From positions 1 through 39,738 of the forward strand of contig JACCXM010000235.1 in NCBI GenBank assembly GCA_013697005.1: a stretch of DNA of 39,738 nt. Direction: 5' to 3'. This DNA comes from Chloroflexia bacterium (GTDB lineage Bacteria > Chloroflexota > Chloroflexia > Thermomicrobiales > UBA6265). The translations under genes and the position numbers were made by a program. The notes beneath the pieces were generated by a model that did not search any database, was not told the DNA's origin, and saw only the letters and a list, made by a program, of their open reading frames with translations. Positions 1 through 39,738 of this stretch are shown here, piece by piece (the stretch's first letter is position 1; the number at the start of each line of letters is the position of its first letter).

Positions 1-2
1 CA

Positions 3-239
3 CTTGCCCTGCCCGGACCGGTCGAAGCCCTGACCCTGGAGATCTCCGGTCTGATCGATGCCACCAGCCGCCAGGAGCTCCTGCCCGGCTTTCACTCCCG
101 TCGTCCCTGGCAACTCGCCGAAGCGAGTCGCCACCTCAAACAGCGGTTTGGCACATCCGGTCTCTATCGTGTCGTGGAGGTCGAGCCATGGTCGCGTCTT
201 CCAGAGCGCAGACAAACGCTGATCGCGTACGATCCCTGA
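3..239 (+). CDS. imuB: ImuB-like Y-family DNA polymerase, C-terminal end (partial)
   Basis: Only the last 78 codons lie in the window; the gene begins upstream. The reading frame from base 3 is open to TGA at 237-239 and ends in WSRLPERRQTLIAYDP. That ending is typical of the little-finger end of ImuB-type, Y-family-like proteins that work with DnaE2. In known mutasomes ImuB is a catalytically inactive Y-family protein that bridges the sliding clamp, ImuA/ImuA' and DnaE2. The next gene starts 52 bases before this stop, and dnaE2 follows about 1.2 kb later, which supports ImuB over an ordinary DinB. The catalytic region is outside the window, so whether it is an active polymerase cannot be judged. 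Confidence 0.8.
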   Translation, partial: LALPGPVEALTLEISGLIDATSRQELLPGFHSRRPWQLAEASRHLKQRFGTSGLYRVVEVEPWSRLPERRQTLIAYDP

Positions 240-475
240 ATCTGCCTCGTCCTGTTCGGGTCACGATCGATGGGCGGACTGGTCTGCCCATCACCCTGTA
301 CGAGCCAGGACGATCCCGTGCCATTGAGTGCGTTCAGGACTCCTGGCAGGTCGACGACGAATGGTGGCGAGAGCCCATCAGCCGCCGCTACCTCCAGGTC
401 ATCCTGCGCAACGGCGTGCTGCGCACCCTCTTCCACGACCGCATCGCTGACCGCTGGTTCGAGCAAACATATTGA
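188..475 (+). CDS. DUF6504 family protein of the mutasome cassette
   Basis: A 95-residue protein with the pattern of DUF6504: an N-terminal RPVRVTIDG segment, a central DSWQVDDEWW with paired tryptophans, then RRYLQVILRNG and a final DRWFEQTY. This family sits next to imuB and dnaE2 in actinobacteria and relatives; its biochemical role is unknown to me. The ATG at 188 gives a 52-base overlap with the end of imuB. I see no later ATG or GTG before the conserved RPVRV segment, so the long overlap appears real and suggests coupled translation. A short beta-rich domain is plausible. The family assignment rests on pattern recognition without a search. Confidence 0.72.
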   Translation: MVASSRAQTNADRVRSLNLPRPVRVTIDGRTGLPITLYEPGRSRAIECVQDSWQVDDEWWREPISRRYLQVILRNGVLRTLFHDRIADRWFEQTY

Positions 476-521
476 GACGGAATGCTCGGTGATAGGTCAC
501 AACGCTATCCTCCTATTTCTG

Positions 522-551
522 ACGTACGTACGTTCAATATCCGTCACGGAT
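522..551. repeat. Two adjacent short palindromes upstream of the structured region
   Basis: Bases 522-533 are a perfect 12-base palindrome, ACGTACGTACGT. Just after it, 539-551 is an inverted repeat with arms ATCCG and CGGAT around TCA. They lie 8-40 bases upstream of a promoter-like -35 at 559. Such symmetric sites often bind dimeric regulators, so they may be operators for the following unit. They do not match the GAAC-N4-GTTC LexA box of Gram-positive bacteria. Function is inference. Confidence 0.4.
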
Positions 552-558
552 GTCACAT

Positions 559-586
559 TTTACCCCTCTCAAAGTGTCTTTATATA
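559..586 (+). promoter_or_regulatory. Possible promoter before the candidate structured RNA
   Basis: TTTACC at 559-564 and TATATA at 581-586 are separated by 16 bases. Each matches four of six bases of the sigma-70 boxes. The T/A-rich stretch 579-588 stands out in otherwise GC-rich sequence. Transcription would start near 593-596, at the first hairpin of the candidate RNA, and could read into the unknown gene and dnaE2. Confidence 0.35.
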
Positions 587-594
587 TAGAGGAT

Positions 595-995
595 GCTCAC
601 CGGCGGTCGGCATTGTCGACCCCCACCGCCGCCCCATCCTCTCCCCGCCCCAACGCCCTGGGTCGGGTCCTCGCCGGAGACGTCACCCCAGCACTGCGGA
701 ACGATCGCCGCGGTCCCTGGTATCGCGCTCCTGCCATCTCGTATCCAGCGTCGATTGCGCCACCCTGGGTGTTTGGTCTGATGATCCACCCAGGAGGGAC
801 CCCCCACCGGTCTGCGGCTGCCGGCTCAGGCAGCCCGATGAACTTCCGCGTGGTGACATTCGTCACCACCTCCCCGGTCTGCACACCAAGCAGATACCCG
901 CTCAGGGCGTTGGGCGACGGGGGGAAGCGCGGAGGACGCGGGCACGTCCGGTGGTCGCCCCGGTGCCCCACCGCGCATGGGCAAGCTGTGCCCAT
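595..995 (+). ncRNA. Candidate structured RNA between DUF6504 and the dnaE2-coupled gene
   Basis: Bases 476-1018 hold no convincing protein gene but are dense in complementary segments. A long-range stem pairs 649-660 with 903-914 (12 perfect base pairs). It continues inward as 661-663 with 900-902 (with G-U pairs) and outward as 641-648 with 916-924 past two one-base bulges. Nested inside are 665-670 with 797-802, hairpin 764-771/787-794 (8 pairs), hairpin 816-822/829-835 (7 pairs), hairpin 850-857/862-869 (8 pairs, 4-base loop) and 878-882/890-894. Flanking hairpins are 601-607/625-631, 934-938/945-949 and 977-983/989-995. CCGGTCTGC occurs twice (807-815 and 874-882), so GCAGA at 890-894 has two possible partners. 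Strand is assumed from the promoter-like sequence and gene direction. I recognise no RNase P RNA, tmRNA or SRP RNA signature. Alternatives are a small non-autonomous mobile element with inverted ends, or chance pairing in GC-rich DNA. Confidence 0.42.
977..995 (+). promoter_or_regulatory. Perfect hairpin just upstream of the ribosome-binding site
   Basis: ATGGGCA (977-983) and TGCCCAT (989-995) flank a 5-base loop. The hairpin ends 14 bases before the GGAGG at 1010-1014. An in-frame ATG at 977 lies in its stem, which argues against that ATG as the start of the next gene. It could act as an operator or a translation-control hairpin, or be the last helix of the candidate RNA. No T-run follows, so it is not a typical terminator. 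Confidence 0.4.
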
Positions 996-1018
996 TATCC
1001 GTCACCCATGGAGGAATC

Positions 1019-1456
1019 ATGCACGCGTCACAAAAGAGAAAATCATCGCCAAACCGCACAGATACTACCCCGGAATCTGGCCCTGCCGGTGCCCCGCGTG
1101 ATGGCCTGGCCATGTTCCGGGCCCGGCTGGCAGCCGGCAACTACGACGCCGTGCTCGGTCGCGGGCTGCGTAACTCGCTCCGCGACGCCGCTACTGATAC
1201 CGGCCTCGAAACCGAGATCGGCGCCCTGCGCCTGACGCTGGCGCGGCTGCTCCAGGAGGAGACCAATCCCTCCCGGCTGGCCGCCGGTGTGGCGCGCGTG
1301 GCCGGCGTCGCGGTGCAGGCGGCACGGCTCCGTACCAATCCCGACGCGGACTTCGAGGAGCTCAGGTCGGTGCTGATGCGCGGCTTGGATACTATCGAAT
1401 CTGAGCGCGTCCGCGATGCCGGTGGCGAGCAGATCCTCGACTCCCATCACCAATGA
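1019..1456 (+). CDS. Unknown 145-residue protein translationally coupled to dnaE2
   Basis: ATG at 1019 is preceded by GGAGG at 1010-1014. An upstream in-frame ATG at 977 sits in a hairpin and is less likely. The first 30 residues are polar and basic. From about residue 35 the protein looks mainly helical, with Leu/Ala/Arg-rich segments such as EIGALRLTLARLL and LAAGVARVAGVAVQAARLR. No catalytic motif, signal peptide or membrane segment is visible. Its TGA overlaps the dnaE2 ATG (ATGA, 1453-1456), so the two are probably co-translated. From memory it loosely resembles small helical proteins found in several copies in Chloroflexota genomes, some with GNxNA-type N-termini; that motif is absent here and the link is weak. 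It could be a mutasome accessory factor or a passenger that arrived with the preceding hairpin-rich DNA. Confidence 0.7.
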   Translation: MHASQKRKSSPNRTDTTPESGPAGAPRDGLAMFRARLAAGNYDAVLGRGLRNSLRDAATDTGLETEIGALRLTLARLLQEETNPSRLAAGVARVAGVAVQAARLRTNPDADFEELRSVLMRGLDTIESERVRDAGGEQILDSHHQ

Positions 1457-4400
1457 CTGACTACGTCGAGCTCCATCTCCACACCGCTTTTTCGTTCCTC
1501 GATGGCGCTTCCCTGCCGGAGGAGATGGTCGGCCAGGCCGCAGATTTGGGATACCGGGCATTGGCCATCACCGATCACGATGGACTCCACGGCGCCATGG
1601 AGTTCGCGCGGGCGGCACGGGCAGCCGGCATCGCCCCCATTACCGGCGCCGAGCTGACGCTCACCGATGGCTCACACCTCACCCTTCTTGCCGAAACCGT
1701 CGAGGGGTATTCCAACCTGAGCCGGCTCATCACCGCCGCTTACGCCGGACCAAATGTCCCCGCGCAGGACGGCGTCATTGCCTTCTCTCCGCCGCGCGAG
1801 GTCTGGCAACGGGACGAAGAACGGAAACCCCGTCTCGATCCCGCGCTGCTCGCCGCACACGCTCAGGGACTGATCCTGCTCACCGGCTGCCGGCGCGGCG
1901 CGTTCTCACGCCTGGTCGACGCCGAACGCTGGAATGACGCCCGCGCCCTGCTCAATCGTTATGTCGAGTTGTTTGGCGCCGAGAACATCGCGATCGAGCT
2001 CCAACACAATCTCGTCTTCGGCGACTCCCGCCGCATCGCTGCCCTCTCCCTTCTCGCCCAGGACGCCGCTCTGCGCACGGTCGCTACCGGGAATGTTCAC
2101 TATCACCATCAGCAGCGGCGCCGGCTCCAGGATGTGCTCGTCGCCATCAGGCATCGCACCACCCTCGATGGCTGCCACCGTGAGCGACTGCCGAACGCGG
2201 AGTTTTACCTTCGTTCGCCGGAGGAAGCGGCCGCGCGGTTTGCGGCGTACCCGGAGGCCGTGCGCAACACCGCCGTTCTCGCCGAGCGCTGCGCCGCGTT
2301 CGATCTCACCCGCGATCTCGCGTATCTCTTCCCGCGCTACCCCACGCCACCTGGGCAGACACCGGATGCTGTGCTCGCCGGGATTTGCCGCGGCGAAGTG
2401 CGGCGCCGCTATGCCCCTCAAGACTGGCCGGCCGCGGAAGCACGGCTCGATCAGGAGCTGCACCTGATCACCAGACACGGGCTATCCGGGTTTTTCCTCC
2501 TCTATCGCGATTTGCTTGAGTTGGCGCGCGAGGTTTCGGTCGAGCTCCGCGGTCCTGACGGATTCGCTGCCAGCCTCCCTCCCGGGCGCGGGCGTGGCTC
2601 CTCGGTCGGCTCGATCGTCTGCTACCTGATCGGACTCTCTCACGTCGATCCGCTCGCCCACAACCTGATGCTGGGCCGCTTCATCAACGACGAGATGAGC
2701 TCGATTCCGGATATCGATCTCGATTTCCCGCGCGAGATTCGTGAACGGCTGATCGAGCGCGTCTACGAGCGCTTCGGCGCCAATCATGCCGCTCTCGTCT
2801 GCGCCTTTCCTACCTATCGTCTCCGCTCCGCGCTGCGTGATGTCGGCAAAGCGCTCGGCATCCCGATCGCCGATCTCGACCGCATCTCCAAACTCAGCGA
2901 GCCACGCCTGGCGGGAGACCTCGGTCTCGAGCTGGCGCGCATCCCGGAATACGCGGCGCGCCTCGAAGCACCCCCCTGGCGCTACCTGGTGGAGCTGTCC
3001 GGGGAGCTGGCTGGGTTTCCTCGCCACGTCTCGCAACACTCCGGCGGCATGATCATCTCCTCGGCGCCGCTGGTCGATCTCGTGCCGGTCCAACCCGCAT
3101 CGATGGCGGGGCGGTATCTGTGCCAATGGGACAAGGATTCCTGCGACGATGCGGGGTTCATCAAGATCGACTTCCTCGCGCTCGGCATGCTTTCTCTCGT
3201 CGAAGAGGCACTTCGTCTCATCCCCGCCAATGGCAAATCACCAGTCGATCTCAGCCGGATCGATTTTACCGACCAGACCGTCTACGACATGATCTGCACC
3301 GGGGACACGATCGGCACCTTCCAGATCGAGAGCCGGGCCCAGATCCAGACCCTGCTGCGCACTCAGCCCCGCTGCCTCGAAGACCTCATCGTGCAGGTGG
3401 CGATCGTGCGCCCAGGACCCATCATCGGTGGTGCCGTCAATCCCTATATCCAGCATCGCGAGCTCACCCGGCGCGGCACTGCCCCCCCGATACTCTACGA
3501 TCACCCGCTTCTGGAATCGGTTCTGCGGGAAACGCTCGGCGTTGTCCTCTATCAGGAGCAAGTCCTCGGTGTCGCGATGGCGCTGGCGGGATTCAGCGCC
3601 GGTCAGGCCGACCAGCTCCGTCGCGCCATGACCCGCAAACGGTCACGCGAGGCCATGATTCGCCTTTGGGATCAATTTCGTGAAGGTGCCCTCAACCGTG
3701 GTGTCGATAAGCCCACGGCCAGCAAAGTCTTCAAGAAACTCATTGGCTTTGCGGAGTACGGTTTTCCCAAGAGCCACGCAACGGCATTCGCCATCCTCGC
3801 CTACCAATCGTCATGGCTCAAGCACTACTACCCGGCCGAGTTCGTCTGCGCGCTGCTGAACAATCAGCCGATGGGATTCTATCCGCCGCACGTCCTGACC
3901 AACGACGCCAAGCGCCATGGGGTTCGTATTCTGCCGCCCGGTATCAACGAGAGCGGTGTGAAATGTTCGGTCGCCGGCAACGCGGTTCGTATCGGGTTGG
4001 GATATGTCGCGGAGGTCGGGGAGAGTATCGCCGCCCATCTCGTCGCCGAACGCAACACCGCGGGTCCATTCCAGTCACTCGCCGACGTCATGCGCCGGGC
4101 GCCATTACGCATCGAAGCCGCCGAAAGTTTGGTTGGCGTTGGCATCGCCGATAGTTTCGGTCTCGGCCGTCGCGAGGCGCTCTGGCAGCTCGGTCTCTTC
4201 CTCCCGGCGCGCGCCTTCGGCGGCAAGAGCGGCAAGACACCGGGTCGCCAGCTCCCCATTCCCTTACCCGTCGTGCAGGATATGGTCGCTCTGCGTCCAA
4301 TGGGTCCCTGGGAGCAGATGGCGTCTGATTACGCCACCATGGGACTCTCGCCTCGCTATCACCCGCTTGGTCTGCTGCGGCCACGCCTGCCCCGCGCCAT

Positions 4401-4821
4401 CCGCTCGACGGCAGAGATTCCGCGAATTTCGGATGGCTCCCGCATTCAGGTCGCGGGGCTCATCGTCTGCCGGCAGCGCCCAGGCACCGCCAAAGGCATT
4501 ACCTTCCTGCTACTGGAGGACGAGCATGGACTGCTCAATGTCATCGTCTTTCCAGACCTCTACAGCGAACAGCGCCATATCGTGAGAGGTGAGCCGTTCG
4601 TCGTTATCGAGGGCGTGCTCCAAAAACGCAACAACACGATCAACCTGGTCGCCGAGCGGCTCTGGCCACTCTCGGAAGCCCGCGCCCAATTCCAGATTCC
4701 AGACAATATTGGACAACCAGATCACAGAGACATCGACGTCGCTGCCCAGCAAAGCGAAGACACGCAAACCGGTCTTGATCACGTTCGCCTGATCGCGCCA
4801 GCCTCACACAGCTATCACTGA
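1453..4821 (+). CDS. dnaE2: Error-prone DNA polymerase III alpha subunit DnaE2
   Basis: A 1122-residue C-family polymerase, a usual length for DnaE2. It starts with a PHP domain (ELHLHT, H8 and H10; TDHDG, D41-H42; GNVHYHH near residue 215). The palm holds GRGRGSSVGS and PDIDLDF, giving catalytic aspartates D420 and D422; the third is D573 in IKIDFLALG. Helix-hairpin-helix sequence lies at about 875-905 and an OB fold at about 998-1075. QLGLF at 912-916, between these last two, matches the consensus sliding-clamp motif at the position where replicative DnaE carries one. DnaE2 performs mutagenic translesion synthesis with ImuA' and ImuB. The imuB-DUF6504 context supports DnaE2 over the replicative DnaE1. 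The ATG at 1453 overlaps the preceding stop. It converges on the glycosylase gene 40 bases downstream. Confidence 0.93.
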   Translation: MTDYVELHLHTAFSFLDGASLPEEMVGQAADLGYRALAITDHDGLHGAMEFARAARAAGIAPITGAELTLTDGSHLTLLAETVEGYSNLSRLITAAYAGPNVPAQDGVIAFSPPREVWQRDEERKPRLDPALLAAHAQGLILLTGCRRGAFSRLVDAERWNDARALLNRYVELFGAENIAIELQHNLVFGDSRRIAALSLLAQDAALRTVATGNVHYHHQQRRRLQDVLVAIRHRTTLDGCHRERLPNAEFYLRSPEEAAARFAAYPEAVRNTAVLAERCAAFDLTRDLAYLFPRYPTPPGQTPDAVLAGICRGEVRRRYAPQDWPAAEARLDQELHLITRHGLSGFFLLYRDLLELAREVSVELRGPDGFAASLPPGRGRGSSVGSIVCYLIGLSHVDPLAHNLMLGRFINDEMSSIPDIDLDFPREIRERLIERVYERFGANHAALVCAFPTYRLRSALRDVGKALGIPIADLDRISKLSEPRLAGDLGLELARIPEYAARLEAPPWRYLVELSGELAGFPRHVSQHSGGMIISSAPLVDLVPVQPASMAGRYLCQWDKDSCDDAGFIKIDFLALGMLSLVEEALRLIPANGKSPVDLSRIDFTDQTVYDMICTGDTIGTFQIESRAQIQTLLRTQPRCLEDLIVQVAIVRPGPIIGGAVNPYIQHRELTRRGTAPPILYDHPLLESVLRETLGVVLYQEQVLGVAMALAGFSAGQADQLRRAMTRKRSREAMIRLWDQFREGALNRGVDKPTASKVFKKLIGFAEYGFPKSHATAFAILAYQSSWLKHYYPAEFVCALLNNQPMGFYPPHVLTNDAKRHGVRILPPGINESGVKCSVAGNAVRIGLGYVAEVGESIAAHLVAERNTAGPFQSLADVMRRAPLRIEAAESLVGVGIADSFGLGRREALWQLGLFLPARAFGGKSGKTPGRQLPIPLPVVQDMVALRPMGPWEQMASDYATMGLSPRYHPLGLLRPRLPRAIRSTAEIPRISDGSRIQVAGLIVCRQRPGTAKGITFLLLEDEHGLLNVIVFPDLYSEQRHIVRGEPFVVIEGVLQKRNNTINLVAERLWPLSEARAQFQIPDNIGQPDHRDIDVAAQQSEDTQTGLDHVRLIAPASHSYH

Positions 4822-4861
4822 CCCCGAATGCCGATTCCCGGTTGCTGCTCGACCCCGCGCA

Positions 4862-5500
4862 TCAGAACAATCCCATCTGCTCCGCGGGCGGTTCGTCGGA
4901 CGCTTCAGCACTTCGTCTCACCGCCTCGGCCTCCCCCAGGATCTTCGGCAACCGGGAAAAGTCTTCCTGAATTGTGGTCTTCAGCGCCTGCTGATGCAGC
5001 GCCGCGGCCGGGTGGTACATCGGCACGATCAATCGTTGCCCAACCCGCTTCGGTTGCCCATGAATCCGCGAAATCCGCTCGCCGGGAAACCACCGTGCCA
5101 TCGAGAACCGGCCCAACGTCACAATCACATCGGGATCGATCACCGCAATCTGGCGCTCCAGAAACGGCCGGCAGGCAGCAATCTCATCAGGAAGCGGATC
5201 GCGGTTCCCTGGGGGACGCGACTTCACGATATTCGTGATGAACACATCGCCTCGAGCCAATCCGGCAATACCCAAAAGCTCATCCAGAAATTTGCCGGCC
5301 GCACCGACAAATGGCCGGCCTTGCTGATCCTCATTCCAACCCGGCGCTTCCCCGATCAGCATGACCCGCGCATCCGCGGGTCCTTCGCCTGGTACCGATT
5401 CTGTCCGCGTCTTGTGCAGCTCACACTGCATGCACACCCGGATTTCATCCGCAATCTGGGCCAGAGCCGCCGCTCGTTCTTCAACAGTCGCCGTCACCAT
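4862..5500 (-). CDS. Family-4 uracil-DNA glycosylase with a missing Fe-S cysteine
   Basis: A 212-residue type-4 (UdgA-like) uracil-DNA glycosylase, which removes uracil from DNA to start base-excision repair. Motifs are GEAPGWNEDQQGRPFVG (residues 50-66), NIVKSRPPGNRDP (90-102) and the HPAA loop (163-166). The family holds a 4Fe-4S cluster with four cysteines. C23, C26 and C110 are present, but the usual KCRPP cysteine is Ser94 (codon TCG). The C-terminus QMGLF (208-212) matches a sliding-clamp-binding motif. The UdgX insertion KRRIH is not seen. The ATG at 5500 fits the family start. It may be co-transcribed with the exonuclease/GIY-YIG gene 85 bases upstream, or use a TATACT box at 5539-5544. 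Confidence 0.9.
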   Translation of the reverse strand: MVTATVEERAAALAQIADEIRVCMQCELHKTRTESVPGEGPADARVMLIGEAPGWNEDQQGRPFVGAAGKFLDELLGIAGLARGDVFITNIVKSRPPGNRDPLPDEIAACRPFLERQIAVIDPDVIVTLGRFSMARWFPGERISRIHGQPKRVGQRLIVPMYHPAAALHQQALKTTIQEDFSRLPKILGEAEAVRRSAEASDEPPAEQMGLF

Positions 5501-5538
5501 GACCCGCCCGATTCAACACACCGTGACCAACCCCGCCG

Positions 5539-5544
5539 AGTATA
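5539..5544 (-). promoter_or_regulatory. Possible -10 box for the uracil-DNA glycosylase gene
   Basis: On the minus strand TATACT lies 39 bases before the ATG, inside the 85-base gap after the upstream gene. No good -35 hexamer is found at 16-18 bases, so this is weak. Confidence 0.25.
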
Positions 5545-5585
5545 ACGATCCATCACATTGCGCCCCCGCGACTGACGCCAAACAA

Positions 5586-7643
5586 TCAGCGAACGGTCTC
5601 ACTCACCTGAATGTCCGCACCCACAGACGTGGTTTCATCCAGGTCCCGAGATTTAAGCCAGGCATCAAAATCAAGCTGATCTCGACGCAAACCAACTACT
5701 TGCCTGGCCAGACAGTGCCAATCCGGGTGGCTAGTCCGCTCCTCGATTGCAAGAATCGCGGGGTGTCCCTCATGGCGCGACAGCCACGAGCTCAAAATGT
5801 GCATATCATCGACCGAATCGTGATCGGGCTCATCCACGCCGATCGAGGAGAATCGCTCCCAGCTCCGGACCAACCTGGCTTCCAGGTCCGCGGGCGAGCC
5901 CCCATCCTCAATCCGAAATTGCGCCCAGAGCCGTCCCCGCAAGATGAGCATCACCTCGCGCATCCTCGGCATTGCCGCCGGCGTCACGAGCATAACCCAG
6001 TTCGCTTCGGTCGATTCACGCAGCCGGCGCTGTGTGGCAGTCAGCGCCAATGACGCTTGCAGCTCGCGCCGCAGCCGCCCCGCTCGTTCAAAATCAAGTG
6101 CGACCGCGGCCTCTTCCAAACCCGCCCACAGAACCTCGTGCAAGGCTTGATCGCGGCCATCGACGTAGTCGACCACGCTTCGCACCAACGCCATATAGTG
6201 ATCTCGATCGGCGCGGCCCACGCAGGGACCCAGGCATCGGCCAAGATCCAGCTGGAGACAAGGTGACCCATAGGAGCGCGCGTCACGAAAGGAACGCGTG
6301 CACGTTCGCAACGGTACGACACGATTGATCAAATCTACCGTCTTGCGCGCACTGGCGGCGCTCCGAAACGGACCGAAATAGCGCGCCCCATCTTTTCTCC
6401 TCGCCTTGGCGAGACTGACTCGCGGCCACGGATTGGAAATGTCGATCCGGATGAACGGATAGTGTTCGTGGGACCGCAGTGCGGTGTTGTAGCGCGGCTG
6501 ATAGCGCCTGATCAGTTGCGATTCGAGCATCAGCGCTTCGAGCTCGGAACCTACCACCTCGACCTGCACGCGCGAGAGTGACTCGATGAGTCCATCCATT
6601 TTCCGCGTGTACCCAAGCGGTTGCGAGAAATACGACCCGACCCGGTCACGCAGGTTCTTTGCTTTCCCGACATAGACAACCTGCTCCTGTGCGTCGCGCA
6701 TCAGGTAAACCCCAGGCGATTTCGGGATTGCAGCCAAAATCGACCTATCGACGACCGAGCTCGCCCGCGGCATTCGCTCGCGCGGACGCCGGGTCGCCGG
6801 CCGCGCGATACCCTTTACCTCCTCCAGCGATCGGTATCCCGCCTCCCAGGCTATGTCGAACAGCGTCTGAGCGACAAATCCGGTCATGGACGCATCGGCA
6901 CCCGCCCGGTGGCGGCCCTTTATCCGGCCGGCGAAGCCGAGATGCTGAGCAACCGCCTGCAGTGTTGGTTTGCGCAGGTCAGGAATCAGTCTCGTGGACA
7001 TCGCGAGCGTGTCGACGCGATCGTTGACGATAGACGGCCGTCCGCTTCGTTTCAGCTCTGCGTTCAGAAACCCGAGATCGAACTCGACGTTATGGCCAAC
7101 AATGACCGCTCCTGTAAGAAGCTGGAGCGCCTGATCCGCGATGGCCGCGAATGGTGGCGCATCGTTGACCAGATCATCGTCAATACCCGTGAGCTTGATG
7201 ACGTAAGCTGGAATCGGACATCCAGGATTGCACAGTGACTCCCACGAGCCAACGGCGGTCCCACTCTGGAATCGGAGGATAGCAATCTCGATAATGCGCT
7301 GCCGGTTTGGTTGAAGTCCCGTGGTCTCAACGTCGAGGACGACGAACTCATTCAGGGACCGCAAACCTTCTTGCGGGTTCCCGTCGGTGAGCAACCAGGC
7401 GCCGTCACTGCGCAGCTTGAGTCCAGAATGTCCCGCCAACATGTCCCGGAGGAGCGGTCTCCACAGCGCGGTCGATCCCGTGGTACCGAACACGTGCGAA
7501 ATCAGGAGATCCTCCGAAGCACGCCCCCCTTGTTCAGTAACGAACGCTTCGGCTCGAATGGCAAGCTCGTGACTCGGGAGATTTTCACCCGAGGACGGCG
7601 ACGTTTGGTGATTGTCTACTGAATCGTGCGCTGATTCATTCAT
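5586..7643 (-). CDS. DnaQ-type 3'-5' exonuclease fused to a GIY-YIG (UvrC-like) nuclease
   Basis: A 685-residue, three-part protein. Residues about 28-88 resemble a winged-helix segment. Residues 100-265 are a DEDDh exonuclease of the DNA polymerase III epsilon type: D104 and E106 in LDVETTG, D189 in GHNVEFD, H245 and D250 in HRAGAD. From about 306 a GIY-YIG nuclease like the UvrC N-terminus follows: GVY 311-313, YVG 324-326, R332, and E374 in ESQLIRR. The remainder resembles UvrC sequence after its nuclease, including a cysteine-containing middle part. Both active sites look intact. Fusions of this kind occur in actinobacteria and are thought to act in repair, the GIY-YIG half being Cho/UvrC-like. 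Its neighbours are the glycosylase and ligase. The ATG at 7643 has no strong Shine-Dalgarno sequence. Confidence 0.88.
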   Translation of the reverse strand: MNESAHDSVDNHQTSPSSGENLPSHELAIRAEAFVTEQGGRASEDLLISHVFGTTGSTALWRPLLRDMLAGHSGLKLRSDGAWLLTDGNPQEGLRSLNEFVVLDVETTGLQPNRQRIIEIAILRFQSGTAVGSWESLCNPGCPIPAYVIKLTGIDDDLVNDAPPFAAIADQALQLLTGAVIVGHNVEFDLGFLNAELKRSGRPSIVNDRVDTLAMSTRLIPDLRKPTLQAVAQHLGFAGRIKGRHRAGADASMTGFVAQTLFDIAWEAGYRSLEEVKGIARPATRRPRERMPRASSVVDRSILAAIPKSPGVYLMRDAQEQVVYVGKAKNLRDRVGSYFSQPLGYTRKMDGLIESLSRVQVEVVGSELEALMLESQLIRRYQPRYNTALRSHEHYPFIRIDISNPWPRVSLAKARRKDGARYFGPFRSAASARKTVDLINRVVPLRTCTRSFRDARSYGSPCLQLDLGRCLGPCVGRADRDHYMALVRSVVDYVDGRDQALHEVLWAGLEEAAVALDFERAGRLRRELQASLALTATQRRLRESTEANWVMLVTPAAMPRMREVMLILRGRLWAQFRIEDGGSPADLEARLVRSWERFSSIGVDEPDHDSVDDMHILSSWLSRHEGHPAILAIEERTSHPDWHCLARQVVGLRRDQLDFDAWLKSRDLDETTSVGADIQVSETVR

Positions 7644-7648
7644 GATGA

Positions 7649-10071
<2,423 letters not shown>

Positions 10072-10090
10072 TCTTTTGGCGCCACCGGAA

Positions 10091-10690
10091 TCATTCTGAT
10101 CTTCCGGCGATTCGCGTCGTTCCGGGTTTGGTCAATGGCTCTCCCGCGGCACATAATGGACAATCGCTCGGTTCCCAGTTAGCCACCGTCATATGCAGCA
10201 AGGCATCAATCGGTATTCCGATATCCACCGCACCGTCGCTGCGGTCAACTAGCACCGCAACGCCGATAGCCTCGATACCTTCTTCGTGCAGGGCGCTCAG
10301 CGTTTCGCGGATTGATCCCCCGGTAGTCAGGATATCGTCGACGATCAAGACGCGCGCTCCATGAGAAAACGTCGTGCCGCGCCGGAACTCGCGTTTGCTG
10401 TCTCCTACCTCCGACCGCTCCGCGTAGGCGGCAAGACTCCCGAGTTGCCGGGCCACTTCAAAAGCCAGAATGACACCACCCGTCGTCGGTCCCGCCACAA
10501 CGTCGACATTTTGATGCCGAAAACGATCTGCGATAAGGGCGCAAACCTGTGAAGTCAAAACCGGCTGCCTCAGCAGATTGAATTTTTCGATATATTGATC
10601 GCTATGGCGCCCCGACGAGAGTTGAAAATGACCCTGCTGTAGCGCCTCGGATGTCCGTAGCGCGGCCTCAATGCCGTTCGTCGCGTCCAC
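10091..10690 (-). CDS. pyrE: Orotate phosphoribosyltransferase
   Basis: A 199-residue PRTase that converts orotate and PRPP to orotidine 5'-phosphate, the fifth step of UMP synthesis. The PRPP loop is VLIVDDILTTGGS, and the N-terminal SSGRHSDQYIEK is typical of PyrE. The C-terminus carries CPLCAAGEPLTKPG, seen in longer PyrE forms. It is the last gene of the pyr operon, 9 bases after cax. OMP decarboxylase (pyrF) is not in the window. Confidence 0.93.
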   Translation of the reverse strand: MDATNGIEAALRTSEALQQGHFQLSSGRHSDQYIEKFNLLRQPVLTSQVCALIADRFRHQNVDVVAGPTTGGVILAFEVARQLGSLAAYAERSEVGDSKREFRRGTTFSHGARVLIVDDILTTGGSIRETLSALHEEGIEAIGVAVLVDRSDGAVDIGIPIDALLHMTVANWEPSDCPLCAAGEPLTKPGTTRIAGRSE

Positions 10691-10699
10691 CCAGCTCCC

Positions 10700-11752
10700 T
10701 CATCCGACGAAGTAGAACGACAAGCCGAGCATCAGGTAAAGTGCGAGCAGTTGCGCTCCCTCCAACCAATTCGATTCCCCATCCACGGAGATCAGAACCG
10801 CGATCAGCGCGGCGCCAATCAGACCTGCCAGCTCGTAACTGTTGAAGACCAGAGTCATCGGATTGCCGAGCAGGACGCTGATCCAGACCAACAAGGGTGT
10901 CACGAAAAGCGCGATCTGCAGACCCGATCCTATCGCGATGCCCAAACTCAGGTCCATCTTGTTTTGGTAAGCAACCTGCACCGCGACAATGTGTTCGGCG
11001 ATATTGCCCACAAATGGAACCAGCATCACGCCTATGAACAATTCAGACAAACCCCATTGTTCCGCCACTGGCTCGACCGCGCCGACCAGAAGTTCACTCA
11101 TGAAGACAATGCCGATGGTCGTCACGGCCATCAGCCCGAGCGCCATCGGAAGTTTCATCGACGGAACATCGTTGTGTTCCCAGGCTTCGCCTTCCGGACT
11201 TTTCTGGCGAAGCGAAAACAAGATGTAGAGCGCATAGACCACGATGAGCACGATCGCCAGGCCGTCGCTCAATACCGAGACCGTTTCTTCGGACGGCCGC
11301 GTTGCCGCCGGACCGAGGGCGAACACAGCTGGAATCGTGAGCGACACCACCGCCAGCGCCATCATCGTCGCATTAGTTCCAGCAGTCTTGGCATCAAAAA
11401 ACTGTGTGCCGTTCTTGAGACCGCCAAGCAGCAGCGACAATCCCAAGACCACGAGAATATTTCCGATGATCGAGCCCGCGATCGAGGCTTTGACCAATTC
11501 GACCAAACCTTCGCGCAATGCGATGATCGTGATGATCAGCTCGGCCGCATTGCCCAGCGTCGCATTCAACAGGGCGCCTATCTTCGGGCCGGTATAAATC
11601 GCTGCCTCTTCGGTCGCGCGACCAAGAAGTCCCGCGAGCGGAATCAATGCTACGGCGGACGCAATGAAGACGGCGGTCGGGCCACCAATGTGTGCAAATT
11701 CGAGAACGAGCGCCACCGGCACCAGCACTAGCAATGGCAGGATAAACTTCAT
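10700..11752 (-). CDS. Ca2+/H+ antiporter (CaCA family, Cax type)
   Basis: A 350-residue integral membrane protein with about 10-11 hydrophobic segments in two halves. Each half has the alpha-repeat signature of Ca2+/cation exchangers: GNAAELI near residue 68 and GNIAEHIVAV near residue 249. The family expels Ca2+ from the cytoplasm in exchange for H+. The acidic region between the halves (SPEGEAWEHND) is typical. Its ATG overlaps the pyrD stop (ATGA) and pyrE starts 9 bases after its end, so it is embedded in the pyr operon. A transporter here is unexpected and has no obvious link to UMP synthesis. Confidence 0.9.
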   Translation of the reverse strand: MKFILPLLVLVPVALVLEFAHIGGPTAVFIASAVALIPLAGLLGRATEEAAIYTGPKIGALLNATLGNAAELIITIIALREGLVELVKASIAGSIIGNILVVLGLSLLLGGLKNGTQFFDAKTAGTNATMMALAVVSLTIPAVFALGPAATRPSEETVSVLSDGLAIVLIVVYALYILFSLRQKSPEGEAWEHNDVPSMKLPMALGLMAVTTIGIVFMSELLVGAVEPVAEQWGLSELFIGVMLVPFVGNIAEHIVAVQVAYQNKMDLSLGIAIGSGLQIALFVTPLLVWISVLLGNPMTLVFNSYELAGLIGAALIAVLISVDGESNWLEGAQLLALYLMLGLSFYFVG

Positions 11753-12753
11753 AATCCGCTAGCCTCCCGAAACCGGAAAAGGTGCGGGTCACCGCTACGG
11801 AATCCGACGTTGGCCAGACCGACGATCTGATTGAAAGATGAAAAACCTTCTTCATCCAGCCATTGCGACAGTTCGTCGATAAGTCGAATCGGGAGACCCG
11901 GATCGACGAAGATTCCCGTTCCTATCTGCACCGCACTCGCCCCTGCCAGAAAAAACTCGAGTGCGTCGTTGAGGCTCATGATGCCTCCCATGCCAACGAC
12001 TGGAATGCGCACCGCCGAGGCAACCTGATACACCATGCGCACCGCAATCGGTTTGATCGCGGGCCCGGAAACGCCACCAGTCTCGTTCGCCAACAAGGGA
12101 CGGCGACGGCGAACGTCAATCGCCATGCCAACCAGCGTATTGATCAAAGAGATCGCGTCAGCCCCTGCGGCTTCGACAGCGATCGCCACAGACACGATGT
12201 CCGACGCTCCTGGACTGAGTTTCACAATTATCGGCAATGTCGTCACCCCGCGGACGGCGCGGGTCACCTCTGCCGACATCTCCGCATCCCAACCGAAGCA
12301 ATATCCCCCGCGGCTGATATTCGGACAGGAAACGTTGATTTCGATCGCGGCAATTCCGGGTTGCTCATCGAGCATCGCGGCCATCATCGCGTAGTCATCC
12401 ACGGCTTCTGCCGAAATATTCACGATAGCGGGGACCGCCCAGGAGTCCCAAAGCGTTGGATACTTTTTGACGAAGCCGTGAATCCCTGGATTTTGCAGAC
12501 CGATGGCGTTGAGCATGCCGGCGGGCGTTTCGACAATTCTCGGCATGGCATTTCCAGCCCGTCGCTCTGGTGTAATCCCCTTGCTGACAAAGGCCCCCAG
12601 GCGCTGGATGTCAATAACCCCTGCGTATTCTTCGCCATACCCAAAACAGCCCGAGGCAGCCATGAAGGGGTTCCGTAGCAGGAGTTCGCGAGGGTTATGC
12701 GGCGCCAGGTCAACCGCAAGATCCGCCGTCCCGTGGCTCGTGACCGCGGTCAT
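11749..12753 (-). CDS. pyrD: Dihydroorotate dehydrogenase, class 1B catalytic subunit
   Basis: A 334-residue FMN enzyme that oxidises dihydroorotate to orotate. Class 1B is shown by the catalytic cysteine (C143 in NVSCPN) and by the adjacent pyrK. Other motifs are NPFMAASGCFGYG near the N-terminus, IVKLSP, and the FMN phosphate site VVGMGGIMS...QIGTG. I chose ATG at 12753, 28 bases after the pyrK stop. A longer frame from GTG at 12825 would overlap pyrK and adds 24 residues unlike the family. Neither start has a clear Shine-Dalgarno. Confidence 0.92.
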   Translation of the reverse strand: MTAVTSHGTADLAVDLAPHNPRELLLRNPFMAASGCFGYGEEYAGVIDIQRLGAFVSKGITPERRAGNAMPRIVETPAGMLNAIGLQNPGIHGFVKKYPTLWDSWAVPAIVNISAEAVDDYAMMAAMLDEQPGIAAIEINVSCPNISRGGYCFGWDAEMSAEVTRAVRGVTTLPIIVKLSPGASDIVSVAIAVEAAGADAISLINTLVGMAIDVRRRRPLLANETGGVSGPAIKPIAVRMVYQVASAVRIPVVGMGGIMSLNDALEFFLAGASAVQIGTGIFVDPGLPIRLIDELSQWLDEEGFSSFNQIVGLANVGFRSGDPHLFRFREASGL

Positions 12754-12781
12754 CGTGCTGAAACTCGGAGTCTGGCGCTGG

Positions 12782-13624
12782 TCAAAAAACCACCTCGTCG
12801 AAATCGAAGACGGGTCCATCCACACAAGACGCGATCATGCCGCGCCGAGTCTCAACGACGCAACCCAGGCAGGCGCCGAAACCGCACGCCATCCCCCGTT
12901 CAACGGAAATTTGCACGCCGGGTTTCTTGTTTATGCGGTGCGTATCGGCGACGGTGCGCAGGGTGCGGTACATGGGCTCGGGACCGCATGCGTAAATCTG
13001 GTCAGCCCAATGAACGTAGTCACCGACGATCTCAGTTGCCAATCCGTGATGACCGCGGCTCCCGTCATCGGTCGCTACCACGTACTCCACTGGGCCCCGC
13101 AACTCCGACGCGGGAAGAAGTCCCGCTGCGTCGGCCGCGCCCATCACGAACACCACATCGAGTCCCCGCGCCACCGCTACATCAGAAAGCATCACCAATG
13201 GCGCCACGCCTACTCCACCAGCCAACATCAGCAACCGCTGCGCTCGCGGCGGAATGACAAATGAGTTACCCAGCGGTCCCAGTATCTCGAGCCGCTCACC
13301 AGGTGTGCGTCCTGCCAACCAGGCACTTCCCCGCCCGAAGGGCCTCACCAGGAACGTGAGCGAGCTCGGTTGCTGATGTGCCCGGTAGACGGAATATGGG
13401 CGGCGCAAGAGTGGATCAAAGGATCCCGGGAATCGGCAGCTGACGTTGAAGAACTGGCCAGAGTTCAGCCGCTGAACCACGGTCGTCGGTGCACTGACGG
13501 TCAAGAGGATGGCATCACCCATGGTGTGATCGACGGCCAACACCTGGCTTTCGAACTCCCGGGAAGTGCCCGTGGTCTCAACTTGGGCCAATTGCCGGCG
13601 CAAGAGCTTCGCCCTCTGACTCAT
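12782..13624 (-). CDS. pyrK: Dihydroorotate dehydrogenase electron-transfer subunit
   Basis: A 280-residue partner of PyrD 1B that passes electrons from FMN to NAD+ through FAD and a [2Fe-2S] cluster. Visible parts are a ferredoxin-reductase-like FAD domain (RRPYSVYRA), a nucleotide-binding domain (LMLAGGVGVAPL, YACGPEPMYRTL) and a C-terminal cluster motif CGFGACLGC ... C. ATG at 13624 lies 29 bases after carB. A longer open frame from 13768 overlaps carB by over 100 bases and adds sequence unlike PyrK, so I reject it. Confidence 0.92.
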   Translation of the reverse strand: MSQRAKLLRRQLAQVETTGTSREFESQVLAVDHTMGDAILLTVSAPTTVVQRLNSGQFFNVSCRFPGSFDPLLRRPYSVYRAHQQPSSLTFLVRPFGRGSAWLAGRTPGERLEILGPLGNSFVIPPRAQRLLMLAGGVGVAPLVMLSDVAVARGLDVVFVMGAADAAGLLPASELRGPVEYVVATDDGSRGHHGLATEIVGDYVHWADQIYACGPEPMYRTLRTVADTHRINKKPGVQISVERGMACGFGACLGCVVETRRGMIASCVDGPVFDFDEVVF

Positions 13625-13653
13625 TTCCACAAGTTGTGCTTCATCTTGCCGGG

Positions 13654-16600
13654 CTAGTAGCCGGACCCAGTCGTACGGTACTCCGGGTACGGCTGAACTG
13701 TGTAGCCCGCCGCCGCGCTCGACAACGCGGCCACAACCGTACGTGCCGTATCTATCGACGTAATGCACGGAACTCCGCGTTCGACCGCGGCGCGGCGAAT
13801 TTCGATTCCATCCAGAATCTCTTTGTCAGCGGGTCCGGGAGTGTTGATGACGCAGTCGATGGTGCGCTCCAGGATCACGTCCAGCATGTCGGGATGTCCC
13901 CGTCCAATCCGCTTTGTCACCATTTGCACTGGCATTCCGTGGCGTTCGATGAGCGCGGCGGTCCCTTCCGTGGCATACAACTTGTGTCCCAGCATCACAA
14001 GTTGGCGAATCATGTCAACGCCTTCAGATTTGTCTTCGTCGGCCAGGGTTATCAGCACCGAGCCCAGTGCGGGCAAGGCAAGCCCCGCCGCGACCAGTGC
14101 CTTGTGAAACGCGGGCTCGAAGGCGCGATCGATCCCCATTACCTCGCCTGTTGACTTCATTTCCGGTCCCAGGTGAGTGTCGACGCCCCGTAACTTGGCC
14201 ATGGAGAAGACCGGCGCCTTCACGGCGACGAGGGGCTGCCGAGGCCACAATCCGCCAGTGAAACCCTGGTCCGCGAGCGAACGACCGAGCATGACGCCTG
14301 TTGCCAGGCGTACCATCGGGACTCCCGTGGCCTTACTCAAGAAGGGAACCGTTCGTGATGCTCGCGGGTTCACCTCGAGCACGTAGATGCGCCCGGCGTG
14401 GATGACGAACTGAATATTGATCAGACCACATGCCTTGAGCCCAGTCGCGATCCGCGTCGTGTAGTTAACGACGGTGTCGACTTGGGCCGGAAACAGATTG
14501 AGCGCCGGGTAGACGGCAAAGGAATCGCCGGAATGAACACCCGCGCGCTCGATATGCTCCATGATCCCCGGAATCAGCACCGCCATACCATCACTGATAG
14601 CGTCGACTTCGACTTCTCTTCCCAACAGATATTTGTCGATGAGCACGGGATGTTCGGGCGCCAGGTCTGCGGCGTTGCGAATGTATCGACTCAGTTGGTC
14701 CTGGCTGTAAACGACCTCCATGGCGCGGCCGCCGAGCACGTAGGATGGTCGCACCAGCACCGGATAGCCGATGCGCGCCGCAACCGCGCGCGCATCGGGC
14801 AATGATGTCACCGCCGCACCCGGCGGTTGCGGAATCCCCAAACCGCGGAGGAACCCTTCGAATCTGTGTCGGTCCTCGGCGAGATCGATGGAGTCCAGTT
14901 GGCTGCCGAGGATCGGCACGCCCCGGTCGACGAGGGTCGTCGCCAGATTGATTGCAGTTTGGCCGCCAAACTGGACGATGACGGGCACGTCCGCGGAGAC
15001 CGTGTCGTTTCCAGATTCATGACGGAGAATTTCAGCCACACTCTCGCTGTCGAGGGGCTCAAAGTACAATCGGTCCGATGCGTCAAAATCGGTCGAAACG
15101 GTCTCAGGATTCGAGTTGATCATGATCGAGGCAATCCCGCCGTCGTGCAGCGCTTGCGCGGCTTGCACGGCGGAGTAGTCGAATTCGATCCCCTGACCAA
15201 TGCGAATTGGTCCAGAACCGATGACAACCGCACGCTCCCTCCCCAGCGGCGCCGCCTCGTCTTCCTGTTCGTACGTTGAGTAGAAGTAGGGAGTCGCCGC
15301 CGAAAACTCGCCTGCGCACGTGTCGACCATCTTGTAGACGGGGAGCATTCCCGCGTCTTCTCTCATCTCCCGAATAGCTTTTTCGTTGCGTCGCGTGAGA
15401 AGTCCGATCGTCCGGTCGCTGAATCCAGCTCGCTTGGCACTCCAAAGGCACTCGAGTGTGATGTCATCGGCTGTGAGTCGCTGTTCGATCTTTACCACGC
15501 CATGTAACTTGGACAGGAACCAGCGATCGATACGACTCAGATCGTGAAGGCGATCGACGTCAACCCCGCGACGCAGCGCCGCCGCAATCGCCCACAACCG
15601 CAAGTCATTGGGGAGCTGCACCAGATCCTGAATCGTCTCGTCAGTCCATTGTGGGTCTTCCCACAGGAGATCTTTGGCGGTTGACTCGAGCGAACGCACC
15701 GCCTTCTGTAAGGCCCCTTCAAATGAGCGGTCAATAGCCATGACTTCGCCAGTAGATTTCATCTGGGTGCCGATCGTGCGATCGGCTTGGCCGAACTTGT
15801 CGAACGGCCATCGTGGGATCTTTACCACGACATAGTCCAGAGCCGGCTCAAAGGCTGCAGTCGTTTTCCCGGTAATGGGATTCACCAATTCGTCGAGCCG
15901 GCGCCCAATCGCGATCTTGGCCGCCATCCTGGCGATCGGGTACCCAGTCGCTTTGGAGGCGAGGGCGGACGAACGGCTCACCCGAGGGTTCACCTCGATT
16001 ACCGCATAGTTTGCTGAACAGGGATCGAGCGCAAACTGGACATTGCATCCGCCTTCGATACCCAGCGCGTCGATGATCCGCAACGCCGACGTCCGCAGCA
16101 TCTGATAGTCGTCATCACTCAATGTTTGCGACGGCGCGACGACAATGCTGTCCCCGGTGTGAATGCCCATGGGATCGAGATTTTCCATATTGCAGATGGT
16201 GATGCAGGTACCGAGGCTATCTCGCATGACCTCGTATTCGAGTTCCTTCCAACCCATGAGCGACCGCTCCACAAGAACCTGGTGAATTGGGCTGGCATTG
16301 AGTCCGCCTGCCACAATGAGATCCAACTCGGCGTGAGTGGTGGCGATACCGCCACCGGTACCGCCGAGGGTGTAGGCCGGTCTTACGACGAGGGGCAATG
16401 AAACGAGCTCGGTGAACGCCTTGGCTTGTTCGACCGACGTAACGATGGCGCTGTCGACGATTGGCTCACCAATGCTGATAAGAAGATCGCGAAAAAGCGC
16501 GCGATCTTCAGCCTGCTTGATCGCGGCCAGCGGCGTGCCCAGCATGCGCACGCCGTATCGATCGAGCGTGCCTTGCGCGGCCACCTGCACGGCCAGGTTG

Positions 16601-16893
16601 AGTCCAGTCTGCCCACCTAACGTAGGGAGTAGCCCGTCAGGACGTTCGCGTTGAATGACGCGGCGTACGACTTCCGGCGTCAGCGGTTCTATGTAAACGG
16701 CGTCGGCCACTCCCTCGTCCGTCATGATCGTGGCTGGATTGGAGTTGACGAGAATGGTGCGCACACCTTCCTCTCGCAAGGCTCGGCAGGCCTGAGTTCC
16801 CGCATAATCGAATTCGGCTGCCTGCCCGATCACAATCGGTCCCGAACCAAGAACCAGAACGCTATCGATTGCCTTTGGATTGCGATCGATCAT
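13654..16893 (-). CDS. carB: Carbamoyl-phosphate synthase large subunit
   Basis: A 1079-residue protein of the usual CarB length. It makes carbamoyl phosphate from bicarbonate, ATP and CarA-supplied ammonia, for pyrimidines and arginine. Two homologous halves each have a pre-ATP-grasp and an ATP-grasp domain (VLGSGPIVIGQAAEFDYAG at about residues 14-32; VIGSGPIRIGQGIEFDYS in the second half), with RPSYVLGGRAM in the second ATP site. An MGS-like allosteric domain ends the protein (KLYATEGTAALIERHG, INTPG), where UMP would bind in regulated enzymes. ATG at 16893 follows carA by 5 bases. Confidence 0.97.
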   Translation of the reverse strand: MIDRNPKAIDSVLVLGSGPIVIGQAAEFDYAGTQACRALREEGVRTILVNSNPATIMTDEGVADAVYIEPLTPEVVRRVIQRERPDGLLPTLGGQTGLNLAVQVAAQGTLDRYGVRMLGTPLAAIKQAEDRALFRDLLISIGEPIVDSAIVTSVEQAKAFTELVSLPLVVRPAYTLGGTGGGIATTHAELDLIVAGGLNASPIHQVLVERSLMGWKELEYEVMRDSLGTCITICNMENLDPMGIHTGDSIVVAPSQTLSDDDYQMLRTSALRIIDALGIEGGCNVQFALDPCSANYAVIEVNPRVSRSSALASKATGYPIARMAAKIAIGRRLDELVNPITGKTTAAFEPALDYVVVKIPRWPFDKFGQADRTIGTQMKSTGEVMAIDRSFEGALQKAVRSLESTAKDLLWEDPQWTDETIQDLVQLPNDLRLWAIAAALRRGVDVDRLHDLSRIDRWFLSKLHGVVKIEQRLTADDITLECLWSAKRAGFSDRTIGLLTRRNEKAIREMREDAGMLPVYKMVDTCAGEFSAATPYFYSTYEQEDEAAPLGRERAVVIGSGPIRIGQGIEFDYSAVQAAQALHDGGIASIMINSNPETVSTDFDASDRLYFEPLDSESVAEILRHESGNDTVSADVPVIVQFGGQTAINLATTLVDRGVPILGSQLDSIDLAEDRHRFEGFLRGLGIPQPPGAAVTSLPDARAVAARIGYPVLVRPSYVLGGRAMEVVYSQDQLSRYIRNAADLAPEHPVLIDKYLLGREVEVDAISDGMAVLIPGIMEHIERAGVHSGDSFAVYPALNLFPAQVDTVVNYTTRIATGLKACGLINIQFVIHAGRIYVLEVNPRASRTVPFLSKATGVPMVRLATGVMLGRSLADQGFTGGLWPRQPLVAVKAPVFSMAKLRGVDTHLGPEMKSTGEVMGIDRAFEPAFHKALVAAGLALPALGSVLITLADEDKSEGVDMIRQLVMLGHKLYATEGTAALIERHGMPVQMVTKRIGRGHPDMLDVILERTIDCVINTPGPADKEILDGIEIRRAAVERGVPCITSIDTARTVVAALSSAAAGYTVQPYPEYRTTGSGY

Positions 16894-16898
16894 GCGGA

Positions 16899-18047
16899 TC
16901 AGCGTCCATCCCGGTCTACGGACTCGAGGAGATTCAGAAAATCATCGAAAAGGGAGTCATTGTCTTGCGGTCCTGGAGACGATTCAGGATGGAACTGAAC
17001 CGACATCACTGGGAGCGTATCGTGCCCCAGACCCTCCACCGAGCCATCGTTGAGATTGACGAGCCGAACATGCCAACCGCCGCCATTCGGCAAAGTTTTG
17101 GCATCGACCTCAAAACCATGATTTTGCGCGGTAATTGATACGCGGCCGGTCTTGACGTCACGCACACTATGGTTGCCGCCACGGTGTCCAAACGACAACT
17201 TGCGGGTCTCCGCCCCGATTGCGCGCGCCAGTAGCTGATGTCCGAGACAGATCCCGAAGTAAGGAACGCCCCTCGCGATCACGCCGCTGACGATGGCGAG
17301 ACCGGCATCCAGATTTGCCGGATCACCTGGTCCCGGGGAAACGATCACACCGTCTGGATGCAAATGCTCGATCTCGGCGAGCGAAGTACCAAATGGAACA
17401 ACGGTAACTCGTGCCCCCCGCTTCGCCAACGATCGGATGATGTTTCGCTTTACTCCACAGTCCACGATGACAACATGCGGACCAGTTTCGCTCCCGATGG
17501 TCTCGGGCTCCAACGCGATCACTTCGCCGACGACGTCATGTTCCCCCGGAATTAGCGCGGCCCGAGCGCGCGCGACGAGCTCGGAATCGGAAATATCTGC
17601 GGCATCGTGAACGAGCACTCCGCGAGCGTCACCGGCTTCACGGATATGCAACGTCAATGCTCGCGTATCGATCTCGGATATACCGGGTATCTCGTTGTCG
17701 CGCAGGTAGTTATCAAGCGTCCCGGCGGAATCCACATGACTGGGGAGCGCACAATGCTCCCGAACGATGAGACCTGCGATCCATGGGCGTCGTGATTCGC
17801 TTTGTTGTGGATGAATCCCGTAATTTCCGATCAGCGGATAGGTCATGCAAACGATCTGACCCCGAAACGACGGATCAGTGCAAACTTCCTGATAGCCGAC
17901 CATCGTCGTCGTGAAGACCACCTCTCCACCAACGGCGGCGCGGGCGCCAAATCCCTTCCCGCGAAACACCCGCCCATCGGCGAGTGCCAGGGCGGCATCA
18001 GCGTGGGGCCGGTAGCGCGTTCTTCCCCGCTTTTGGATTTCCCCCAT
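16899..18047 (-). CDS. carA: Carbamoyl-phosphate synthase small (glutaminase) subunit
   Basis: A 382-residue class I glutamine amidotransferase that feeds ammonia to CarB. It has an N-terminal CarA domain (LADGRVFRGKGFG, GYQEVCTDPSFRGQIV) and a glutaminase with nucleophile C267 in GICLGHQLL and the His-Glu pair in QFHPESSPGPQD. I chose ATG at 18047, 28 bases after the pyrC stop. Longer frames extend into pyrC with sequence unlike CarA. GTG at 18071 is possible. Confidence 0.95.
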   Translation of the reverse strand: MGEIQKRGRTRYRPHADAALALADGRVFRGKGFGARAAVGGEVVFTTTMVGYQEVCTDPSFRGQIVCMTYPLIGNYGIHPQQSESRRPWIAGLIVREHCALPSHVDSAGTLDNYLRDNEIPGISEIDTRALTLHIREAGDARGVLVHDAADISDSELVARARAALIPGEHDVVGEVIALEPETIGSETGPHVVIVDCGVKRNIIRSLAKRGARVTVVPFGTSLAEIEHLHPDGVIVSPGPGDPANLDAGLAIVSGVIARGVPYFGICLGHQLLARAIGAETRKLSFGHRGGNHSVRDVKTGRVSITAQNHGFEVDAKTLPNGGGWHVRLVNLNDGSVEGLGHDTLPVMSVQFHPESSPGPQDNDSLFDDFLNLLESVDRDGR

Positions 18048-18075
18048 GATATCGTCTGTCCGAATCCGCACGTCG

Positions 18076-19407
18076 TTACCAGTCACGGTATCGCTCGTCA
18101 CCGCCGACAAATGCCAGTTTTGTCCGGCCGTGCAGTTCGGTGTCCAACAAGGGAGTATTGATACCTCGCGAAACAGTTCCTTTGAGATGAGGCGTCCAAG
18201 TTTCGGCAGGATCGAACACGACGACGTCGGCGGGAGATCCAGGTCGCAGGGTTCCCACGTTGAGACCCCATAGACGCGCCGGTGTCGTGCACAATCCACG
18301 AACGACTTCCCGCAATGTCAGTTCGCCGGCGCGCACCAACGACAACAACAATGGCAGTGCAAATTCGCTCCCGGAAAGTCCAAAAGCGGCGGTCATGAAC
18401 GAGCGGCCTTTTTTTTCGTGACGAGCGTGGGGAGCATGATCGGTGGCAATGACATCGATGAGTCCCGCTCGCAGCGCTTCCCGCAACCGAAGCATGTCGC
18501 CAGTGGTCCGAAGTGGCGGATTCACTTTGGTATCCTGGTCAGCCGCGCCGAAATGCTCTCCGTCGGAACCCTGTTCATGTTCGATATCTCGGCGCCCACC
18601 AACCCATTTGTCCGTCATTGTCATGTGATGAGGCATCACTTCAGCCGTCACCCGGACGCCATTCGATTTCGCCCTGGCGATCAAGTCGGCGCCACGGCCG
18701 GTTGACACATGGCAGGCGTGCAGCCAGCCCCCAGACAGCGCAGCGAGTCCAATATCACGATTAATAATCGATTCCTCAGCGAGCGCGGGAAGTCCCTGAA
18801 TTTTTAGGGCATGGGATGTGTACCCTTCGTGCATTGCTCCGCCGGTCAACGTGGGATCTTCGCAATGAACCATCACCGGTAGGGCAAGCTCTCTCGATGC
18901 CGCCAGGGCCTGCCGCATGACCGACGAATCCGCGGTCGATTCCCCGTCATCGGAAAACCCAACTGCACCCACCGCCGCCAGCGCACGGTAATCAACTGGT
19001 GTATCACCTCTGCGACCCTCGCTGATTGCGGCAATCGGTCGCACAGAGACCACCGCGTCGCGATCCGTGCGACGTTTCAATTCCTCGAGTTGTACCACCG
19101 AATCAAGCGCGGGTTCGGTATTGGGCATGCAAAAAATCGTCGTGAATCCGCCAGCCGCGGCGGCCGCGGTCCCGGTCGCTATCGTCTCTTTCCACTCCTG
19201 ACCCGGTTCACGCAGGTGAACGTGGACGTCGATAAAACCCGGAGCAACGATCATTCCTGTCACATCGATCACATGCTCGGTAGCATCTGCTGCGAGAGTT
19301 CCGACCGCCGAGACCACCTCACCGTGCATGCGAACGTCCAATTGGGCGTCAAGATTCATGCTGGGGTCGACGACGTGTCCGCCTCGCAGGAGAATGCTTT
19401 CTCTCAC
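18076..19407 (-). CDS. pyrC: Dihydroorotase
   Basis: A cyclic amidohydrolase of about 443 residues that closes carbamoyl aspartate to dihydroorotate. Metal-site motifs are DVHVHLREPG near the N-terminus, HACHVST in the middle and IATDHAPH near the end; the end is a typical GSPADVVVFD segment. It is the first gene of the pyr operon here. The frame is open to an ATG at 19482, but that would put a U-tract terminator (19427-19466) inside the gene, so the start must be GTG at 19407 or 19422. Neither has a clear Shine-Dalgarno. Aspartate carbamoyltransferase (pyrB), often next door, is absent. Confidence 0.94.
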   Translation of the reverse strand: MRESILLRGGHVVDPSMNLDAQLDVRMHGEVVSAVGTLAADATEHVIDVTGMIVAPGFIDVHVHLREPGQEWKETIATGTAAAAAGGFTTIFCMPNTEPALDSVVQLEELKRRTDRDAVVSVRPIAAISEGRRGDTPVDYRALAAVGAVGFSDDGESTADSSVMRQALAASRELALPVMVHCEDPTLTGGAMHEGYTSHALKIQGLPALAEESIINRDIGLAALSGGWLHACHVSTGRGADLIARAKSNGVRVTAEVMPHHMTMTDKWVGGRRDIEHEQGSDGEHFGAADQDTKVNPPLRTTGDMLRLREALRAGLIDVIATDHAPHARHEKKGRSFMTAAFGLSGSEFALPLLLSLVRAGELTLREVVRGLCTTPARLWGLNVGTLRPGSPADVVVFDPAETWTPHLKGTVSRGINTPLLDTELHGRTKLAFVGGDERYRDW

Positions 19408-19426
19408 CAGAGTGCCAGGCACGCAG

Positions 19427-19466
19427 AAAAAAACCGTCTCTCGGTCCTGTTCGGTCCGGGAGACGG
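19427..19466 (-). terminator. Attenuator-like intrinsic terminator in the pyr leader
   Basis: Read on the minus strand, arm CCGTCTC (19466-19460) pairs with GAGACGG (19440-19434). The stem continues with five further pairs interrupted by two mismatches, closes on a 5-base loop (19452-19448), and is followed at once by seven Ts (19433-19427). It lies about 60-95 bases after the predicted start of transcription and 20 bases before the pyrC GTG. That is the position expected of a transcription attenuator. The loop-side sequence GACCGAGAGACGG is reminiscent of, but does not match, the PyrR-binding consensus. Confidence 0.75.
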
Positions 19467-19478
19467 CGTCACCGCCGT
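19463..19478 (-). promoter_or_regulatory. Hairpin competing with the pyr leader terminator
   Basis: On the minus strand ACGGCG and CGCCGT form a 6-bp stem capped by GTGA, a GNRA-type tetraloop. Its 3' arm shares bases 19463-19466 with the 5' arm of the terminator, so the two structures are largely exclusive. The 11-mer GCGGTGACGCC, which forms most of this hairpin, is repeated at 19529-19519 near the transcript start. The role as a switch is inference. Confidence 0.45.
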
Positions 19479-19530
19479 GCAAGTTGACTTTGCTAGCGCC
19501 ACAAATTCCCTCATCCAGGGCGTCACCGCG

Positions 19531-19559
19531 AGTATAAGCTTGAACGCGGCACCCGTCAA
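19531..19559 (-). promoter_or_regulatory. pyr operon promoter
   Basis: On the minus strand TTGACG (19559-19554), a 17-base spacer and TATACT (19536-19531) make a near-consensus sigma-70 promoter. Transcription should start near 19524, giving a leader of about 115 bases before the pyrC GTG at 19407. The attenuator sits inside that leader. Confidence 0.7.
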
Positions 19560-19646
19560 AATGATCGCCGTGAAGTCGCCTGACACCTCCGAGCCGTTCC
19601 CGCGTGGTGAACGACTCTTGAGACCGTCACCGGAGAATCACATACG

Positions 19647-20348
19647 ATGAAGCGAAATCCCGATGACAATTTTGCCAAACTCCTCGATATTGATAAGCGG
19701 CTGGCAGAGGAGTATGGTCGCCCGCGATGGCGCTCGCACGGACCGCCGCTGGAAGTGCTCATTGGCACGGTGCTTTCGCAACATACCTCGGATGTCAATA
19801 CGGCCCGGGCGTTCGCATCGTTGCGAAAGACTTTTCCGAAATGGCAAGATGTGATCAGTTCCCCAACGTTTGAGGTTGCCAATGCCATTCGAAGTGGCGG
19901 CCTTGCCAACATCAAGGCGCCGCGCATTCAGAATATCCTCCGCGCCATCGAAGGCGAGACGGGAATCCTATCCCTCGATTGCTTGCACCCCCAAACACTT
20001 GATCGCTCGCGGATGTGGCTCGAAGCACTCCCTGGCGTTGGACCGAAAACCGCCAGCTGCGTTCTGTTGTTCAGTCTGGGGTTTCCCGCCATGCCGGTCG
20101 ATACACACGTGCATCGCGTTAGCCGCCGCCTGGGCCTGATCGCACCCGTAACCAGCGCAAACGATGCTCACCGCACCCTCGATCGACTGACTGGTCCAGA
20201 CCGCGATCTCATCTACGGCTTTCACATGAATCTCATCGCTCATGGTCGCGCGGTGTGCAAGGCCAGATCACCCGCGTGTTCTGCTTGCGTCCTCAACGAT
20301 ATCTGCCCAAGCGGGGCCCCTTCGATCCACCGGCGCGTGAATCTGTGA
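19647..20348 (+). CDS. nth: Endonuclease III (DNA glycosylase/AP lyase)
   Basis: A 233-residue HhH-GPD glycosylase that removes oxidised pyrimidines and nicks the abasic site. The helix-hairpin-helix LPGVGPKTA carries the catalytic lysine K134, and VDTHVHRV the aspartate D152. The C-terminal 4Fe-4S cluster has full C-x6-C-x2-C-x5-C spacing (C204, C211, C214, C220). ATG at 19647 has GGAGA at 19632-19636. It is divergent from the pyr operon and adds to the repair genes of the window, though separated from them by that operon. Confidence 0.93.
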   Translation: MKRNPDDNFAKLLDIDKRLAEEYGRPRWRSHGPPLEVLIGTVLSQHTSDVNTARAFASLRKTFPKWQDVISSPTFEVANAIRSGGLANIKAPRIQNILRAIEGETGILSLDCLHPQTLDRSRMWLEALPGVGPKTASCVLLFSLGFPAMPVDTHVHRVSRRLGLIAPVTSANDAHRTLDRLTGPDRDLIYGFHMNLIAHGRAVCKARSPACSACVLNDICPSGAPSIHRRVNL

Positions 20349-20379
20349 TCGACGAAACCTTCGCGGTGCGGAACATGGA

Positions 20380-20408
20380 TTGAGCACGGCTAGAGGCGGT
20401 GCTAGACT
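20380..20408 (+). promoter_or_regulatory. Promoter for the following unknown gene
   Basis: TTGAGC (20380-20385), a 17-base spacer and TAGACT (20403-20408) lie in the gap after nth. Transcription would start near 20415, about 45 bases before the GTG of the next gene. Confidence 0.5.
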
Positions 20409-20459
20409 CTGTATCAGCGTTCCCCACTTGGCTCGTGGCCTCGGAACAAACACGATGTA

Positions 20460-21302
20460 GTGAGCATTGGTATGCCCCGCGTCGTACCTGGATCCTCAAT
20501 CGCCGTCAGCTATTCCAGTCGCGGTGCCTCGATGCCCGCGTGGATGGTGCAGCATGTCGCGGCCGTCGCCATGGTCGACGGAATCGATCTCGATGCGTCG
20601 ACCCGATTCGCAATGTGGATGGCCTCACTGACTTGTAGCCCGGAGACGCCTTCTCTGCCGATACGGAGCGTCTGGTCGAGCGCGGAAAGTACGGATTCGA
20701 AACGGGTTAGTCGGCTAATTGACGCCACGATTCACAATCAACCGGGCGCTCCGCCACTGATCGTAATCATGGTGCCGGGCAATTGTTCGGCCAAGGATTT
20801 GGCAAGGACATTGCAGCCAGGGCAAACGTTCAAAAGCAATCGCCGGTTTGCGATCGGATTGTCCGGTGCGTCTCTTCGCGGAGGTCGGCCGCATCTTGTC
20901 CAGCTAGGGCAGTTCCGCAGATTCGCGGAAGAATGGGACCTTTCCCTCGCAATCGACTTGTCGGGTCGATTCGATCCGACGTGGGAAGCCGAGGCCGCGA
21001 TTGCCCGGCTTGGCGATCGACTGGCGGTGCTCCGTCTGCCAGTTTCCGCCCCATCTCGGGCTGCGGTCGGCCGTGACCGTGTTGCCTGTCGCGCCCTTCA
21101 CGCGGCGATCGACCGCGCGGGATCCCTTGATGTTGCTCTTTCGACGGTAAGGTCCGTTCCTTTTCCGGTGACGCCTCGCGCAGCGGGTCGCTCCGCCGGG
21201 AGAGCGGCGCACTATGTCGCCGTGCGCGCGGCCCTACATTCACAGGCTCTCCGCGACGGAATTACGAGATACGAAGGCACTCCGACTATTCGCGGGTTTT
21301 AG
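20460..21302 (+). CDS. Unknown protein with a possible TIM-barrel-like segment
   Basis: An open frame of 280 residues from GTG at 20460 (ATG at 20472 is an alternative; no clear Shine-Dalgarno for either). Alternating hydrophobic and helical stretches suggest an alpha/beta fold. PPLIVIMVPGN, FRRFAEEWDLSLAIDLSG and WEAEAAIARLGDRLAVLRLP look like successive strand-helix units and faintly recall sugar-phosphate isomerase/epimerase-type barrels, but I see no metal or catalytic residues. No signal peptide or membrane segment is evident. A promoter-like sequence precedes it, which supports expression. It converges on rpsI. I do not assign a function. Confidence 0.62.
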   Translation: MSIGMPRVVPGSSIAVSYSSRGASMPAWMVQHVAAVAMVDGIDLDASTRFAMWMASLTCSPETPSLPIRSVWSSAESTDSKRVSRLIDATIHNQPGAPPLIVIMVPGNCSAKDLARTLQPGQTFKSNRRFAIGLSGASLRGGRPHLVQLGQFRRFAEEWDLSLAIDLSGRFDPTWEAEAAIARLGDRLAVLRLPVSAPSRAAVGRDRVACRALHAAIDRAGSLDVALSTVRSVPFPVTPRAAGRSAGRAAHYVAVRAALHSQALRDGITRYEGTPTIRGF

Positions 21303-21306
21303 GCCT

Positions 21307-21343
21307 CGTCGCATCCCAGGCTTCGGCACTCCATCGTGCGACG
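21307..21343. terminator. Hairpin between convergent genes, terminator-like but without a T-run
   Basis: CGTCGCA (21307-21313) and TGCGACG (21337-21343) are perfect arms in the 72-base gap between two convergent genes. Neither side has a T-run on its exit strand, so it may be a weak or factor-assisted bidirectional terminator. Confidence 0.3.
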
Positions 21344-21374
21344 TGGAAAATCTCGCTCGTGTTGAGTACCCGGA

Positions 21375-21773
21375 TTACCGCTTTGTGTACTGGGGAGCCT
21401 TGCGCGCTCGCTTGAGCCCGACCTTCTTTCGCTCCTTGACTCGCGCGTCCCGGGTGAGGAGTCGCGCCCGCTTCAGCACTGGGCGCAAGTCCTCATCGAA
21501 CCGGATCAGCGCGCGCGCAATGCCGTGCCGAATAGCCCCAGCCTGTCCGGAAACGCCCCCGCCAAGAACACGCACAGTTACGTCGAATCGCTCCCGGGTT
21601 CCGGTCAGAAGGAGTGGTTCCGTCACCGAGGCTTGATGCACCTGGCGCCCTCCGAAATAGTCCGTAGCCGCGCGGCCATTCACGGTAATCGCCCCAGAAC
21701 CAGGATAGAGCCTGACCCGCGCCACGGCGGCTTTCCTGCGGCCAACGGCCCAGATATACGTCGCCTCACTCAT
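21375..21773 (-). CDS. rpsI: 30S ribosomal protein S9
   Basis: A 132-residue S9 with the N-terminal YIWAVGRRKAAVARVRLYPG, the central GGGVSGQAGAIRHGIARAL and the invariant C-terminal tail KAPQYTKR, whose last arginine reaches the P-site tRNA in known ribosomes. ATG at 21773 follows GGAGAGGAAA; a longer frame to 21815 is unlikely. It follows rplM, the usual rplM-rpsI pair, and is the last gene of the ribosomal block. Confidence 0.96.
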   Translation of the reverse strand: MSEATYIWAVGRRKAAVARVRLYPGSGAITVNGRAATDYFGGRQVHQASVTEPLLLTGTRERFDVTVRVLGGGVSGQAGAIRHGIARALIRFDEDLRPVLKRARLLTRDARVKERKKVGLKRARKAPQYTKR

Positions 21774-21831
21774 GATCCCTGTTTCCTCTCCAATTGCCCG
21801 AATCCTCGTTCCCACTAGCGGAAATGAAAGG

Positions 21832-22296
21832 TCATCCCTCTGTCATTGCCCACGGTTCTACCGCGAGCATTGTAGGTTGCTGCGTTGCGTGAGGATGATC
21901 TGGTCCCGCATACACTTTCAACTTACGAAGCTGCGCCTCTCCCAGAACATTTTTCGGAAGCATCCCTCGGACGGCGCTCTGGATAATGCGCTCGGGATGA
22001 CTGCCTCGAACCTCACGGACCGACCGCCGTCGCAAACCGCCTGGGTAGCCAGAGTGCCGCGTGTAGAGCTTTTGCGTCTCCTTCTTTCCCGTAAGGACAA
22101 CTTTTTCCGCATTGACCACAATGACGAAATCTCCCATGTCGGCATGGGGCGAAAACGTCGGCTTCGTCTTTCCGCGTAGGGTCGCGGCAATCACCGACGC
22201 GAGTCGGCCCAACGTCTTGCCTTCGGCATCGACGATGTACCACCGCTTTCCAGTTTGCAGATCACCGAGTTTCGGCGACCATGTCCGTCGTTCCAT
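21832..22296 (-). CDS. rplM: 50S ribosomal protein L13
   Basis: A 154-residue L13 of the common bacterial type (RRTWSPK ... [35 protein letters not shown], then [27 protein letters not shown]). ATG at 22296 has GGAG seven bases upstream; the eight extra codons of the longer frame are not needed. It binds 23S rRNA early in large-subunit assembly. It lies 58 bases upstream of rpsI. Confidence 0.96.
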
Positions 22297-22374
22297 GCCA
22301 GTGCTCCTTCGTTTCAACAACGCAAGTTGCGGATTTCCGTTGGTATATGCAGTCCATCCATCACACAGCGTCGG

Positions 22375-23184
22375 TCAATATCCGATCTTGTGTAGGGTCA
22401 GCCCTTGTGGCGGTGCAACGACCGAGCCTTGCCGCCTATCCCGCTTTTCGCGAACTGCCCCAACCCACTCCGCTTCACGTCGCCCGCGTCCCACTTCGAC
22501 CAGAGCCCCGACGAAGTTTCGGACCATACGCGGCAGAAACGCGTCCGCCGTGACGATGAACTCGATGACGCGCAAGTTCTGTTCATCGCCTGGACTCGCG
22601 CGTACTGCAATCTCGCGGCAGTCGCACCGGAAAACCTGGCGAATCGTTCCCCGCGGTCGCTTTGCCCGCTCCGACCACGGAACGCCATCGCCGCTGCTCG
22701 CGAACGACGCGAAGTCGTGCGTCCCAACCAACCATCGAGATCCAACGACCATCGCGGTGACATCAACATCCGCCCCCGGCGTCCAGGCATATCTTCTGAG
22801 GAAAGGGCTCTCGATCGACGGCGCCAACCAATATCGGTACTCACGCCAGAGCGCGTCGAAACGAGGATTGAATGCCGGATCGCAGGTGTCGACATCGGTC
22901 GCGACGATATCGCGGGGCAGCTTCGCGTTGAGAGCCCGTTGCAGGTCGTGGCACGAACCGCGCCAACCTGGAAGCGACGCTGCGGCAACCTGACCGGCCG
23001 CGTGTACGCCGCGGTCGGTGCGGCCGCCAAACGTCGTCCGCAGTGGTGCACCAGCGAGTGCCTCCAGCGAGCGCTCGAGCTCACCCTGCACCGTGCGCGA
23101 GCTCGGCTGCACCTGCGAACCCGAAAAATCGGTGCCGTCATACGCCAATGTCAGTCGGAAGCTCGGCATGGTTGGCCAATGCAC
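22375..23184 (-). CDS. truA: tRNA pseudouridine(38-40) synthase TruA
   Basis: A 269-residue TruA that isomerises uridines 38-40 in the tRNA anticodon arm. The catalytic aspartate is in GGRTDRGVHAAGQV; LAYDGTDFSG near the start and FLPRMVRNFVGALVEVGRG near the end are family motifs. GTG at 23184 has AGGTG five bases upstream, a better site than the ATG at 23169. It follows rplQ by 10 bases in the common rplQ-truA-rplM order. Confidence 0.94.
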   Translation of the reverse strand: MHWPTMPSFRLTLAYDGTDFSGSQVQPSSRTVQGELERSLEALAGAPLRTTFGGRTDRGVHAAGQVAAASLPGWRGSCHDLQRALNAKLPRDIVATDVDTCDPAFNPRFDALWREYRYWLAPSIESPFLRRYAWTPGADVDVTAMVVGSRWLVGTHDFASFASSGDGVPWSERAKRPRGTIRQVFRCDCREIAVRASPGDEQNLRVIEFIVTADAFLPRMVRNFVGALVEVGRGRREAEWVGAVREKRDRRQGSVVAPPQGLTLHKIGY

Positions 23185-23194
23185 ACGTTTTCAC

Positions 23195-23551
23195 CTAAGC
23201 CTCGATAAACTCGATAAGTGCCATCGGTGCTGCGTCACCGTGACGTATACCGAGTTTGGAGATGCGCGTGTATCCACCTGGGGCTTCTTCGAACCGTGGC
23301 GCGATGACTTCGAACAGTTTCGCCGTCGCTGGTGGATTGTTTATTTTCGACATCACCAGATTGCGATGATGCTGGCTGTCCTCCCGCGCAATCGTCACCA
23401 ACTTCTCGACGATTGGGCGCAGCGTTTTCGCTTTTGCCTCAGTCGTGGTCAACCGCTCGTGCTGAATCATTGAAATAGCCAGTTGACGAAGCAGCGCCTG
23501 CCGCTGGGAGGGATTCCGGCCAAACTTACGGCCTGCCTTCCGGTGCCTCAT
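23195..23551 (-). CDS. rplQ: 50S ribosomal protein L17
   Basis: A 118-residue L17 beginning MRHRKAGRKFGRNPSQRQALLR, the standard start, and ending ALIEFIEA. The ATG overlaps the rpoA stop (ATGA), so the two are translationally coupled, as is common in the alpha operon. Confidence 0.96.
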   Translation of the reverse strand: MRHRKAGRKFGRNPSQRQALLRQLAISMIQHERLTTTEAKAKTLRPIVEKLVTIAREDSQHHRNLVMSKINNPPATAKLFEVIAPRFEEAPGGYTRISKLGIRHGDAAPMALIEFIEA

Positions 23552-24666
23552 GTCAAACTCTCCTCAGTGTCCCCGCCGCCCGGCCCGGCTCCGGCCCCGC
23601 GTAGCGCGGCGACCGCTTCCGACATGTCATTGTCAGGGCCGTCGCCGGCCTCGTTCTCGCCAACATCGAATTCACCGTCGGTCAGGTCCAGTCCCTCGAG
23701 AAACTCGGTGCCACCAAACGTGCTTTCGCCTTCCGGCAGGTAACCAAATTCCGCAAGCTTTTGGCGAAGCTCGGTCATCGACCGTGGACCAAAATTCCGA
23801 ATTGAGAGGAGTTGCTCGGGATCAACGGTGAGCACCTGTCCAACCCGCTCGATCTGACGACTGCGGAGTGCGTTAAGGACCCGCGGCGATAGACCGAGAT
23901 CGACAAGGGGTTTGTTCAGCACTTCATCGGGAATCATCGCCCCCGAAGCGTCAGGCTGGTCACCATCCTGTTGCGTGAACGCGGCAAAGGTCTGCGCTTG
24001 CGTCATCAGGATCCGCGCGGCTTCTGCCAGCGCATCATCTGGATCAATCGTGCCGTCTGTGAGCACTTCGATAATCAGGCGATCGAAATCAGTCATCGGA
24101 CCGACGCGGGTGTGCTCCACGACAAAGTTCACCCGCTCAATCGGCGTATAGATCGCATCAATAGGTATTTCTCCGATTGAATACGACTCCTGCATCTCCG
24201 CTGGTTTATACCCGCGATCCTGGGTGATCCAGATATCCATGTCCATGACGCCGTCTGGCGAATCAATTGTGGCAATGACTTGGTCCGGATTGATGACGTC
24301 CACTTCAGCCGGCCAGACCACGTCTCCAGCCGTAACCTGTCGTTCACCCGAGGGATCGCCATTGACATAGAGATGAGCCCGGGTCTCTCCGTTGAGGTCC
24401 ATCATCCGCTTGAGCCGAACGCGTTTCAGATTCAGGACGATCTCGGTGACATCTTCTCGTACGTTAGGAATTGTCGAAAATTCGTGCCAGACGTTGTCGA
24501 GCCGCACTCGCGAAACCGCCACTCCCTCGAGGGAGCGCAGCAAGATTCGCCGTAAGGCGTTGCCTAGCGTCGTTCCGTAGCCTGGCTCCATCGGTTCGGC
24601 TTTGTACCGACCATAATTGAGGCCAGATTCAACAGTCTCAATGTGAAATTGTGGTCGTTCTAACAA
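23548..24666 (-). CDS. rpoA: RNA polymerase alpha subunit, TTG start, acidic C-terminal tail
   Basis: A 372-residue alpha subunit. The N-terminal domain for dimerisation and assembly (GLNYGRYKAEPMEPGYGTTLGNALRRILL) is followed by the C-terminal HhH domain (DLGLSPRVLNALRSRQIERVGQVL, FGPRSMTELRQKLAEFG) that contacts UP elements and activators. I set the start at TTG 24666: GGAGG lies nine bases upstream and the protein then begins MLERPQF, as the family does. A longer ATG frame at 24726 has no such site. The last 58 residues beyond the C-terminal domain are rich in Asp, Glu and Gly, an extension not seen in the short E. coli form. Confidence 0.95.
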   Translation of the reverse strand: MLERPQFHIETVESGLNYGRYKAEPMEPGYGTTLGNALRRILLRSLEGVAVSRVRLDNVWHEFSTIPNVREDVTEIVLNLKRVRLKRMMDLNGETRAHLYVNGDPSGERQVTAGDVVWPAEVDVINPDQVIATIDSPDGVMDMDIWITQDRGYKPAEMQESYSIGEIPIDAIYTPIERVNFVVEHTRVGPMTDFDRLIIEVLTDGTIDPDDALAEAARILMTQAQTFAAFTQQDGDQPDASGAMIPDEVLNKPLVDLGLSPRVLNALRSRQIERVGQVLTVDPEQLLSIRNFGPRSMTELRQKLAEFGYLPEGESTFGGTEFLEGLDLTDGEFDVGENEAGDGPDNDMSEAVAALRGAGAGPGGGDTEESLT

Positions 24667-24761
24667 GTTTCGTCGCCTCCATGTTGGCACAAGATCGTGA
24701 ACGCGGAACCATTCCCACTGCTCCAAATCGCCCGGTCGAGCCCGCGCCTTGCCTCGTCGAA

Positions 24762-25406
24762 TTAGCGGCTGTAATGCTCCACAACCAGAGCTTCGTTGAA
24801 GGACGGCACTTCGACCTGATCGCGGGCTGGCAAACTCAAGACTCTACCGCTCAACGCACTGGAATCGATGCTCATCCAATCCGGCGCCTTTCGCGTACTC
24901 AATACTTCGCCATAATCTGTGAAGTATGTTCGGTTGCGGCTCTGCGTACGCACCGACACGATGTCACCTGGTTTGACGAGAAAAGAAGGGACATTCGTCT
25001 TGCGTCCATTGACCACAAAATGACCGTGCCGCACCAACTGCCGAGCCTGCCGTCGGGAATCGGCAAATCCCATCCGGTAAATTACATTGTCAAGTCGCGA
25101 CTCGAGAATCTGCAGCAGATTGTCGCCAGTCACGCCCCCGCGGCGTTCCGCTTCCACGAAATGCTTGTGAAACTGGCTCTCCATAACCCCATAAAACCTG
25201 CGCACCTTTTGCTTCTCACGGAGTTGCAGCCCGAACTCTGACGGACGGCGCGTACGGCGTTGACCATGCTGCCCAGGCGGAAAGTTTTTGGCCGGCTGTC
25301 GTTTGACGATCGGGCATTTTGGGCCGTCGCAGCGCGCACCTTTCAAATAGAGCTTGAGCCCTTCTCGCCGGCACAATCGGCATACTGGTCCCGTATATCT
25401 CGCCAT
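24762..25406 (-). CDS. rpsD: 30S ribosomal protein S4 (zinc-binding form)
   Basis: A 214-residue S4. Four N-terminal cysteines (CRLC near residues 9-12, then CDGPKC) mark the zinc-binding form. The S4 RNA-binding domain is [35 protein letters not shown] at 25406 gives the standard [12 protein letters not shown] start; GGAGG lies 12 bases upstream. S4 begins 16S rRNA folding and in many bacteria represses its own operon. No leader structure was identified here. Confidence 0.96.
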
Positions 25407-25493
25407 TGTTGAAATCAACCTCCGTCACGGTCTGCTGATCCAGGAGCCGGGAGCAGTCAGTGGAACAACCCCAAACTGCCAAAGCTCAAAGTG

Positions 25494-25901
25494 CTAAACG
25501 CGCCGCCGCTTCGGGGGCCGGCAGCCATTGAATGGGATCGGGGTCGTATCGGTGATGGAAACGACCTGGACCCCGCTTGATTGCAGCGATCGGATCGCCA
25601 TTTCCCTGCCGGAACCTGGACCCTTCACATAGACATCGACCTGGCGCAGGCCATGCTCCATGGCCTTGCGCGCCGCCGATTCGGCGGTCACCTGAGCTGC
25701 ATATGGCGTGCTCTTGCGGCTCCCCTTGAACCCGTTCGATCCTGAGCTCGACCAGGCGATGACGTTCCCCGCCGGATCGGTCATCGTGATGATCGTGTTG
25801 TTGAAGGTCGCTTGCACATAGGCTTTGCCGCGAGGAATATTTTTCCTGTCCCGGCGGCGCACTCGTGTCTTTCCTTTTCCTCCGCGGCGTTTTTCTGACA
25901 T
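25494..25901 (-). CDS. rpsK: 30S ribosomal protein S11
   Basis: A 135-residue S11 with [26 protein letters not shown] and the C-terminal [14 protein letters not shown] at 25901 follows a GGAGGAG site; the longer frame from 25922 adds seven residues. It lies in the usual S13-S11-S4-alpha order and forms part of the platform near the E site and the Shine-Dalgarno helix. Confidence 0.96.
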
Positions 25902-25961
25902 TTCTCTGACTCTCCTCCGCAAGCGGCGGCCTTGGCGCCGGCCGCCACGCCCTCAGGCCGG

Positions 25962-26333
25962 TTAAGTCTTCTTTCGACCGCCTACCGCGCGACGCGGACC
26001 ACGGCGGGTCCGGGCATTCGTTCGCGTCCGTTGACCGCGAGTGGGCATCCCCCGTCGATGGCGGAGTCCGCGATAGCAGCCGATGTCCATCAACCGTTTG
26101 ATGTTCATCGCTACTTCGCGCCGGAGATCGCCTTCGACTCGCATCTCTTTGTCGACGATTTCGCGAATGCGGTTGACCTCGTCATCGGTCAGATCGCGCA
26201 CGCGCGTATCGGGACTGATATTCGTTCGCTCCAGCAGCATCTGACTGGTGTGGAGTCCGACCCCATAAATGTATGGCAACGCTGCTTCGACTCTCTTGTC
26301 GCGAGGAAGATCGACTCCTGCAATTCTCGCCAC
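25962..26333 (-). CDS. rpsM: 30S ribosomal protein S13
   Basis: A 123-residue S13 with the family start [24 protein letters not shown] and the basic C-terminal tail [20 protein letters not shown] that reaches tRNA in the P site. The start is GTG, preceded by AAGGAG. It lies 37 bases after rpmJ. Confidence 0.96.
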
Positions 26334-26370
26334 GCTCGTTCTCCTTGAATTTCGCCAAGCTGGCGAGAAG

Positions 26371-26484
26371 TTACCCCTGCCGCTGTTTGTGGCGTGGGTT
26401 GACGCAAATCACCCGCACGACGCCGTGGCGGCGAATGACTTTGCACTTATCACAACGTCGTGTTACTGACGCAGCCACCTTCAT
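26371..26484 (-). CDS. rpmJ: 50S ribosomal protein L36 (zinc-binding form)
   Basis: A 37-residue L36 starting [15 protein letters not shown] and ending NPRHKQRQG. The CDKCK pair, a later cysteine (VICVN) and a histidine form the zinc ribbon. It sits between map and rpsM as in other bacteria, but infA, which commonly lies just before it, is absent: only about 100 bases separate map from rpmJ. Confidence 0.95.
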
Positions 26485-26578
26485 GTCCGTTACCAATCCC
26501 GTCCCGGTGAGTGGACGAACGTAGCATCGTTACTCAGTCCCGGGTCCGCAAAACGCGCTAAACATGCACACGCTGACA

Positions 26579-26599
26579 GCGCACGCCTAAGGCGTGCGC
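26579..26599. repeat. Nine-base-pair hairpin around the map stop codon
   Basis: GCGCACGCC (26579-26587) and GGCGTGCGC (26591-26599) are perfect arms around a 3-base loop. The map TAG (minus strand 26589-26587) overlaps the loop. No T-run follows on either strand, so it is probably not an intrinsic terminator. It may affect mRNA processing, stability or polymerase pausing between map and rpmJ. Confidence 0.5.
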
Positions 26600-27369
26600 C
26601 AAACAGGATATTCTACCACGCGAGCCAGCCTTTCCGTCAACACGGTCCCTCCCTCGGGACCGACCGCCACGGTGTGCTCGAAGTGCGCGGCGATGGCGCC
26701 GTCCGCGGTAACCACCGTCCATCCGTCCTTCAGCGTGCGGGTGTCTTCTCCCCCCGCGGTGAGCATCGGCTCAATTGCCAACGTGAGCCCGGTTCTGAGC
26801 AGCACTCCCCGGTCGGGCGTTCCCACATTTGGCACATGTGGATCCTCATGCATCTGGCGCCCGATCCCATGTCCGCCATAATCACGAACCACACTGCGGC
26901 CTCGACGGCGCGCAAACGACTCGACGGCATATCCCACCGCACCGAGTCGATTCCCCGAAACCGCGGCTTCAATCGCGAGCTGTAGCGCTTGTTCCGTCTC
27001 CCGTAGAAGCTGCGCGGCATCCTTCGAAATCTGTCCCACGGGATAGGTCCACGCCGAATCCCCATGGTATCCCGCCAGAATGGCCCCGACGTCGATCGAA
27101 ATGACATCTCCGTCCCGGAGCCGCTTTTTCCCCGGAATGCCGTGTACGATTTCATCGTTGACCGACGCGCAAATGTGCGCCGGAAATCCATGGTAGCCCA
27201 GAAATGACGAGATAGCCCCATGTTCGACGAGCGTGTCTCGTGCAATGACGACCAGATCAGCGGTTGTCACTCCCGGTGAAATTGCATCTTCCACCTGGGC
27301 ATGAACGATCGCAACCACCTTGCCAGCTTCCCGCATACGGCGAATTTCTTCATCATTCTTGATCGTCAT
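26587..27369 (-). CDS. map: Methionine aminopeptidase, type I
   Basis: A 260-residue enzyme that removes the initiator methionine from new proteins. The five metal ligands are recognisable: two Asp in SIDVGAILAGYHGDSAWTY, His in GHGIGRQMHEDP, Glu in LAIEPML and Glu in HFEHTVAV. ATG at 27369, 19 bases after adk, gives the normal MTIKNDEEIRRMREAG start; a longer frame overlaps adk. The adk-map order after secY is common in spc operons. Confidence 0.95.
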   Translation of the reverse strand: MTIKNDEEIRRMREAGKVVAIVHAQVEDAISPGVTTADLVVIARDTLVEHGAISSFLGYHGFPAHICASVNDEIVHGIPGKKRLRDGDVISIDVGAILAGYHGDSAWTYPVGQISKDAAQLLRETEQALQLAIEAAVSGNRLGAVGYAVESFARRRGRSVVRDYGGHGIGRQMHEDPHVPNVGTPDRGVLLRTGLTLAIEPMLTAGGEDTRTLKDGWTVVTADGAIAAHFEHTVAVGPEGGTVLTERLARVVEYPVWRTP

Positions 27370-27388
27370 CGTCGTCCGTAGCGATGAC

Positions 27389-28084
27389 CTACCGGCCACG
27401 AGTCGCCACAACAGGAATCCTCTCCTGAATTGCCGCGACGATCGCATCCGTTACGGAGTCGATGACCCGGTCACCGTCCACGCGAGTCAGGATTCCTTCC
27501 TCGGCGTAACGTTCAACCAATGGAGCAGTTTCCAGTTCGTAAAGATCCAGGCGTTTTCCGACTGCCTCTTGCGTATCGTCGGCTCGCTGCAGCACCGGAC
27601 CACGACAGGTATCACAGACGGCATCTATCGTCGGTGGATCGAAATCGACGTTGTACACCCGGCCGCAAACGGCACATACGCGGCGACCCGCCAGCCGCCG
27701 CATCAGTGTTTCTCGTGGGACATCAATCGCGATCACGGACGTTACAGCCTCACCACGATCCGCCAACAGACGATCGAGTGCGTCAGCCTGGCCATAAGTG
27801 CGTGGAAAGCCGTCATAGAGCGCACCAACGAGTGGGCTGCCGCGTTCCTGTTCGCGCGCCAAATTCGCGATCCGCTCCTCGACAAGCGCAACCGTTAGAT
27901 GGTCAGGAATGAGCTCGCCGCGGTCATAAATCAACTGGATTTGTTTTCCAAGTTCGGTGCCGTCTTTGATTGCCGATCTGAACAACTCTCCGGTGGCAAT
28001 CGAAGTCAAGTTGAGCTGCGAGCGAATGCGTTCGCTTTGCGTTCCCTTCCCCGAACCCTGCGGGCCTATCAAAATCACATGCAT
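27389..28084 (-). CDS. adk: Adenylate kinase (zinc-lid form)
   Basis: A 231-residue kinase that interconverts ATP, AMP and ADP. The P-loop is GPQGSGKGT; AMP-site sequence TGELFR and DGFPRT are present. The lid carries CAVCGRVYN and CDTC, the four-cysteine zinc lid usual in Gram-positive and many thermophilic forms. ATG at 28084 is directly preceded by an in-frame GTG, so either may start. It lies 68 bases after secY. Confidence 0.95.
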   Translation of the reverse strand: MHVILIGPQGSGKGTQSERIRSQLNLTSIATGELFRSAIKDGTELGKQIQLIYDRGELIPDHLTVALVEERIANLAREQERGSPLVGALYDGFPRTYGQADALDRLLADRGEAVTSVIAIDVPRETLMRRLAGRRVCAVCGRVYNVDFDPPTIDAVCDTCRGPVLQRADDTQEAVGKRLDLYELETAPLVERYAEEGILTRVDGDRVIDSVTDAIVAAIQERIPVVATRGR

Positions 28085-28152
28085 CACGATCCCGAAACTT
28101 TCCTTCTGTCGCTGACGTCAAATGGATCGAGCTGGGCAGCAATTGGCCCAAC

Positions 28153-29469
28153 CTACTTGATGAATCCCTCGTAGTTCCGCATCACGAGTTGCGCTTCAAG
28201 TTGACGCATCGTGTCAATCGCGACGCCTACCACAATCAGCAACGATGTCGCTCCCAGCAGCAGCGAATTGACGCCTGTCAACTGCGCCGCAATGTACGGC
28301 AGAATCGCCACTGTCCCAAGAAACAAGGCGCCGATGAGCGTGATCCTGTTGAGTGTGCGCATCAAATACTGTTGCGTGTTCTTCCCCGGGCGAACTCCGG
28401 GAATGAACGCACCTTGCCGCTGCAGGTTCTCCGAAATCTTCTGTTGCTGAAAGATCACCATCGTGTAGAAGTACGTGAACGCCACCACTAGGACAAAGTA
28501 GACGATGTTGTACGGAAGCGTGTTCGGGCTCATGAATCGCGAGAGCTCCCCCGCGAAATTCCTCATCGTTTCATTGCTGGAGGTCGACAGAAACTGCGCG
28601 ATGAGACCCGGAAACACCAGAATGCTCACCGCGAAGATAAGCGGAATCATACCCGCGGAATTCACCTTCAACGGAATGAATGTGGTATTACCACCGTACA
28701 TTCGCCCCGAACGCACACGCTTGGCATGATGCACCGGGATACGCCGCTGACCCTCGTTGATCAGCACGATTCCGACGATAGTCAAGAGTCCGATCGCCGC
28801 GAACATGACAGTGCCAATGACATTGCTTGTCACCGACGGCCCCTGGAACAGAGACACGACGGACCCGGGCAACGATGCCACGATGCCACCGAAAATGATG
28901 ATCGAGATTCCATTTCCAATTCCGAACTCGGTAATCAGTTCGCCCATCCAGACCAGCAACATCGTCCCGGCCGTCATCGTCAGCAGCGTGGCCAACGTTG
29001 GAAGAAATGTCTCGGAATTACCGAACCCGAATCCTTCAATGAGAGGCCGGCCATCGGGCCCGGACTGTTGCGAAAAAAGAACCCCTTGGCCATAACCTTG
29101 AAGCATCGCGAGGGGAACAGTAAGCCAGTGGGTATATTGGTTGATCTTGTTCCGCCCACCTTGGCCCTCATTTGAAAGTTCGTTGAGACTCGGAATTATC
29201 GGAGTCATCAATTGCATGATGATTGACGCCGTGATGTATGGGTAGACCCCGAGCGCGACAATTGAGAAGTTCTGTAGGCTGTTGCCCGAGAAAATATTCA
29301 GGATTCCAAGCAGTGCGTTGTTCTGAATAAAATCTTGCAACCCCTCGCGGTTCACTCCCGGTACGGGGATGGCGGCGAAGAATCGAAACACCACCAACAT
29401 ACCCAGGGTGAATACGATCCGCCGCCGAAGATCGGGAATCTTGAATGCAGTGGCAACGGCCGTGAGCAC
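28153..29469 (-). CDS. secY: Protein translocase channel subunit SecY
   Basis: A 438-residue, ten-helix membrane protein that forms the Sec export channel with SecE and SecG. Family motifs include FAAIPVPGV near the first helix with the plug region after it, SIIMQLMTPIIP, ELITEFGIGNGISIIIFGGI, and FYTMVIFQQQKISENLQRQGAFIPGVRPG, the cytoplasmic loop that contacts SecA and the ribosome. GTG at 29469 has AGGAG nine bases upstream, within the end of rplO. The gap to rplO is 3 bases. Confidence 0.96.
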   Translation of the reverse strand: MLTAVATAFKIPDLRRRIVFTLGMLVVFRFFAAIPVPGVNREGLQDFIQNNALLGILNIFSGNSLQNFSIVALGVYPYITASIIMQLMTPIIPSLNELSNEGQGGRNKINQYTHWLTVPLAMLQGYGQGVLFSQQSGPDGRPLIEGFGFGNSETFLPTLATLLTMTAGTMLLVWMGELITEFGIGNGISIIIFGGIVASLPGSVVSLFQGPSVTSNVIGTVMFAAIGLLTIVGIVLINEGQRRIPVHHAKRVRSGRMYGGNTTFIPLKVNSAGMIPLIFAVSILVFPGLIAQFLSTSSNETMRNFAGELSRFMSPNTLPYNIVYFVLVVAFTYFYTMVIFQQQKISENLQRQGAFIPGVRPGKNTQQYLMRTLNRITLIGALFLGTVAILPYIAAQLTGVNSLLLGATSLLIVVGVAIDTMRQLEAQLVMRNYEGFIK

Positions 29470-29472
29470 GGT

Positions 29473-30066
29473 CTAGGACTCCTGTTTCTCACCGGCGGCC
29501 GCGATCGCCTCGCGACGAGTGGGACCGCCAACTTTTCCAACGCGAGCTCGCTTCAAGTCGCGGTTAAGGGACAAACGACGCGTCCGCGGCTTGGCGTGGA
29601 CCCACTCGTCGGTGCGCTCGAGCTGCTCGACCGATCCACCGAGCTGCTCCACCGTTGCTTTGGCCGCTTCAGAGAAAGCGTGGGCATGGATAATAACCGC
29701 GCGGGTCAACTCGCCGCCCGCGAGAATCTTGACCGGAAACTCAACCCCCCGCGTAACGCCGCTGGCGAACAGCACGTCCGGTGTGATGGCGCCCGCGGTC
29801 GCGAGATCTTCCAGCCTTCCGAGATTCACGACCTCCCATGGCGTGCGGTAAATATTGGTGAAACCCCGCTTGTAAGGAAGCCTCCGTTGAATCGGAAGCT
29901 GCCCGCCCTCGAACCCTCGCCTCACACCCGGGCCGCTGCGGGATTTTTGACCTTTCGTTCCTCGCCCGGCCGTCTTGCCCTTACCGCTTCCGTGACCGCG
30001 GCCGACTCTTCGCCGTTCGCGATGTGATCCGGGCCCCCCCCGGAGATCGTCCAGTGTCAGTGGCAT
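29473..30066 (-). CDS. rplO: 50S ribosomal protein L15 with a C-terminal extension
   Basis: A 197-residue L15. The core shows RVGRGHGSGKGKTAGRGTKGQ and PYKRGFTN and reaches the usual end near AAKATVEQLGG. About 50 further residues follow (KPRTRRLSLNRDLKRARVG and on), beyond the roughly 146 of the E. coli form. ATG at 30066 lies nine bases after AGGGG; ATG at 30072 is also possible. L15 helps fold 23S rRNA late in assembly. Confidence 0.94.
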   Translation of the reverse strand: MPLTLDDLRGGPGSHRERRRVGRGHGSGKGKTAGRGTKGQKSRSGPGVRRGFEGGQLPIQRRLPYKRGFTNIYRTPWEVVNLGRLEDLATAGAITPDVLFASGVTRGVEFPVKILAGGELTRAVIIHAHAFSEAAKATVEQLGGSVEQLERTDEWVHAKPRTRRLSLNRDLKRARVGKVGGPTRREAIAAAGEKQES

Positions 30067-30093
30067 CGTCATGTTCCCCTAAGTACGCCCGCG

Positions 30094-30357
30094 CTATGCG
30101 TCCGAGCGCACGGCCCCGTCAGTCTTCTTTGCGCCTCGCTTGGTCTTCGGCTGAGCAACCGCCGGCAATTCCTCTACCTCCAGGAGATGACGAATCTTCG
30201 TCACCATTCCCCGAATCGAGGGATTGTCGGGTCGTTCCACCGAGGAATGAAGTTTTCGCAGACCGAGAGACGCAACCGTGCGGCCTTGATCCGCTGGCCG
30301 GCCAATCGTACTCCGCACGAGTGTGATGCGCAGTGTTCCCGCTTGCGTCTCGCTCAT
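30094..30357 (-). CDS. rpmD: 50S ribosomal protein L30 with a C-terminal extension
   Basis: An 87-residue L30. The core [27 protein letters not shown] ... VRHLLEVEE-like end accounts for about 60 residues; a Lys- and Ala-rich tail of about 25 follows. The ATG overlaps the rpsE stop (ATGA), implying coupling. Confidence 0.93.
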
Positions 30358-30986
30358 GTGCCACTTCTCCCACTCGCGGCACCCCGGCGTGCGGGAGTTT
30401 CTGCGCTCTCATCAATCTTGGCGCTACCGTTCGCCTCTGAACTTCTCCCGGAGCGATCGCGGCGAACTACTCGGCCCCGGCCACGACGGCGCGCGATGGC
30501 CTCGGGTGACTCCAACTCCGTCAGAGCTTTGAGCGTCGCGCGCACCACGTTCACCGGATTGTTGCTACCCAGCGACTTGGTCAGAATGTCCTTGATCCCA
30601 GCCGCTTCGACGACCGCGCGCACGCCTCCACCCGCGATGACACCCGTTCCCGGCGCGGCAGGCTTCAGCAGCACCCGTGATGCGCCAAACGACGTCTCGA
30701 TGGGGTGCGGAATTGTCGTTCCTTCCAAAGGTACGGAAATCAGGGATTTCTTTGCCGCTTCGACACCCTTGCGAATCGAGTCTGGCACTTCGTTGGCCTT
30801 CCCCAATCCCGCGCCAACCCGCCCCTTACCATCGCCGACCACGACAATGCTACCGAAGCTGAACCGCCGTCCACCGCGCACCACTTTGGCCACCCGATTG
30901 ATCTGTACGACGCGTTCCTCGAATTCACTCGATCCTTCATCATCGGAGCGACGTCGGGGTCCCCGGTCGCCGCGATTCCTATCCAT
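30354..30986 (-). CDS. rpsE: 30S ribosomal protein S5
   Basis: A 210-residue S5 with the double-stranded RNA-binding part ([20 protein letters not shown]) and the C-terminal domain ([34 protein letters not shown]). A basic and Ser/Ala-rich tail of about 45 residues extends it beyond the E. coli length. ATG at 30986 lies six bases after GGGAG; the ATG at 30992 would leave no spacing. S5 affects decoding fidelity. Confidence 0.95.
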
Positions 30987-31042
30987 GTGCATCTCCCTGA
31001 TTTCTATTACCCCGTCCCCGCGAGAAGAGGCACAGACAATGG

Positions 31043-31417
31043 CTAGAACACCAGGCCTGCTTCGCGTGCGCCATCGGCGACCGCCTTGACTCGCCCGTGA
31101 TAAATGAAACCACCGCGATCAAAGACGATCGATTCGACGCCGGCGGCCTTTGCCCGGCCTCCGATGACTTCCCCAACCGCGCGCGCTTTGGCGCTCTTGG
31201 TCGCCTTTTCGCCAGCTCGATCTACCACATCTTTCTCGAGATCGCTGGCGGCGACAATGGTGTGACCGCGGTCGTCGTCGATGAGCTGAGCGTAAATGTG
31301 CGCCGAGGATCGGAACACATTCAGCCGCGGCCGGGACGTGGTGCCGCTGACCTTGGCGCGAACGCGAGTGTGGCGACGCTTACGCGGCGTCAGCGCTCGT
31401 CGGAATTTACGTCTCAT
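31043..31417 (-). CDS. rplR: 50S ribosomal protein L18
   Basis: A 124-residue L18, which binds 5S rRNA. Motifs are [42 protein letters not shown] and [27 protein letters not shown] at the end. ATG at 31417 has AAGGGT upstream. Order L6-L18-S5 is standard. Confidence 0.96.
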
Positions 31418-31463
31418 CGTGATTACCCTTCATCGGATCGCCTGCACGATCGCTAGACCCGTG

Positions 31464-32009
31464 TTACTTCGCTTTACCAGCCTTACCTGCTTTCCGACGA
31501 ACTTGCTCGCCGGCATACCGAATGCCTTTGCCCTTGTAGGGCTCGGGTGGCCGGACGCGCCGAATCCGCGCCGCTTCCTCACCGACGCGCTGTTTGTCGA
31601 TGCCAGTCACGGACACACGGGTGTTGCCGTCGAGACTGTATGCCACACCTTCCGGAGCCATCATTCTGACCGGATGCGAGAAACCTACCGATAGGACAAG
31701 CACATCGTTATCCAACGCCGCGCGATACCCGACCCCCTGAATCTCCAGGTCGCGTTTGTATCCCTCAGTGACGCCGACAACCATGTTGTTGAGCAATGTA
31801 CGCGTCAATCCGTGCAATGACCGGTGCTCACGGGCGTTGTCGGGACGCTCCACCAACACGATGCCATTGTCACGATGCAACCGCATGCTCGCGGCAAATT
31901 GTTGGGACAGCGAGCCCTTCGGTCCCTTGACAGTTACGGCGTTATCGCCACCGATTTCGATATCGACTCCGGCCGGAACAGATACTGGCATGTTGCCAAT
32001 TCTTGACAT
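31464..32009 (-). CDS. rplF: 50S ribosomal protein L6
   Basis: A 181-residue L6 with the start [19 protein letters not shown], the repeated alpha/beta domains, and the conserved C-terminal RVRPPEPYKGKGIRYAGE. L6 lies near the GTPase-associated centre. ATG at 32009 follows GGAG. Confidence 0.96.
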   Translation of the reverse strand: MSRIGNMPVSVPAGVDIEIGGDNAVTVKGPKGSLSQQFAASMRLHRDNGIVLVERPDNAREHRSLHGLTRTLLNNMVVGVTEGYKRDLEIQGVGYRAALDNDVLVLSVGFSHPVRMMAPEGVAYSLDGNTRVSVTGIDKQRVGEEAARIRRVRPPEPYKGKGIRYAGEQVRRKAGKAGKAK

Positions 32010-32057
32010 CGCCCTTCTCCTACAGCCGCTCAGGCCGGCGGCTGCCGTATTGCGACG

Positions 32058-32456
32058 CTAAAACACCGTGCACAGCACTTCGCCACCGATGCCCCGCCGC
32101 CGCGCTTCGTAACCCGTCATCACTCCTTGCGGAGTGCTCACCACGGCAATTCCCAAACCGCTCTGCACCCGCGGAATGTCGTCCTTGCCCGCATAGACCC
32201 GAAGTCCCGGCTTACTTACGCGTTTGATTTCTTTTATGGCTGGCTTCCGGTCGGCGCCATACCGCAGCGAAATGACCAATTGATTTTGCGGCCGCTTCTC
32301 AATGACCCGAAAATCGCCAATGTATCCCTCTTCAGATAGGATTTTCGCGATCGCCACGAGCACCTTTGTGGATGGCATCGTCGTTTCCGACTGGCGAGCC
32401 ATCCCCGCGTTGCGCACCCTGGTCAACATGTCACTGATGGGATCGTTCACACTCAT
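32058..32456 (-). CDS. rpsH: 30S ribosomal protein S8
   Basis: A 132-residue S8 with DPISDMLTRVRNAGMAR near the start and the C-terminal VSTPQGVMTGYEARRRGIGGEVLCTVF. ATG at 32456 follows AGGAG by nine bases; the longer frame from 32477 adds seven residues. In E. coli S8 represses the spc operon; no such site was sought successfully here. Confidence 0.96.
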   Translation of the reverse strand: MSVNDPISDMLTRVRNAGMARQSETTMPSTKVLVAIAKILSEEGYIGDFRVIEKRPQNQLVISLRYGADRKPAIKEIKRVSKPGLRVYAGKDDIPRVQSGLGIAVVSTPQGVMTGYEARRRGIGGEVLCTVF

Positions 32457-32510
32457 CCGCCCAGTCTCCTCATTCACCCGTTCGCTTAGTCATATCGCTC
32501 AACCTCGTCA

Positions 32511-32696
32511 CTACCAGCTGGACTTCGTCACGCCAGGAAGACGCCCCACCGACGCGAGCTCGCGGAAGCAAATCCGGCAGACACCGAACTTCCGCATATA
32601 CGCTCGTCCCCGGCCGCACAATCGACAGCGGTTCACCTGCCGCGTCTCGAATTTTGCGGGCATTGCCGCCCTGACAATCAAACACTTCTTTGCCAT
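32511..32696 (-). CDS. rpsN: 30S ribosomal protein S14, type Z
   Basis: A 61-residue zinc-binding S14 (rpsZ type), with CRLC and CRIC cysteine pairs and the end LPGVTKSSW. The short form is typical of Gram-positive and many thermophilic bacteria, in contrast to the 101-residue E. coli form. It lies between rplE and rpsH as usual. Confidence 0.96.
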
Positions 32697-32728
32697 ACAG
32701 CGTTCCTCCGACCCGCCCCGCGGGTCCC

Positions 32729-33283
32729 CTAGATAGCTCGCTCCGTGCGGGCAAACGGCATGCCGAGTAGGCTCAAGAGCCGGCGCCCTTCCTCATCCGT
32801 CTTCGCACTTGTCACCAAACTCACTTCCAGTCCGCGCGTCCGGTCGATCTTGTCGTAATCAATCTCCGGAAAAGCAATCTGCTCTTGCAGTCCCAACGTG
32901 TAATTGCCGCGTCCATCAAACGAGTTCGGCGATACGCCCCGGAAGTCGCGAATTCGCGGCAACGTGATGGCCACGAGTCGGTCCAGAAACTCGTACATTC
33001 GCGGACCGCGCAAGGTGACGGTCGCTCCCACCGGCATACCTTCGCGCAATTTGAACGCGGCAATCGATTTCTTGGCCCGGGTCACGACCGGCCGCTGACC
33101 AGTGATTGCCGTTAAATCCGCGAGGGCACTCTCCAGCGCCTTGGCGTTACTGATCGCCTCGCCCAACCCGACGTTGAGAACGATCTTCTCGAGTTCTGGT
33201 GCCTGCATGACGTTGGAGTACCCAAACTCCTTCATGAGTTCGGGCACGACCTCCGCCCGGTACTTTTCCTTCAGTCTCGCCAT
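32729..33283 (-). CDS. rplE: 50S ribosomal protein L5
   Basis: A 184-residue L5, which binds 5S rRNA and touches P-site tRNA. Motifs are [40 protein letters not shown] and [30 protein letters not shown] at 33283 gives the family start MARLKEKYR; a much longer frame up to 33487 runs antiparallel to nothing conserved and overlaps rplX, so I reject it. Confidence 0.96.
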
Positions 33284-33381
33284 CACGTTGTACCTGCTTC
33301 TTTCCACCTGTGCCGCTCTTGACAGGCGCGACCGCGCATTCGACGCTGTGCCCGCCGGCGCGCTACGCTCCGAGACACGGC

Positions 33382-33708
33382 TTACGCTGCCTCCACCCGC
33401 GGGATCAGCTCGTCGCATTTCTTGCAATACCGAGCGTTCTTGCCATCGTCCCCGGTGCGAATCCCGACCCGCGTCGGCTCCTTGCACTTGGGGCAGATCA
33501 GCATCACGTTGGAAACGTGAAACGCGGCCTCCACTTCAACGATGCCCGCCTGCCGCGCTCGCCCCCGCTTGATATGCTTTTTGACAATATTCACACCCTC
33601 GACCACAATCCGGTCCCGCTCGATTACGTTCCGGCGCACCTTACCCTGCTGACCTTTGTTGCGGCCCGAAACGACGAGCACGGTGTCGCCTGTCCGAATT
33701 TTTCGCAT
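33382..33708 (-). CDS. rplX: 50S ribosomal protein L24 (with zinc-ribbon cysteines)
   Basis: A 108-residue L24 with the KOW motif ([22 protein letters not shown]) and a C-terminal CPKC ... CKKC pair that probably binds zinc. ATG at 33708 gives the standard MRKIRTGD start; GGAAG lies just upstream. L24 starts large-subunit assembly. Confidence 0.95.
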
Positions 33709-33744
33709 GCTCTTCCGCTCCCACATCACCAATTCGTGACCGGC

Positions 33745-34113
33745 TTACAAAACTTCCGGCGCCAATGAAACAATCCGCATAAACTGCCGCTCCCGAAGCT
33801 CGCGTCCCACCGGGCCGAAAATGCGGGTCCCCCGCGGCGCACCCAGGTTGTTGATGAGCACCGCCGCATTATCGTCAAATTTGATATGGCTACCATCCGG
33901 ACGGCCATACTCTTGCGCGGTGCGCACCACGACCGCCCGCACGACTTCACCCTTTCGGACTCCGGCGTTCGGCTGCGCTTGCTTGACCGCGGCGATGATG
34001 ATGTCGCCGACCCCGCCGTATTTCCGTCCTGAGCCGCCGAGTACCCGGATACACAGAAGCTCTTTCGCACCGCTATTGTCCGCGACCCGCAGCCGCGATT
34101 CTTGCTGGATCAT
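33745..34113 (-). CDS. rplN: 50S ribosomal protein L14
   Basis: A 122-residue L14 starting [28 protein letters not shown], the normal family start, with [24 protein letters not shown] near the end. ATG at 34113 has AGGAG seven bases upstream. L14 lies at the subunit interface. Confidence 0.96.
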
Positions 34114-34157
34114 CGATAAGCTCCTGGGGCGCACATACGCCTCGCTGCCACCACCGG

Positions 34158-34454
34158 TTAGACCTGGACTCCGCGTTCAACAATTTCACGGACTATCCAT
34201 CGTTTCCGCTTGGAAAGCGGCCGGGTCTCTTCGATTCGTACCGTGTCTCCCGATCGACAACTATTTTGCTCGTCGTGCGCCAGGAACGTGTTGGTTCGTG
34301 TTATCCGCTTTCGGTACAGCGGGTGTCGTCGCACGGAATCGACCGCTACGACGACGGTCTTCTGCATCTTGTCACTGACGACTCGTCCGATCTTCTGCGT
34401 CCGCGGCGGCTGCTCTGGTCGGCGCGCCGCCTGTTCCTCTGCAATTTCAGTCAT
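34158..34454 (-). CDS. rpsQ: 30S ribosomal protein S17
   Basis: A 98-residue S17 (OB fold) with [30 protein letters not shown] and [22 protein letters not shown] polar N-terminal stretch of about 18 residues precedes the core. Its ATG overlaps the rpmC stop (ATGA). Confidence 0.95.
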
Positions 34455-34708
34455 GACGAAACCTCAGCAATCTGCCGGTCCGCATTAGTTCGATTCTGGA
34501 CCAATGCCTCCAACTCCAATTCGATCTCCCGCTCAGTCTGGACCGTCTTGATCCGGGCGATATCCTTGCGAATCTGGCGGATCCGCGAGGTCGCCGTCAA
34601 CTGCCCGACCGCCTCCTGAAAGCGCAGCGTGCGCCACTCGCCAAGGAGTTCTTCGATGCGGCGGTCGAGCCGATCATCGTCAAGCGCGCGAACGTCGGCG
34701 GGCTTCAT
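34451..34708 (-). CDS. rpmC: 50S ribosomal protein L29
   Basis: An 85-residue, helical L29. The start [20 protein letters not shown] and the [17 protein letters not shown] segment fit the family; a helical tail of about 18 residues extends it. It overlaps both neighbours by ATGA (rplP before, rpsQ after). L29 lines the exit tunnel where trigger factor and SRP dock. Confidence 0.94.
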
Positions 34709-35172
34709 GCCAGTGCCTCCTCGGCTATGTCAGCATCCTCGACCATCGAGGACGCAATGCCAATGTGCTGGCGTTCGATGAACTTGCAATCCATCGGCAT
34801 CTTCATTGCCGCTCGGCGCAGCGCCTCCTCAGCCTGTTGTCGCGTAACGCCTGCCACTTCAAACATCACGCGCCCGGGCTTGACCACGGCAACCCAATAT
34901 TCGGGATTACCCTTACCAGACCCCATGCGTGTTTCCGCCGGTTTCTGGGTCACCGGTTTATCAGGAAAAATGCGAATCCACACTTTGCCACCACGTTTCA
35001 GATAGTTCGTGATCGCGCGCCGCGCCGCTTCTATCTGGCGGCTGCTGACCCACGCCGGCGCCGTCGCCTGCAACGCAAACTCGCCAAAGTTGATTTCGGC
35101 GCCACGATAGGCTTTACCCGTCATGCGCCCGCGCATCATCTTGCGATATTTGGTCCGCTTCGGCATCAACAT
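34705..35172 (-). CDS. rplP: 50S ribosomal protein L16
   Basis: A 155-residue L16 with [42 protein letters not shown] and [24 protein letters not shown]. Of two nearby ATGs, 35172 is favoured because AGGAG lies eight bases before it. L16 shapes the tRNA-accepting part of the peptidyl transferase centre. Confidence 0.96.
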
Positions 35173-35229
35173 GGTCGTCGCTCCTGCTCGTGTACAACGG
35201 AGACGGTCGCTGCCATCTCCGGCCCGGTT

Positions 35230-35916
35230 CTAATCGCCTGTGATCGCGGCCAGATCCGCGGTCAGCGTCGCCGCTGTCACCGGCGCTCGCTCGGGCAACA
35301 CCTCTCCCTTGTAGACCCACACTTTGACGCCGATCCGGCCATACGTCGTATGGGCGTGGATGACCCCAAAATCAATGTCCGCCCGCAACGTCGACCGCGG
35401 CACCCGTCCGTCCATTTCCGTAACGGAGCGGCTCATCTCGGCGCCGCCCAGCCGCCCCGAGAGTGTCACTTTGACGCCTTTGGCGCCGCGCCGCATCGCT
35501 TGCTGCACCGCATGCTTCATCGCCCGGCGATAGGCAACGCGCCGCGAGATTTGCTCGGCAATACTCTCCGCAATCAACTTCGCGTCGATCTCCGGTACCT
35601 TGATCTCTTCGATTCGGAGATGAACTTTCTTGCTAATATCTTGCTCGATCATCTGGCGCAGACGCTCGACGTTGGCTCCCTGCTTGCCAATGACAATTCC
35701 CGGTTTCGACGTATAGAGCGTCACATCCACTTTGTTCGCTGCCCGTTCCAGCTCGATTCTTGATATCCCAGCGCGCGTCAGTTCGCCTAGAATCAACCGG
35801 CGAATGCGCAAATCTTCATGAAGCTGCTCGGTGTAATTTCGCTCCGCATACCACTTCGATTCCCAGTCAGTGACGATTCCCAATCGAAATCCGATCGGGT
35901 TGACTTTGCGTCCCAT
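35230..35916 (-). CDS. rpsC: 30S ribosomal protein S3
   Basis: A 228-residue S3 with [14 protein letters not shown], the KH domain ([24 protein letters not shown], with GKQG in place of the usual GxxG) and the C-terminal domain ([32 protein letters not shown]). The start shares one base with the rplV stop (TAATG). S3 lines the mRNA entry channel. Confidence 0.96.
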
Positions 35917-36254
35917 TAGCTTTTCCGCTCCTCAGCGATAACGGTCATGTGCGTATTGCGCCGAATGATTCTCCCCACCCGGCCTCTGGCCTTGGCCTTG
36001 AACCGTCGCAGCGATGGACCATCGTCGGCGTAGATCGTCTTGATCCAGAGCAGTTCTGGATCCATGTCGTAGTTGTTCTCCGCATTCGCCGCAACCGACT
36101 CCAGCAGTTTTCCAACATCGGTTGCTGTTTTCTGCGGCATGAACCGGGTCAGCGCAATTGCGTCCATCACGCGCTTGCCGCGAATTGCGTCGACGACCAA
36201 CCGCGCCTTGCGCGGAGAGACCCGGACACCTGTGACACTCGCGCGAACTTCCAT
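35916..36254 (-). CDS. rplV: 50S ribosomal protein L22
   Basis: A 112-residue L22 with [20 protein letters not shown] and the C-terminal loop [22 protein letters not shown] that reaches into the exit tunnel near macrolide sites. The stop shares a base with the rpsC start. Confidence 0.96.
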
Positions 36255-36278
36255 AACCGTTCTTGTCCCCCCGCATTC

Positions 36279-36560
36279 CTAACGGCGGCCGCGGCGGTCG
36301 GCGTCCTTGCCATGACCGCGGTACGTTCTCGTCGGCGCAAACTCGCCGAGCTTGTGTCCGACCATTTGCTCGGAGACGAAAATCGGCACGTGGACCTTGC
36401 CGTTATGGACCGCAACTGTGTGGCCCACCATACCGGGGAAGATAGTCGACGCTCGCGCCCAGGTACGCACAACTCTCCGTTCGCTCGTGCGGTTGAGGGA
36501 ATCGATCTTCTCCCGCAACTTTTCGTCGATGAAAGGACCTTTCTTGGACGACCGTGACAC
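36279..36560 (-). CDS. rpsS: 30S ribosomal protein S19
   Basis: A 93-residue S19 with [39 protein letters not shown] and [24 protein letters not shown]. The start is GTG at 36560. It lies 15 bases after rplB, in the standard L2-S19-L22-S3 order. Confidence 0.96.
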
Positions 36561-36575
36561 GTTTTACCCCCTCCT

Positions 36576-37406
36576 CTATTTGCGCTTCGCTGGGCGACGC
36601 CGCACGATCATCGAATCCGTGCGCTTGCTGTTTCTCGTGCGCGCCTGCACCGGTTTGCCCCATTTGGTTTTCGGTTGACCGCCAATCGGCGCTTTACCCT
36701 CTCCGCCCCCATGTGGGTGATCGCGCGGATTCATGGCCGAGCCGCGCACGGTCGGCCGTCGCCCCCGATGTCGATTTCGTCCTGCTTTCCCAATAACGAT
36801 ATTTTCATGATCGACATTTCCAACCTGACCCAAGGTCGCCATGCAATTGAGGTGGACGAGGCGCACCTCGCCGGATGGCATCCGCACCTGAGCGTAGCTC
36901 TCCGATTTCGCCATCAGTTGCGCCGAGGCGCCCGCTGACCGGCACATCTGCCCACCCTTTCCCGGGTACAGCTCGATGTTGTGGATCTGCGTACCTGTCG
37001 GGATATTGCGCAAAGGCATCGCATTGCCGGTCCGGATCGGCGCGTCACTCCCGGAGATGACGCTATCACCGACACTCACGCCAACAGGGGCCAACATGTA
37101 TCGTTTTTCCCCATCCGCGTAATGGAGGAGCGCAATGCGCGCCGACCTGTTTGGGTCATATTCAATCGCCGCAATCTTCGCCGGTACGCCAGTCTTGTTC
37201 CGCTTGAAGTCGATGATCCGATAGAACCGCTTGTGTCCCCCGCCCCGATGCCGCGTCGTGATACGGCCCCGGTTGTTTCGTCCAGCGTGCTTCTTCAGTG
37301 GTTCGATTAGACGCTTCTCGGGTTCGGATTTCGTAATTTCCTCAAACGTGCTGACGCTCATCGAGCGCCGTCCCGGCGATGTCGGTTTATAAATGCGAAT
37401 TGGCAT
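36576..37406 (-). CDS. rplB: 50S ribosomal protein L2
   Basis: A 276-residue L2, needed for subunit joining and peptidyl transfer. The conserved histidine-bearing loop [20 protein letters not shown] lies near the C-terminus, and [19 protein letters not shown] near residue 43. ATG at 37406. Confidence 0.97.
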
Positions 37407-37437
37407 GACAGCGTTCCTCTCTAGCCACCGGAATCAT

Positions 37438-37749
37438 CTAGACCTGCTCGAAAACGTCGATGCGCTGACCTGGGAACAGCGTGATGACCGCCTTCTTCCA
37501 GGTTCGTTCCTGTCCATAGATACGGCTACGTCCGCGCCGAATGGCGCGCGATCGGCGGCTCCCTTTGACGTTCATGGTGTTGACCGCCTTGACTCGTACG
37601 TTGAACAGTTTTTCCACCGCCTCTCGTATCTGGATTTTGTTGGCAACGGTGGCGACCTCAAACGTGTATTGGTCGTGTTCCATCAGATCGGTGTTCTTTT
37701 CGGTAATCAACGGCCGGATGATAATTTGCTCAACGGAGAGGGCTGGCAC
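37438..37749 (-). CDS. rplW: 50S ribosomal protein L23
   Basis: A 103-residue L23 with IIIRPLITEKNTDLMEHDQYTFEV and FNVRVKAVNTMNVKG. The start is GTG at 37749, one base after the rplD stop, with AAGGAG seven bases upstream. L23 docks trigger factor and SRP at the tunnel exit. Confidence 0.95.
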   Translation of the reverse strand: MPALSVEQIIIRPLITEKNTDLMEHDQYTFEVATVANKIQIREAVEKLFNVRVKAVNTMNVKGSRRSRAIRRGRSRIYGQERTWKKAVITLFPGQRIDVFEQV

Positions 37750-37750
37750 G

Positions 37751-38461
37751 TCAAGACTCCTTGGTCGCGGCGTCGGCGGATTCGGATCGACGGGCCATTC
37801 GCTCCAACTTCCATTGGCTTGGTTCGCGCCGGTTCTCGGGCAATCCCCACAACTGCTCTACAACGGGAATTGCCTCTCGTGTGACCAGCAGCCGATCGTA
37901 CTTCAGAATATCTCGCACATTGAGATAACGCGCATCCACCACCCATACATTCGACAGATTCCCGGACGATTTGCGAATCGTCGTGACGATCCCATCGGTC
38001 ACAATAAGAACCGATCGGCTCTCGGGCAGAGCGGCAATGACGTCCTTCATCGCTTTCGTCTTCGGCTCGACGTTCGCCAAATCGGCGATGACCGACAACC
38101 GCTCGTCACGAACTTTTGCGGAGAGTGCTGACCGTACTGCCAATCGCCGCATCTTCCGTGGCATGTCCTGCGAAAAGTCGCGCTGATGTGGTCCCCAAAC
38201 GACGCCGCCACCGACCCACTGCGGTGATCGGTTTGATCCCTGCCTTGCGCGGCCGGTCCCCTTCTGGCGCCAAGGTTTGGCGCCCCCACCCCGCACCTCA
38301 CTTCGCGTCTTGGTGTCCCTGGTGCCGAGTCGCGCGTTGGCGAGTTGCCGCAAAAGTGCCTGATGCATCACCGGGATATTAGGCTCGATGGCCCAAACCG
38401 AATCATCGAGATTCGCCGAATCGACCTTCTTACCTTGCGTATCATGAACATCAACAATCAT
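37751..38461 (-). CDS. rplD: 50S ribosomal protein L4
   Basis: A 236-residue L4. The tunnel loop [25 protein letters not shown] is partly visible as conserved sequence near residues 58-82, followed by [17 protein letters not shown] and the C-terminal Rossmann-like part. A Glu/Arg-rich tail of about 25 residues extends the end. In E. coli L4 also represses the S10 operon. Confidence 0.95.
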
Positions 38462-38514
38462 GTCTCACTCCGCAATCGGGCCGATACTCGCTCGCGACCC
38501 TACGTGATCGAGTA

Positions 38515-39147
38515 CTACGATTTCCCTGCCTTGATCGCCCGCCGCACCATAACCAGACCATCGTTTGCTCCCGGCACCGATCCCTGGACAAGAAGCAGAT
38601 TGCGTTCAACATCAACCCGAAGCACCTTCAGATTCTGGATCGTCACACGGTCGTTGCCCATCCGGCCCGCCATGCGAAGTCCCTTGAACACGCGACCGGG
38701 GGTCGCGCTCGAGCCGATCGAGCCGGGCGCTCGCAGCCGGTCAGATTGCCCGTGAGTCTTGGGTCCGCCCCGAAACCCGTGGCGCTTGACCCCGCCTTGA
38801 AAACCACGTCCCTTGGATGTCCCAATGACATCGACCAACTCGCCTTCAACGAACGCATCCGCTTTGACGACTTGCCCAACCGAAAACTCCGAGACGTCGT
38901 CTGCTCTCACCTCGCGCAGCGTCTCAGACATGTATCTGCTCGCTTGACGATGTCCCTGATCGGGCCGGTTGAGGCGCTTCGAAAGCCCGAACCCAAGTTG
39001 CAAAGCGCTGTATCCGTCGCGCTCAGGCGTCCTCACTTGTGTCACGACGCACGGTCCAACTTCCAACACGGTCACCGGATGGGCGAGTCCGGTTGCATCA
39101 AAAATTTGTGACATCCCCAGTTTTTTCCCGATCATTCCCTGGATCAT
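38515..39147 (-). CDS. rplC: 50S ribosomal protein L3
   Basis: A 210-residue L3 with the start [17 protein letters not shown], the central [20 protein letters not shown] that approaches the peptidyl transferase centre, and [26 protein letters not shown] at 39147 has AGGAG upstream. It is separated from rpsJ by 104 bases in which I see no further gene. Confidence 0.96.
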
Positions 39148-39251
39148 TGGCTCTCTCCTGTCATTCAGGAAGCGTTACAGCCTCGTGGCCGCGTACGCTC
39201 GCAGAGCGTGACCGATGCCTGGAAACACATCCAGACGAATCACCGCCACCA

Positions 39252-39572
39252 CTACAACTTGATTTCGATATCGACACCGGCGGGAAGATTCAGCCGCATC
39301 AGCGACCGAATCGTGCTCCCGCTTGGTTCCAATACGTCGATCAACCGCTTGTGTGTCCGAATCTCAAACTGCTCCTGCGAATCCTTGTCCACAAATGGTG
39401 AGCGTATGACGCAGAACTTCTCGATTCGAGTCGGCAGTGGAATCGGACCGGCCACCTTGGCGCCCGTCGATTCCGCCGTCTCCACGATTTTGCTCGCCGA
39501 TTGGTCGAGCACTTTGTGATCGTAGGCCTTCAGTCGGATACGAATCCGCTGACTTGGCTTGCGTGCGACCAT
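39252..39572 (-). CDS. rpsJ: 30S ribosomal protein S10
   Basis: A 106-residue S10 (NusE) with [64 protein letters not shown] (shown here only as landmarks in the protein's middle) and [13 protein letters not shown] at the end. Besides its ribosomal role S10 joins NusB in antitermination and NusG in coupling. ATG at 39572 has GGAG ten bases upstream. Confidence 0.96.
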
Positions 39573-39592
39573 CGGTCATTAACTCCTACGCC

Positions 39593-39609
39593 CGGCGTCT
39601 CATGCGCCG
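39593..39609 (-). promoter_or_regulatory. Small hairpin between tuf and rpsJ
   Basis: CGGCG and CGCCG arms around a 7-base loop lie in the 40-base gap between the tuf stop and rpsJ. No T-run follows, so read-through from tuf into the S10 operon is likely. The hairpin may mark an mRNA processing site. Confidence 0.3.
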
Positions 39610-39612
39610 AAA

Positions 39613-39738
39613 TTACTCGGTAATGGAGGTGACGACGCCGGCCCCGACGGTACGCCCACCCTCGCGGATGGCGAAGCGCAATCCCTCTTCGATGGCCACC
39701 GGGGTGATCAGCTCCACCCCCATCTGCACGTTGTCCCC
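39613..39738 (-). CDS. tuf: Elongation factor Tu, C-terminal end (partial)
   Basis: The last 41 codons and TAA of EF-Tu; the gene continues beyond the window. The sequence from [19 protein letters not shown] through [15 protein letters not shown] to SITE is the standard end of domain 3. EF-Tu carries aminoacyl-tRNA to the ribosome. Its position directly before rpsJ joins the str and S10 operons. Confidence 0.95.

Follow-up and report, generated by a model that had tools for sequence, protein, structure and literature searches.

A candidate multicopy structured RNA with complementary hairpin loops in a Chloroflexota genus

We analysed a 39,738-nucleotide stretch of the genome of a Chloroflexia bacterium (hereafter the window), in which a gene-free span of 543 bases separates the end of a DUF6504-type gene at 475 from the next credible start at 1019. 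This gap had been predicted, and the ORF list bears it out. The features in and around it are as follows.

188 to 475, plus strand: gene for a small DUF6504-type protein; it overlaps imuB at the end of that gene and flanks the insertion on the left (ORF list).
522 to 533, plus strand: palindromic ACGTACGTACGT followed by TCAATATC, an upstream module conserved in most copies of the RNA (alignment of ten promoter regions).
558 to 586, plus strand: promoter-like core, with TTTTAC (558-563), a 17-nt spacer and TATATA (581-586), the hexamers assigned by eye.
588 to 996, plus strand: candidate structured RNA of about 400 nt (homologous copies, hairpin covariation, no conserved frame).
1019 to 1456, plus strand: 145-aa ORF, a paralog of the protein encoded before a terminase-like gene (alignment).
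1453 to 4821, plus strand: dnaE2, right neighbour of the insertion (Pfam PHP, DNA_pol3_alpha and DNA_pol3_finger).

The names DUF6504 and imuB are taken from the original prediction and from gene order. A Pfam search with the 95-aa DUF6504-type protein gave no match, and a gene of this type is conserved between ImuB and DnaE2 in relatives. At the other end of the gap, GGAGGA lies just 5' of the start at 1019, with the ribosome-binding site at about 1010-1015, and the stop codon of the ORF overlaps the start of dnaE2 (ATGA, 1453-1456).

The original prediction was built on a long stem and, as it stated, CCCAACGCCCTG (649-660) is exactly complementary to CAGGGCGTTGGG (903-914). Such a match had been thought rare by chance. 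A 12-bp inverted repeat with a spacing of 100-400 nt was present in 6 of 500 dinucleotide shuffles of the segment, and the whole window holds four, against a shuffled mean of 1.7; taken alone, the repeat is only moderately unusual. In the minimum-energy fold of the window segment we found both the long stem and the small inner hairpins that had also been predicted. The fold energy of the window copy was -208.6 kcal/mol, clearly below the shuffled controls (-180.5 +/- 6.1, z -4.6; z -3.5 with a second shuffle set). However, the reverse strand also folds (z -3.8 and -2.5 with the two sets), and the remaining copies lie only modestly below their shuffles on the plus strand (z -0.5 to -2.8). Fold energy alone is insufficient to make the case for a structured RNA.

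Alignment with homologous copies altered the structural picture. A DNA search of the same genome revealed that the region of about 522-996 is one of six full copies, the others lying on contigs C364, C41, C293, C254 and C114, in addition to a fragment at a contig edge. Two further copies, on C248 and C261, were found in a genome of the same genus (G015). The nucleotide search that had been suggested did yield homologues, and our set of eight copies, or seven distinct sequences, the C41 and C114 copies being near-duplicates, comes from two genomes within a single genus. All copies but the one on C254 consist of a common promoter-like region followed by about 400 nt of intergenic, non-coding sequence, and copies other than that of the window sit in unrelated intergenic places. 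At the C254 copy (L012, reverse strand), a transposase-like insertion sequence replaces the promoter region and abuts the start of the RNA. The edge fragment (L090, C212, 1-130) begins inside an RNA copy whose 5' half lies in inverse orientation and meets the 3' half at the complementary loop sequence; this junction is probably either an assembly artefact or the product of recombination at the inverted repeat. The copies have no reading frame in common: differing frames match differing short pieces, and the indels are mostly not multiples of three. The central 200 nt or so of the RNA align poorly and contain a hairpin whose sequence differs from copy to copy. The helices are given below.

588 to 642, plus strand: 5' hairpin, outer arms 588-595/635-642, inner arms 602-607/625-630, with GUCGAC at 615-620.
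644 to 667, plus strand: hairpin A, arms 644-652/659-667 (8 of 9 pairs formed here), loop ACGCCC at 653-658.
850 to 869, plus strand: perfect 8-bp hairpin GTGGTGAC-ATTC-GTCACCAC, in the window copy only (sequence and window fold).
870 to 924, plus strand: 3' domain, in which helix D (870-877/917-924) closes hairpins C and B.
878 to 894, plus strand: hairpin C, UCUGC (878-882) with GCAGA (890-894), changed on both sides at 2 of 5 pairs.
900 to 915, plus strand: hairpin B, GCUCA (900-904) with UGGGC (911-915), loop GGGCGU at 905-910.
977 to 995, plus strand: terminal hairpin AUGGGCA-AGCUG-UGCCCAU (copy comparison).

Hairpin A carries the strongest covariation, with changes on both sides at five of its nine pairs and 91.7% of cells paired; none of 500 shuffles attained either its paired fraction or its covariation score. 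Helices D, C and B together had 93.4% of cells paired and four pairs changed on both sides; hairpin B had one such pair. The 5' hairpin, the terminal hairpin and the variable central hairpin were judged by eye from the copy comparison, the arm pairing of the first being that of the window fold; its palindromic GUCGAC is invariant in all eight copies. Near the 3' end, six of the eight have AGCUG and after it UGCCC or a similar sequence, and the hairpin at 850-869 has no alignment in other copies. Together with the lack of a common frame, these data uphold the prediction of a structured non-coding element.

The two loops, ACGCCC of hairpin A and GGGCGU of hairpin B, are both invariant in the eight copies and are complementary at all six positions. 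A three-helix model of A, B and the loop-loop pairing left 95.3% of cells paired, with six covarying pairs, whereas the 12-bp stem on the same copies showed no two-sided change at any pair and, in four of the seven distinct sequences, had lost its two 3'-most pairs. For lack of covariation, the long stem was rejected as the conserved helix. In the window and C41/C114 copies the complementarity runs past the loops to 12-13 bp, and this is what had been read as a long stem. Such an arrangement is rare: on the plus strand of the 39.7-kb window, we counted two pairs of local hairpins, A/B included, whose 6-nt loops are complementary and lie 100-400 nt apart. Hairpins A and B thus present two complementary loops on independently supported stems, which points to a loop-loop (kissing) contact; since the loops never vary, this pairing shows no covariation of its own. 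The U-G pairs of helix D (six at one pair) and the consensus folding energy of the full alignment (-65.4 for plus, -56.2 for minus) both favour the plus strand.

We then asked how far the family extends. When 61 genomes of the order were searched with a covariance model built on the 3' hairpins, no confident copy emerged besides those in the source genome and G015, and a genus search with laxer filters added none; in a 400-genome sample of the phylum, the sole two matches outside the source genome were marginal (E about 0.008). A pattern scan of genome contigs found the partner hairpin, among the matches listed (80 of 100), in just two contigs, both from one MAG, CALMZR, with copies at the same places as in G015. 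In viral contigs, none of the 3 and 45 pattern matches had both hairpins, and collections of phages and plasmids contained no match to the RNA. Two R1 matches, at G014:C238 and G001:C31, have an ordinary protein-coding context and seem due to chance; the ones at G372, G390, G015:C194 and G014:C313 and C394 are weak. Upstream of ORF paralogs without TerL (G024, G021, G009 and G027), neither loop pair was present. No Rfam family matched at gathering score in the window, nor did any match in seven copy-bearing loci; relaxed thresholds brought only chance-level matches to other families, and the Rfam covariance models of GOLLD, ROOL and OLE did not match either. By these comparisons, the RNA family appears to be absent from Rfam and, within the range of our searches, confined to a single Chloroflexota genus.

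The prediction of a promoter-like sequence was correct in that such a region is there and is conserved among the copies, although a strict sigma-70 consensus scan called nothing. By its position, the core would start transcription near 591-595, and the palindrome at 522-533 is a possible operator. The RNA copies share this promoter type with a terminase-like locus, which has it in three genomes of the genus. When a profile of the region was run against 32 genomes of the family, its confident matches were the RNA copies, the terminase-like-locus promoter in three genomes, and only two extra sites: one near the terminase-like locus in G015, and one in G014, after which come a GAAC-N4-GTTC box and the gene of an AAA_25-domain protein. 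At L203 (G014:C188, reverse strand, from about base 901 onward), the promoter type overlaps a perfect LexA-type box, GAACATATGTTC, and stands upstream of a 210-aa ORF and of the gene for an AAA_25-domain protein similar to phage primase/helicase families. The lexA gene of the source genome carries a LexA-type site, GAACATGTGTTC, and in three other genera GTCCCATTTT followed by a LexA-type box lies upstream of the terminase locus. SOS control of the RNA promoter was considered and rejected, as no GAAC-N4-GTTC operator occurs among the aligned RNA promoters. In the window, the sole site of this type is GAACGAGTGTTC at 9017-9028.

The terminase-like locus has features of its own. Of 32 genomes in the family, 22 have a terminase-like gene with a small protein gene before it, often as one copy each (L241, L242, L246). 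The match of its product to PHROG terminase large subunit families is weak (E 1e-5 here, 2.7e-10 in G021). In G021 (L241, C1:15001-35000, 8413-15014), a major capsid protein (PHROG 212, E 1e-68) is encoded about 4 kb downstream of the terminase-like gene. In G014, G015, G004, G027 and G006 (L057, L055, L063, L064 and L067), the terminase match is broken near residue 353 with the frame left open, which implies an in-frame insertion of variable length. This recurrent locus looks like a domesticated or relict phage module. Homologs of the 145-aa ORF are found in 37 of 61 genomes of the order, and its product is predicted to be all-helical, with five helices (pLDDT 80). The position of its relative before the terminase-like gene, the sole ground for such an assignment, suggests a small terminase (TerS); Pfam and PHROG gave no match and Foldseek none at E below 0.001, so that none of the three returned a TerS fold or sequence. 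Both the ORF at 1019-1456 and its C293 paralog lack the Cys/His N terminus of the pre-terminase protein. After the ORF paralog on C293 (L011, about 2382-2406) lies a perfect hairpin, TTGCGCTGAG-GATTG-CTCAGCGCAA, which overlaps the stop codon of the paralog and is not followed by a T run.

The location within a mutasome operon, part of the original prediction, is true of the window copy; the copies elsewhere occupy unrelated sites. In three relatives of the same genus (G013, G014 and G015), and in more distant relatives as well, dnaE2 comes next after DUF6504 with neither the RNA nor the ORF between them, the gap in G013 being only about 25 bases. We conclude that a cassette of promoter, RNA and ORF was added in the lineage of the source genome. 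As a consequence, the mutasome neighbourhood provides no clue to the general function of the RNA, and a mutasome-specific role is not supported. Given the overlap of the ORF stop with the dnaE2 start, dnaE2 may now be served by the RNA promoter as well.

Taken together, these findings lead us to favour, with modest confidence, the reading that this segment holds one of several gene copies encoding a structured non-coding RNA of about 400 nt, transcribed from the plus strand from its own promoter. In this RNA, hairpin A on the 5' side and hairpin B on the 3' side would be joined by a 6-bp kissing contact, either within one molecule, which would bring its two ends together, or between molecules, giving dimers or multimers. 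The RNA would act in trans, and it would have come from, or be controlled with, a phage-derived DNA-packaging module. Two observations lead us to this view: a promoter of the same type stands before the terminase-like locus, and the window copy travels with a paralog of the first gene of that locus. The position between DUF6504 and dnaE2 is a recent addition, which may have placed a second promoter upstream of dnaE2. A trans-acting RNA from a phage-derived module is, on promoter resemblance and gene neighbourhood, the most likely explanation. We regard a bolder version as a long shot: a new RNA family that works with a domesticated phage packaging system, its copies spread over the chromosome with promoters common to the terminase locus, and that self-assembles through ACGCCC/GGGCGU, and possibly GUCGAC, into dimers or multimers binding the packaging machine or its small protein.

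The main rival is a non-autonomous mobile DNA element, in which the hairpins act as DNA, for instance as folds recognised by a transposase or recombinase, and the transcript is incidental. We consider it less probable than the RNA gene, yet a serious contender. Copies are dispersed, the site is empty in the three relatives of the same genus, both strands fold, and the C212 fragment joins inverted halves. The C41 and C114 copies moreover share a 433-bp unit that is 97% identical in differing surroundings. However, their divergence begins inside a promoter that both retain upstream, and these promoters, though homologous, differ from each other; conversion between copies already in place would explain this better than the fresh insertion of a unit. 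Neither terminal inverted repeats nor target duplications were recognised, a conserved promoter stands directly before the folded part, and the U-G pairs of helix D are biased to one strand. Because of the nearly identical unit, the element may well be both a non-coding RNA gene and mobile DNA.

A cis-acting leader controlling transcription or translation of the 145-aa ORF, and here also of dnaE2, is rather improbable. It would agree with the two copies (window and C293) that lie directly upstream of paralogous ORFs and, in the window, with the overlap of the ORF and dnaE2. In contrast, no ORF of this kind follows the other four full copies of the genome, in C24 a promoter of this type stands before the ORF without an intervening RNA, and the ribosome-binding site lies outside the terminal hairpin. 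Far less credible is a guide RNA of an IscB or TnpB system, the HEARO/omega-RNA comparison drawn originally from an RNA followed by a small ORF, an arrangement seen in two copies. HEARO was not detected by Rfam in the window or in the seven copy-bearing loci, nor up to E = 1 in 480-1020, and the five-helix ORF product is not nuclease-like. Protein-coding sequence with incidental folding, to which open frames of up to about 183 aa in this GC-rich stretch might point, is equally implausible and is disfavoured by the absence of a conserved frame.

Several known RNAs invite comparison with the trans-acting RNA that we favour. GOLLD and ROOL are structured bacterial RNAs of phages and prophages with intra- and intermolecular kissing loops (PMC12286853). 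Our candidate would resemble them in architecture, its loop contact being predicted from conservation; it differs in being dispersed over the chromosome and without an Rfam match, and at about 400 nt it is shorter than the many GOLLD members that exceed 800 nt. OLE is an extensively structured bacterial non-coding RNA that dimerises, one of the contacts being a kissing loop (PMC12286853); it is about 600 nt long (PMC9723947) and has known protein partners. Our RNA shares neither sequence nor an Rfam match with it. The HEARO RNA of IscB systems (omega RNA) is likewise structured, can precede an ORF and is tied to mobile elements, whereas an ORF is absent beside most of our copies and none resembling IscB or TnpB was seen at any of them. 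The pRNA of phi29-type phages multimerises by complementary loops and works with the DNA-packaging motor. The terminase-like locus that shares the promoter type of our RNA recalls this arrangement by analogy only, and phi29 pRNA is much shorter.

In summary, our results add a candidate RNA family absent from Rfam, with a testable loop-loop contact and a promoter common to a phage-derived packaging locus. Multicopy structured RNAs restricted to one genus are easily missed by broad surveys. The analysis also illustrates that a strong long-range stem predicted in one sequence can resolve into two kissing hairpins when further copies are aligned with it. If the packaging link is true, this would be a large self-interacting RNA tied to a domesticated phage function, and it would bear on what the large RNAs associated with phages do.
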